A stretch of 64,000 nt of DNA from Melieria omissa (lineage: Eukaryota; Arthropoda; Insecta; Diptera; Ulidiidae), in contig OZ020270.1 of the NCBI GenBank assembly GCA_963971225.1, forward strand, positions 31,877,823 to 31,941,822, read 5' to 3'. Shown here piece after piece: positions 1 through 64,000 of the stretch (its first letter is position 1; the number at the start of each line of letters is the position of its first letter). The translations under genes were made by a program, and so were the position numbers. The notes beneath the pieces are model-generated. The model saw only the letters and a list, made by a program, of their open reading frames with translations. It was not told the DNA's origin and did not search any database.

Positions 1-632
1 CTTTTCATAGGCACTCACTTGAAGCACTGTTTTTATCACTCTTTTTGAACTTTCGATAGACTTTAAAAAAAGGCCATACTTGCCATGGTTCCGTCCTTTG
101 GAAAATTGTTCACTAGTCTTCTGTGAGTACTGCCCTGAAGAGATCGGGTGCCCGATTTCGCCCGACTGGATTTTACAGCGATTTTTCTGTGGCCACCTCG
201 CGCAATTTTGTGTTTCCGGGTGCGTGCGTTCGAACAAGTTCGTCAAGATTTTGTTAGTGAATCAATTACACGCGATTATAATCGTTGCCAGGGCCTGCAA
301 ATTTGGATTTTGGCTTCATTTAATAAGTGATACAAGCTTGCAACTCCATAGTAAGTCGACTTTTTTTTTGGCGTATATTGCTGTAAGCTCGAAGTAAAGA
401 GTACTTTTGCTGTATGCGCAGTTCGCACGTACGAAAAACAAGTGGCTTTCATTTCCGGCAATCAGCTATCATGTATCCTTTGATGTAATGCTTTTGTTTT
501 TAACAAAATACTAATACTGTATCTGACACAAATTTTTTTTTAATTTGAGCAAAACGCAGTCAGTCGCCATTAGTCTTTGAGTTGAACCGCGCCAATGAAA
601 CAATTAGTTATTGAGAACAAAAAGCAGACTTA
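1..632. other. No gene seen; AT-rich flank
   Basis: I see no coding region, RNA gene or complete mobile element here. Short open frames occur on both strands but have no recognisable domain. The stretch ends at the TA dinucleotide that borders the Tc1-like element. Confidence 0.5.
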
Positions 633-1791
633 TAGTCTGTCCAGTAGAAGCGTGATCGACCAAATTTTCACTTAGAGTACCGTTATCAAAAAAATTTGAA
701 TGCACTTAAGTAGCCTCATCATTTTTGTAATACGAACTGCAAAAATTGTCAGTCTCGTGAAACAATTACAAAATACAGGGTGTTTTAACAAGATGAGCTC
801 CGCGTGAGAGAAGCGACTTGAAGCCGTATTGCTTTGTCTACACCGCGTGGACAAATCGATATATGGAAGCAAAAAAATTCGGCGATGTGGCTGGGCGGGG
901 CCTTGAAAAAAAGACCTCCCCAAAAGAGGACAAGAAAATCATTGATTTGTTTGCGATGAAGCCGGGCTTACCATTACGTAAAGCTAAAGCAGTTTTAGAG
1001 AAAAGTGATGTTCAAATATCAAAAGAGACGATTCGAGGACGTTTAAGAACTAACGACGTCAAATACCGGAACTCATTGAAAAAACTGTTGCTCTCATCAT
1101 CACACGTTCAAAAACGGCTTGTCTGGGCTTATGCTAATTCAGATCGGAATTGGAATAATGTAATATTTACGGATGAATCCCAATTTTGGGCAAATAGTAG
1201 CATAAATCAATCTTGGTGTGCCGCCATCAATCGATTTTTCCAACGAACTGTTAAAGACCCAGTAAAGGTCCATGTTTGGGGCTGCTTCTCAGAAAAAGGA
1301 TTTGGGCGACTTTTCGTTATTACCACCAACTTGAACGCGGTTTTGATGAACATAATCTATGAAAAAGCTTTATTACCATCAGCTGCAAAGATGTTCGGGA
1401 GAAGAGGCCTCTTGGATTATACAAGAAGACAACGACCACAAACATTGTAGCCGAATGTGTGCTGAGTGGAAACAGCAAAATGCCAACCCGATAGAAAATG
1501 TATGGGCAATTGTAAAGCAGAAACTCAGAGGAAATACTATGTGGACAGCAAAACAGTTATCGAGGCAAATTCGGCTGATTTGAAGTCGATTGCCTCGGCA
1601 ACTTGCCCAGATCTTAGCGCAAAGTATGGGTCGGAGGTTTGAGGCCATAATAGCGAATGGCGGCGACTATACCTGTTATTAAAAATATTGCGTACAATAA
1701 ATATTATAAACTTATAAAATGCAGTTTGTTTGAAACGAATCGGACAAATAGTTTCCAAGTTACGACCATCACGCTTCTACTGGACAGACTG
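633..1791 (+). mobile_element. Tc1/mariner-superfamily transposon, degenerate
   Basis: About 1.16 kb bounded by TA dinucleotides (631-632 and 1792-1793). The ends are inverted repeats of about 25 bp: AGTCTGTCCAGTAGAAGCGT at 634-653, with its complement ending at 1790. The matching core is 23 bp. The only gene inside is a broken transposase. Short terminal repeats, TA target and a DDE transposase place it in the Tc1/mariner superfamily; I cannot name the family. It is inactive as it stands. Confidence 0.85.
818..1583 (+). pseudogene. Tc1-like DDE transposase, frameshifted and internally deleted
   Basis: The first open stretch (818-1450) has a helix-turn-helix region (IDLFAMKPGLPLRKAKAVLE, continuing through KETIRGRLR) and then the first catalytic block, FTDESQFW, and VHVWGCFSEKGFG typical of Tc1-type DDE domains. 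The frame is then lost near the second catalytic aspartate. The third catalytic block, NPIENVWAIVKQKLRG, appears in a different frame (1359-1583), preceded by a truncated QQNA where SPDL is usual. So it carries at least one frameshift and a small deletion in the catalytic core. It would normally cut and paste the surrounding element; this copy cannot. Confidence 0.85.
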
Positions 1792-2053
1792 TATATCTAT
1801 GTGCACTGTCGAAAACCCACCCCCAAAAATCCCACAACGCGGGAAAACCTAACAACTGTTTAGATACCTGCTAGTACTAGAAGCTTAGTACCTGCTATTT
1901 GAATGCATATGCAAATCCTACTTATAAATAAAGGAGTTTGGAGTAAGTGAAGTTAGTTTCGAATTTAATTTGAACTAAACATCACTTCAACTCCGCCACT
2001 GCAACTAAACCGAAGAAGAAGAACAAAGATGTTTTTGAAACATTCGAAGCTGT

Positions 2054-2897
2054 TTGAAATATTTACTATTTCGAAGACAAGTTTGTTCCGACAATTTAAA
2101 ATTCGGCTTATCGTCTCTACATTGTTGGATTCGTTGCTTCGAATTTTTATTACATTTATTCTATAAATTGGAAATAAAAAAATGGCAAGCTCGATCAACA
2201 AGGGAAAAAGAATCAGTTGAAAAAAGAAAAACAGCAATCCAAGTGGCATTTTAAAACCAATTGGGTTTGAACGTTGACAAACCAAAACAAGGTAGTGGAA
2301 CTTCGAACGATGGCAACACAGCACGATTATTTTTCGAACATCATGGGAAATCTGCTCAAATTATTGGAATCGATCAAGATATTATTTATCGGTTTTACGT
2401 CATATTACAAGCAATTTCATGTGGATATGAAACCGATGTGAAAAAATTTAGGCAGTATTGCAAAGAATTAGCTGAAAGGATCGTACATGCCTATGATTGG
2501 TATTACATGCCTACCTTAGTGCATAAACTTCCAATTCACGGCCCAGACATCGTTAAACAATCAATACTACCTATAGGCCAAATATCCGAGGATGCCCAAG
2601 AGGCATGTCATAAATTTTTTAACATTTACCGCGTTGCTTATGCAAGAAAAAACTATTGGCAAAAAACGATGCAGGACGTTTTCAAAAGATTTCTGATTTC
2701 ATCTGATCCTTACATTTCTACTTGCCGAAAATTACCAGAAAAACCACTTAAGTCTTTATCACCATACAATCGATGTATTATCAGCTCCATCTGTACATGA
2801 CGAAGAAAAAGAGCCGGCAAGTTTGAACAGTTCCTCTGCCTCAGAGTCAGAAGCAGACGTAGATGTGGATTCCTACGAAACGAATTTTTTATTATAA
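2054..2897 (+). pseudogene. Uncharacterised repeat-associated protein, broken copy
   Basis: The main open frame (2261-2800) reads through GTSNDGNTARLFFEHH, WYYMPTLVHKLPIHG, LPIGQISEDAQEA and SSDPYIS. From memory these motifs recur in a repeated family of uncharacterised proteins from aphids, Hydra and other animals; I cannot name a domain or function. An upstream in-frame-like block (2054-2254; LHCWIRCFEFLL and EIKKWQAR) belongs to the same protein but is separated by a TAA. Downstream a frameshift near 2765 moves the acidic tail (SSASESEADVDVD, stop 2895-2897) to another frame. The two lesions make it a pseudogene. It may be a gene of an unclassified DNA transposon. Confidence 0.6.
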
Positions 2898-3204
2898 CAT
2901 AATTGACCTACCAACTATTTGTAATTAAAAATTGTTTGTATATTTTTATGCTCAATAGAAATAAAGATTGTTATAACAATATTCAAAAATATTTCTTTCC
3001 TTATAACATAAAAACTCAAACCACGAATTTTCTTCGATTAAAATTTTTTCTTTAAAGCATTAGCACAAAATATTTCGGAATATAATTTTTAAAATATTTG
3101 TTCTTGTAACTGTAAATGTTGTGAATTTACAAAATCCCTATTTTATAACTAACTTTTATTTACAATAAACAAAAATATATATTTTACATTCTACAATGTA
3201 TACA
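2898..3204. other. AT-rich spacer
   Basis: No gene recognised. It probably contains the 3' flank of the broken gene at 2054-2897 (AATAAA-like sites near 2960). It ends in TACA, the target duplication of the LTR element that starts at 3205. Confidence 0.5.
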
Positions 3205-3542
3205 TGTTAGCAGGGCACCTATTCAAGAAACCCGATACGGCACATAATTTGCACCTTAACTAACTGCTGACGTCCAGGCTACCACATCGCTGCAGCGTCA
3301 GCTCGTGTATCATACAAACGGTGGGAATGACTGGCGAGCAACATAAGCCACGTTGAAGTAAACAACTTCACCTGTGGGAACAGCAAATTCAGCACTTTCG
3401 ATCACGTTGCAGTAGCGGCAAAGTTAGGGCTAGAGTTAAGCAATCTAAATGGAAAAATTAATCTAAGTTTGGGATTAAATAAAGGAGCATCGCTCCCGAA
3501 AAAATATTTTTTTTAGAAAATAAAACTCTTGTTTTATTAACT
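3205..3542 (+). repeat. 5' LTR of the errantivirus
   Basis: 338 bp beginning TGTTAGCA and matched by 22697-23016. An AATAAA-like signal (TTAAATAAAGG) near 3474 and TAAAACTCTTGTTTTATTAA at its end are shared with the 3' copy. It has about 18 extra bases (around 3490-3515) relative to the 3' LTR. Confidence 0.9.
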
Positions 3543-3560
3543 GGCGCCCGAGCAAGGACC
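3542..3560 (+). promoter_or_regulatory. Primer-binding site, tRNA-Lys-like
   Basis: TGGCGCCCGAGCAAGGACC directly follows the LTR. It matches most of the complement of the tRNA-Lys 3' end (known from retroviruses using TGGCGCCCGAACAGGGAC). It would prime minus-strand DNA synthesis. Confidence 0.7.
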
Positions 3561-3863
3561 AGCGCGCGGAAAGTAGTAAAGCCAGAAAATCAAAAAGTAC
3601 GGCTACGCGAGTGCCGAGTGTGTGAGAAAATAAAAAAAACGCAGCATAATTCGGAAGCAGCTACTACGCACGACGGAAGGAACTGAGTAGCACCCAGGAG
3701 CTCGAATACACCAGGAAAGAGAAGAATCCAAAGTGCCCAAACAACCCCGACGTCACGCTGGAAGATGAGGATAGCTATGTAAGAAAGTAGTTAAGAAATA
3801 TCAAATAAGTGTTCATACGAGAAAACGAAACATCAAGAGGAGAAATATTTAAAGTGAAAAATT

Positions 3864-4110
3864 ATAACTAATTGAAAAATTTTTAAGGAAAGTCTACATT
3901 CATTGTGAAAATATTATAATAAAGTGAGGGAAGAAAGAAGTGAAAAAGAAAATCGAGAAATTACAATTAATTGAGAAAATTTTTAAGGAAAATTTATATT
4001 CGTTGCGAAAACATTATAATAGAATAAGGCAAAAGAGAAGTGGAAAAGAAAAACGAAAAACTATAATTAATTGAGAAAATCTCATAGGCAAATCTGTATT
4101 CATCGTGGAA
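3864..4110 (+). repeat. Leader tandem repeat, about 99-bp unit
   Basis: Two and a half imperfect units begin at 3864, 3963 and 4063, each opening with ATAAYTAATTGAGAAAATTT and continuing with an A-rich, GAAGTGAAAAAG-like stretch. They lie in the untranslated leader of the errantivirus. Function is unknown; such leaders often contain repeated purine-rich units. Confidence 0.75.
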
Positions 4111-4316
4111 AAGATATTAAGAAAAATTGACAATAAGGAAAAATTAAATAAGCTTTTAATCGAAAATTTTTATAAAGGAATTATTATTCGGAAAAGGAAA
4201 TTTTGCTTTTCAAATTCAAAGAGAATATAAGCAATTTATTTTACATAAGAAAAAGTTACAAATAATTTATCCATTAGAAAAAATTCGTTCTTATTACACA
4301 GTACAACAGTAAAAAA

Positions 4317-4992
4317 AACCCGCGGAGTTTCTCAACTGTTCCTTATATTTTCGGAGTCGCTGAACACGAATATGTAATTATTTTTTTCGGGTCACCTCTA
4401 GTTTGGGTTTTACAGGGTCTTGAAGTTACAAGCTACACCCCAATTAAAAAAATTAATTTAAATGGTTGAACTTATCCTGGTCTAACAATATTAGTATCAA
4501 AAGAAAGAGAATTATGTCTCCAACTAAAATCAAATAATTTTGTTGTAATTATCCTGGCGAAAGGATATAAAAATGTCCTTTTAAGAATGTATGCTTAAGT
4601 ATCCTGGAAGTTTTTCTACAAAAAAAATTGAAAAAAATATATTATAAAACCCTTACCATGCACCAACACATTGTGAAATTTCATGTTAATCAGTCCATTG
4701 GTTCAGCTGAAAAAAATGGTTGAAGTTTATTTCAACTCAAAAACATAAATTATTCCAAAATTTTTCACAGTGCAAACAATTTCAGCTCTTCACAAAACCC
4801 GCCCAGTTTCTGAACTGCTCCTTATAATTCCGGAGCCGCTGATTACGAATATGTAATTTGTTTTTTTGGGTCACCTCTAGTTTGGTTTTTACAAGGCCTT
4901 GAAGTTGCCAGCAACACCCAACTTAAAAACGAATTTAAATTGTTGAACTCATCTTAGTCCAACAATATTAGTATCAAATTAAAGGGAATCAA
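4317..4992 (+). repeat. Pair of dispersed direct repeats in the leader
   Basis: About 190 bp starting at 4317 (CCCGCGGAGTTTCTCAACTG) recurs at 4796 (CCCGCCCAGTTTCTGAACTG). Both contain GGGTCACCTCTAGTTTGG and AACAATATTAGTATCAAA. The copies differ at many positions, so the duplication is old. It lies within the errantivirus leader, upstream of gag. Confidence 0.8.
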
Positions 4993-5378
4993 TTATTTTG
5001 CCCAAAGCCATGTCAATGTCAATTTTACGTTATATTTTGAACTATTTTTAAACTAGAAAATATTGCATTAGTCGTGTTTATTTAATATAATACCTTGTAT
5101 GGATTGGTCTCTGGAAGCCGTTACATATATGTAACAGTGGGCTATTTCCAGTACTTTTTTGTGGAACACACTTTTTTAGTTTGAATGGCAATTTTACAGC
5201 TTAGTACTTAAAAATACATGAAAACTTTGTATAAATTGAACTGTGAAGGTAAAGGTGAATGAAATACATATGCGGTTGATACAATAAATTATGGATTTGT
5301 AGCATAATGGTACTTTTCGGAGCATTTGATGCACAAACCAACATTACACTATTTGCACAAAGAAGTGGGATGCGATTT

Positions 5379-6545
5379 TCAGTTCATTCCAGCGCAGCGG
5401 CACCTCTTTTTATCTATTGGTTCTACAATAAAATGCCCAATGCAGTCATAGCGGCTTGAGAAGTCGGGCTCAGCCGCAGTTGTTCGACAAAAGCTCTGGA
5501 GTGGTCTTATTGTGCCAAGAGTTGTGCAATAGCGTCCGGCAATGGCTCTACGGAAATCAAGTTGCGTCATACTGCTTCCTCCTTTACGATGCAAGATCCA
5601 CGCATTTTGCATTAACACGTCATTGAGCCATGAAAAAATGCAAAACCACCACTTCTTTCGACGAGCGCCAATAAAAACTCGCATCTCTTCAACAGTTATG
5701 TTTGGGTTTGTTTGACCTCAACACACAGCATAGCTATTACTTTCATCCCACAACAACTGGATCAGTTCGTCGTCGAAGAATTTCTCAACAGCTGATGAGG
5801 ATGTAAATTACCACAATCAGAATAGTTCGGCTCCGGAAAAATTTCCGGACACCTAATGTCATCATCTTCCAACCACTAAATAACAGGTTTACAAGGTTTG
5901 TAGGCACGTTTTACTTTGGTACACTTTCCATTCATACATTTTGCCAATGGTTTTTCTACTGTGGACGTACTTGATCCAGAATTTTGGTGATCAAATGTAA
6001 TACAAGCACTAGAAGTTGTGGCATGTTGAGCATGACTAGTTTTTGTACGTTGGGCAGCCTTTAACGATTTTTTTTTTTTAATAAGAATGTTGACAGTTGG
6101 TGTACATATTGCTATTGTAGCCGAAAAAAGTTCGTCACCAGGCTCCAATGGCTCTTCTTCTGAAACATAGGCAGTGAAATGGCTCCTCCACAAGAGGGCG
6201 ACCCGAAAGACGTTCATTGTGTAGTACTTGGTGACTCTATAAGATCTGTATGTAAGTTTGCGAAGGAATTATTTATCACGTCTTGAAGAGCTTGCTGTTT
6301 CAACCTCATTTGTTGTCAATTGCCGCACAATAACCTCACATGGTTGCATTAATCGTGTTCTCTCTCAAATTGTTTGGCACTCCACCGCCATCTTCTTCCT
6401 CAGAATCCACTTCAGATTCCAAAATATGGGCACTAGGCGGCTCAATTGTCAACTTTTCCACTGTATTATCTGCTTTCTCATCACTTGCGAGCTCTTGCAA
6501 ATATATAGTGGCCTCATCCAGTGTCAAATATCCGTATCTAAGCAT
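5379..6545 (-). pseudogene. piggyBac-type transposase fragments
   Basis: The N-terminal part (6336-6545) is acidic, with SEVDSEEEDGGGVP, typical of piggyBac transposase N-termini. The middle (5876-6217) is open but poorly recognisable. The C-terminal part (5379-5684) has KKWWFCIFSWLNDVLMQNAW and ILHRK followed by a cysteine-rich end (RRC-type), characteristic of the piggyBac DDE domain and its tail. The central catalytic region is missing or shifted out of frame. About 1.2 kb remains of a gene that is usually about 1.7 kb. Confidence 0.75.
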
Positions 6546-7172
6546 ACGAAAATCTTACGTTTACATTTGTACTTACGTTAAAAAAGTACTGAGAATAGCC
6601 CACTGTTACGTATGTGTAACCACAGAATATGAAGTAATATAGAACGCGCATCTCATACAAGCAAACGCGTTGTATGGCGGGTACTGCTGGTAGTACCCTC
6701 TGTTATTGAAAGCAGAACCCTCTGTTACTAACAGCAGAAATCTCTGTAACTTCGGCGTAACATGTGAATTGAAGTCGCTTCTGTACTCATTCGTATTCTC
6801 GCTGCTGTTGCGCCACTTGATAAACATGACGATGAACGCTGCTTTTGTTGTCGCGAGGAATAGCATTATAATATTGGCAAACAAAAAAAAGTTAGCGGTA
6901 TACTGTTTTTTGCGCTGTGCCGTGCAGGCGGGATAGCATTGTTGTTGGTAATTGTTGCGTCGCTATTTCTGCTTTCTTTTTTATAATCACAAGCAAATTA
7001 CAATTAGCAAAAAAAATGCGTGAACTTGGTGTAGTAAGATATGGGTGCAAACATGTTGCACAAGAGCGTTTATAGTTATTTATTAAAAATATAATTGTAA
7101 GGTTTTATGTTTATTGTTTTACTTTCGTTTAAATTTATCTTTCATAAATAATAATTTTTAATAAGAATTTTT

Positions 7173-9643
7173 TTATTTGCCAACAATTATTTTCAATTTT
7201 CGTTCTTTCGAACTTCCTTTTTGCACAGCCCACATGCAGTGTTTTCGTAGAAGAACTAAAATAAGAAAATCTAAAATTTGGACTCTATGGTTACAGCACT
7301 CACCATGGAACCATTCAGGTGTAGTATTTTTACAAGATTGTAAAACGTGTGCTTTAATACCAATGTTTTCAGGTTCTGCTTCGAAGATTTTATGAAAAAT
7401 TAAAATATGTTTTATGGATACATTCATTAGGGAATTGGAAGGAGCAAGAAGATTACCAAAATCAGAAATTGACTGATAATTTTTGTGGCAAATAAAAATT
7501 TCACTTGGAGCAGTCAAAACTTCATCCCTTTTTCTCAATTCGTCACCGCATTTTTCACAATTTAATTTAGGAATGATTTTGTACGCTACGTATCCAACAA
7601 AATACCTCATGGAAACCAGCTCTAAGTTAATATCTTTTGGATTACAAAAGGTGTCACCTACAAAATACGCCTCGTGCATCTCACTACTTAGATCAAGATT
7701 TTCCAGGATTTCATTGTCATTATCATCGCCATTAGTCTGCAAAACATCCTCATTAAAAGAAGCGCTCGAAATTAAATTAGTCATTGAATCTTGCGTCTCT
7801 TCACAATTGGTAGAGGAGCTAAACTTTATTATTTTAAAGGCTAATAACCTGGCTAAGATATTATTAAGTTCGGCTACAGAGGGATTACAGTTATTACCTC
7901 CTTTTTGCCTTAACACAGCAAACGTATTCTCCAACTTGTCCTGGTTAAAGGCCTTTGTCATAATAAAAAACTTGTCCGAATTATCTTTTAATATTTCATC
8001 TACAAGTAGAAGGACCGATTTTAAGGATAGTTTCATGCCATCTAAGAAGAAAACTCGTTTTTTTCATCAACAAATTTCACTTCCTCTAGATAATATAAAA
8101 ATGTTTGAATAATGTGTGCGATTCTTTCTTAATCTGAAGAGCAGATAGCAGTTATCTGCATACAAAGATCCACTATTCATGCAATCAAATATTTGATAAA
8201 TTTTTGCTATAAAATCAGCTGTGGATAACGCTACCTCTTGTGAGATTTTTTTAAATCCACTTACGTCTGAAATTGTTCTGATAGCAGCTTCAACTGTTTT
8301 ACTGAACACTTGCGTGGCAAATTTAACACGCATTTTTTCAAATGAATTTGGAAATATGTGTTGCCTAGTCAATTTTGGGCAAATTTTGGTTTTACAATTT
8401 TCTTCCCTCTCCCAAAGCTCTTGAACTACTTTAAAGCTAACTAAACCATCAGGCGTTTTCAAGTCGCATTTAAGCCAACCATTTCGCAATGACTTGATTA
8501 AATGTGGGAAATCGAACATGCAATAAATTTTTTGATTTTGAAATTGAAAGTATGGTTTCTCTATACATACGCCTAAGTCGGAGAAACACTTTCTATTAGA
8601 AGACCCCTGATCAGAAACCAAAACGTTCACTACTATACCAAAATTGCTTAAAATTTTAAGATTTTCTTTAATTATTTTGCACAACGTATCTGCTGTTAAT
8701 CCATTCTCTGACACAAAATAGTTTAAAATTGAACACCAACTCGAGAACATGGACTTCAACATAAATACACATACTTGCTTACCAATTTTTTTTGTTCTTT
8801 CGAAGCCTGTGCATTCAAATCCGTCAATTAAATCTAGTTTTTGATTGTATCGTAATTCTCTACGCATTGCCATTTCGTCCATTAAAAGAACCATATTATT
8901 TTCATTTTTTTCCTTCAACTCTAAACACATCTTTTTAATGAATTCAAAAGCCAAATTGTTGATACCGGGCTGAAGGAACTTTATTGGAGCCCACCGATTT
9001 AAGGTGCTGATATGTGGCAAATTGAAATTTAACTTATCTCTTAGGAAAGAATATGTTGATTGTGAAATATAAAAAATATTTTGCGCTAAATATTTCACTT
9101 CGTCAGAATATTCTTTTGGCCGGATGCTAAGTAAAAGTTTACAAAATGTTTTGGATTCCAAGTTGATATGTTTTAAAGAATCAATTGAATTTTTTAAAGT
9201 CTTTGAACAACAATTCTTGGATTTTAAAATAAAGCGCTTTTCTTTTCGCAATTTTTCGTTAATTTTTTTGAATTTTTTTAATAGGTCGCTGTATTTCTTT
9301 ATGTAATAATGGGTTATTTTGACGTTTTTTTCGCAATTACTGCATACTATGTCATCATAACGTGGTCGTTTCAATGAAGAATCTGGTTCTAAAAATTCTT
9401 CATCCGAAATCTCATGATCTTCGTCTAAGTTTAAGGTTGGAATCGCATCCTTTTTTAGAAACCTTTTTCCTACATAAGTACTGGAGACATAATTTTCACA
9501 AATATACAGTTTTCGGTTATAGTCGTCATAAGATATATTGCATTTTTCGCGCCAAATTTGGCCAAACACGAAATCAGCAGCGGTGAATCTAAATAATCTA
9601 AGATTCTCGCATTGTCGTCTCGATTTGTTGCAACTGCGAACAC
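7173..9643 (-). pseudogene. P-type transposase with THAP domain, broken
   Basis: Reading leftwards: a THAP-like start (about 9643-9480) with CVRSCNKSRRQC and a LYICEN end, where the usual histidine after CEN is tyrosine. Next come a lysine-rich coiled segment, then the catalytic region (ORF 8067-9569) with RPKEYSDEVKYLAQNIFYIS, LLMDEMAMRREL, SDQGSSNRK and FDFPHLIKSLRNGW. The C-terminal part (7173-8036) has NQDKLENTFAVLRQKGG and a terminal cysteine cluster. Lesions: a TGA just before the first THAP cysteine, and frame changes near 8110 and in an A-run near 8058. The family makes staggered cuts at P-element ends in a GTP-dependent manner; this copy is inactive. Confidence 0.92.
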
Positions 9644-9772
9644 ATCATTGAATTCCAGACATTGAAGAATTTCTATTTGTCTTTATATTTGTAGCCATAT
9701 TGTAACAAGCCGAAACACAAAATAGAATTACAATGTTGGACAATGGCGTTAAAATACTTTTTAAAAAAATTC

Positions 9773-10013
9773 AAAATTGGTATCAACCACGTCAAAATAT
9801 AAACAAATAATTTTACTTGGAATGCGCCACGTAAAAATATTTGTAGAAATTTCAAATTGGATTCAACCACGTCAAAAAAAAACCGCTGCAAAAGGTTCAA
9901 AATTGGTATCAACCAGGTCAAAATATAAACAAATGATTTTACTTGGAACTCGCCACGTAAAAATATTTGTGAAAATTTCAAATTGGATTCAACCACGTCT
10001 AAATATTTGCAGG
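9773..10013 (+). repeat. Subterminal tandem repeat of the P-like element
   Basis: Two imperfect units of about 125 bp start at 9773 and 9898, each containing GGTATCAACCASGTCAAAAT, CGCCACGTAAAAATATTTGT and TTGGATTCAACCACGTC. They lie between the transposase start and the right terminal repeat, where transposase-binding sites are found in P elements (family knowledge); binding here is inference. Confidence 0.85.
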
Positions 10014-10925
10014 TTTCAAAAATCAATCAAAGCGCAGCATTCGAGCAAACAACCATACACCACAAAGCTTCGATTGATAGTGACATTACAGCAAAACCAA
10101 AAAAGCATACACACAATAAACGAAAACAACAAAAACATTAGCGAATCCCGAGTCATCTTCGCTGAAACGATGATGACGATGCTTTGGTTCGTTGTTTGCT
10201 CTTTGCTTGCGCTTCGGCAAACAAGATCAAGAAACATACATGCAAAAAATGATTGAGCGAACACTACGCTGCAACAACCACCACTTCAATGTACACGAGT
10301 GAAGCCGTTGCGAACAATAACATAGCTTTTTGCTGTTGTCCTACGCAAATCTAACAGAAAATGTTATGAACCTAACATTTTCAAATGCCTACGCTTCGCT
10401 CTTCCCGCTCGCATCATAGCAACCGAAAACACTTTTGTGCCCACATGCGCGTTCTATATTACTTCATATTCTTTGGTGTAACGTAGACAAGAAAGACAAA
10501 AGTACTGAGAATGGCCCACAGTTACATATACGTAACAGTGAAATTGCATGCTGCTCAGAAAAGCCCACGGGCCTTAAACGTTTATTTTAACATTTTTTAA
10601 TAAAACTGTAGATATTTAAGAATCACTTTTCATAAAAAGTTTTTCACAAAATACTTTCACTAAATTCTTATAAATCTTTTTTACCGTTTGCGTGTCGCCA
10701 TATCGCTATTTTTACTAATTTCAAGTTTACCTCATTACAAAACTTGTGCTCACAAAGAAATCAAAAGAGTTTCTGACTTAATTTGAATTTTACAGCATTC
10801 GTTAAACTATTTTCAATGTCATATGGGGTATAAACATGAATAGGCATGTACATGCAACCTGTAAATAACATTTTAAAATATCGTTGCTGCCGTTACGTAT
10901 ATGTAACTGTGGGCATTAATGGGAT

Positions 10926-12143
10926 AATGAACTAGACAAAATTCCTGACATGGTTAAATGCTTAAGGGAATTTTCGGGACGATCAGGAGAATTTAACTCC
11001 TGGAGAAAAAGTGTAGACAGAATATTCAAAGCATACGAAGGACTGAAGGACACACCTAAATACTTTTCTATCTTACATACAGTAAGACACAAAATAGTCG
11101 GTGATGCCGACACTGCGTTGGAGTCATACAGTACTCCACTCGACTAGACACAAATTCGAAAATGCCTCATGATGCATTACTCCGACAAAAGAGACATTGG
11201 TACCCTCGAGTACCAAATGACAACTTTGGCTCAACGCCACGACGATATTCCTACCTTCTACTAAAAGGTGTACCAACACGTCTCACTAATCTTAGACAAG
11301 GTTGCTTGTCTCGATTTGGGTGAAGAATCAATTAGGACGATGACAAATTCGTATAGAGAGAAGGCCCTCGATACATTTATTCGCGGGCTAAACGGAGATT
11401 TACCCCGTCTTTTAAGTATCCGTGAACCAACAACTTTGCCACAGGCCTTGCACTTGTGTCGGAAATTAGATAATATGTCATTTCGCATGAACCATGCACA
11501 CAATGTACACAAATGAAATAACTATCCACCGCCACGACCTCCACGACAGAATACGACTTACAACAATAATAGACCATTCTACCCCGAGTTAACGTATTTT
11601 CCCACACCTAGACAAAATTTTGGACCAAGACCACAATCGCTTAACCGACCATCGAATTACTATAATAAAACCAAAATCGCTACAATCCAAACTCTTTCGC
11701 ACCACAAACATACCGCACTCAGCAACAATTTGCCCCAATTAATAACTATAACTATCCCCATTATAACCAAGGTCTCCGCCCTAATGCAACAGGATTTAAT
11801 AACCAGCAAATCTACCCTTTAATAACCGAAACAACTTACCTCCAAAACCACCAGTCCCAATGGAAGTAGATAGTTCTTTGCCTCTTGACCCCTTCAGACA
11901 CAACAAATACACTCACCAAATAAAATGCAACGAACTTTTTATGCTGATACGGACTTAACAAACTCGAACGACTATCAAATACAAGCGGATCCGAATAAAA
12001 TTGTTGAAGATAATCCTTACTCTAATGATTACGAAACAGAAAAACGACCGGACCAGTTTCCCGAAGGGAATACTAATGTTATGACTAAAAACACGAACGA
12101 GCAAGAATATTTCGAACCCGATACCATCCATTTTTTAGACTAG
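10926..12143 (+). pseudogene. gag: gag of the errantivirus, broken
   Basis: The reading frame is recognisable from just after the piggyBac boundary. An alpha-helical N-terminal part ([17 protein letters not shown]) is followed by a central part ([19 protein letters not shown] and [14 protein letters not shown]). A proline- and asparagine-rich tail follows (from 11517), without the CCHC knuckles of vertebrate retroviruses; errantivirus Gags also lack them. In-frame stops lie at about 11145, 11263 and 11514. A last open part runs from 11925 to 12143. Gag would form the particle core. The start codon is lost to the piggyBac insertion. Confidence 0.85.
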
Positions 12144-12144
12144 C

Positions 12145-12965
12145 TCCTTCCTCGCTTCCTTACTACGAATTCTTAGCGAGGAGTGGAGACGCATTAGATT
12201 TCCTGATAGATACAGGGTCAAACAAAAATTATATCCAATCAACCAGAATTAGGAACCCATCTGTAGCTGGGACCATAGAAATTACGCACCACACATTCAT
12301 AGATATTTTCGAACCCATCGTGGAAAAATAAAATTTTTTATTCTACCAATATTGAACTCATTTCATGGCTAATAGGCAACGACACCCTAAAACAACTAAA
12401 AGCTACTATCCACACTGGTAAAGACATCATGACAATTTCCCCGAATATAATAATCCCTTTAAAACAAAAAATATCACAGGAAGTTAATAATGTCGACATA
12501 AATATTCCGCACCTTTCCGCAGAACAGCAAAATAGAATAAATAATATTATAAAAAAATGTCCAAACCTATTCTCGGATCCCGACGAAAAACTTACATGTA
12601 CAATATTAGTCAAGGGCGAAATTCGAACCATAAATGAAGACCCCGGTTATTCCAAGCCATACCCTTATCCAATGGCTTTAAAAGAAGAAATCGAACGCCA
12701 GGTAGAAGAACTCCTTGACAACGGCATAATAAGAACATCGATAGAATAAAGAACCTCACCCTACAATTCCCCGTTTGGATAGTTAACAACAAAAATGGAT
12801 GCTTCCGGCGAAAAGAAGTACCGCATGGTTATTGACTATCGCAAACTTAATTCAGTTACAATCCCCGATAAATACCCTATTCCCTAAGTTATTGAGGTCC
12901 TTTCAAACCTTGGAAACAATAAATTATTTACGGTCATAGATTTAAAGAGCGGCTTCCATCAGATA
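12145..12965 (+). pseudogene. pol: Protease and start of reverse transcriptase, upstream copy
   Basis: An aspartic protease active site, LIDTGSNKNYI, lies near 12203-12235. A stop and a frameshift precede the pol linker (12429-12749; IGNDTLK, KKCPNLFSDP, YSKPYPYP). Then comes the first part of the reverse transcriptase (VIDYRKLN and LFTVIDLKSGFHQI). The fragment ends at 12965, where the LOA-like element begins. The part from 12243 onward is duplicated at 18430-19152. This copy carries a TAA where the other copy has a glutamate codon (near 12887). Confidence 0.9.
12243..12965 (+). repeat. Left copy of the 723-bp duplication
   Basis: Identical in length to 18430-19152, with about five base differences that I could count by eye. 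It covers the end of the protease region and the start of reverse transcriptase of the errantivirus. It abuts the 3' end of the LOA-like element. Confidence 0.93.
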
Positions 12966-13076
12966 GGTTAGGTTAGGTAGGGAAGGGTGTGTGCGGCAGG
13001 ACCGCACTTCCACTCGGAGGCCACAATGGCCCATTGTGAATCCCTTCTTATGGTGTTCTGGAGCCAACCAATAGTC

Positions 13077-16000
13077 TCAGTCAAGGGGAAACCAGTTCGA
13101 CCTCTTAATGAAGGAGAGCAGATTCGAGATTTCGACTTTCGCTGCGCAAGCCAGGTCTGTCAGGAACCTTGACCCCAAGGTGCGGAGTCGGCGTTCCTGC
13201 AGAGCCGGGCAGTGGCACAGGAAGTGTTGTATCGTTTCTACTTCTTCTTCATCTCCACAGCTACGGCAGACATCACCGGACGAGAGACGCCATTTGGTAA
13301 GCATAGATCCAATAGCGCAGTGTCCGGTGATGACTCCAACGAGCTGTCGAATAGAGGTACGACTCAGAGACAGTACGAATCGTGTTTTCGTCCAAGAGAG
13401 GGAGGGCCACAGTGCCCGGCAGGTGCCGCAGTCGGTCCTGGTACGCCATGACGACTCAATTTCCTTTTTGGTCAACCTGTAAATATACATGTACAGGGCA
13501 GATATCGGAGGAAACACAGAGGTATCCACTTCGGTGGCAGACAAAGCCACCCCTTTTCTTGCCATCTCGTCCGCTGCTTCGTTCCCTGCCACTCCTGAGT
13601 GGCCCGGAACCCAACAGAGAGGGACCTGGTGGTGCCCAATGCCTTGAAGTGCGGAACGACACCTCTGCACAACCTTTGATTTCACAACAACTGATTCCAG
13701 CGCCCTAAGCTCCGCCTGACTATCCACGAAAATTGTGACATCTGTGGGTGGTAACCCACTGTCACGGATAAGTTCGGCAGCCTTCCAAATTGCATAGATC
13801 TCTGCTTGGAAAATACTGCAGAGGTCCGGCAGTCTGAATGACATGCGTGTCTGCAGTACATCGGAGTAGAGACCAGCTCCAGTACCTTCCTCCATTTTGG
13901 AGCCGTCGGTGAAAACGGTGATAGAAGCGTCTCTCATCGCACCTGTCACCTCCCATTCCTCCCTTGTGGGATATGAGGCTAGTGCTCGCGTGTCGAAATC
14001 CAGGTATGGGATCAGATAGTCCGTGCAGGAATCCACCTGATAACCGATATCCGGCTTCGCGAAAGACTTTAGAATTCCAGAGTGCCCATAAGCGTGTTGC
14101 CTCCACAAGTTGGCTTCCCTCAATCTGAGAGCGCCTTTAGCAGCGCAACACTTAATGAACTGCTCAATCGGGTGGAGGTGCAAGATCACCTCCAGCCCGG
14201 CCTGGGGGGTGCTTTTGACAGTGCCTGCTATTCCCATAGCCGCTAGTCTCTGCACCTTCGTCAGTTTCGTTACCAGGGTCTTGGTGCCCGTAGCCGGCCA
14301 CCAGACAATGGCTCCGTAACTTAGGATCGGCCGTATAATCGCAGTGTACATCCAATGAACGATAGTCGGCTGCAATCCCCACTTTTTCCCGAAAGTCCTT
14401 TTACAAATGTAAAAAGCATTCAGGCTCTTTTTCACCCGCTCTTCCACATTGCGCCCCCAAGAGAGCTTGGAGTCAAGTATGGTGCCAAGGTATTTAGCCT
14501 CGGGTGATAGGGTGAGAGTAGTGCCGCCAAGTTTAGGCAGCTCAAACTTCGGTATTTTGTATTTCCGGGTGAACAGTACCAAAACAGTCTTAGAGGGATT
14601 AACCCCTAGACCGTTAAGCTCTGCCCACTTGGAAAGTTCCTTTAGAGCAGACTCCATGAGATCACTGATTGTGGACAGGAATCTTTCAGGGATCAGGATA
14701 GTGACGTCGTCTGTATATGCTACTACTCGTAGCGTCCTGGTTTCGAAGATCTCGAGGATGCTATTTACTACAAGGAGCCACAGCAGAGGCGAAAGAACAC
14801 CCCCTTGTGGTGTGCCCCTTGTAGTAAGTTTCCTCACTGAGCACAGGCCTAGGTTAGAGTGGACCCTTCTGCTACTGAGCATGTCACTGGTCCACTTTAC
14901 CACCTTCTCATGAACTTCGAACTTTCTAAGTGCGTTGATTATAGCCTCCAAGGTAACGTTATTAAAGGCTCCCTCGATATCGAGGAAAGCGGCTAACGTG
15001 TACTCCTTAGAGTTCAGCGATCTTTCGATCGTCTGAACGACCTCATGCAGGGCACTGTCGACAGATTTTCCCCTGCAATACGCATGTTGCGCCTTGCAGA
15101 GTCCTCTGGACTGTGCCACTTCTCTAATATAGACGTCTACCAGCCGTTCAAGAGTCTTAAGTAAGAACGATGAAAGGCTGATCGGTCTGTAATCTTTTGC
15201 TGTTAAGTGGTTCACTTTCCCTGCTTTGGGAATGAACACCACCCTAACCTCCTTCCAGGCACGTGGAACATATCCTTGTTGGAGAGATCCACGAAAGATT
15301 CTCGTCAGGACCTTAACCACCGCCTCCTTAGACCATTGTAGCATAGCAGGAATGACACCATCAGGGCCCGGGGATTAATACGGGCTGAAGGAGTCAATTG
15401 CCCATGCCACCTTGGCTTCGCTAATTATCCTCTGAACTAGACCATCCGGTTGCGGTGTTTGTTGCCTATGCGACGTGGTCGCCTCAGCAACATCCGTGCA
15501 TCCAGGAAAGTGAGTGTTCATGAGGATCTCAAGAAGTTCCTCCCTCGACTCCGTCCATGATCCATCAGATTTCCTGATGCTGCCAGGGGTGTGAGAAACC
15601 CCGGCTAGCACCTTACGGAGTCTGGCGGCCTCGTTAACATTGTCGAGGGATTCACAGTAATTCCTCCAATCATCCGGCTTGGCCGCCCTAATAGTTTTCT
15701 TAAACTTATTAAAGCTAGCCTTGTAGGCTCCCAGTCTTCTTCAGTTTGACTAAGCTTAGCCTTATTGAAGAGACGCCTAGTATCTGTCCTCAGTTGTCTT
15801 AGCTCTGGGGTCCACCAAACTGCGTTGGTTTTCCGTGGAGCTCGACTTTTTGGACACGATTTCTTGAAAGATGTATTAAGAACTTTCGTTAAAAGACTAA
15901 CTGACCTGTCAATGTTGTTTCTTTCAAAGGTAGCTGTCGCCTTGCGCGACGCCAGTTTTTCGGAAACTAGTGCACTGAATCTAGGCCAGTTAGTCTTTCT

Positions 16001-16711
16001 CGGATTCCTATAGGCTGGTGGACTCCCCACCTTCATGGCCACGGAAAAGACTATCCGGTTGTGGTCCGAAAACGAACATTCCGTCAGTACTTTCCAGTCG
16101 ACCACAGATATGGTACTAGAGTCGGTAACCAAGGTTATATCTATAACTTCTTCCCTAACCCTGTTATGGAAGGTTGGCGTATTGCCCCTATTACATAGCA
16201 TAAGGTTAGAATTAAGAAGAAACTCAAAAATGGACTCACCCCTGCTGTTGGTGCCGGAACTTCCCCACTGAACGTGATGAGCGTTGGCGTCACACCCGAT
16301 GATGAGATCAAGTCTCCGTGATCGGGCGTGCGCAACAAGGTCCCGGACCTCCTTTGGCGGTGGTTCCTCTCCTTCGAATGGCATGTATGCGGACGAGAGG
16401 ATAAGGTCATGCCCCTCCATTCGCTCACATGCAGCCACACACAGGTCACCAGTACTGTATTGAGACAAGAGAAACATATTAATGTACTTTCTATAAACAA
16501 TACAGGCTCGTATCTTACCTTCACCACGCGAATGAAGTACTCTGAATTGACTTGACCCCAATCCACAAACACTGTCTCTGACGAGCCAGGGTTCCTGGAT
16601 TAAGGCCAAGTCAACCTCCTCCTCCTCCAGGAATTGCATAAGATCGTGGGTGGCGGCCTTAGAGTGGTGCAGGTTTATCTGCACTACCTTCAGCCTTTCC
16701 CTGTGTGGCAC
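13077..16711 (-). pseudogene. ORF2 polyprotein: endonuclease, reverse transcriptase, RNase H
   Basis: The apurinic-type endonuclease (15745-16711) starts at KVVQINLHHSKAATHDL and shows QEPW, GCDANAHHVQWGS and SDHNRIVF. One frameshift near 15740 leads into the linker frame (15375-15740). A TAA at 15375-15377 follows FSPY, and the same frame then continues (13077-15374) with SPGPDGVIP, KDYRPISLSSFLLKTLERLV, RGTPQGGVLSPLLW and YTDDV (threonine in place of the usual alanine of YADD). RNase H follows (FTDGSKMEEGTG, CWVPGHSGVAGNEAADEMA). It ends with the CX2C-H-C zinc motif CRSCGDEEEVETIQHFLCHC. Two lesions only, so it is a fairly young copy. Confidence 0.93.
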
Positions 16712-18247
16712 GCTCCTTATTGGGGAAACGAGCTTTCAAGGAACCCAAACCGAACTTGACAATACCAGAGGAGTCTCGTAGATGACTAAAGGACAGTTGG
16801 TCAACAGCGACCACGAGGTCCTTACCCGTCTCGTTTTTGCTAGTAGTGGAGGAAATTACTCTCCACTCTCCAGTGTTAAGGCCGCTGTTCTGCCGACCTA
16901 TCAGCTTCAACGTGTCGGCATCCTCCATGACTGGAGGGGGACCCACAGTGTTACGATAGGTCGGAGAGGCAATCGGTCGCGAGGTATAACCTCGAGTTTT
17001 GCCCCCTGCTAGAGAGGCTCAAGACCGCCGATCGTGCGCACCAGGAAGTCAAGTGACTGCCTGTTGCCACAACCGACGATCTTTACGCCCCTCTGCCAGC
17101 CAGCGCCGTCGAAGTCGATCTCGTCGTCCGCCGCCCCGAGCATCGCTCGCAGAATGCGCGCCTCAACAGAGAGCCAGTTTTCCGGACGAATTTTCCCATC
17201 GGGATCGCTCCGGTCCACTACGGCAATCTGTAGCTCCTGTAGAGAGGAGAAGCTCGCTGAGGGTTTCAGCCTTTTCCCCTCCCCTGTAGGCTGATCGTCC
17301 CCCGATCTACCCCGTTTGACCGCCTTTTCCACTGCGGTGGAAGTGGGCTTTGTCGAGGTGGATGGCTTCTGATCAGCCTTCCGTACTAACGAGGCAGCCG
17401 TGGCACTGTTTCCAGGCTTCGCCGCCCCTCCTCTGTCCGGTCGTACAGCTGTAGCGGCCGTGGCCCTAATACCAGGCTTTGCCGCCGTTGCTGTACCACT
17501 AGTCGACTGTGCAGCAGTGGCGCTGTCTCCAGGCGTTGCTGCAGTAGTCGATGTCGTAGCACCAGAAATCGCCGCCTGCTTCTTTTCGTATTTTGCAACG
17601 ATTTTCTGGTGCTTCTTAACTAGGTCTTTCTCCTTGTCAGACAAGGGTACTGAATCTTTGTTCACTTTGCGAAGGAAAGCAAGTGAGCGCCGGTAGCCAT
17701 TTCTGGCTTTTTTCGCAGCACTGCTCGCCTTACTTTCCCCCGCCAAGGACGTTCCAGGAGTGGAACCGGTGGCCGCAGGTTCGTCCGTCTCCTCTAGGAG
17801 TGCCGCCTCCATGTCAGAGTCAGCAGACTCGACGCCGCTATTTTGCGAGAGAATCGTTGATCCCTCTTCTATAGCAACGTCGAGCCGAAGACCCTGAAAC
17901 TGAGGCACCACCCCGGAAATTGAGGGACTGGCCTGAGCGGTGGTGTCCTGCGCTCCTTGCCTGCTTAAGGCAGGTTTGGGCGCCTCCTGCTTCCCAGTAG
18001 CGTTAGTAGACCGCGCAGCCTGGGGTCCCGCTGCGCAGCCTAAGCGGTCATTGGATAACGACGCCAGACAGCCCGCTCGCCCACTGTCTACCGCCGGTAC
18101 TGGGGATCCGACTCCCTGCACCGTAAAAGAGTCCTTATGGGAGCCCTCCAGAATGGTTTTGATGAAGGGGGTCGCCTTCCCCTGTGGCGTTTCTTTGACA
18201 TCTATCACGCCACCAAAAGATGATAAGAAAACAGCCGTTCCTAACAT
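16659..18247 (-). pseudogene. ORF1 (nucleic-acid-binding protein) of the LOA-like element
   Basis: The N-terminal two thirds are low complexity, rich in alanine, threonine and serine with basic clusters (AFLRKVNKDSVPLSDKEKDL, VEKAVKRGRSGDD). The C-terminal part (NWLSVEARILRAMLGAADDE, GWQRGVKIVGCGNRQSLDFL) resembles the DUF4780 domain I recall from ORF1 proteins of such elements. A TAG replaces a likely tryptophan codon at about 17009. The same domain then continues (GAKLEVIPRDRLPLRP), and a frameshift near 16955 moves the last part (GRQNSGLNTGEWRVI) to another frame. It would bind the element RNA. Confidence 0.75.
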
Positions 18248-18429
18248 GGAGATCAGACGCTGACCAGGGAGCCGCCCACTGTGGGTCAGACGCTCCTGGA
18301 TTTCCGCATCTCAAACTTCGCCAGCTGAGAAGACAAGCTTCAACAGCCGCCCGGGGACCGCCCGGTCACCAGAAGCAACCTTCGTGAAGGCGTTGAGTAC
18401 ACTTGGCCTGGTACCCACAAGGATCGCAG

Positions 18430-19152
18430 CCAGAATTAGGAATCCATCTGTAGCTGGGACCATAGAAATTACGCACCACACATTCATAGATATTTTCGAA
18501 CCCATCGTGGAAAAATAAAATTTTTTATTCTACCAATATTGAACTCATTTCATGGCTAATAGGCAACGACACCCTAAAACAACTAAAAGCTACTATCCAC
18601 ACTGGTAAAGACATCATGACAATTTCCCCGAATATAATAATCCCTTTAAAACAAAAAATATCACAGGAAGTTAATAATGTCGACATAAATATTCCGCACC
18701 TTTCCGCAGAACAGCAAAATAGAATAGATAATATTATAAAAAAATGTCCATACCTATTCTCGGATCCCGACGAAAAACTTACATGTACAATATTAGTCAA
18801 GGGCGAAATTCGAACCATAAATGAAGACCCCGTTTATTCCAAGCCATACCCTTATCCAATGGCTTTAAAAGAAGAAATCGAACGCCAGGTAGAAGAACTC
18901 CTTGACAACGGCATAATAAGAACATCGATAGAATAAAGAACCTCACCCTACAATTCCCCGTTTGGATAGTTAACAACAAAAATGGATGCTTCCGGCGAAA
19001 AGAAGTACCGCATGGTTATTGACTATCGCAAACTTAATTCAGTTACAATCCCCGATAAATACCCTATTCCCGAAGTTATTGAGGTCCTTTCAAACCTTGG
19101 AAACAATAAATTATTTACGGTCATAGATTTAAAGAGCGGCTTCCATCAGATA
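18430..19152 (+). repeat. Right copy of the 723-bp duplication
   Basis: Matches 12243-12965 base for base in length, with about five substitutions and no indel. It begins immediately at the 5' end of the LOA-like element, and errantivirus pol continues from it without a break. Confidence 0.93.
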
Positions 19153-21140
19153 CCGCTACGCGAATCAGGTATAGAAAAAACTGCGTTTTCGGTTAACAAC
19201 GGCAAATACGATTCCTGCGATTGCCTTTCGGACTTAAAAACGCACCCTCTACCTTTCAAAGGGCAATGGATGATATCCTTCGACAACATATTGGAGTTCG
19301 GTGCTATGTGTACATCGATGATGTTATTATTTTCGGGAAAAACGAGGAAGAGCATCTACAGAATCTAGAAATGGTATTCAGGACACTAGAAGAAGCGAAT
19401 ATGAAAATCCAACTGGATAAGTGTGAATTCTCAAAGTCGAATTTCTAGGCTATGTAGTAAGTGCAGAAAGAATAAAAACAAACCCGAAAAAAGTAGAGGC
19501 GGTAGCAAATTTCCCGATTCCACGTAATTTGAAGGAATTAAGATCGTTTTTAGGTATGTCAGGATATTATAGATGATTATCAGGGATTACTCGAGAATAG
19601 CCAAACCATTAACTGCACTCCTCAGAGGGGACGCCGGCAATGTTTCCAAAAATCAATCCAGGAAAGTTGAAATTAAATTAGACGAAGAGGGTATAACGGC
19701 GTTCAACGAAATAAAAAATACACTAATATCAAAAGATATCGTTCTTGCGCATCCAAACTTCGAAAATGATTTTGAACTCACCACAGACGCATCGGACTAT
19801 GCTATAGGCGCTGTACTATCGCAGGACAATAGACCAATCACTTTCATATCAAGAACTCTAAACAAATCGGAAGAGCATTACGCGACAAACGAGAAGGAAA
19901 TGCTCTCCATAATCTGGGCATTAAATACCTTAAGAAGTTACCTATACGGTTCGAAAAGGGTAAAAATAATTAGCGATCACCAGCCACTTACGTACGCACT
20001 TAGCCACAAAAGTACAAACAGCAAGATGAAAAGGTGGAAGGCTATACTAGAGGAGTATAACCACGAGTTAATCTACAAACCCGGAAAAGCGAATGTTGTC
20101 GCGGACGCACTATCAAGGATATCTGCCCAAATAAATTCACTTACTCCCACTATTCATAGCGATGACAGTTCAAATCACAATCTAATACCTTGCGCAGAAG
20201 TACCAATAAACGTATTCAAAAATCAAATTTTTCTTAAACAGGCAGAAACATCGTCCTACCAGTTCAAAATAGTTTTCCCAACCATACACCGCCATATAAT
20301 CGAGGAACCACACTTCAATGAACAAAATATTATAGCATATTTTAAAAGATTCCTCCGGGCTCAAATCCTGGAAAAAGTTACTTCCCCGGTATGATAAACA
20401 AAATAAAACGAGTACTGGCCAACTGCACAATATGTAAAGAGAATAAATATGAACGACACCCCAATCAACCAAAATTAGCAGAAACACCGCTTCCCACATT
20501 CCCAGGACATACAATCCACATCGACATTTTTTTAACTGAAGGAAAAATAGTAATGACCGCATTGGACAAGTTTACGAAATACGCCTTAACAAAAATGTTA
20601 AACAGTAGAGCCATAGAAGATGTCAGAAGACCCCTAAGAGATATAATATTCTTTTTCGGCGTACCAAAACTAGTGGTAATCGACAATGAACCGTCGCTAA
20701 ACTCAGCTTCAATCAAATTCATGATGAAAGACGAATTTGGAATATAAGTCTATACCACTGCCCCATATAAAAGTCAAGCAAACGGCCAGGTGGAAAGATT
20801 TCATTCTACTTTAACCGAATTAATGCGCTGTATCAAAGAAAATGGAGGACATCGAAATTTTGAAGAGTTGTTAGAAAGAGCGGTATCGGAATATAATCAC
20901 ACCATTCACTCTGTCACACAAAAAAGACCAGTGGACTTATTTTTTGGAAGAAACGTGACATTTACACCCGAAGATATAGAAAAAACCAGACAAGATAATC
21001 TACAAAAATTAGCACAAAAGCAAAGCAAGGATATCGAATACCATAATAAAAATAAACACACGATTAAACCATATTTAGCAGGACAAATTATTTACGTTAG
21101 GAAAAATAAAAGATTAGGAACTAAACTAACTAAGCCGTAA
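18430..21140 (+). pseudogene. pol: pol of the errantivirus: reverse transcriptase, RNase H, integrase
   Basis: Reverse transcriptase starts in 18982-19368 ([21 protein letters not shown]). A frameshift near 19205 moves on to 19221-19448 with [18 protein letters not shown] and the catalytic YIDDV. Another shift and a stop near 19575 lead into RNase H (19573-20394; ELTTDASDYAIGAVLSQ, NEKEMLSIIWALNTLRSYL). Integrase follows (20391-20747 and 20790-21140) with HIDIF, VVIDNEPSLNSASIK and NGQVERFHSTL, separated by a TAA at about 20746. At least four lesions. The product would copy the RNA and insert the DNA; it cannot do so here. Confidence 0.92.
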
Positions 21141-21284
21141 AGTAAGGAAATAGTCAAGGAGGATAGGAATAGTACTGTACTAACTGAAAGGGGACAAATA
21201 ATACAAAAAAGTAGAATACGTAATTAATTAGATGAACAATTAATTCTCTTTCAGATTTCTTTTACCACTCTGCCTCGCGGAGGT

Positions 21285-22680
21285 ACAGATTTTGGACTAT
21301 TCAAATTCTCAATTAGTCACTGTAGAAAAGGGAACAGCCAGGTTGCAAACAGGAACGTTTAGGATAATACACGAAATCGACATTGACAGATACACGGAAA
21401 TAATCGACAACATTGAAAGGACTATAGCGGCAGATGCACTCACCAAAAATCCTAATTATCCCTTCATATCCCTCCTAATATCACAAATTAAATCTCAGTT
21501 AAATAATTTGAAAATAGGCTGGATCGCTGGAAATCCAGACCACGAAGACTACGAAATAATATCAAACAAAGTAAATAATGTCCTAGGAAACAACAACAAC
21601 AAACTTACCGTAGACAAAGTCAACGAAATTGCAAACATTACAAACAATATCATAAAAACAATACAAAAGGACAAAAATATGGAAATAGAAGCATTTTTAA
21701 AGTTAAAATACAGGTTGGAGATTATTAAAGAATAAGTTGTAAACATAGCATACGCGATACACTGGGCAAAAGCCAACATAATAAATTCATACATCCTGTC
21801 AAACGAAGAAATAGATATCGCTAGAAAAGTAATTGAGACGGAAAACATTCCATTCGTAAATTTAGACGAAGCCCTCGAATTTTCTGAAGTAAAAATCGTA
21901 ACTAACGGTAAGATTATAATTTACATCATAAGTCTACCAACAGTAGAAAATCATATTTGTAAAACAATAGAAATTAGGGCGGTAAGGAAGAACAATAGAA
22001 TTAATAAAATAAATTTTAATTCAATTTTAAATTGCGAGAAAATAAACTATGGAATCAAAAATAACTGTAAACATTACAATTCCCTACAGATATGTTTAAG
22101 AAATAATTTAGTAGATTTAAGTAATGATTCTTGTATTATCAACCTATTAAAAAGTCGTTTGCCAAACTGCACGGAGATCAACAGCCAACATATTCCAAAC
22201 TTCGAAAAGGTATCACCTGGAATCCTATTTCTAAACAAATTCTGCGGAGAAATATTAATTAATGAAGAATCTACGAATCTCAATGGCACATTCATAATTT
22301 ACTACAGCAACGCCACAATTGAAATCAATGGAAAATCATTTTTCAATGCAGACAGATCATCAAGCAAACCGCTACCAGCACTACTTCAGCCATCGTCCAC
22401 ATCAAATAGAATCGAAGAAATTCTCTCCCTGGAGATGCTAAAACAGTTAAACATAAATAACACAAAAGAAATAAGCCTTATAGAAACAATAAACCAAGCG
22501 AAACATGTAACGAGCATCAGCCTGACGATCATACTGATAATCATAATCCTAAGCTTCGCGAAATACAACATATTATCAAAAAAGGCCACGGGAAATCGGC
22601 CCATCGAATTAACAGAAACAGCAATTGAAGGGCTCAACCAAATTTTCAACAAACCCAAAGGTTCAAACGAGGACGTTTGA
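21285..22680 (+). pseudogene. env: env of the errantivirus, one visible nonsense codon
   Basis: An open frame from about 21285 reads DYSNSQLVTVEKGTARLQTG and FRIIHEIDIDRYTEII, typical of the start of errantivirus envelope proteins. A TAA at 21733-21735 interrupts it; the same frame then stays open to the stop at 22678-22680. The C-terminal part has a single hydrophobic membrane anchor (SISLTIILIIIILSFAKYNI) followed by a short basic tail. In this group Env is related to baculovirus F proteins and acts at membranes. The rest of the element is too broken for function. Confidence 0.85.
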
Positions 22681-22684
22681 ATTT

Positions 22685-22696
22685 TAAAGGGGGGCT
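22685..22696 (+). promoter_or_regulatory. Polypurine tract of the errantivirus
   Basis: TAAAGGGGGGCT immediately precedes the 3' LTR, right after the env stop. It is the expected plus-strand primer site for reverse transcription. Confidence 0.8.
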
Positions 22697-23016
22697 TGTT
22701 AGCACGGCACCTATTCAAGAAACCCGATACGGCACATAATTTGCACCTTAACTAACTGCTGACGTCCAGGCTACTACATCGCTGACGCTGCGGCTCGTGT
22801 ATCATACAAACGGTGGGAATGACTGGCGAGCAACATAAGGCACGTTGAAGTAAACAACTTCACCTGTGCAAACAGCAAATTCAGCACTTTCGATCACGTT
22901 GCAGTAGCGGCAAAGTTAGGGCTAGAGCTAAGCAATCTAAATGGAAAAATTAGTCTAAGTTTGGGATTCAATAAAGGAGCATAAAGGAGCAAAATAAAAC
23001 TCTTGTTTTATTAACT
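22697..23016 (+). repeat. 3' LTR of the errantivirus
   Basis: 320 bp, TGTTAGCACGGCACC to TTAACT, matching 3205-3542 and followed by the target duplication TACA. About a dozen substitutions separate the two LTRs, more than separate the two copies of the 723-bp duplication per base. Confidence 0.92.
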
Positions 23017-23077
23017 TACATACAGATCGTTTTTTAATGTCTCCATTTTTGGCTGTATTAGGTGTGGCGATATGATG

Positions 23078-24279
23078 CTATATTGGACCCGCCATCTTGA
23101 ATTTCGTAATTCTGACAATGGATTCGTAATCAGCGACACCAAAAACCCCCGGGTACAAGATTTCAGGTCGATCGTTAAAGTTTTTGGACTTTTGGCCGCA
23201 TCCGAGGCATTCGGCCGCACTGTGCGTCTGCTTAAATGTCGGCTTCAATAAGCCTCCAATAAGTCCTTCAATAAACGACTCTATCTTCATCCTCTCGAAA
23301 CAATCAGCGCCGAATTTCGGATAGCACAACTGCACGAGCCGCTCAATGTCTGCTGCATATGTCTGCAGCGCCTCGTTGGCTCTTTGCCTGCGGTTCTTCA
23401 GCTTACAGTAGTATAGCGTTTTGTTGTGCTTGTTTCTGTACTTCGCTGCCAACGCTCTCATGATGGCCTCGTAATCACTTCTTGAACACTCTGGAATCGA
23501 TTTAATTACCTCAGCCGCAGGACCTTTTAGCGCCAATGCCAATCAGCGACCTTTCCTGATATCGGTCCACTGATTTTCCAAAGCAGCCAAGTCGAATTGC
23601 AGTTTAAATGTATCGAACGGCGTAACACCATCATAAATAGGCACAAAACTTTCCGGGTGGCAAAACTTTCAGGAACCGGCGGCAAACATTCTCGTGGCTG
23701 TACCTCTCTAAGCTGTTCGTCTATCTTTCTGTGCATCGAATCTTCCAGACTGTCAACTCATTTGTTTAAGGACTCATCCAGGTCTTCAAGTCGTCTGTTC
23801 AGAGAATCATCCAGGCCATCGACTCGTTTATGCAAGTGTTCCACTTGAGCTCCCAGGTGCTCCACCTTAACATTGAGCTTGTTAGAGATTTCTTCCACTT
23901 TCTGTTCTAAGCGTGCAGAATTTTCCTAAAGCTTGTTTTCCATTCGCTCTGCCACTTCTCGGTTCGTCGAAATTTCACGATTGACATTCTCGATTTTCGC
24001 AGAAGTTTCTTGAAACATTCCTTTCATTGCAACCATTAGCTGGTTCATGTCCATTGCTTGTGGTGGCGCAGCCGCTGCAGCCGTACTTTGCATCGACGCA
24101 GCACCCGCAGGCGATTCCTCCACTTTGGCCGACGCCTCTGGCTCCTGCGTTCCGAACTCATGCGTAGTCCAATCGACGCGTCGTGCCTCACACTCCTCTC
24201 GCAAGCGTAGCTGCAACTCCACCTTACCGCCAGAAGTCGGCAAATTCCAGGCAGCCAGCTCCTTCTTCATCTGGTCCAC
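23078..24279 (-). pseudogene. gag: gag with SAP-like start and coiled coil, broken
   Basis: It begins MDQMKKELAAWNLPTSGGKV, which resembles a SAP-type DNA-binding helix pair as also seen in the gag start at 54860. A coiled coil follows (LEQKVEEISNKLNVKVEHLG, DDSLNRRLEDLDESLNK). In-frame stops lie at about 23926 and 23760. After a frameshift near 23540, a matrix/capsid-like part (YRNKHNKTLYYCKLKNRRQR, GADCFERMKIESFIEGL) ends at 23078. The gene is dead and lacks its pol partner. Confidence 0.75.
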
Positions 24280-24348
24280 CTTCAGCTGCTCGAGTTAAAC
24301 CATGTCTGCGTTTTATAAATTTTGTTGTTGTTTACTTTCAGTAGCACA

Positions 24349-24366
24349 ATCCCACTTCTGACACCA
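24349..24366 (-). promoter_or_regulatory. Primer-binding site, tRNA-Leu-like
   Basis: On the minus strand TGGTGTCAGAAGTGGGAT follows the LTR end by two bases. It matches the complement of a tRNA-Leu 3' end as I recall it. Confidence 0.65.
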
Positions 24367-24368
24367 AA

Positions 24369-24506
24369 TGTTACGAAAATGACTTCTCTAAGTTCGTTTT
24401 GGATTGTGCTTGAAAATAAAACCATTTCAATTACTCAGCGCAAAACGCAGTCAGAAACCAAAAATCGCTTTATTTACAGATTTACACTTTGCTTGTATCT
24501 GCACTT
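24369..24506 (-). repeat. Truncated 5' LTR
   Basis: The 3'-most 138 bp of an LTR, ending on the minus strand in TTTTCGTAACA. The remaining part is missing at the junction with the LOA fragment. It is related to the LTR sequence ending at 59460. Confidence 0.75.
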
Positions 24507-25021
24507 GTTAGGTTAGGTAGGGAAGGGTGTGTGCGGCAGGACCGCACTTCCACTCTGAGGCCAGAATGGCCCATTGTGAATCCCTTGTTATTGTGTTCCG
24601 GAGCTGACCAATAGTCTCAATCAAGGGGAAACCAGTTCGACCTCTTAACGAAGGAGAGCAGATTCGAGATTTCGACTTTCGCCGCGTAAGCCAGGTCTGT
24701 TAGGAACCTTGACCCCATGATTCGGAGTCGGCGTTCTTGCAGAGCCGGGTAGTGGCACAGGAAGTGTTGTATCGTTTCTACTTCTTCTTCATCTCCACAG
24801 CTACGGCAGACATCACCGGATGAGAGGCGCCATTTGGTAAGCATAGATCCAATAGCGCAGTGTCCGGCGATAACTCCAACGAGCTGCCGAGTGGAGGTAC
24901 GACTCAGGGACAGTATGAATCGTGTTTTCGTCGAGGAGAGGGAGGGTCACAGTGTCCGGCAGGTGCCGCAAGCGGTCCTGGTACGCCATGACGACTCAAT
25001 TTCCTTTTTGTCAATCTGTCA

Positions 25022-25029
25022 ATATACAT
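25022..25029 (+). repeat. Target duplication of the hAT element, left
   Basis: ATATACAT, repeated at 28907-28914. Eight-base duplications are the mark of hAT insertions. Confidence 0.9.
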
Positions 25030-25470
25030 TAGAGCTGCAAAACTATCGATGGCACTATCGATAGTTTTCATTTTTACTTCACTATCGATGGTTTTCGTTA
25101 CTATCGATTCGATCCCATCTGTGTTTTCGATCAGGAAAACACGAGTGTTGGCGCTTTGGTAGAATTCTAACAAACTTGGTAGATTTATGTTTGAATTTTT
25201 ATTTTATGCTGGTTGGTATATTTTATTTGAATTTGGTCGATTTTCGGAAAACTTTATGTGTCTTCTTCAATTCGTGAAAAAATTGTCAGATAACATCAGA
25301 AGTCTGACAAGATTGTAAAGAAATGCTTAGCATGACCGGTGATATAAATATTTGAACCGAAACGTGAGAAGCTGACATACTACTTAGTATCTGTTGTTTT
25401 GTCAAAAAAGGCGAGTAAGACGACTTATGTGCATGTAAAAAATAATTTTCAAATAAAATTGCAATTAGTT

Positions 25471-28400
25471 ACTTACTTACTTACTTAACTGGCCATAACA
25501 ACCCGTTATCGGGTTACGGCCTGCCGCAAAACTTCTCTCCAGGCGCCTCTGCTTCGCGCGCGCCTTCTCCAGTTGGTCACACCAAGAGATACCAGGGCCT
25601 CTTCCACTTGGTCCTTTCACCGGAGACACGGCCTCCCTCTTCGCCGTCGACCTCCAACCATCGCATCGAATACCTTTTTCGCCGGAGCTTCGTCGTCCAT
25701 GCGGCAGACATGACCGAGCCAGCGTAGCCGCTGGATGTTAATTCGCTGCGCTACGTCCATGTCCTTATACAGCTCATACAGCTCGTTATTGGTTCGTATG
25801 CGATAGTCGTCACCAACCCGAACAGGGCCGAAGATTTTGCGAAGCACCTTCCTCTCGAACACTCCGAGGGCCGCTATGTCGTTTCGTGTCATTGTCCATG
25901 CTTCAGCGCCATAGAGGAGCACGGGCAAGATAAGCGTCCTATAGAGTGAAAGTTTTGTCGGTCGAGAGAGGTCTCTACTTCTCAATTGCCTACCGAGACC
26001 GTAGTAGCACCTGTTGGCAAGAGTTATCCTTCGCTTTATCTCCAGACTGACATCATTGCTGCTGTTGATGGCGGTGCCAAGGTAGACGAATTCCTTGACA
26101 ACTTCAAAAGCATACCTGTCGGCCTCGACGTGAGACCCTAGCCGCTGCGAGTCCCTGCGTGTAGACAGCATATACTTCGTCTTGCCCTCATTTACCACCA
26201 GACCCATTTTGGCAGATTCTCTTTCGATAGCCGCAAAGGCAGCGGTGACATCTCGCTTGTTACGTCCGATGACATCAATATCATCAGCGTAAGCAAGGAG
26301 CTGGACACTTTTGTTGAAAATTGTGCCATTACGATGTACACCGGCCTTGCGCAGCACACTCTCCATGGTGAAGTTGAAGAGGTCGCAGGACAAAGGATCG
26401 CCCTGTCTGAAACCTCGAACGGTATCAAAGGGGTCGGAGAGGTCACTTCCAACCTTTACGGAGCTGCGCGTATTGCTCAACGTCGCTCTGCAAAGTCTAA
26501 CGAGCTTTGCAGGGATACCAAGTTCAGACAATGCGGCATATAGGCGATCCCTTATCGGGCTATCGAATGCTGCCTTGTAATCGATGAAGAGATGGTGTGT
26601 ATCGATTTGGTTCTCATGGGTCTTCTCCAGGATTTGGCGTAGAGTGAATATCTGGTCGATGGTGGACTTACCAGGTCTAAAGCCGCACTGATAAGGTCCA
26701 ATCAGCGCCTTGGCGAGTGGCTTTAGTCTTTCACATAATACGCTCGTCAGGACCTTGTATGCAATGGGAAGTAGGCTGATACCCCTGTAGTTGGCGCATA
26801 TTGTTGGGTCGCCTTTCTTCAGCACAGGACAAAGGGCAATGAGGTTCCAATCGTTGGGCATTCGTTCCTCCAGCCATATTTTGCAAATGAGCTGATGCAT
26901 GCACCCAATCAGCTCACCGCCGCCGGCCTTGAACAATTCAGCTGGTAGCCCATCCGGCCCTGCAGCTTTGTTGTTCTTGAGTCGCTGGATAGCGACCCGG
27001 ACCTCGTCATGGCTGGGCGGTGGCACATCCACACCGTCGTCGTCGATTGGTGCCATCTGGACATCTTCACCACTGGCGGTATTGTTCCTTTCGTCGCCTG
27101 CGAGCAGCTTGGTGAAGTGCTCCTTCCACAACCTCAGCACACCCTGCGCATCCGTAACCAGATCCCCGTTTTCGTCTCTGCAAGAAGATGCCCCAGGCTT
27201 AAATCCTTCCGTAAGACGCTTAACTTTTTGGAAGAATTTTCGGGCGTCATTCCTGCTCCTGCACTCCTCGATTTCTTCACGCTCGCGCCTTTCTTGCTCC
27301 CGTTTCTTGCGTCTAAAAAGGCACCTCTCTTTCTTCCTCTCCTCCCGGTATTTTTCTGTCATGGCTCGCGTGGCGGCCGACTGCAGGGTCTTCTTGTATG
27401 CAGCATTCTTCACTGCAGTGGCTGCGCGACACTCTTCATCGTACCATTGGTTTTTTGGTGGTGGGCGTCGAAAACCAAGGACATTTTCTGCGGCGGCGCG
27501 CATAGAGTGGGATAAGTGAGCCCATAATCCGCCGATGTCATCAGGTGGAGAGGGGGAGCGACCGAGCTGGTTGGAGAGTTGAGCGGAGTAGACTTCGGCT
27601 ACCCCTTGTGATCGCAGCTTACTGATGTCCAGCTTTCTTCGCAAACTAGGTTGTGCGGTCTTCGCTGCGCAAAGACGCATGCGTACCTTGGCTGCAACAA
27701 GGTAGTGGTCCGAGTCGATGTTGGGTCCTCGGAACGTGCGCACATCTAGAATGCTAGAAGCATGCCTTCCATCAATCACAATGTGATCAATCTGGTTGCG
27801 GGTGGATTGATCGGGGGATAACCAGGTGGCCTTGTGGATATCGAGGTGCTGGAATCTGGTGCTACTAACTACCATGTTTCGTGCCGCGGCGAAATCGATC
27901 AGCCTCAGACCGTTGTTCGAAGTGGTCCCATGGAGGCTGAACTGCCCGACTGTGGGGCCAAAGATGCCTTCTCGCCCGACTTTTGCGTTGAAGTCCCCGA
28001 GGACAATTTTGACGTCATGGGCCGGGCACCTGTCGTAGACGTCCTCGAGCTTCGCATAGAAGGCATCCTTGGCCGCATCGTCCTTCTCTTCCGTCGGGGC
28101 GTGCGCGCAAAGTAGGCTGATGCTAAAGTATTTAGCTTTGATGCGGATCGAAGCCAGCCGTTCGTTCACCGGAGTGAACCGAGAGACGTGGTGGCGAAGT
28201 CTCTTGCTGACCACAAATCCGCAGCCAAATTCGCGCTTCTCCGCATGGCAGCTGTAGTAGATATCGCAGTCTGCTCGCTTGGAGCAACCTTGTCCTGTCC
28301 ATCGCATTTCCTGGATGGCGGTGATGTCAGCCTTACATTTCGTGAGGGCTTCCGCCAGTTGGATAGAGGCACCTTCCCTATAGAGGGTCCGGACATTCCA

Positions 28401-28728
28401 GGTGCATATCCTCAAATCATGGTCCTTGAATCGTTTGCTGTGGTCGTCAACATTGTGGGTTCCTTCCGAGGCTTGCTTTTTGGCTTTCATTGGTATTTGG
28501 TTTTCCGTGGCGGGCACCAAACCCTGCGCACAACCCAAATTTTAAGTCCTGGGGATAGGACTCGCTGCACACATTAGTTCACTATTCAGCGGATGCCAAA
28601 TAGCTATCCAGAAGGGCCGCGCGGAGGCTGTGCATCAGCTTGGATTGGACAGGGACAAGGATCGTTCTGGCGTTCGCCAGGTTGAACGCAATCAGAGACT
28701 TTGCCTTGTATGTCCGCTCCCTTCCTTC
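25471..28728 (-). mobile_element. Full-length RTE-clade retrotransposon
   Basis: 3258 bp on the minus strand flanked by a perfect 14-bp target duplication AATTGCAATTAGTT (25457-25470 and 28729-28742). The 3' end on the coding strand is a short TAAG repeat (GTTAAGTAAGTAAGTAAGTA), the usual RTE tail in place of poly(A). A single long ORF fills it. The 5' UTR (28539-28728) is about 190 bp. Length and structure fit a complete element. Confidence 0.95.
25506..28538 (-). pseudogene. RTE ORF: endonuclease and reverse transcriptase, one late nonsense codon
   Basis: Open for 973 codons from 28538. The endonuclease comes first (residues about 40-285: CTWNVRTLYREGAS, AIQEMRWTGQG, LGDFNAKVG, SDHYLVAAKV). 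Reverse transcriptase follows (about 500-780: GLPAELFKAGG, ANYRGISLLPIAYKVLTSVL, GFRQGDPLSCDLFN, LLAYADDIDVIG). The C-terminal end has ERKVLRKIFGPV and RWLGHVCRM. TGA at 25617-25619 stands where the family has a tryptophan (before KDQVEEAL). The same frame then stays open to a stop at 25506-25508, making 1010 codons in all. So one base separates it from an open frame. Loss of 36 C-terminal residues may or may not abolish activity. Confidence 0.92.
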
Positions 28729-29020
28729 AATTGCAATTAGTTTAGTTTTTTGGCTGCGATAGTGTCGATAGTACCGATATTTTTTCCAAATTATCAAAAC
28801 TATCTGATGCTATGCAAGAGTTTCGTTAGATTCGATAGTATCGATTGTTTTTTCCAAACTATCGAAACTATCTGATAGTTCGACTATCGATAGTTTTGCA
28901 GCTCTAATATACATGTACAGGTCAGATATCGGAGGAAACACAGAGGTATCCACTTCGGTGGCAGGCAAGGCGACCCACTTTTTTGCCATCTCGTCCGCTG
29001 CTTCGTTCCCAGCCACTCCT

Positions 29021-29892
29021 TGTAATGTACATTTTATACAATTGTAGTAGCCAAGCACAACCCCCGACGGTTGGCATGTCCACCGGAGTAGACAAGTGAT
29101 AGAAGCCTCGAAAGTAGGTCTGCGGGACCCTTATGTGCCTAGCTAGGGAGTCGGTTGGGTTCGCGACCTTTTCCGAAGGCTCGCTACATTACGGTTTTTA
29201 TGTAGAGTCCCTTGTTATTTATAGTAAGCATATAAAGAAAAAAAATTTATATGTGGGGTGGCAAGATGAAAACAGAAGGAGCCCCTGCAAGGGGTGGCAG
29301 TTATTCAAAAATACATGGTCCTCTCGCGGTTGCAACTTATCAAGGAGGAGTGCCAAGGTGATAGTGGCACTCTCGCTTCAATACCAACCCTACCGTGGAT
29401 CTGCGGCGCGACAACAAAGCGGATCCCCAAACGACATTTGACCTCTTCTCACCCCTCAAAAAGAACGTCAATAATTAGAAATTCATATTGGTTTTAATAT
29501 TCTTAAACAGGGGATACAATATCTTATTCAAATAAACAAGTTTTCCCGGGTTCTATTCCCATACCTTAGTTAAATCCCTGCACCTATAAACCTACGTTGC
29601 TCCGTCTGCTGTATATTCATAACACTTTATAGCAGTTGAGCCCCGCCCTTTCTCCCTGGCCGTTGCGTACACTCTCTGTTCACGGTTTGGTTTACCAATA
29701 CGTTACTACTACTTTCATGTCATAGGCGTTAAAGAGTTACTCACGTGCGTCCATCGATTTCCCCGTAGAAGGCCTTCTCCGTGAATGCTGTAAGAAAAGT
29801 ATAAGAACTTATGTAGCAGATGACGACTACACAAAGAGTGATGCAATTTCAGTATACTTTACCCATAGTAACAAATCCCCCTTTAAATCGAT
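29021..29892. other. Unassigned sequence, no gene seen
   Basis: I recognise no coding region or complete repeat. Short open frames on the plus strand (29133-29441) have no domain. The sequence is more GC-rich than its neighbours and may be part of a retroelement untranslated region. Confidence 0.4.
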
Positions 29893-30145
29893 GAAATTGA
29901 GCCACTGCTCCTGATCCCCCTTAAATGTGGTTGTTTTACAATTGAGCCACTGCTCTTTATACCCCCCTTAAATGGTTTTGCGTGAAAATTGAGCCACTGC
30001 TCCTGATCCCCCTTAAATATTGTTATTGTACAATTGAGCCACTGCTCCTGATCCCCCTTAAATGTTGTTGTTGTACAATTGAGCCACTGCCTCTAATCCC
30101 CCTTAAATGTTGATGTTTGAAAATTGGGCCACTGCTCCTAAATTG
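29893..30145 (+). repeat. Minisatellite, about 45-55-bp unit
   Basis: Six imperfect copies of a unit containing ATTGAGCCACTGCTCCTGAT and CCCCCTTAAATG, separated by variable TTGTTGTTGTACA-like spacers. The last copy has GGGCC in place of GAGCC. No coding potential. Confidence 0.88.
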
Positions 30146-30266
30146 TTCTCTGCTTGGTGGTGCCTGCTTCCGTTATTACGTAACGACTCGTATGTCGGCG
30201 GCCGCCCTCCTGCGGTCCTGCGTCACTCCCAATGCATAAGGATGCCGCATAATTGCATGCGCCAAG

Positions 30267-30670
30267 CTGGCGGCGCTGGCGCTGATCGTGCAGGTGCAGA
30301 AAATGTGAACGGCAGCCTTACGTAGAATGACAAACTGACGGCGCTGGCGCTGGTCGTGCGAAGGTCGGCAAATGGCGGCAACCTTACGTCGAACGACAAA
30401 CTGGCGGCGCTGGCGCTGGTCGTGCGAAGGTCGGCAAATGGCGGCAGCCTTACGTCGAATGACAAACTGGCGGCGCTGGCGCTGGTCGTGCAGTTGTAGG
30501 AAACTGGCAACAGCCTTACGTCGAATGACAAACTGGCAGCGCTGGCGCAGGTCGTGCGAAGGTCGGCAAATGGCGGCAACCTTACGTCGAATGACTGACT
30601 GGCGGCGCTGATCGTGCAGTTGTAGGAAACTGGCGACAGCCTTAAGTTGAGCTGCAGACTCGATGCGCTG
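30267..30670 (+). repeat. Minisatellite, about 66-bp unit
   Basis: Six imperfect copies of a GC-rich unit: CTGGCGGCGCTGGCGCTGGT, CGTGCGAAGGTCGGCAAATG, GCGGCAACCTTACGTCGAAT, GACAAA. It produces repetitive open frames on both strands (30223-30579 and 30372-30611), which I regard as by-products. It lies 120 bp from the AT-richer minisatellite. Confidence 0.9.
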
Positions 30671-30849
30671 GTGTTGATTCAGTCAAATTAGGCGCCGCAG
30701 CTCTCGCCCCGACCGGCGTTTCGTTCTTTTTCCGCCGCTGCCACGTGGTTCTTTCGTCTTTTCGTCTCCTGCCCAAACTGCCACGTCCTACTCGCTTGCC
30801 GATTCGTTGCCTTCTCACCGCATCGAATGTTCTTTTTCTTCATTCCTTT

Positions 30850-31637
30850 GAAATATACTTTTTATACAAAAACTTATTCAAGCAATTGAATTGTCTTGAT
30901 TAATTGTCAAAATAAGCAATCTCACGACTTTTTTTGAATTTCCGATGCCATTCGTTTTTCAAGTTTTTTAGCTTCGTAAGAGATTTAGTTTGTCATGGCA
31001 GTTTGTACTTCTGTTTCTTAACAAGTGGAATAATATTAAGGCAAACTTCAACAACTTTATCCTTAAAGACATTGTAGCAGAACGCTACATCCGCATTAAG
31101 CAGCAAATTATCCCATTCTAGATCCGACAGCAGTAGATTTAAGCTATTAAAATTACAAAGTTTATAATTAAACGATAATGCGGGCTTATCATGACTTACA
31201 CTTAAAAATTGATAAAAATCAAGTTCAAGAGTCAGAGGACGATGATGCAAGCTCGACGTGGAAAGAACAGAATGACATTGCGATATGTTAAAATTTACAC
31301 CGTTGGTAACATATACTAAATCTAAGAATCTGCCAAGTTTATTGCAGCAGCCATTAATTTGCAAAAGATCTATACTTAAGAAGCTATCGACAATATACAT
31401 TTCGCAGGAACTGTAGATATTGCTGGGAATTAAAACGTTATTATTGTCGAAATGACACCACTTAATATTAGCTAAATTGAATTCACCCAGCACGCACAGA
31501 TGGTTGTTGCCGAGCTTACTCGAAACCAATGACATTACATTATCGACATGCGCTTTGTACAGGCTGTCAGCACTATTCGGTGGGATGTAAGATGCACAAA
31601 TAAAGAGCGACCCCGACGAGCCTTGCACACGCACGAG
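30850..31637 (-). pseudogene. Non-LTR retrotransposon endonuclease fragment
   Basis: An open frame (30993-31634) with ICASYIPPNSADSLYKAHVD, LGEFNLANIKWCHFDNN (glutamate in place of aspartate in the usual GDFN), LDLVYVTNG and a final HHRPLTLELDF. This is the C-terminal half of an apurinic-type endonuclease. After a TGA the same frame reads on to about 30850 (LKNLKNEWHRKFKKS), the linker before a reverse transcriptase that is absent. The N-terminal half is missing at 31637. Clade not determined; Jockey- or CR1-like is possible. Confidence 0.75.
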
Positions 31638-32076
31638 TTATGAGTGGTGGCCTGCGAAGCTCAAACACAGAAGGTACTACTCTTTATTTTTCAATAAAAC
31701 ACGACTGGTTCGTTTCAGGTTGACACTTCAACTGGTTTATTGTACAATTTGCGTCTCTTATATACTAATTAAATTCCATGGGTGCAGAAAATTTAAGTAA
31801 ACATGTCCTACTTTGTAGGTTTGCTAATAGTTTCAGCTTCCGTCGAATTTGCTGATCGATTCGTCTTCCGCAGAATTTGCTGCCCAGTGCGTCTTGTGCT
31901 GCTGGTATCGAATTGCTGACCAGTGCGTTTTGTGTTGCCGGTATCGATTTCTGTTGATCGCTATTCGTTGTCGTTGAACGTCTATGGTTTTCCTATTTGT
32001 TTACGCTACTGTGGAATGTCAGCGATTTTACTATTTATTTACACCATTGCGGCTCGTTGCTGTGTCGGCAGTGTAC
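31638..32076 (-). repeat. LTR-like sequence
   Basis: On the minus strand it has a TATA-like TAGTATATAAGAGACGC, then AATAAACCAGTTG and TTTTATTGAAAAATAAAGAG near its end, in the order promoter then poly(A) signal, as in LTRs. A repeated CAGCAAATTC/ACGCACTGG pattern lies upstream. I see no primer site or coding region joined to it, so it may be a solo LTR or a fragment. Confidence 0.45.
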
Positions 32077-32177
32077 TACCACTAAGCAAATAAACACATA
32101 GAGGTACCACGCAGTACAAAATTTTTCGGTCACGCAAATCTAGCACAGTAGGTCCCACACGTACTTCGGCTATACGA
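32077..32177 (-). repeat. Repeat shared (inverted) with 44641-44740
   Basis: Two blocks match the opposite strand near 44.7 kb: TACCACTAAGCAAATAAACA at 32077 (44713-44740) and AGGTCCCACACGTACTTCGG at 32149 (44641-44686). A third copy of the second block lies at 35009-35054. The blocks belong to one unidentified repeat, possibly an LTR. Confidence 0.75.
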
Positions 32178-32976
32178 CGTTTTGTCGCTGGCTTCGTCAA
32201 ACTTCAATTTTCGAAGTTCATCTTCAATCTTTGTGGGATGTTCGACAAGGAACATCAATTGCAAGCTGTGCTGTGCTGATGAGCACGAAACGGCGCGCCG
32301 CGGCGTATCGTTTGCAAATTCGAATATGCAAGGGTGTGTGTCCGTGTGAAAATAAATGTGCGTGTTGCTTGTGTATGCGCTGAGGTGAATGAAAACAATA
32401 CGAGCAACTGCACAAGATAAAAAGCAAATCGAATTTCCATGGATTTCGGTTCTGCTATGAATAATAAACCATGTGAATTCGCAAAGGCCTACAGTAGAGT
32501 GTGCGTTCCTATTGAAAAAAAACTAAAACCATGAATTTCTGCTGTGCAATGTTGGCATTCTTGTAGACTACGTTGCCTTCTGGCCTAATAAAATTCATAC
32601 CGATAAATTTTTCAAATCCATATATTAACAGCAACATATTACTATTTATTATTATCATTTCCTTAAAATTTATATTATTTAGTAATTTTATGTGTTCTTT
32701 AGTATTTTTATTTTATTCTTATTTTTCGTTTTACTTGCAATTTGCTCTCTTAACCAAGTGCAATTTTTTCTTAGCAAAATTATTAAAAAGTAATCTAATA
32801 TAAATTGCTCATGTTCCCAACAAGTAGACGGTTCTGAAAATCACATTTTGTATTCATCTACTTTGTTACGTTTGCAACACACAAATTGTACAAAAGCTTT
32901 ATTATATTGGAGGAATGAGGGGTTTCCTTAAAAAATGTATGAAATGTGTTGTTAAAGATTTTTGAAACAAAAAAAA
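32178..32976. other. Unassigned sequence, no gene seen
   Basis: No recognisable gene. 32573-32900 is very AT-rich with hydrophobic but featureless open frames. It leads into the C-terminal end of the P transposase relic at 32977. Confidence 0.4.
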
Positions 32977-33169
32977 TTAGTCGATTGGAGCTTTTAGTTT
33001 TAAACTACTGTTAAAATAGTTGAAGTTTTTGAAAAATATAATCATTTCGTTTCTTTGTAAATCACAAAGCTCATCTTTTATTAACTTTTTGCAGTTATGA
33101 CAGTCAAATTTTTCAATAGTTTGCATCAATATGAAACCAGAGAAATAACGAATGGAACCATCACTCATA

Positions 33170-34137
33170 CCTTGTGACCGAAAAGTTTCTGGAAATTTTA
33201 AATGAAACGCAAAATTCTTAATCTTAATCAATATTTATTTTATCTCCTTCAAAATATGCTCCATTAGAAGCGATACACATATGCCAACGTTTCTTCCAAT
33301 CATCAAAACATATATAAAATAAAAAAATAAAATAAAAAATAGGCGCTTTCCGGTATGGCTTTGAGTTCCCTCTGCGAATTCTGTTTTACGTCTTCTATGG
33401 ATTCAAAACGCGTTCCTCTGAGTGGTAATTAGAGTTTGGGAAACAGGAAAACGTCACACGGTGCAAGATCAGGTGAATACGGTGGCTGTTCGATGGTATT
33501 TATTGAATGTTTGGCCTTAAAATCGTTGATAATGTTGGCTCGGTGCGAGGGAGCATTATCGTCATGAAAAATCCATGAATTATCCTTCCACAATTGAGGC
33601 CGTTTACGGCGGATATTTTCACGCAAACGTCTTAAAACAGTCAAATAATAGTCTTTACCGACTGTTTGTCCTTCAGGGACGAATTCATGATGCACCACAC
33701 CACGAATATCGAAGAAAACAATCAGCATTACCTTGATTTTCGAGCGACTTTGGCGTGGTTTTTTCGGTTTCGGCTCGTCTTTTCCTCTCCATTCCGATTA
33801 TTGTTGGCTTCTTTGCATGTCGTACTCGTAGACCCATGTCTCGTTACCAGTTATGATGCGTTCCATGAAAGTTGGATCGGAATTTGCACGATCAAGCACG
33901 TCCAAAGAGACCTGTTCACGGTACTCATTTTGAAGAAAATTCTCAACAAAATCGCAACGCACTACTGAGGTGAACTGGTTTCAATAGCTGCCGTAAACAA
34001 ACTGTCTGACAGATCGCGCTCATTTTTGGCATAGTAATTAAGGACAGTGCTACCAACCTACAGAAACTTAAAATATCGAAAAATATACGGCGCGCGAATT
34101 TTAAATGAGAATTTCCGGAAACTTTTCGGTCACAATG
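33170..34137 (-). mobile_element. mariner-like transposon, degenerate
   Basis: 968 bp bounded by TA (33168-33169 and 34138-34139) with terminal inverted repeats TTGTGACCGAAAAGTTTCYG (33171 on; complement ending at 34136). The transposase on the minus strand is incomplete. Confidence 0.88.
33429..33990 (-). pseudogene. mariner transposase fragment
   Basis: 33429-33728 reads IVFFDIRGVVHHEFVPEGQT, FHDDNAPSHRA and QPPYSPDLAPCDVFLFPKL, the second and third catalytic aspartates of a DD34D mariner transposase. The preceding part (33730-33960) is broken, although an ETWVYEYD-like stretch is readable around 33800-33840. The N-terminal DNA-binding half is missing. Confidence 0.88.
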
Positions 34138-35008
34138 TATGTTCATTTTTTATAATCCCTAAGGCATTTGAAGAATTCGCTTTCTCTGCAGCAAATATAT
34201 TCTTTGATAAGCAAAATTCTTCACTGAACTCTTGATTTATAGCATTTTGAGTTTCATTGTCAATTTCAAACAAACTGGTATTATTGTCAATTATTATAAA
34301 TGAACCTTCGTCAGTTGGTTCACAATTGAAGGTTCCTGCCTTAAATGCTATTATTTTCATTGAGATCATGATCGCAAGAATATGGTCAAACTCAAAAAGT
34401 GAAGGATTATTGTTTGTAACTCCGCTTTTTCTTACCAAATAAAAAAGATTTTCAAGCGGGTCTTGATTAAGTCTTGATAATAAAAGAAAATTGGATTTTT
34501 CCACCCAGATATCTTGTGAAAGAGACAAAACGGAAGTAACTGATAAAACTATACCATTTCAACAGTATACAGTTTTAGGATACTGACAACTTTTGACATA
34601 GTTTTTCATTTCCTTCAAATAATTTTGGATATTGTTATTCTCACGAAGAGCTGATCGGAAAGGATTTTTATCAAAAAGAACATGGCTATTCAAACAATCA
34701 AAAAGTCTGTTTATTTTTTCAATAAATATAGCTGTAGGCAAAGCTTTTTCTCTGCAATCATTATAACAGCCATTTTCTGGTTGAATTGTTTTTATCCAAT
34801 TCAGATAACCTGCAAATAATCGACCAAGAAATATGTCCATCAGGCGAAGTTTCATCATCAGCAAATTTGTTGAAGCGAAAGCGATCGTCAACGAAAAAAG
34901 GTATACACACAAAAAGAAGCGCAAACAATTGAAATTGTGTTGTTGCTTTTGTTGGCTTTTTTGGTGGTTGATTATTTCATTGCGTGTGAAGGCAACGCAC
35001 ACAATTTT

Positions 35009-35054
35009 GCGAATATTTTCGACTAGCCGAAGTGCGTATGGGACCTGCTGCGCT
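35009..35054 (+). repeat. 46-bp repeat shared with 44641-44686
   Basis: GCGAATATTTTCGACTAGCC, then GAAGTGCGTATGGGACCTGC, matches 44641-44686 with three differences in the same orientation. The P-like element 35101-44556 lies between them. Removing it puts the two copies about 175 bp apart. Confidence 0.85.
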
Positions 35055-35976
35055 GAAAGCAAGGCGCATAACAGCAGCAGTAACATCATCACAGCGCACA
35101 CAAAGTAAATCCTAAGTAGCGCCACTCTTTTTTGGCCGGACACTAGTGGCAGTGTTGCCGCACAAGCAGTGCTACCCCATAACGATTTTCTGTTGGTTTT
35201 GGGAGTAAATTTTATGGCTAATTTTCTGACTGCTCTTTCCAATCAAGAAATAAAGAAATGTTTGAAAGATTAAATACCTTAACAAAACTGTAAAATTACT
35301 GGAGAAATACAATAGTTATTACCACAATTGATTAAAATAGACAACATTTGAATAAAAATTTCAATTTTTCTTTCCTAAAAATAATTTCATGATAAAAACA
35401 TAAAACAATCTGAATCAATATCAAGGTAATTTTGTTATTGTACAAGGTAAAATGCGAACGACAAAGTTTCTTGCAATAAATTATTTCAAAATTTGTGTGT
35501 TATAGTAATGTCGTGCATCTTCAGAGCTCTTAATACGTACTAAAAATATGTTTTTATTCATTTTGATTGGTAATATAAACTCACAACACGATAATTTAAT
35601 CAAAAGGTGATGAATGTGTTCAGAAGAACATTTTCGTATTCATTATTAAATTTCTTTGATGCGACTAAACTGAATGAAATAATTTTAATGAAATCATAAT
35701 CATTACAAACATTTCCCATCTTAATACATTTCTATATTCACCATCGATAACAAAAATTTCAACCCTGTCTTATAATAAGAAAGTGGTCAATTTCACCACA
35801 AAATGTGCAAATTTCACCTCCAATGCAGAAATGAAATGTCATTTTTGATTACATTGTTCAAAAGGAACAAAATATCGCAACGAAACACATTAAAAATTAA
35901 TATAATAAAGTGCAGAAGTGAAACCTGGTGAGTATCTATCAATCGTACTTTTTTAAATTGTATTTTCTCTTTTAGG

Positions 35977-37501
35977 TAGCCATATTGCGCTCAAGTTGCA
36001 GAAGCAAGTCGCGGAAATGCAATTCGCCGGGTAGCCATTATATCCAGGAGCAGGAGCATATTCTTCGGTTTGCTCCATCGAAATGCAATGTGCGAATTGT
36101 AATGTAAGTCTGAATTAAATGAAGACATATCTAATACGTCGCTTTAATTTCTTTTTCCCCACCACTTTGCCTGGATCTCTGTCTTGTCGTCGACCAATTG
36201 AAGGATTATACAAGCACGGGAAGATCCACTTAAGGCAGGTTCTAACCTTGTGGATCCGAAAAAGTGTATTTTTTTTAGGAATTTTTTTTGAGAAAACGGT
36301 TAAAGATACAACGCTGAAAATTGTTTCTGGATATGAACACACATTTATTTAGAGAATATAATTTTTAAAATTGAATGAATCAAAAAAGGGGGAGGGGGCG
36401 TCCATCAGTGGCGGCATGTCGGCGAGGAGGTGTCCCGCTACCGGAAGTGATTCCGTCAAAACCCGTGATCGGAAACACAAAAATCGAACACATTCTTAAT
36501 GTGTACCGTATTATCTATTGAATGAACTACGATCATGAAAAAAAAATCGAAATTAAAAAAGTTATGAGGTTTTGAAAAAAAATTACGATTTTCGCATTTT
36601 TTGTTCACTAATTAGTTTTTTAAATAAACAATTTTCAATATTTTTGGCTGATCGTAGTTCGTTTATTAGAAAAAACCCTAAGGAACATTTGGAAAAAATT
36701 TGGTGACGATTGGTTCATTCCAGCGCCTTCAATCACTTCCGTAAGGTCCGAAAATGTGGTTCTGAGAAAAACGCGTTTAAAGTTTAAAGCGCGCTTGGCC
36801 GGTGCTCTACACTGCTCTATGTAACGGCCTGTAACTTTTGTAATTTTTCAAATTTTGATCTGAAATTTCTGGAGCACATTTTTGAAACATATATCTACAC
36901 GATAAGGCAAAAAAAAAATTGGTATTTTTTTTTTCCACAAGGTGAGAACCTGCCTTAAGCGTTTGGCGAAACGCCCCAGCGATGAACGCTATGTGGATGT
37001 GGCAGATCGTAAGCGACCAGCAGGCACTGACAGTCGTTTCGAGGCACCACTGCCACATTTTGATGCAAGTCTAGTGTCATCCAGAAGGTACGTTTTACAT
37101 TATATTCTCTTGTTCTCCATAGGCCGAAAAAAACTATTCTGAAAACATTCTATTAATTTATTTGCGTGTTGGTTTTATTCCGCAGTTACGATAAGAAGCG
37201 TGACGATTATGGCAGCTCAACTTCCAGCAAGCGTGGCATTGACGGCTACACAACGGCCACGAAACGCCTGGACTATTCCAAGCGCGGCGATAACACAAGC
37301 AGCAGCTCAAAGCGGGCAGCTATTGATGATTACACTACAGCGCCGGCAAAGCGAAGCACCGATGACTACAGCAAACGCAGTACTAGCGACTACATTTCAT
37401 CGTCCACGTCGTCAATGGCAGTGGCATGTATGTGGCATGGCATGTACACTGGCGGCCGGCCAGCACAGGATCATTATGGTGCACCGGTGTCACCCTATTG
37501 A
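35977..37501 (+). pseudogene. Spliced host-like gene fragment inside the P-like element
   Basis: A coding exon runs from about 36200 to 37087, interrupted by a MITE at 36234-36954. Across the insertion site the frame reads REDPLKRLAKRPSDER and then VADRKRPAGTDSRFEAP. Intron 37088-37185 (98 bp) has GT...CGCAG borders and splices in phase into 37186-37501, which is rich in KRDDY- and KRSTDDYSKR-type units and ends PVSPY. A further possible exon (35977-36105) sits between a GTGAGT...TTTTAG intron and a GTAAGT donor. The lysine/arginine/aspartate/tyrosine-rich tail suggests an RNA-binding-type nuclear protein; I cannot name it. The presence of an intron argues for capture as DNA. Confidence 0.6.
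36234..36954. mobile_element. piggyBac-type MITE in an exon
   Basis: 721 bp flanked by TTAA (36230-36233 and 36955-36958) with inverted ends GGCAGGTTCTAACCTTGTGG and, on the other strand, GGCAGGTTCTCACCTTGTGG. It contains no transposase. TTAA duplication and TIR layout indicate a piggyBac-mobilised non-autonomous element. It sits inside the exon of the host-like gene fragment. Confidence 0.9.
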
Positions 37502-38851
37502 AACGCAATCGAAAGTTTGATGTTTGGTTGGTTCAATTGAACAGCATCAATACACACATACATTTTATTAAACCCTTTTTCTAATTCAGCCAAACGCAAA
37601 AGCAGACATCGAATCAACAACCATAACAACTATCGGCAGGCGGCATCCTACTGCTAGCAGCATCTAGATCTGAAAATGTGTTTGCTTTTTCCACACCACC
37701 GAAGGGGTATGCAAAATGGCGCGTTACCGATGTTTTTTGGGTGCTCGGTTCCCCTGTAGGCATATTTTCACCCTTGTGACGTGAAGAAGGTGGAAAACAC
37801 CAGTCAACCTGATTCGATAACATCCACGAAAAGAAAAAAAAGAAAAAAACACCACCGTCGACAGCTTTGATGTCTCCGAAATTTTCTTCCACCTTCTTTT
37901 TGTAGCGTTGGGAAATCGCATACGCTGCGGCAGTCGATTTTGTGGTTAGCTTATCTGCAGAACAATGTTAAATTACATCCAACACATTAAAAAAATATCG
38001 GAGGATTTTTGTTATTTACCCTCGGAAGATATAGCTTAAACAACCAAAAAATGCGTTAAAAGACCATTTTTGATGAAATAACTTACCAAAACTTACAAAA
38101 TCACTAAAAGACGGGTGCCCACAACCGAACTAATTGCGGTGCCCACAACCGAATTTGGCAGCCATTTTGAGAAGTAGTGAAAAATTTGTTCGGGGTAAAC
38201 ATATTGGTTGTAATCAATATTGGATCACAAAGTATAATAAATTAACTAAATAAAAATGCATTTTACTCGCCTTCTCGATGGATTCACTTCGATTTATGAC
38301 ACCATTTAAAATGTGTAAACAAATTTTTGTCTTATTTTTTAAGCACAGAAAGATATATATGGTCCCAGCACAAAGCAGGCGTGTGTGTTCGACTTAGTAT
38401 TTGGCACAAAAAGATCGTGGTTCCATAATGAACAAATGGCCTTAGTCAAAAAAACCCAGCCTGCTTTCTATCAAGAGATACGAAGGGGTGCCCACAACCG
38501 AACTATGCCCACAACCGAACCTTTTACCCTATATATATAATTTATATATTAGATAAAAAAGATATATACAGTTAAGGTAACTTATCCACCTAAGCATATA
38601 CAAATCTAGGCAACAAAGTGGTGGGGAAAGGAAAAAATAAATTTGTTTGTGTTTTGAAATTGCCCTGAGAAAGTTATAATAAACAAATTAATGGGAAAAT
38701 TAGCAAATTAAATTAATTAGTAGTAACAATGTTGGCACCCTGAATTTTAGGAACGTCGGACAGACACTATTGAATACAAATAGTTTTAAATTATTTGCAA
38801 GCTGATATTCGAAATCCTAACTAGCAGACAATAGCGGACAACAGACGGACG
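37502..38851. other. Non-coding part of the P-like element
   Basis: No gene recognised. 37502-37950 may be 3' untranslated sequence of the captured gene. 38115-38521 contains four copies of TGCCCACAACCGAAC in two pairs (38116, 38139; 38489, 38506). The rest is AT-rich and ends in the GGACG target duplication of the Transib-like element. Confidence 0.45.
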
Positions 38852-38890
38852 CACAGTGTTTCGACTCCATACAAAATTGGGACAAAAATA
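38852..38890 (+). promoter_or_regulatory. Left terminal signal, 23-RSS-like
   Basis: Heptamer CACAGTG (38852-38858), 23-bp spacer (38859-38881), nonamer-like ACAAAAATA (38882-38890). Consensus for vertebrate signals is CACAGTG and ACAAAAACC. A weaker ACAAAATTG lies at 12-bp spacing as well. In family terms this would be the transposase-binding end; binding is inference. Confidence 0.6.
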
Positions 38891-39212
38891 GAAGGAGTGC
38901 TCTAAATTCGCTGAAAATTTGCAATCTGAATTATTTGGGGCTACTGACTTCAAAAATGATGTTTGTTTTCCAAAAAAATATATAGCTTTAAAAAAAATCG
39001 AATATATATAACCAAGTATGCTATCACCACCGAGCCCAAACCGCTGGAGCTATAATGATGAAATTTGGTCAATAGTTGTATTTTAAAAAGTCAACCTTTA
39101 AAAAGGAACGATTTTAAAAAATTCGACCTTGAAAGGCCGCAAACGGGGTTGTGAAGCTTATATAGACGGACATTGTGTTTTGGTCGGATTGTTTTAAAAT
39201 TTTGTATATATA

Positions 39213-40830
39213 CAGTGGTGAGCAAAATAATAAGAACAAGAATATGTATGCATATAAACTTCGCACAATAATTAAACCAATTAAAAAATTACCATACAAG
39301 TTTGCAGATCATTTTATTTATAGGTTCGTTAACAGTGGCTAAGCATTGTTTTATTTTCAAGATTTTTTGCAGCCCAACAAAAACATTTGACAAAAACATA
39401 GAAAACAAGTTGTTCAAAATAATAAGAACAAGTTAAATGCTAATGTTTTTTTTGCTATTTAAAATACCAAAACCACTCTATTGTTTAATATTTTGTATTG
39501 TAGCCCTTGCTGGTCTCCACTGCAATGCACCGCCTATCCATGGAGTCAATAAGGTCTCGACATCGTTGTACAGAGATTGCATTCCATGAAATTTGTGCCG
39601 CAGCCCATAATTCGTCCGTATTTTTAAATCTTTTAGTACCAATGGCGCGTTTTAAGTCCGCCCATAAATGTTCAATGGGGTTTAGGTCTGGACTTTGCGC
39701 GGGCCACTCCAAAAGATTAACATTTTGCGCTGCAAACCAATCTTTGGCCAGGCGAGATGTGTGTTTGGGGTCATTATCCTGTTGGAAAATGACTCCAGGG
39801 CCCATGACTTGTTGCGCATAAGGAAGCATTTCAGTGGACAGTATGTCAATGTATTTTTGGCTGTCCAGGTTGCCTTTTATGAGATGTATGGGCCCCACAC
39901 CGTACCATCCAAAGCAGCCCCATAACATAATGCTTCCACCTCCATGCTTAACAGTCTTCTGCGTGTATTTGCTGTCATACGCACGGTTCACAGGGCGGCG
40001 AACATACTTTTTGCCATCGGATCCAACTAGGTTTACCTTTGTTTCGTCACTAAAAAGTACGCTACGCCACTTCGATTGGTTTCTATCAGCTAAGTGCTTT
40101 CTGGCAAACTTAAGTCGTTCTTTCACATTTTTCGCCCGCAACATCGGCACCTTGCGCACCACCCGGCCGTATAAATTGGACTCCCGTAGCCTTCTGCGAA
40201 TGGTAGAGCTGCTAACTTTTGCACCACATTCAAGTCCAATTACTTCTGAGGACTTGAATGGGTCGTCTTTTGCCGCTTTTATAATTCGCCTGTCCATTTT
40301 TTCGCTCGTTTTCTTTTTTCGGCCTCGAGTTTCTGGTTTTGGCGTCCAATTTACGGCGTTATCGATTTTGCAAAGCGATATCTTAAATATCGTGGATATT
40401 TCGCGATATGTTTTTCCTTCTTCTACCATCGCCCTGATCATTTGTCTTTCCACATTTGTGCAAGTTTTACCGCGACCCATTTCTATGGTTAATGAACAAA
40501 TTTTTTTTTTTTTTACATGCATTATGCAAGCTTTTATATTTTTATGCAATAACTTACCGTAACGTTAAGTGAAATTTGCGAAAATGTTGCTTTAGAACAG
40601 GTTTGACAACGTGTTCTTATTTTTTTGCACAATAAAATTTTTCTCGAATCGATAAAAAAAGCGGGTTGCGGACAATGTCATACGATTTTTTGTAAAACAG
40701 TAAAATTTGTGTGAAAATGACAGTTAAGACAATGTGGGTAGATCAAAAGTTTTTGTAACAGCACAGTTTACTTAAAATATATGCCAACATAATAGTAAAA
40801 GTATTGTTCTTATTATATTGCTCACCACTG
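39213..40830 (-). mobile_element. Tc1-like transposon, apparently complete
   Basis: 1618 bp bounded by TA (39211-39212, 40831-40832) with ends CAGTGGTGAGCAAAATAATA (left) and CAGTGGTGAGCAATATAATA (right, minus strand). A second copy of the AATAAGAACA motif lies about 200 bp inside each end (about 39416 and 40610), the inverted/direct-repeat layout known from Bari- and Minos-like elements. It carries one intact transposase gene. It is inserted in the Transib-like element. Confidence 0.93.
39485..40480 (-). CDS. Tc1-type transposase, DD34E, intact
   Basis: 331 codons if started at MGRGKTC (40480), which fits Tc1 lengths of about 340; the frame is open to 40549, but the extra 23 residues lie in an A/T run and look untranslated. 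Residues about 1-110 form the paired-type DNA-binding region (MIRAMVEEGKTYREISTIF, SSSTIRRRLRESNLYGRV) with the basic RGRKKK. Catalytic residues: D in LFSDETKVNLVG, D in FQQDNDPKHTS, and E in SPDLNPIEHLWADLKRAIG, with exactly 34 residues between the last two. No stop or frameshift. It moves the surrounding element by cut and paste at TA sites. Confidence 0.93.
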   Translation of the reverse strand: MGRGKTCTNVERQMIRAMVEEGKTYREISTIFKISLCKIDNAVNWTPKPETRGRKKKTSEKMDRRIIKAAKDDPFKSSEVIGLECGAKVSSSTIRRRLRESNLYGRVVRKVPMLRAKNVKERLKFARKHLADRNQSKWRSVLFSDETKVNLVGSDGKKYVRRPVNRAYDSKYTQKTVKHGGGSIMLWGCFGWYGVGPIHLIKGNLDSQKYIDILSTEMLPYAQQVMGPGVIFQQDNDPKHTSRLAKDWFAAQNVNLLEWPAQSPDLNPIEHLWADLKRAIGTKRFKNTDELWAAAQISWNAISVQRCRDLIDSMDRRCIAVETSKGYNTKY

Positions 40831-42092
40831 TATACTCAAACAAAAATAACTAAATACGTATTTCAGCGTTTTTCAAAATTCGACCTTCAAAGGGTGGAAA
40901 GAGGGTGATAAAGTTGCTTGAAAGAAACCATTTTTGGTTTTATTTCCATAGAGCTTCACATAGAGATGACACAGCTATGAAGATGCAATGCTATGATAAA
41001 ATTTCGAGGATGAAACAAAATAACTGCCATTTTTCAAACCGTTCAGTTTATTCAGTTTCACTATCATCAGATATGATGTTTTTAATCCCACACAAAGAGT
41101 TCAATTGAAATAAAACTATTATACAAATAGTTTTCTCCCATAGTTTTCTTCTTAATTGTAAACAAGTCTTAATAATGCAAGGTAATTTTAACAAAATTGC
41201 CTTCCTCAACTTTTCCATATTCTCCAAAAAATATGAGCATTACATAAATCACACTTTAGCAAAAAATTTTTTAGCAATGGGAAAAATAGGATAATATGGC
41301 TCTAAACGGGTTAAACGGGTAAGCCAAACCCATTTTTATATAGAACATTGATAAATTGAGACATTGGATTTGTTAATATAGACATTTTCATATTTTATGA
41401 AAGACTTCCGTACGGCAACTCTGCCTTTAGTGGGCGGACCATGCCCATTTTAAATAGCGACAGTGCTACTATACTTTTTCTTTCCAGTTACATCACTTTC
41501 TGGCCGTTACAAGCTCCGTACCACAGTGAATGTACCGGTGGGCACCTCAATGTAGGGTACAAAAATCCAATTTTTTTTAGTTAGAGTAGTTTACAAAAAT
41601 TCGATTATTTTCCAAGATCGCAGGAAATCGCAGAATTTTTTTTATTGATCCAAAAGAAAAAAGTCCATTCTATAGGATTGCGTAAAAAAGTAGGTGTAAT
41701 AATGCGCAATTCGACATTTGCGATCTACAAAAATATATAGTTTTTATAGCTTTTAGTAAAAAAAATGTGTTTTTTAAATAACATACAACCCCGGTTTTAT
41801 TTAACTTTTTTTTAAAATAGCTCCTGAAATGATGTTTTGGACTCTTATAAGTGCATAGCAGTAACATTTTCTCCGATTGAAGCGAAAATAGTGTTCTGGT
41901 TACGTTTTCAATTGTTGACGCTCAAAACTGCATTTTATCACAAAACAATTTTTCTAGAATTTGGTCAACTTGTAAATGCTATAACTTTCTCAAAATTTAC
42001 CCGATTAAGAAATCATTTAAGATCTTGCTTAATGAAAGTATTATTTTTCAAATGACACCAATTTCTTTGATATCGGTGACATAAAATTTTTA

Positions 42093-42120
42093 TATTTTTG
42101 TCCCACTTCGGAACACTGTG
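42093..42120 (-). promoter_or_regulatory. Right terminal signal, 12-RSS-like
   Basis: On the minus strand: CACAGTG (42120-42114), 12-bp spacer TTCCGAAGTGGG, nonamer-like ACAAAAATA (42101-42093), the same nine bases as in the left end but at 12-bp distance. Confidence 0.6.
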
Positions 42121-42149
42121 GGACGCCCCAAAAGGAAGTGTATCTCATC

Positions 42150-44055
42150 TTAGACGTGTGTAACACGTAAAAGTTTACGGCACTTGAGTGTTGTAAATTT
42201 CTTTACATTCACTTCCTTATTAAAAGTTTTTATTGAAAAATATGTCCTGATCCTTATGAAGAGGGCTTTCAGGACATCGGGATTGCAGTTACTGCAACAA
42301 ATGTATGGGTCTATATCCCCCATTTTGCCCAAAAGAGCTTCACTTAAACCAATTAAGTGACACAGAGAGTCGAAGTGCTCACAAAAGCGATTATTTAAAT
42401 TGGAAATGAAGGTTACGAATTGTGTTGGGGGCCGCACAAGACAACACTTATCGTATTGCTTTTCAATGCAAAACAAAAAGTCATCATTGACTACTTCATC
42501 TCCAAAGTAGGGCAATGGCTCCAAACAATTGTGGAGTCTATAAAATTTTAAATATATATAGCCACATACATACGAAAGAGCATTTCTTTTCAAAAAAATG
42601 GATGAGTCTAAATGTATATCAGCTTGTATTTTTTCAAAAACTGAATTTCCAGGTCTTGGCAAGCGTTGAAAAGTTTCCTTCTGCCTGTCTTTTGCTCAAA
42701 ATTGCGTCCATAATTCACGGACAAAATATGAAGAAATGTTGCAAATAAATCACAAACGAAAATATTAAAGTCACTAATCGAGTTTTATTCGATTTGTTAT
42801 TGGGTTGTAAGCGCGATTAACACTAAATAGCACAAGTAGAAGGGCGCACAAAGTCGCTCAATCGTTTTTTTAATTCCAGGCAGAAGATTAAAACCAAACA
42901 TCGTAAATGATTGCGAAGTTCAATTAATAAATTATACATTTACATTTTGTCGTCGTAGAAAACGTATGTCATATGTACCATTGAATTTAATAGCACATAC
43001 GAAAATCTTTTTCTCAGGCGACAATTTGAATGTTTAGCCAAATAAAAATGATTGCAAGCATAATATATTGCATATTTTACAAATAATCACCCTGTACAAC
43101 CCATATCTGATTACAATCACAGGTACTAACTAGTGCATAGGCTTGTAGGGAAATACCGTTTTATGTATTCTTCAAATAAGCACTTTTGTTCACTTAATAA
43201 TAAACTGGCATTCAAGCGGTAACATACATAAGAAATTATGAGCATATACCGAAGAATAAGTGCAGTTTATAGTACAACAAAAACACTCACAGCGTATTTC
43301 ATTACATTACAAATGCATAATATTTACAGAAAACAAAAAATATTTCTAGTCATATTTACAGAAAACAAAAAATATTGCTAATCATATTTACAGAAAATAA
43401 AAAATTACTTAGAAAAGCAACTGGCATTCAGTGCACACCAAATTTAAACTATATTTTATATAATATGCATTCTAAACCATCACCATTTTTTGATGATTAA
43501 CTGATTTTAATTTCACCTTTTTATTTCCGTGCTTCACTTTGATCGCAGCTTTGCAAATTTGAAATGGGGCGAATGTGTTCTTTAAAAACTTGAAAGAATT
43601 ATATGACTTTATAAATTATATTTTGTTTTATTTGATTTTTCTTAATATTACAAATATATAGAATATAAGTTACTGTATATCGTGCGTCGAGATTTGCTCT
43701 AAAAAACACTTTACCGTAGGAACACCATTGGAGCGTATAGACGTATGGGCGCACGGCGTAAATACGCTGTCGAAATACGTTCAGACGTTGCCTTGCTCAC
43801 AATTCTAGCACAATAGGAATAGGAATATATTTGTTTATAGCACTGGTAGTAGTTACTAAGAACTCGCGACATAGCAAACCGTTTGGCACTACGGATTTAA
43901 AAACACAACACAACAAAACAGCCTCCGGCGTTGGGCTAAATTAATTTAAAAAACATTTCAAATTACAAACAAATTACTTACAGCGTGGCCTCCCGCCGAA
44001 ATCGATGAACACTTTCAGCTCCCTTGCAGCCGCAAACACACTTTCTAGTCATGAT
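42150..44055 (-). pseudogene. P transposase with THAP exon and C-terminus, middle deleted
   Basis: First exon 44055-about 43982: MTRKCVCGCKGAESVHRFRR, the start of a THAP zinc-finger domain, ending at a GTAAGT donor. After about 1.3 kb of AT-rich sequence, 42150-42662 encodes the C-terminal part (LSYVCGYIYLKFY, ICCSNCNPDVLKALFIRIRT, YFSIKTFNKEV). The catalytic middle is absent, so it cannot be a transposase. A protein with the DNA-binding domain alone could act as a repressor, as P-element KP-type deletions do (family knowledge); expression is not shown. Confidence 0.75.
42663..43977. other. AT-rich interior of the second P-like element
   Basis: No gene seen. 43300-43415 holds three copies of a roughly 38-bp unit (ATTTACAGAAAAYAAAAAAT then ATTDCTARTCAT). 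43750-43830 is less AT-rich. Probably intronic relic or deletion-scarred transposon sequence. Confidence 0.5.
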
Positions 44056-44640
44056 GCTGAAAAAAATATAAAAATACATGAAAATTTCTTTATAAAAACT
44101 TAAAAATTGCCCATACTTACAAAAATTGCGTTTCGCCTTTGGAAATTCAAGCAAGAATACCATTTGAATTTCATTACCAACTGACATTGACTTGTGGTGA
44201 ATATATATAAGAAAGGTAGAGTTGCTCTTGAATAAAAAACGAAATAATTTAAATTTGTTCATAAATTTTGGTAAAAACCAAATAATTTATGAGAATTTTA
44301 TTTAGCTTTCTTTTCTCTGGTTATACCAACATAAAAAGTAAGCGATTCCTTTATAAAATCGTCTTAAATTACGTTTAAGAAATTCATAGAAACTGCAATT
44401 TTTTCAGTATTTTTCACGTACACGCAATCCTGCCACTAGTGTCCGGCCATCGTGGTGAGCTCAGTTTTACACGTGAACAACAACAATTTGACAGTTCTTG
44501 TCATACAGAATCGACGCCTGGTTGTCAAAGAGTGGCGCTACTTAGGATTTACTTTGGCGCACAGTTGATGTGACTGACCACATCAACATAAAGCAAATTA
44601 TGAAAGCTGACTTCGAATTGAGAAGTTTGCCGAAGTCATC

Positions 44641-44740
44641 GCGAATATGTTCGAATAGCCGAAGTGCGTATGGGACCTACTGCGCTGGTACGCAAATTTG
44701 TGCGAGTTGACACCTCTATGTGTTTATTTGCTTAGTGGTA
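44641..44740 (+). repeat. Repeat blocks next to the env remnant
   Basis: 44641-44686 matches 35009-35054 (same strand) and the opposite strand of 32143-32177. 44713-44740 (CCTCTATGTGTTTATTTGCT then TAGTGGTA) matches the opposite strand of 32077-32104. The sequence to the right diverges at 44741, which marks an element boundary, perhaps the LTR edge of the errantivirus whose env follows. Confidence 0.7.
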
Positions 44741-45638
44741 CTACTTTGTCGCTGCTGATTGTTGGTGTCGACTGGCTGTCGTTGTCAGCAATTTGCCCTC
44801 CGTGGTTTGGGTGGTGCTTGTAGCGTGGGTGATGTCATACTTCGTGTGGCGTGTGTTGCGGGTGCGGTAACTCCTTCCCCCTGAGAGTAGAGCGAAGGCC
44901 ACAGTGAATCTGCTGGGGCCGTAGCGATGCTTCCCGTGAGTCGTGGGGTGTAGGAGTAAATTGTTTTTCTGCTTTTCCTTGCTATGTAGGTTGTGGTAAT
45001 TACGAAGACCAGGAACAGTATTCCCATCGAGGTGTATGTTATCCATCTGTGGGTGTTTGTTTGTTTGTGTAGTTCTAGGATGACCGCTTTATCCCGTAGT
45101 TGGCGATTTCTCAGTTTAGGAAGTGTTGGTTCATCAAACATCTTCTTCGGGATGATCTGCTTGTGCTGGGGTAGGTTTATCTTGATTGTTTCTTCGAAGT
45201 GTGCTTCCCTGTCGTTATATGTAACGTCGTTGATTGTGACTGCGCATTTTTCGTGGTATAGGATTGCCGTCCCGTTTATTTCAACAGGTGGGCTGCAAGT
45301 AGAGTTTATTAGTAAATTTGCTACGTTTTGAAATAATATGAAATTCTTTTCGGGTTCTGTAATCCCTTCGATGTGACCAACGTCTTCGATGTCGCATTTT
45401 GGTTCTTCCTTTCTTAGCAGGTTTCCGACGCACTCCGATGTTGATGCTGCTTCCTCTTTGAACGGGTCCTTACAGAAGAACGTTCCTTCAATCTTTTATA
45501 CATACCTTTCCTGTTATGAAATGTGGTGTTTTTATCTGTTTTGTTTGATTTATTGGTAGGGGTATAATTCGATTAGATTAGAATTGAAGGGGGAATGTGC
45601 ACTGAGACCAAAGCTGATCTATTGTGCCCCCTACAACT

Positions 45639-46193
45639 TTAGAGAACGTCCCCTAGTCCCACCGACCTAATAAAGCTTAGTAACTTACGTGGGAGAAGGT
45701 GTTTGACGTTTTCTTCTGCAAGCCAGTACTGGCCCAGGTGCTGTCTCCTACTACGGCATACCGCATCGCAGTACAGTATGACGTGCTCAGGGGTTTCCTC
45801 CGCTGTTCCACAGAGTCTGCAGACGCTTACCTGTTCTATCCCGATTGTTTGGATATGTTTCCTCATCCTGCAGTGCCCGGTTAACAGCCCGGTGACCAGT
45901 CTAAGCTGGGTTTTTTCCAGTCTGAGGCATTCTTCACTCCATCTGGAGTTATAACCTTTAATGAAAATTTTCGATTGCCTAAGACCTGTGGCATTTGACC
46001 AGTGTTCTGAGTTCCTGGTTCTTTCCTCAAGTCTTAGTGACTCTGCTAGAGTGCTTTTGCCCAGCCCAATGAAAGGTTCTGGTGCAAGGGGGATTATAGC
46101 TGCCCCAGTTCTAGCAAGACTATCAGCCTCCTCATTTCCCTCTAATCCTCTATGTCTTGGGACCCAGAGGATTTTAACCTGGTTATCTGTGCC
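45639..46193 (-). pseudogene. RNase H end and zinc knuckle of the deleted LOA element
   Basis: Starts at the deletion junction with NQVKILWVPRHRGLEGNEEA, the last RNase H block (arginine where glycine is usual in PGH), continues with TQLRLVTGLLTGHCRM and ends with CRLCGTAEETPEHVILYCDA, a CX2C...H...C zinc motif. It is in frame with the endonuclease part only by chance of the junction, and now has no catalytic core. Confidence 0.85.
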
Positions 46194-46539
46194 TAATGGC
46201 CGCCGTGGCTCAGTTGGTTAGTGCGCCAACGAGTGGTCCAACGAGTCGCATGCAGAGCGACGCAAGATCGAATACTGCATGTAGTAACACCTAAAAAAAA
46301 ACAAAATAACGGGAAACTCGTTTTCTCTTTCGGCGGCTGTCCTCTCAGCTGGAAATGGCAAAACCTCTGAGAGTAAAAATTGCCTATGAAAAAGCTCCCA
46401 ACCTGCCGTTCGGAACCGGCATAAAACTGTAGGTCCGTTCCACCCGCGTACAAAATTCACACGCACAACACGGGTGGTTGCGGGAAGCTAGGCCTTAGTC
46501 TCGCGTAAGCGGGCTGTCGTGCCAATCAATTATTATTAA
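46194..46539 (+). mobile_element. tRNA-derived SINE, copy 1
   Basis: 346 bp flanked by an 11-bp duplication TTAYCTGTGCC (46183-46193, 46540-46550; one mismatch). The head has a pol III A-box-like TGGCTCAGTTGGTTAGTG (46206 on) and a B-box-like GATCGAATACTGC, then an unrelated body (AACGGGAAACTCGTTTTCTC; CCCAACCTGCCGTTCGGAAC; GGCTGTCGTGCCAATCAATT) and an ATT-repeat tail. About 16 bases near the A box (GCCAACGAGTGG) are extra relative to copy 2. Confidence 0.88.
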
Positions 46540-47795
46540 TTACCTGTGCCCAGTTTATTCAATGCGGGAGAATGTGCGTTAAGAAGAGAGAGAGCCCTTT
46601 GCTCTTCATTTCGTGTGTACCCCCCATCCGGAAGCTTGAGAGCCATCTTATTCTCCACCCCTCCTTTTGCGAGGGCTTTATGTAGTCTCGCCGCCTGGGG
46701 GGTGGATGATATCTCCTCGCAAAACGTATGGAAACTGGTTCTCTTTGCCTTGCGTACTTCTTTTGTATACTTGGTGATTGCAGTGGTGTATTCCTGCCAT
46801 TCACCTGTCCGCTTTGCCCTGTTGAAGAGCCTCCGGGATTCGGATCTGAGCTTCGCCAGGGTCTTGTTCCACCATGGTGTGGACTTCTTCCTGGTTTTTG
46901 TACTTTCGGGGCAGCGTGAGTGATAGGCATTCATCACTGCTCCGTTCAGGACGCTAACCGCCTGCTCGATTTCGAGTGGATGCCGCATCCTACCACGAAT
47001 ATCGAGCAAGGGTCGATCCTCTTCTAGTAGTTTAGTGAAGATTCCCCAGTCGGCTTTCCTGGGGTTTCTGGTTGGAGGTATCTCCATTATGTCACCTGCT
47101 ATTTTAAACTCGATCATCCTATGATCTGAGAGAGAAGGTTCATTTGACACCATCCAGTAAGACACATAGTCACTGATCCTACTATTACCTATGGTAAGAT
47201 CAAGGACATCCTGCCTAGCCCTAGTCACGAACGTCGGTGAGTTTCCCGAATTAAATATAACTAGGTTAGTTGCTAATATATAGTCTAACAGGTACTCACC
47301 CTTGATGTTGTCATTGGTGCTGCCCCAGATGGTGTGGTGGGCGTTCATATCGCCGCCTAGCAGGAGAGGCAAGGCGTTTGCCCTGCAGTATTCCACTAGG
47401 CTCTGCACTTCCTGGGGGGGTACCATCATGTCCTCGCCTGGAAAGTAAGCGGACGCTAGGACGATCTCAGGGTCACGTCCCTCGATTTTGACCGTCATCG
47501 CCACCGCTACCAGGTCCCTGGACATGTACTCTGAAATACAAACATAGTTAATATCTTTCTCAATCATGATGCAGGCACGAGGTATCTCGTGCCTTGTGTC
47601 ATAAATTACCCTGGTTTGCGTCGAGTTGAGTACACAGATTCTCCCCTTGTAGCACCAGGGTTCCTGTACGAGCGCCGCCCCGATGTGGTCTCGGGTGAAC
47701 TTGTGCGCTAGGACGGCCGATGCCGCCTTCGCGTGATGAAGGTTGATTTGGACAACCTTCATTGCTCGAGTGTTAGAGCTATGGAGAGGACTCAA
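46540..47795 (-). pseudogene. Endonuclease of the deleted LOA element
   Basis: Intact endonuclease domain: KVVQINLHHAKAASAVLAHK, VQEPWCYKG, GGDMNAHHTIWGS, LSDHRMIEF, then a linker (KSTPWWNKTLAKLRSESRRL, AQRALSLLNAHSP-like end). The start is probably MKVVQINLHH at 47762. The frame runs without a stop to the deletion junction at the SINE border. The reverse transcriptase that should follow is missing. Confidence 0.88.
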
Positions 47796-47890
47796 CGTCC
47801 ATCTCGAGCAGCGCCGTTAACGATATCTCGTCCGACAGCTGCTCCTCTATTTCCTCGTTTGTGCTGCCTTGAAGCCCCAGCGCCCCAAGG

Positions 47891-49347
47891 TTAATCTCCC
47901 CAATTGAATCTTGGGAAGCTACTATTTATTCCGCTACTGCTCCGGCTTTCTCCCCGACCTTCGGTGAAGTCCCGGGTTCGGTGGAGGGCTTCGTTGCGCC
48001 TGAGCTTACCGCCTCTGCCGGTGGATTCCCGACTTCGGCTGGTTCTGTGGGGGCACTTCCACACTGTGTGGGCCTTCAGATTCCACAGCATGCCCTTGCC
48101 CTCCTCTTTGGAAGTCACAACCTTCCAAAGATTCGTGAGAATCCCCGCGTTCTGCGCTTGCAATAGTGCAAAGAGCTTGCTGGATTCCTGTCCAGCGCTC
48201 CTAGGAAGGAATAGGTTAACATGATGAATTTCTTCATTTCCAAGGCACACATGGAGCTCTACACCCTTCCAGCCTTCCAGCTTCGGGACCGCCTGCTTGA
48301 GTCAGTCTACGGTACCCTGGTTCCCGCAGTCTGTCAGCAGAAGTCCCGGCCGAAAGTGGATGCCGCTGAACACCAGTGGGCATGCCCACCCATTAGCTCT
48401 CTCACTCACGATAGCTTCTTCTAGAAGAGAGAGCTCCTCCTTGCTCAGTGTCTTCTGAGGATAGTCCTTAGGCAGAACCGCCACCCGAATGGCCGCAGGA
48501 GCCCTGAGGACACTCGAGTAACTTGCGCCCGCCATGGGCTCACCCTCAGACTGGTTGCTATTCTGGGGTTTTCCCGTCTTAGCACCCAGTGCCTGAGTAC
48601 ACGTCCTGGACTTTTTAGTTTCAGGACGTTGGGGGGAGTTATATTGTCGCTCCCTCTCTTTCTAGGTAAAGCTGCTGGAGCTGCTGTAACCGGGGGTCCT
48701 CCACTGTGCTCCTCCGCTTTACTCCTCGCCTCCTCCTTGCTCAATCCTTGTTTGAGGTATCGGAGGTACAATTTAACCCCAGCTCCGCTTAAGCCGCGCC
48801 TTAGGGGGTCATCCAGGCCTCCTGGTTGTCCTAAAGGCGGTAGTTCCGGGAGCTGCTTCTTGGGCCTGCTTGTTTTTCTGTCAGCGGCTGGCCCTGCTGC
48901 CGGTGTCACAGCGGTAGGTGGCGGTGTTATTACCCGCTCACTCACTGCAACACTGACACTAGGAGCCTGGCCTGTGGGCAACGTTCCCACCACCAGTCTG
49001 GACTGTATATTTCCAGGACCTAAGGGAGGAGCCGCCTCCCTGCTCACTTGACTTGTGTTGGGTCCAGTGCTGGTCGACGCTGTCAGAGCAGAGATATCGA
49101 ACAGAGGTCTGCTATCCCTAGATATCCCCCCCCCCCTGCCAGCACCGGCAGGCATCCGACCGCCCCTGCGTGAGCCCCTCGCCGCCCGGGAAGGTATTCT
49201 TCCCCGACTGGTGCTGGGCCCCAGGTCTGCTTCTGAATTTCGGAGCGAATGCTCCGGCACAGCAGCTAGCTGTGTTGCGGTGTAGTCCCGCAGAGCGCGT
49301 GGAATTCCTCGCTTATTTTTCCCGCATTTTCGTTTCGTTGTACTCAT
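47891..49347 (-). pseudogene. ORF1 of the second LOA-like element
   Basis: Probable start MSTTKRKCGKNKRG at 49347. The N-terminal half is glycine/arginine/proline rich (SRRGGRMPAGAGRGGG, RPKKQLPELPPLGQ) with a short helical motif (LRYLKQGLSKEEARSKAEE). A frameshift near 48545 leads to 48302-48535 (MAVLPKD-like region: RVAVLPKDYPQKTLSKEEL), the DUF4780-like part. Another shift leads to 47891-48250 (CLGNEEIHHVNLFLPRSAGQ, QAQNAGILTNLWKVV). Two frameshifts at least. Confidence 0.7.
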
Positions 49348-50501
49348 AATGGCGGTGCGGCCGCCTGCCCGCGCACAAGGCGAAGGCGATGGCGGCCAAA
49401 GATACTGGCAAGGACAGGGTTGGTCGACCATGGCAGAGCCCGCATACCATGGCAAGGCCATTGTACTTCCTGAGGTGGCCCGGTATCAGGAAGGCACCGT
49501 AAGAATACAGCCGGTATACCCCCTGGCTGCAAACCACCCAGTGGGCACGGTCCGCGTAACACCCTGGGTTAGGGGGGGTAGTGCTTAGTACGGGCTCCGC
49601 CCCAGACTATTCCATTCCGTTCATCACTCGGATTGGACTAGTCTGCGGCGTCCTTGCCCGCGGCAAGCCCCCACACCACGACAAGGTGACTACCCTTGTG
49701 GAGTGGGGTATAATATGTGGGGTACAATATGTGCCATTGTATAATTTTCGTGTCTGAATACGGGGGTTTTTATATTGAATACTATGTTGGAGTTATTATA
49801 ATAGGCTTGTAGCTCTAACATTTCGTATATGTTTTCATTTGATATCATTTGGATATCCTGATTTTCTATTGTGTTTCTTATTAAATCTATTTCGTTTTTG
49901 GATAGTAGACATTTTGAGATTATATTTAGTTTTGCTAGTATGATTGCTTCGGCAATATTCTCGATTTGCTTAATTAGTTTTTCTGTGTTATAGTTAATTT
50001 TGTTTAGCTATTGCATTTTGTGAATGGTGTTTTCTTCTTTAAATATTTTGGTTGTGTATATTTTTTGGTTTTCTTTTAAAATCTTTGTAATAAATTCTTA
50101 CTCATCATTGATGTCTTGTGTGATATCTGAGAGTCTGTTTATCACGTGAGTGTTAATTTTGTCTTGCCGTGTTAGTTCTGTATTTATGTGTTCTGCATCT
50201 GAGTTGTCCATGTTCCCGGTAATGAATTTTACTATAGACCCGAGTCCATTTATTATTCCTCTTTTCCCCCGTTTGTTTTCCATAGGCATGATTGAATGAA
50301 GTTTTTCTTTTAGTTTGGTCAGTTTTAGTTTCGTTACTTCGAGCGAGTCATTAGCCATATCATTTGTTTGAATCATCTTAAGGGTTTCGTTAATTTTGTA
50401 TACGCATTCTACGTATGTATGTATATTATATGGACCATTTTGTTGTGTGAGTTTATTATTCTTGTATGTTCCAGTTTTAGCTCCAGTAATGATATGCCAT
50501 C

Positions 50502-50823
50502 CGTGGCTCAGTTGGTTATTGCGCGGTCCAAGCGAGTCGCATGCAGAGCGACGCTAGTTCGAATTCTGCATGTAGTAACACCTGAAAAAAATAACGGGAA
50601 ACTCGTTTTCTCTTTCGGTGGCTGTCCTCTCAGCTGGAAATGGCAAACCTCTGAGAGTAAAAATTGCCTATGAAAAAGCTCCCAACCTGCCGTTCGGAAC
50701 CGGCATAAAACTGTAGGTCCCTTCCACCCGCGTACAAAATTCACACACACAACACGGATGGTTGCGGGAAGCTAGGCCTTAGTCTCGCGTAAGCGGGCTG
50801 TCGTGCCAATCAATTATAATTAT
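50502..50823 (+). mobile_element. tRNA-derived SINE, copy 2
   Basis: 322 bp flanked by a perfect 15-bp duplication TAATGATATGCCATC (50487-50501, 50824-50838). Same body as copy 1 and a better B box (AGTTCGAATTCTGC). The tail is AATTATAATTATTAA-like. It is inserted in the upstream part of the errantivirus env remnant. Confidence 0.93.
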
Positions 50824-51237
50824 TAATGATATGCCATCATTAATATTCTGGATGTTCATGCGTTGGCATAGTGCCCAAGTGGGAAGTCTGAGGGGATAGG
50901 GGTGATATTTGGTGGTTGCATGAAATATAAAGAATATTGATACGATGAGAAACTCCGTTCCGTACTCTACATGAATGCTTTTCCAAGCATACTTTTAGGC
51001 ATGCACTTTGAAGTATGGAAAATTTGGTATAATTCGCTTGGATAGTCCGATATGGCAAGGATGGTTCGCGAAAGGTAATGAACTTTGCTAGAACAATCGA
51101 GATAGAAAGTACAACTGGAATGTGCAAGAAACTTCGGCGCGATAAGAAAACTAGTATAGGGTGTTTTTTTTAGAGGTATAGAACTTCGAATTGAAATAAC
51201 ACACAAGAAAATCGTTTTAATGTCCATCAATTTGGCT

Positions 51238-51620
51238 TTATTGGAAGGATAATTTTATGCCATTAATGTTTAAATATGATTTCGGGCATGTGGCCGCCGC
51301 GGCTGGCTCGAATAAAGCCAGTTCTACAGGTCCAATTTTTAAAGTTGATGGACAAAGCTCCAATTGCTGTGCACGGTGGCGAATCGATTCATTCGGGTCC
51401 TCTTCAACATTTTGCTCTACAGCGGCAATTGTTTCTTCAGTGCGCACTGTTCGACGTCTCTGCGGATGCGTATTATCACATAGAGTAAACGTAGTGCGAA
51501 AACGACCCATGGTTAACCGATGGATGGACCGATTTTGCTCTGATGGACGATTATGTCGACCATAAAATGGACGGAGCTTGCGGTAAACTTCGCGAACTGA
51601 ACCATTATTTTCGAAATAAA
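51238..51620 (-). pseudogene. Transposase DNA-binding domain, downstream part
   Basis: Reads YFENNGSVREVYRKLRPFYG, RHNRPSEQNRSIHRL and ETIAAVEQNVEEDPNESIRH, the DUF4817-type helix-turn-helix of some Tc1/mariner transposases. The first residues (TTEQRLQIVQIY) lie on the other side of the LTR element at 59097-59140 on the same strand. No catalytic domain follows; the element ends at 51159. Confidence 0.8.
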
Positions 51621-51841
51621 TGTAGAAAGGCAACACTGAGCGGCAATACGATGCGACACTGAAAATGGGACGAGACGTCACGGACACACAAAAGGAAACA
51701 GACAGACAATGGGAAACGGTGAGTTACGGAACAGCGGACAGAGAAAGCGGACGTGCGTGGACGGAATTAAATTGATTAAAATAAATAATACAACTAAACA
51801 GATCCGATTCGTGTTTACCTCGGCCGGGGCGGATGCCCACA
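51621..51841 (+). repeat. 5' LTR
   Basis: 221 bp, TGTAGAAAGGCAACACTGAG to CGGATGCCCACA, with TG...CA ends. Contains AATTGATTAAAATAAATAAT, a likely poly(A) signal region. Pairs with 58872-59092. Confidence 0.93.
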
Positions 51842-51845
51842 GATT

Positions 51846-51862
51846 TGGGGGCTCAGCCGGGA
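51846..51862 (+). promoter_or_regulatory. Primer-binding site, tRNA-Pro-like
   Basis: TGGGGGCTCAGCCGGGA starts four bases after the LTR. It resembles the tRNA-Pro site used by murine retroviruses (TGGGGGCTCGTCCGGGA) with two differences. Confidence 0.65.
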
Positions 51863-52718
51863 TAGTGTGTGTGGACCAGGAGCGACGTAGGTGCAATCGG
51901 CCGAAACAGAGCAGCAACTCGGGTGAAGTCCCAGTAGCGAACAGAAAAGTTTGGGTGTGCAACGTGATTTTCCGCGGGCAGTGAACAGCAATAACAGCAA
52001 ATGCTAAATATATAAGCGCGGAGTGAAACGTACAGACAACAGCCTTTTGTGAACACAAAACGCGAGCGGGTGCTCCACGACACAAAGGGTGCTCCGCTGG
52101 GTAACGCGCAAGCGTAGCGTCCGTTACGAAATGTACAGTTATGTTGAATAAACGAGAGAAAAGTGCGATAAACGATCGAATTACGCGTGAAGTGCAAGCT
52201 CATTAAAGCAATAAAGTGTCGACAAACAGTGCAAACAGGTCAATATCAAAGGTTATGAGCGTGTTGGCAAAATCGGTGAAATGCTTCGGAGATGTGAGCA
52301 ATTTCGCAAGCAACGGTCATAAGTTTGAATCGTATTGTGAAATGTCGGCGCTGTGTGTGGAGGATAAAAACAACACGGAAAATTAGTGAAAACCGTACTT
52401 GGACTTTTGGAAAAACTGTACACACATAGACAAAGGCAAGTGACAGTTACAAAACAGACGCCAATTTGAACGGCTACGTGAACCGTTAGTTTTCGAACTT
52501 CGAATCGAGCATTTCCCAAGGGACATAAGAACGATTCATGTGTGAGTGCAAGGGAGAGCGTCGTTGGTAGGCTCGTGGCGAAGTCGTCATACCGCGTCAC
52601 GCCACCGAAGCCATTACGTTCGCAGGTACAGCCAGCAAGCTGTAACACGCGAGCCGAGGTACCGTTATATTCTCGGCGTCGTTCGGTCGACGAGTTTGAG
52701 CAAGCGCAAGCCTTGAAG

Positions 52719-53150
52719 TTGGCGAATTGCTGCAAGCAAAAGCAGCGAAGCAGCGTGCGAATTTGACAACGCACAGAGGCGAGCAGTAGCAGAGGTGTTT
52801 GGCGAATTGCTGCGAGCAAAAGCAGTGAAGCAGCGTGCGAATTTGACAACGCACAGAGGCGAGCAGTAGCAGAAGCGGTTGGCGAATTGCTGCAAGCAAA
52901 AGCAGCGAAGCAGCGTGCGAATTTGACAACGCACAGAGGCGAGCAGTAGCAGAGGTGTTTGGCGAATTGCTGCGAACAAAAGCAGCGAAGCAGCGTGCGA
53001 ATTTGACAACGCACAGAGGCGAGCAGTAGCAGAAGCGGTTGGCGAATTGCTGCAAGCAAAAGCAGCGAAGCAGCGTGCGAATTTGACAACGCACAGAGGC
53101 GAGCAGTAGCAGAAGCGGTTGGCGAATTGCTGTAAGCAAGAGCAGCGATC
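52719..53150 (+). repeat. Leader minisatellite, exact 80-bp period
   Basis: Five full units and a partial one start at 52719, 52799, 52879, 52959, 53039 and 53119: TTGGCGAATTGCTGCRAGCA, AAAGCAGYGAAGCAGCGTGC, GAATTTGACAACGCACAGAG, GCGAGCAGTAGCAGARGYGG. Two slightly different versions alternate. It lies in the leader of the LTR element and produces long spurious open frames on the minus strand. Confidence 0.95.
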
Positions 53151-53204
53151 AGAAGCAGTAAGAAGGTAGGCGGAGAATTGTAGCGTCGGTGCGTTTGACA
53201 CTGC

Positions 53205-54770
53205 TGACGGCGGTACACAAGCGTGTGTATTTGTGAGCTACGGACGGTAGCGTTGTGGCGTTTGACACTGCTGACGGCGCACAGTGCTTCGACTCCATAC
53301 AAAATTGCGGCAAAAATAGAAGGAGTACGTTAAATTCGCTGAAAATTTGCAGTCTAAGTCATTTTGGGCTAATGATTTCAAAATTTGTGTTTGTTTCAAA
53401 AAAAAATATATAGTTAAAAAAAAATCGAATATATATGGTTATATATTATCTTGTCATCACAGAGCCCAAACCGCTGGAGCTATTATGATGAAATTTGGTC
53501 AAAAGTTGTATTTTAGAAAGTCAACCCTTAAACAGAAGCGATTTCGAAAACGTCGACCTGGAAAGGGCGGAAAGGCGGTGGTGAAGCTTATATGGACAGA
53601 CATTGTTTTTTGGTCGGATTGTTTAAAAATTATGTATATGTATACTAAAAAAGCAATAACAAAATACATATCTTAGCATTTTTCTAAATTCGATATTTAA
53701 AGGGTAGAAAGAGGGCGGTAAAGTTGCTAAAGGCATATAGTTTTTGTTTATTTGATATTCGTAGAGCTTAACATGGAGATGAGGCAGGTGAATATGCAAT
53801 GCAGCTCAACCTATAACGGCGAGACTATTCTTCAAGACTTATTCTTCAAAATTGGACCTTCTTCAAAGTTATACATTCCTCCTTTTTTTTAGAATATATA
53901 TGCGTTAAATCACATTTTAGCTAACAAATTTCATAATAATGAAAAAATTTGGATTGTATGGCTCATAATGGGTTAAATATGCGTACCAAACCTATTTTTT
54001 ATAAAAAACATTCATAATTCGTTGCATTGCCTTAGTTAAACATTTTAATCGCAATTTTAACTCAAGCGATTTCTATACAAAAATCAACATTAGTAGTTTC
54101 GAAAAAATTGAATATTTTCCATAGGCGCAAAAAGACGCAAAATTTTTTTTACGGATTTAAGAGAAGAAAGTCCATCCAAAAAGGGCCATAAAAAGGATTT
54201 ACGCCAGTTGACGCCATTCGATATTAATTGCCTTTCTAAATTTGGTTCTTTTTAATTTTCATGGGTTTAAAAAACATTCATTTTTGAAAATTCGTACAAA
54301 AAAAATTATAGATGCTAAATAAAAAAAACTGATCAGTGGTCTCGCTCCTATCAATTAAGTTTTAATATTAAAAGAAATTGGAAGCCTATCTACAACAACA
54401 CATTTTCTACCATTTTTTTTATACAAGCACCTAAATTTCGTTTTTCCCCTTCATAAATTTTTTTAAAAATATATCCGACTTTGACAAGCTATATCTCCTA
54501 ATCTCGACAATTTTTCGATAAAGTATTTCGGATCCAGCTTAACTAAACAATTACCTTTAACATGATACTACTTTTGTCAAAATCCGCGATAATTTTTTTT
54601 CTTATTTTTGTCCACTCTCGAAGCACTGTGCGGCGGTACACAAGCGTGTGTATTTGTGAGCTACGGACGGTAGCGTTGTTGCGTTTGACACTGCAGACGG
54701 CGGTACACAAGCGTGTGTATTTGTGAGCTACGGACGGTAGCGTTGTTGCGTTTGACACTGCGGACGGCGG
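53205..54770 (+). repeat. Leader 66-bp repeat, interrupted by a Transib-like element
   Basis: A unit GGCGGTACACAAGCGTGTGT, ATTTGTGAGCTACGGACGGT, AGCGTTGTKGCGTTTGACAC, TGCNGAC occurs at 53208-53279, then twice after the insertion (54631-54762). The TSD of the Transib-like element (CGGCG) lies within the unit, so the intact unit downstream shows the empty site. Confidence 0.9.
53280..54630. mobile_element. Transib-like element, copy 2, with RSS-like ends
   Basis: 1351 bp flanked by CGGCG (53275-53279 and 54631-54635). Ends: left CACAGTGCTTCGACTCCATA; right (minus) CACAGTGCTTCGAGAGTGGA. Left nonamer-like GCAAAAATA at 53310-53318 after a 23-bp spacer; right ACAAAAATA after a 12-bp spacer. Same family as 38852-42120. 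No transposase: the only open frame of size (53347-53676) has no DDE or RAG-like motif. The empty site is visible in the neighbouring leader repeat. Confidence 0.9.
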
Positions 54771-54859
54771 TGTGGGAGCGAAGGTGTTACGAGCTACGAA
54801 CCATAGTGCTGAGAAATTAAATTTAAGATATTTTTGAAAATATTGTAAGACTTGACAAT

Positions 54860-57800
54860 ATGGACGCAGCGACTTTGTTACAGATGACAGTGGTAGAACT
54901 GAAAGCAAAACTTAGGGGAGAAGGACTGGCTTTAAGTGGGCGTAAAAGTGAACTCCGGAATAGACTGCTTACCCATTATGGACTAGTTAATGATGATGAC
55001 GACAGTAGTGGCGCTGAGACGGAACCGTCGAGGTATGAAGAGGCACCTGAGCAAATACAATCAACGATAATGAAAACACATTTCACTTTCAAAGATATTG
55101 AGGAAAGTCTCTTGGCATTTTCGGGTACTGACACTCTAGACATAAAGCAGTGGATCGAAAATTTTGAAGAAAATGCCGATACCGTGGGTTGGTCGGATAC
55201 ACAAAGATTTATCTATGGCAAGCAACTTCTTAAAGGTGCGGCAAAGATGTTTATTAGTAGTCAAACAGGTATTCGTAGTTGGGCATTACTCAAATCGGCT
55301 CTCGTTAAAGAGTTCGGAACAGTATTGTCTTCTGCAGAGGTTCACAGACCATTGAGAATGCGTACCAAGAAACAAAGCGAGACTTTTCTTGAGTACCTAT
55401 ATTCATTGATGGAAATGGGGAAAGCGGTTGAATTGGATGAGGCTAGTCTACTCGATTATTATATCCAGGGCATACCAGATTCCAGATTCAATAAAGCTGT
55501 TTTGTATCAAGCGAGAAATATTTCAGAACTGAAGGAGCAAGTGAAGATTTATGAAAAGATCGGATTTAGGCAGAGAACGGAAGAAGGGAGAAGAAGCAAT
55601 ACTAAACAAGAACCAATTAAGAGCGAACAGACGAAACGGGAAGAGCGGAAGTGTTTCAAGTGTGGTGACTTGGCACATATTGCCAAAGATTGTCCAAGTC
55701 AACAAATCAAATGTTTCAAGCGTAAGCAGACGGGACACAAAGCGTTCGAGTGCAAAACCATGCAAAGAAATAACTTCAAGTCAGGAAATGATGGGGTTAA
55801 CGTAATCGATGAGTGGAAGGCGAAGCTTAAGACAGTTACTGTAGGTGATCAAACATTTTCTGCACTGGTGGACTCAGGTAGTTGTTATTGTCTGATGAAA
55901 AGAGGTACGTTCAAGCGGTTGAATATAGGAGTTCAGTTAAGTAAAGATAGACGTAAACTCTGGGGAATTGGTCAAGTTCAGATAGAAACAATCGGTACTT
56001 TCGATTGCGATGCAAAAGTTGGTGACATAGAGATGTGGATTACATTTCATGTCGTCAACGACGATGACATTGAATACGACGCATTTATTGGAAGATCCGT
56101 GTTAGATCAGGTTGATATTATCGTGCAAGCAGAAGGTGTGGAGTTCAAACAAAGGAAGGTTCTCGAGCGTAGTCATAGCGAAACCGAAGTGGCAGCTGTA
56201 AATGAGTTACTTAATATAGACGTCGGGGAAAATCAACGTGAATACGATCTGGCCCATCTCAGTAAAGAAGTGTCAGCAGAGATTGAAGCGTTGATTGAGA
56301 CATATAGACCTATGCGATGTAGAGATTCGCCAGTAGAAATGAAAATTGTTCTCAAAGATGAAGTACCAGTATACGACAGGCCAAGGAGAGTAGCGCAGGT
56401 AGATCAACACTGCATCGACGAACAAATATCTCAATGGTTAGATGCGGGAGTAATTGTGCCAAGTACATCTGAGTACGCCTCTCCCGTGGTCTTGGTGTCC
56501 AAGGAAGATGGAACCAAACGTCTTTGTTGTGACTATCGTGGGCTGAACGAAAAAATCATTCGAGATAACTTTCCGATGATTTTGATGGACGATGTGATAG
56601 AGAAGCTACAGGGGTTTAAAGTATTCACAACATTAGATCTCGCTAATGGGGTTTTCCACGTTCCCGTAGAGAGAGACTCAAGAAAATATACATCATTCGT
56701 GACTAACAAGGGGCAATATGAGTTTTTGTACGTGCCATTCGGCATATCCAATTCTCCCGCAGTGTTCTGCAGATTTATAAATACAGTATTCAGAGAATTA
56801 ATTAAAGATGGAACTACAATTGCGTATATGGACGATCTTATTATTCCATCGATCGATGAAGCACAAGGGATAGAGAAGCTAAAGAGGGTATTCAAACTAG
56901 CTGCAGAAGAAGGGTTACACATCAGATGGAAAAAATGTCAATTCTTGAAACGAAAAGTAGATTTCCTCGGGTACATTATTGAAAATAATACCATCAAACC
57001 ATCAGTCGAAAAAACCCGGGCAGTCGAAAACTTCCGACCCCCTCGCGATAATAAAGCGGTCCAAAGGTTTGTGGGGCTGACATCGTACTTTCGTCGGTTC
57101 ATTAGGAACTACTCACAAATTGCGAAACCCCTAACTGATATGTTGAGGAAGGACGCCAAGTTTAAGTGGGAAGATGAACAGATGTTATCCTTTGAACAGT
57201 TAAAGTTAGCACTTGTTCAATCGCCGGTTCTTAGATTGTATAACCCAAAAGCGGCTACGGAGATACACACTGATGCCTCAATGCATGGCTACGGCGCCGT
57301 GTTGTTACAGAAAGACGCGGAGGATTCCGAATATCATCCCGTGCAGTATATGAGCAGAAAAACCAAACCCGCCGAAGAGAAATACCACTCATACGAGTTG
57401 GAGGTATTAGCGATAGTTGAGGCTTTGAAGAAATGGAGAGTTTACGTTTTGGGGACAGATTTTAAAATTGTTACAGATTGCAATGCGTTTGCAATGACAT
57501 TGAAGAAGAAAGAGGTACCGGCGCGGGTAGCACGATGGGCGATGTTTTTACAGGAGTTTACTTATACTGTTGAACATCGGCCTGGTACGAAGATGAAACA
57601 CGTAGACGCCTTGAGTCGACTCGCTTGCTTGTTAATAGATAACACCTTACGACATAGATTGGGGGAAGCACAAATTGAAGATAATTGGATAAAAGCAGTA
57701 AGGAAAATTCTAGAAGACCGACACTACGAAGATTTTTACATACAACATGACATTCTATTCAAGGACCCTATAAAAGAGCTGATAGTGGTTTCAAAGCAAA

Positions 57801-58831
57801 TGGAGGAAGAAATTATTTCGGTGCCTCACAAACAAGGGCATTTTTCGATTAAGAAAACGTGCGATTGCGTGACCAAAACTTATTACATACCGGAGTTGGA
57901 GGCAAAAGTTGCAAAGGTTTTGAGTGGGTGTATAGAGTGTTTGATCATGAATTCGAAAGCAGGTAAAAAAGAAGGGTATTTGGTACCTATTGATAAAGAA
58001 GATTGTCCGTTAAAAACATATCATATAGATCACGTAGGTCCATTAACCGCAACTGGAAAACAGTACAATTACATATTTGTTGTCGTAGACGCTTTTTCGA
58101 AATTCGTTTGGCTTTATCCGACGAAGAATACCGGTGCTGAGGCTGTAGTCGAACGGTTGAGGCAACAGGCTGGGGTATTTGGCAACCCTAAGAGACTTAT
58201 CTCAGACCGAGGGGCGGCCTTTACGTAGCATTGTTTTAAGAACTATTGCGAGGAAAATGAGATACAACACTTTTTGATAACAACGGGTGTCCCGAGGGGA
58301 AACGGACAGGTGGAACGCATTCATCGTATCGTGGTACCGATGTTGGCGAAGCTTTCTCACCAAAACGCAGCACATTGGTACAAGCACGTGAGAAAGGTTC
58401 AACAACTTATTAATAATTCACCTCCCAGAAGTACACAGATTTCACCTTTCAAAATACTAACCGGGTGTGATATGAGAATAAAAGAAGATACAGAGCTTAG
58501 AGAACTACTTGAGGAGCAAACTATAGAGTTATTACATACTGAGCGTGATAGGGTGAGAGGTATCGCCAAAGAGAATATAAGAAAGATACGGGAAGAAAAT
58601 AGAAAAACATTTGATAAAAAGCGCAAACCAGACGTGCAGTATCGTTTAAACGACCTGGTAGCCATAAAACGGACACAATTCGGCACGAGTATGAAACTCA
58701 GACCGAAGTACCTAGGGCCCTACAAAATAGTCAAAATACGTCAACATGGGAGATATGAGGTTGAGAAGGTTGGAGATGGTGAAGGGCCTCAGAATACGTC
58801 GACGGTTACCGAAAATATGAAGAAGTGGTGA
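54860..58831 (+). pseudogene. gag-pol: gag-pol polyprotein with a single nonsense codon
   Basis: One frame of 1323 codons broken only by TAG at 58226-58228. Order: SAP-like helices (residues about 8-42; ELKAKLRGEGLALSGRKSEL), capsid-like gag (YLYSLMEMGKAVELDE), zinc knuckle CFKCGDLAHIAKDC (about 265) and a second one whose second cysteine is arginine (CFKRKQTGH). Then protease LVDSGSCYCL (about 335), reverse transcriptase with YMDDL (about 655), RNase H (HTDASMHGYGAVL), and integrase with an HHCC region (about 985), HIDHVG, SDRGAAFT and NGQVERIH. The C-terminus has YLGPYKIVKI. The stop falls just after the second catalytic aspartate of integrase. Young but disabled copy. Confidence 0.95.
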
Positions 58832-58871
58832 ACGCTATTCGGGGCGAATGCGTTGCCAGGCATGGCCGAGT

Positions 58872-59092
58872 TGTAGAAAGGCAACACTGAGCGGCAATAC
58901 GATGCGACACTGAAAAGGGGACGAGACGTCACGGACACACAAAAGGAAACAGACAGACAATGGGAAACGGTGAGTTACGGAACAGCGGACAGAGAAAGCG
59001 GACGTGCGTGGACGGAATTAAATTGATTAAAATAAATAATAAAACTAAACAGATCCGATTCGCGTTTACCTCGGCCGGGGCGGATGCCTACA
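58872..59092 (+). repeat. 3' LTR
   Basis: 221 bp matching 51621-51841 with about four substitutions (roughly 1.8 percent) and followed by the TAAA target duplication. Confidence 0.95.
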
Positions 59093-59251
59093 TAAATTTG
59101 CACGATTTGCAAGCGTTGTTCTGTTGTCAACCTGTTCATGATGAAATGGCAAACCAAACTGAACATAAATGACATTAGAGTTGCCAGATTTGACCACAAA
59201 ATGCCAGTTTTATCTCTATTCGAAAAACAAACCTCTAAAAAAAACACACTA

Positions 59252-59460
59252 TATAAAAGCAGCAGTGGCAGCGCAAGGGGTCGAGTCTGTGTTGAGCAAG
59301 CAATGGGGAAACAATTAGTAGTGTAAAGTAGAACAAATGTAAATTTGTAAATAAAGCGATTGTTGGTTTTTGACTGCGTTTGCGCTGAATAATTGAAGTG
59401 GTTTTATTTGCAAACAGAATCAAAACGAACCTTGGGAAACGAATTTGGATTTTCGTGACA
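59252..59460 (+). repeat. LTR part of the SAP-gag family, split by a mariner-like element
   Basis: TAAAAGCAGCAGTGGCAGCG, AAATAAAGCGATTGTTGGTT and GACTGCGTTTGCGCTG match the LTR fragment at 24369-24506 (other strand); it ends TTTTCGTGACA at 59460. The mariner-like element is inserted at its probable TATA box: the left flank ends ACTAGTA (51150-51156), so removal restores a TATATAAAAG motif. The upstream part of the LTR is then probably within about 50840-51156. No primer site follows, so it may be a solo LTR. Confidence 0.65.
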
Positions 59461-59711
59461 ATATATATATTAAAAATTTTCGGTTTTTTTTTTCGTTTCA
59501 ATTAAACCACTGATTGATATTCCGTCAATACTCCTTCTTCGGGATGGACTGTATTGAGTCGCTACTGATATGCCGTCAGTACCCTAGGTTAGGATGGATT
59601 TAATAAAATACAATTTTCCTTAATAATAAAAGTTCCCCCTCCAATTTATTTTTATATTATTCCCTCGTTTTCTTCTTCCTTATTTTTGACTCATGGATTT
59701 TTTGGTTCTTA
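59461..59711. other. Spacer, no gene seen
   Basis: AT-rich. Two related units, TTGATATTCCGTCAATACTC and CTGATATGCCGTCAGTACCC, are followed by similar GGATGG words. No coding content recognised. Confidence 0.45.
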
Positions 59712-59833
59712 TCTGTTAGATTAGATTATATTTATTAGGATAAATAAACAAGTACTTAACCTAATATAAAAAAGCAACGAGTACAAGCTACAAAGGCCAT
59801 CGACTCTGGTAGATAATGGAACTTAAATGAGTA

Positions 59834-62800
59834 TTATAATCTGTTATGTAATTTACAGTCTAAAAAAAAATTGTATATCTTCATGATATTTACATAGGTT
59901 ATGGTTTTAAGGATAGTTTGTGGGTTTATAGAACCAAAATGTTTTCGCCTTAAACTCTGTAAAGATGAACATTCGTTGAGGATGTGAGCAACCGAGGCAG
60001 TAGTGTGGCAAAAAGGGCATGTGGGTATTGGTGTCCTAGATAGTAGGTGTTGGTGCGTGAGTTGAGTATGGCCAATCCTCAATCGGGTGAAAAGTGTTGA
60101 TTGTTGGCGCGTGATATTACTTGGGTATAATACTTTACTGCGGGTAGAGTTGAACATAGTGTACGGGTGGTTGAAGTTAAGCCATTCAGCTTCCTTTTTC
60201 ATCTGAATGTGGTGTTTCAATAATTTGCTGAGATTCTTATGATCTTGTAACTCGAATTGAAAAGTGGGTGCTGTTTCGAAATAACGGGCTGCGTTATCTG
60301 CATGTTCATTTCCGGTTATGCCAGCATGACCAGGTACCCAGAGCAGCATGACTTTGTTGTTGTATTTGATGCATAGGTCCCGGATTTTGGAAACTGTTGT
60401 TGAGGTGTTGTTGATGTTTTCAACAGCTGTTAAACAAGAGCTGCTGTCTGAGCAGATAACGAACTTGCCTTTATTCTGGATAGCAAATTTTAAAGCTGTG
60501 AGGATTGCGAAAGCTTCAGCGTTAAATACGGATGAGTATGGAGGAAGAGTTCCGCCGGAAATGATTGCTCCATCTTGTGTAGTGACAGCAAAAGCTGTGT
60601 TTACTCTTTTAGAGCCGTCTGTGTAGATCGCTTTCCAATTTTCGGATTTGTATTTATTAATTGTAGCCAAGAAATTTTGTTGGTACGTTTGGTTGTTGGT
60701 GATCGATTTTTTGTAAATGTTTAAGGAAGTGTCGACAGAGCTTTTTTTTAGCAGCCACACCGGTTCCATATTTGTTTTGTTAAATTTTTGAGGCGGGTGA
60801 ATACCATGCTCTTTCCCGTAAGCAATACAGCGGCGCAGTGTGGATTTTAATTTAAACTTTCGTTTGTGTCGAGATGCGGCCACTATAGTTTTATAAAGGT
60901 GCTCGTTTGGTGAGTTTAGTAGTTTTGGAGTTAGTAGAATTGTTGATTCATATACCCTTTCTTTTATAGATGGTAAGCCAGTTTCGCCTAGGATGCAATT
61001 TATAGGTGATGTAGGAAATGCATTTATACTGCGTCGAGCTGCGGCGTGATACGGAGCTTCCAGTAATTTGATGTTTGTGTTAGCGCACCATCCAAAGATG
61101 GGTAGGCAGTAGTCAATTTTGGATAATATAAGTGCCCTTGTTATATTTATAAGTGTGTTAGGATGAGTCAAGGATCGTCTACATGCTAGATATTTGATTA
61201 TATTTAATCTTTTCATGCGGTTTTTTCTTAGAGTAAGACAAAAGTGGTGTCGAAAATTAAATTGATTATCAAAATAAATACCTAATATTTTTACATTTTT
61301 TACAGATTCTATAACATTGTTGTCGAAAGTTAATTGAGGGTAGTTACAATTTCTTTTTTTGCAAATGTGCAGTAATTTACATTTGGAAGGGAAGATGGTT
61401 CCCTTGATTGCAGGCCCCATTTTTTAAATTCTGTGAGGACTTTACAAAAGATAATGTTTACAGATTCTGTATTTTTCATATTAGTATAAATGATAGCGTC
61501 ATCAGCGTACATAGCAAGTTTGATATTTTTAATACTCATACATATTTCATTTAGTTTATCGAAGGCTATTATAAATAGTACTACAGAGAGGGGCGAACCC
61601 TGTGGGATTCCATTATGGAGGGGGTAAGTATAGGATAGCTTGTTATTAACACGAACACGTATTTGTCGATTTGTCATTAAAGCTTTTACAAATTTAAAAA
61701 CTTTTGGACCAATCTTCCAGGTAGCAAGTTGACTTAGGACTGCGTGAACTCCTACGCGGTCAAAGGCTTTCTCGAAGTCTGTCGCCATGATGGTAACATG
61801 GTTTTTGGTGGCGAGAGAGTCTGATACGTAGTGTTGGAGTTGAGTTAGCAGGTCCATAGTGCTGTGTTTGTGTTTGAAGGCAGTTTGGTTGTGGCTTATA
61901 AAATTATTTCTGGTGATAAACCACATTATTCTTTTCGCTACAATTTTGTCAAGAGTTTTACCGATGTATGATAGAAGAGATATTGGTCTGTAGGACGTAA
62001 TTAAGTCGGCGGATTTGTTTGGTTTAATAATTGGGATTATCGTGGCTGTACGCCAGTGATGTAGATAGAAAGTTTGTGCTAAGATGGAGTTATACAAGTG
62101 AAGTAATCTGTGTTTGGCTATTTCAGGTAAGTAAGAAAGCATAGGGAAGGAAATACGGTCGATGCCGGGAGTCTTACCTCTGGCGTGCTGCAACACTGAT
62201 TCAAGTTCAATAAATGTTATTTCGCTCTCTAGGGATTTTGCTGAAGGCGAGAGATTTGAAGGAGCGTACGTTGTGGACAGCCACAGTTTTTTTTCTTTTA
62301 TGTAAAGGTTGGAAAAGTTGTCGTCATTTGCGTAATTTGACCAATATTGGGCAAATGATTCCGCAATATCGAAAGATTTAGAGAGAATGTTCTGATTAGA
62401 TAGGATCGTTTTAATGGGACTGTGAGGATTTCCAGTTAACAATTTAATGTCAGACCAGATCTTTTTGGGGGTTGAAGTTGGGGAAATTCGTGACGTAAAT
62501 AGTGCAAAGCTTTTCCTCCTTGATTCTTTGGCCGCTTTTTTGAAAAGAGCGTTTGATCTTTTATAATTTAGTAGGTTTATATCGGTCATCGATTTTTTAA
62601 AAATTTCCCAGAGTTTAATTTTTTGGTCTCGGAGTTCTTGGAGGTCCTTGTTCCACCAAATAGGAAATGCTTTAGAGAATTTACGTTTGCTTTGTGGAAT
62701 TGACTTATTAGCTGCAGTGCGAATGGTTTTTGTGATTATTGAGGTTTCTTTATTGATGTTGTGGGTTGGAGGATATTTAAGAGTATTGCTGATTTCTGAT

Positions 62801-63534
62801 TGGAATACATTCCAATTAGCATAATCCGTTTTAAATTTGGGCAGATGGTTATATTTTTCAAAGTGGAATTGGGTTTGGATAGAGATAAAGATCGGGAAAT
62901 GGTCGCTGCCTCTGAGGTCGGCGGAAACTTTCCATTGTGTTCTGGGGCCGAGTTGAGGGGAGATTAGGGAAAGATCAACGTTTGTTAATGAAGAGTGGGA
63001 GGAAAAGTGTGTGGGAGAGCCGTTATTAAGTGACACTAGATGGTGGTTAAGAATAAAGTTTTCGATAATTAAACCTCTCGCATTTGGTTTGCGAGAACCC
63101 CAAAGAGGGCTCCAGGCGTTAAAATCCCCTGTCCATAAGACTGGTGACGGAAGATGATTGAAGAGGCTATTTAACTCGGTTTCAGAAAAATTTTGCTGCG
63201 GGGGGATATATGTATTTGCAACGGAAAAACATAAATTAAGGTTGATTTTTACCGCTATTGTTGATATGTTGGAGGCTATGTCTATAACTTTGTGTGGAAT
63301 GCAATTTTTTATTAGTATTGCAATACCTTGTTTACTAGATTGAATGTTGTGTAAGTTTGAGAAATAACCAGTGTATTGCTTAGGGTAAGCAATACTGTTT
63401 GAATTATATGCATGTGGAATGTGGGTTTCTTGTATACAAATTATATCTGGATTTTTCTCTTTAATCAGCAGTAAGAGTTCATGGTAGTTATTGAAATACC
63501 CGTTCATATTCCATTGGACAATATTGAGTGTCAT
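59834..63534 (-). pseudogene. ORF2: endonuclease, reverse transcriptase, RNase H; one frameshift
   Basis: First part 61330-63534: endonuclease (MTLNIVQWNMNGYFNNYHEL, CIQETHIP, WTGDFNAWSPLWGS, GSDHFPIFIS), then reverse transcriptase (GKTPGIDRISFPML, TSYRPISLLSYIGKTLDKIV, DFEKAFDRV, NGIPQGSPLSVVLF, LAMYADDAIIYT). One frameshift at about 61420, then 59834-61415: SKCKLLHICKKRNC, thumb region, RNase H (KAIYTDGSKRVNTAFAV, NAEAFAILTALKFAI, LLWVPGHAGITGNEHADNAA) and a C-terminal zinc-type motif CPFCHTTASVAHILNECS. Otherwise open over about 1230 codons. Confidence 0.93.
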
Positions 63535-63661
63535 TGACAGTGACTGAGAGAGATGTAGATATAACTTTGTAATATTATGTATTTGTTTGTATTTTTAAAG
63601 TGATGTTGAGAAACTACATGTCGTCTTCGGAGGACATTGGTGTCTGAGTAGCTGAGAGTAC

Positions 63662-63982
63662 TTAGGAGAGAGACGGGAGTGGTTCGAAGAAAGATTGAGA
63701 TTGTGCGTTGTGAGTGTCTGGTGAGTTGGTTATTGTGAGGAGATTTTGTTGAGGTGAGTTTGGGAACGAAACAGTGTGATCGGAGAGGCGTGTGTTATTG
63801 GAAATGTGATTAAAGTGGAATTCTGAGCTCGAAGAGTGTGTTGCAAAATTTGGTTTGTTTGTTTGTAACATTGAGGAGGAGGGTTTGGATTCAACTGAAG
63901 GGGTGGAGTCAGCAGTAAGAGAAGGGGAAAGTTTAGATTGTTTGTCAGTAAAAAGTATGTTCGATGTAGTTTTAGTAGTCAT
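63662..63982 (-). pseudogene. Short ORF1 of the I-type element
   Basis: 106 codons from MTTKTTSNILFTD, rich in serine, threonine and asparagine, without the CCHC knuckles expected in an I-type ORF1 of several hundred residues. It ends 128 bp before the ORF2 start. Probably the remains of an internally deleted ORF1. A start upstream of the window cannot be excluded. Confidence 0.5.
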
Positions 63983-64000
63983 TTTGTTTTCATTTGTTAA

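What the first reader, a model, noticed from the sequence alone, without database searches (positions are those of the whole stretch)
38852..42120. Transposon family whose ends look like an asymmetric 12/23 pair of V(D)J recombination signals
Seen: copy 1 has CACAGTG at both tips. On the left, ACAAAAATA begins exactly 23 bp after the heptamer; on the right, the same nine bases begin exactly 12 bp after it. Copy 2 (53280-54630) keeps the layout (GCAAAAATA at 23 bp; ACAAAAATA at 12 bp). Both have 5-bp GC-rich target duplications (GGACG, CGGCG). Known: Transib elements, relatives of RAG1, have 5-bp GC-rich duplications and RSS-like ends, usually described with a CACWATG-type heptamer and a 23-bp-type spacing at both ends. 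Inference: this insect family may show a 12/23 asymmetry of the kind thought special to jawed-vertebrate recombination. A-rich DNA makes chance nonamers fairly likely, so more copies are needed.
Basis: partly seen in the sequence, partly recalled or inferred. Interest (0 to 1): 0.9.

Follow-up and report, generated by a model that had tools for sequence, protein, structure and literature searches.

The report
Jumping genes with 12/23 antibody-type signals
Two families of young, non-coding jumping genes in this genome end in signals that look like the 12- and 23-spaced cutting signals of antibody-gene recombination, a feature already reported for a few Transib elements, the relatives of the RAG1 enzyme.

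Summary
Copies 1 and 2 belong to two related, recently amplified, non-coding families (A about 1645 bp, B 1351 bp). Each has CACAGTG at both tips, RCAAAAATA 23 bp inside the left tip, ACAAAAATA 12 bp inside the right tip, and 5-bp CGNCG target duplications (perfect in 33 of 34 A pairs and 29 of 29 B pairs). Two further families (C, D) with other spacer sequences show the same 23/12 layout. Across A-D the heptamer is invariant and the nonamer 94% (left) and 87% (right) identical, against 48-67% for spacers and 43-49% for the next 60 bp. A fifth family (E) is symmetric, 24/24. The genome encodes Transib transposases: RAG1-profile matches in uninterrupted frames up to 689 aa, one C-terminus matching HzTransib at E=4.7e-24. 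A degraded Transib fragment lies in the window at 2255-2797. No transposase was found between 12/23 ends among the places listed, so the autonomous partner and any functional 12/23 preference are unproven. 12/23-type Transib ends are already in print (Drosophila Transib5, four Anopheles families), so this is a new, unusually clear member of a known kind.

The parts
38852..42120 (+). Copy 1: family A non-autonomous element (1645-bp family consensus; here 3269 bp because of a Tc1-like insertion)
38847..38851 (.). Left target-site duplication GGACG of copy 1
42121..42125 (.). Right target-site duplication GGACG of copy 1
38852..38858 (+). Left heptamer CACAGTG, copy 1
   Evidence: 34 of 34 A pairs
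38871..38879 (+). Extra A-rich motif ACAAAATTG exactly 12 bp after the left heptamer (A and B only)
   Evidence: absent in the C and D copies read
38882..38890 (+). Left nonamer-like ACAAAAATA, 23-bp spacer, copy 1
   Evidence: 34 of 34 A pairs
42093..42101 (-). Right nonamer-like ACAAAAATA, 12-bp spacer, copy 1
   Evidence: 33 of 34 A pairs
42114..42120 (-). Right heptamer CACAGTG, copy 1
   Evidence: 33 of 34 A pairs
39209..40834 (-). Tc1-like element inserted in copy 1 (transposase frame 39485-40564, minus strand); not part of the family
53280..54630 (+). Copy 2: family B non-autonomous element (1351 bp)
53275..53279 (.). Left target-site duplication CGGCG of copy 2
54631..54635 (.). Right target-site duplication CGGCG of copy 2, at the start of a 67-bp tandem repeat that shows the empty site
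53310..53318 (+). Left nonamer-like GCAAAAATA, 23-bp spacer, copy 2
   Evidence: 29 of 29 B pairs
54603..54611 (-). Right nonamer-like ACAAAAATA, 12-bp spacer, copy 2
   Evidence: 28 of 29 B pairs
2255..2797 (+). Degraded fragment of a Transib transposase (C-terminal part) elsewhere in the window; not within A or B
   Evidence: phmmer to HzTransib 6pqn_A E=6.4e-46; no convincing tips found near it

Best explanation
Copies 1 and 2 are members of two related, non-autonomous Transib-type DNA transposon families (A and B) that were recently copied to many places, by a transposase supplied in trans. Shown: fixed ends with heptamer CACAGTG, a 23-bp spaced nonamer-like motif on one end and a 12-bp spaced one on the other, 5-bp CGNCG target duplications, and the same layout in families C and D. 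Shown: uninterrupted Transib/RAG1-like frames in the same genome. Inferred: a Transib transposase dimer grips the heptamer with its catalytic core and the nonamer with an N-terminal domain, pairs one 12-type with one 23-type end, cuts by a nick-hairpin mechanism and inserts with a 5-bp stagger. The two spacers differ by 11 bp, about one helical turn, so both signals face the enzyme on the same side.
For: Duplications: 33 of 34 A pairs and 29 of 29 B pairs perfect, consensus CGNCG. Across A-D, left heptamer 42/42, nonamer 51/54, spacer 86/138, next 60 bp 178/360; right heptamer 42/42, nonamer 47/54, spacer 39/72, next 60 bp 155/360; chance identity about 30%. Sliding a 9-column frame over 150 bp, no frame beyond the nonamer reaches its score on either side (best 47/54 left, 31/54 right). 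In the first 100 places, six of six spacer clusters with 4 or more members fall at 12, 23 or 24 bp. C right (12) ends with up to 2 mismatches: 345 matches, control 0; 9 of the 17 listed below 54 Mb of contig C1 pair with one of 32 listed C left (23) ends, inverted, 1183-3939 bp apart. Transposase: 52 of 68 scored RAG1-profile matches over cut-off (11 of the 52 only with neighbours), frames to 689 aa, 0 of 14 control genomes; 150 scored matches to the window's Transib fragment; one C-terminus to HzTransib E=4.7e-24 and to RAG1 E=7e-5.
Against: No transposase match lies inside a 12/23 pair: of 214 of the 218 matches, compared with 100 of 351 12-type ends, 100 of 345 C right ends, 40 A and 40 B left ends, only one lies within 6 kb, and it is outside its element. 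The one candidate tip read next to a transposase frame has a 22-bp spacer and other sequence, and its duplication could not be checked. The best-conserved columns are not exactly the nonamer: on the left they run on (CAAAAATAGAAGGA in all four), on the right they begin 1-2 bases before it, so the contact may differ from RAG's. The vertebrate nonamer ACAAAAACC itself is rare at these spacings: of 72 heptamer-nonamer matches (control 11) 2 are at 12, 0 at 23, 2 at 24 and 51 at 19 bp, nearly all the last from an unrelated element. A-D share ancestry, so they are not four independent origins; C, D and E rest on one fetched copy each plus pattern matches. Family E is symmetric 24/24, so Transib here does not need asymmetry in general.
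Confidence: 0.82

Rival explanations
1. The asymmetry is inherited, not functional: the transposase reads only the outer 13 bp or so (CACAGTGYTTCGA in A and B), and the A-rich motifs persist because the families descend from one ancestor.
For: Invertebrate RAGL proteins are predicted to rely on the terminal 15-17 bp and to be relatively insensitive to asymmetry (PMC7204232, passages). HzTransib TIRs are described as symmetric with little or no nonamer similarity (PMC8289069, passages). A-D are related, and between A and B the whole last 106 bp still align at 72%.
Against: Between A-D the nonamer (51/54 and 47/54) is more conserved than spacer positions 1-5 (20/30 and 19/30), which lie nearer the tip and inside the 13-bp block.
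Confidence: 0.3
2. The real layout is 12/12: the left end's ACAAAATTG at 12 bp is the working nonamer and the one at 23 bp is an extra A-tract.
For: ACAAAATTG lies at exactly 12 bp in both window copies, in 32 of 34 A pairs (1-base variants in the other 2) and in 29 of 29 B pairs.
Against: The C and D left ends have no A-rich motif at 12 bp but keep ACAAAAATA at 23 bp.
Confidence: 0.06
3. The nonamers are chance A-rich sequence.
For: The elements are A/T-rich; >=7/9 matches to ACAAAAATA occur at 39 of 3028 interior positions of an A copy. An unrelated long-TIR element carries CACAGTG-19-ACAAAAACC away from its tips.
Against: Exact spacings in four families, 1013 genome matches against 32 for the control, and higher conservation than neighbouring columns.
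Confidence: 0.02
4. The families belong to another superfamily with 5-bp duplications that resembles Transib by convergence.
For: No transposase was found between the ends.
Against: CAC tips, GC-rich 5-bp duplications and RSS-like bipartite ends, and Transib transposase frames in the same genome.
Confidence: 0.06

Closest known systems
Transib5 (Drosophila melanogaster) and Transib2, N1, N2, N3 (Anopheles gambiae), reported with 12/23-type TIRs (seen only through passages of PMC8355894)
   Same: Asymmetric 12/23 RSS-like ends; N names usually mark non-autonomous families (recalled), as A-D are here
   Different: Their sequences could not be read here, so identity with any of them was not tested. 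Families A and B have the exact RSS consensus heptamer CACAGTG at both tips and many near-identical copies
HzTransib (Helicoverpa zea; PDB 6pqn)
   Same: 5-bp duplication GCTCG (PMC1852546, passages); its transposase is homologous to those encoded here (E=4.7e-24 and 6.4e-46)
   Different: Described as having symmetric TIRs with little or no nonamer similarity (PMC8289069, passages)
Vertebrate 12RSS/23RSS with RAG1-RAG2
   Same: Heptamer CACAGTG identical to the consensus; spacers 12 and 23; nonamer ACAAAAATA is 7/9 of ACAAAAACC; one D-like end is CACAGTG-12-ACAAAAACC exactly
   Different: Here transposon ends; RAG2 was not searched for; no tested 12/23 rule
ProtoRAG (amphioxus, 27/31 spacers) and AanRAGL (4/13 spacers) (PMC8289069 and PMC9435367, passages)
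   Same: Asymmetric bipartite ends, 5-bp duplications
   Different: Other spacer lengths and second elements; they carry RAG2-like genes

Membership tests
Transib superfamily | 5-bp GC-rich target-site duplication | tested here: met
   33 of 34 A and 29 of 29 B pairs, CGNCG
Transib superfamily | CAC-initial, RSS-heptamer-like tips | tested here: met
   CACAGTG on the left in 34/34 A and 29/29 B, on the right in 33/34 A and 28/29 B
Transib superfamily | Transib/RAG1-core transposase encoded between the ends (or, for a non-autonomous member, in an autonomous copy with the same ends) | tested here: inconclusive
   Transposase frames present in the genome but none found between 12/23 ends among the places listed, which are only part of all places
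Transib with 12/23 asymmetric TIRs | One end with about 12-bp, the other with about 23-bp heptamer-nonamer spacing | tested here: met
   A, B, C, D; E is 24/24
Transib with 12/23 asymmetric TIRs | Nonamer conserved above flanking sequence | tested here: met
   the conserved columns extend a little beyond the nonamer
V(D)J-type 12/23 rule | Synapsis and cleavage prefer a 12 with a 23 signal | not testable with these tools
   Needs biochemistry
RAGL (RAG1L-RAG2L) transposons | RAG2-like gene paired with RAG1-like gene | not tested
   No RAG2 search was made

The most novel reading that the evidence does not exclude
In this lineage of Transib elements a true 12/23 pairing preference, working without RAG2, has held both spacer lengths fixed while the spacer sequences diverged. 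The 12/23 rule would then be a property of some Transib transposases and their nonamer-binding part, older than and separate from vertebrate RAG, and testable beside a symmetric 24/24 family in the same genome.
Probability: 0.4. Interest if true: 0.85.

Novelty: new member of a known kind. Interest (0 to 1): 0.58.

Why it matters
Whether the 12/23 rule arose with vertebrate RAG or was already present in a transposon is an open question. A 2021 review says 12/23 ends surround few Transib elements (PMC8355894, passages). Here are four related families with constant 23/12 spacers, exact RSS heptamers and many young copies, in a genome that also has uninterrupted Transib transposase frames and a symmetric 24/24 family. 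That gives a natural set of 12/23 and 24/24 substrates for a direct test.

Tried and rejected
Chance A-rich nonamers: rejected. A 12/12 reading of the left end: rejected by C and D. Long copies as autonomous members: by eye, L019 (4813 bp) holds an LTR-type insert with a gag-like frame and the 3939-bp C copy a reverse-transcriptase frame; neither was given to a family search. The CACAGTG-19-ACAAAAACC repeat lies inside a long TIR of another element (L082). Searches of phages, viral contigs and genome contigs gave no match; one search gave one viral-contig match (L001) with no convincing partner. Kapitonov and Jurka 2005 is not held. Literature on Transib in fruit flies: searches listed 20 of 605 and 10 of 1,530 papers, ranked by all terms; none of the ten holds the word Transib, so these searches cannot show absence. 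Not independent: copy 1 and L013 are one duplicated locus (99.9% identical with their flanks). A and B were sampled from the best 40 matches of 608 and 541 candidates, so left-end identity is biased upward. Rows dropped: for B 30 of the 40 scored copies were held as loci and 29 of these had both ends; for A 6 of 40 stretches lacked a right end. The draft also called the CACAGTG after the L084 frame a tip; it is only a candidate. Confidence was lowered from 0.85 to 0.82 for these, and the rival 'another superfamily' raised from 0.05 to 0.06.
Full report
What is there. The two copies are as described. Copy 1 carries a Tc1-like insertion. Copy 2 adjoins a 67-bp tandem repeat whose intact units show the empty target site. 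Outside the Tc1 insert no frame in copy 1 exceeds 87 aa, and no frame of 130 aa or more lies within copy 2: both are non-autonomous.

Genome. The window lies in a 490-Mb assembly, G000, contig C4. The named relatives of the Tc1 frame include Culicoides, Bactrocera and a fish, so 'insect' rests mainly on the set of element types (my judgement) and is not proven.

Family A. The first 249 bp of copy 1 give 608 candidates; the 40 scored are 98-100% identical. I examined all 40: 39 fetched stretches plus the window copy. In 34 both ends are in the stretch; 33 have perfect 5-bp duplications and one has 4 of 5. Base counts among the 33 by position: C 23, G 31, no preference, C 31, G 27. Left heptamer 34/34, left 23-nonamer 34/34, right heptamer 33/34, right 12-nonamer 33/34. 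Two of the 34 (copy 1 and L013) are one duplicated locus. In 30 of the 34 (lengths 1550-1700 bp) the mismatch rate is 0.26% in left 1-39, 0.54% in 40-250, 1.46% in 251-1300, 1.54% in the last 230-29 bp and 0.71% in the last 28 bp. The left values are biased, because the left end was the query.

Family B. Copy 2's first 251 bp give 541 candidates, 40 scored, 98-100% identical. Of the 30 loci held, 29 have both ends, all 29 with perfect duplications, again CGNCG. GCAAAAATA at 23 in 29/29 and ACAAAAATA at 12 in 28/29.

Conservation test. A and B are 81% alike over the first 520 bp and 72% over the last 106 bp; between lies a stretch near chance. Their last 28 bp match 7/7 in the heptamer, 6/12 in the spacer and 9/9 in the nonamer. 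A genome-wide exact pattern CACAGTG-N(5..30)-ACAAAAATA gives 1013 places against 32 for the reversed pattern. The first 100 listed have spacers of 12 (32), 23 (43), 24 (14) and others (11), and the six spacer clusters of 4 or more members are at 12, 23 or 24. One copy each of C, D and E was read. C is 23/12 (flanks CAGCG and CAGTG, 4 of 5), D is 23/12 (CGTCG twice), E is 24/24 (CGCCG twice). C's 12-type right end, up to 2 mismatches, has 345 matches, control 0. Nine of the 17 such ends listed below 54 Mb on C1 pair with one of 32 listed C left ends. Pairwise over A-D, left: heptamer 42/42, spacer 20/30 and 66/108, nonamer 51/54, next 60 bp 178/360. Right: heptamer 42/42, spacer 19/30 and 20/42, nonamer 47/54, next 60 bp 155/360. 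Sliding a 9-column frame over 150 bp from the tip, no frame beyond the nonamer reaches its score: best 47/54 left and 31/54 right. The peak is not exactly the nonamer: on the left it runs on through GAAGGA, on the right it starts 1-2 bases earlier. C and D have no A-rich motif at left position 12, which removes the 12/12 reading suggested by A and B. Against a close RSS match: the vertebrate nonamer ACAAAAACC follows CACAGTG at 5-30 bp in 72 places (control 11), of which 2 are at 12, 0 at 23, 2 at 24 and 51 at 19, nearly all the last from an unrelated element.

Transposase. The Pfam RAG1 profile (PF12940) gives 68 scored matches of 166 candidates in G000, 52 over the cut-off (11 of them only with neighbours in the frame), 0 of 14 control genomes. 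All match profile positions 524-640 of 653, with open frames up to 689 aa. The C-terminus of one of them (L084) matches HzTransib at 4.7e-24 and RAG1 at 7e-5. About 530 bp after its stop codon there is a candidate tip, CACAGTG followed by CG, with GCAAAATTA 22 bp inside; the stretch ends there, so neither the duplication nor the other end was checked. The window itself has a degraded Transib fragment at 2255-2797 (6.4e-46). Used as a query it gives 1656 candidates, of which the 150 scored range from 100% to 44% identity, some with frames over 700 aa. I compared 214 of the 218 matches (two on small contigs and two overlaps left out) with 100 of 351 12-type ends, 100 of 345 C right ends and the 40 A and 40 B left ends. 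One lies within 6 kb, 820 bp outside an A copy. So the transposase that moves A-D is not identified, and only part of the ends could be compared.

Known and new. From passages only: PMC8355894 states in a figure legend and the text that Transib5 of Drosophila melanogaster and Transib2, N1, N2 and N3 of Anopheles gambiae have 12/23 asymmetric TIRs. PMC9435367 says subgroup I Transibs all have asymmetric TIRs, subgroup II both kinds, and that both groups have a nonamer-binding domain equivalent. PMC8289069 says most Transib families are symmetric and that a GC bias of the duplications is shared by ProtoRAG, Transib and RAG. PMC7204232 gives 5-bp duplications and CAC tips. Thus the kind is known; these families add a clean, multi-copy, multi-family case. 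Whether A-E themselves are already in a repeat library could not be checked.

Mechanism. Shown: mobility with a 5-bp stagger at CGNCG sites, fixed bipartite ends, unequal spacers. Inferred from RAG and HzTransib (hairpin cleavage, PMC6941560, passages): heptamer cleavage by nick and hairpin, nonamer anchoring, and 12 with 23 synapsis. Whether unequal spacing matters to the enzyme is open; family E shows that a symmetric pair is also found in this genome.

Noticed in passing
window 2255-2797 (+): Degraded C-terminal fragment of a Transib transposase (HzTransib E=6.4e-46); 150 scored relatives in the genome at 100-44% identity; no convincing tips nearby.
   Followed up: partly
G000 family E, L081:41-1897: A symmetric 24/24 family with CACAGTG tips and nonamers ACAAAAATA and ACAAAAACG in the same genome: a natural control for the 12/23 families.
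   Followed up: partly
G000:C3:98405848-98405875: A D-like right end that is a perfect consensus 12RSS: CACAGTG, 12 bp, ACAAAAACC.
   Followed up: no
L082 and window 4766-4800: A different element with long TIRs carrying CACAGTG-19-ACAAAAACC inside the TIR, not at the tip; L082 has broken frames of a kind I did not identify. The window stretch is a related sequence.
   Followed up: partly
window 38871-38890 and 53299-53318: In A and B the left end looks like an 11-bp quasi-repeat of the nonamer (ACAAAATTGGG then ACAAAAATAGA in A), one helical turn apart; it may show how a 12-type end can become a 23-type end.
   Followed up: partly
window 7173-9644 (-) and 34130-35242 (-): P-element-like transposase frames (TNP-like RNase H domains; 8067-9644 also has a THAP match just below Pfam's cut-off).
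   Followed up: no
G000:C4:34100379-34176878: Cluster of repeated Transib fragments within about 76 kb, beside a family A copy.
   Followed up: no
L001:9377-9404: A viral-collection contig with CACAGTG-12-TCAAAAATA; single match, no convincing inverted partner in the 11.7 kb held; probably chance.
   Followed up: partly
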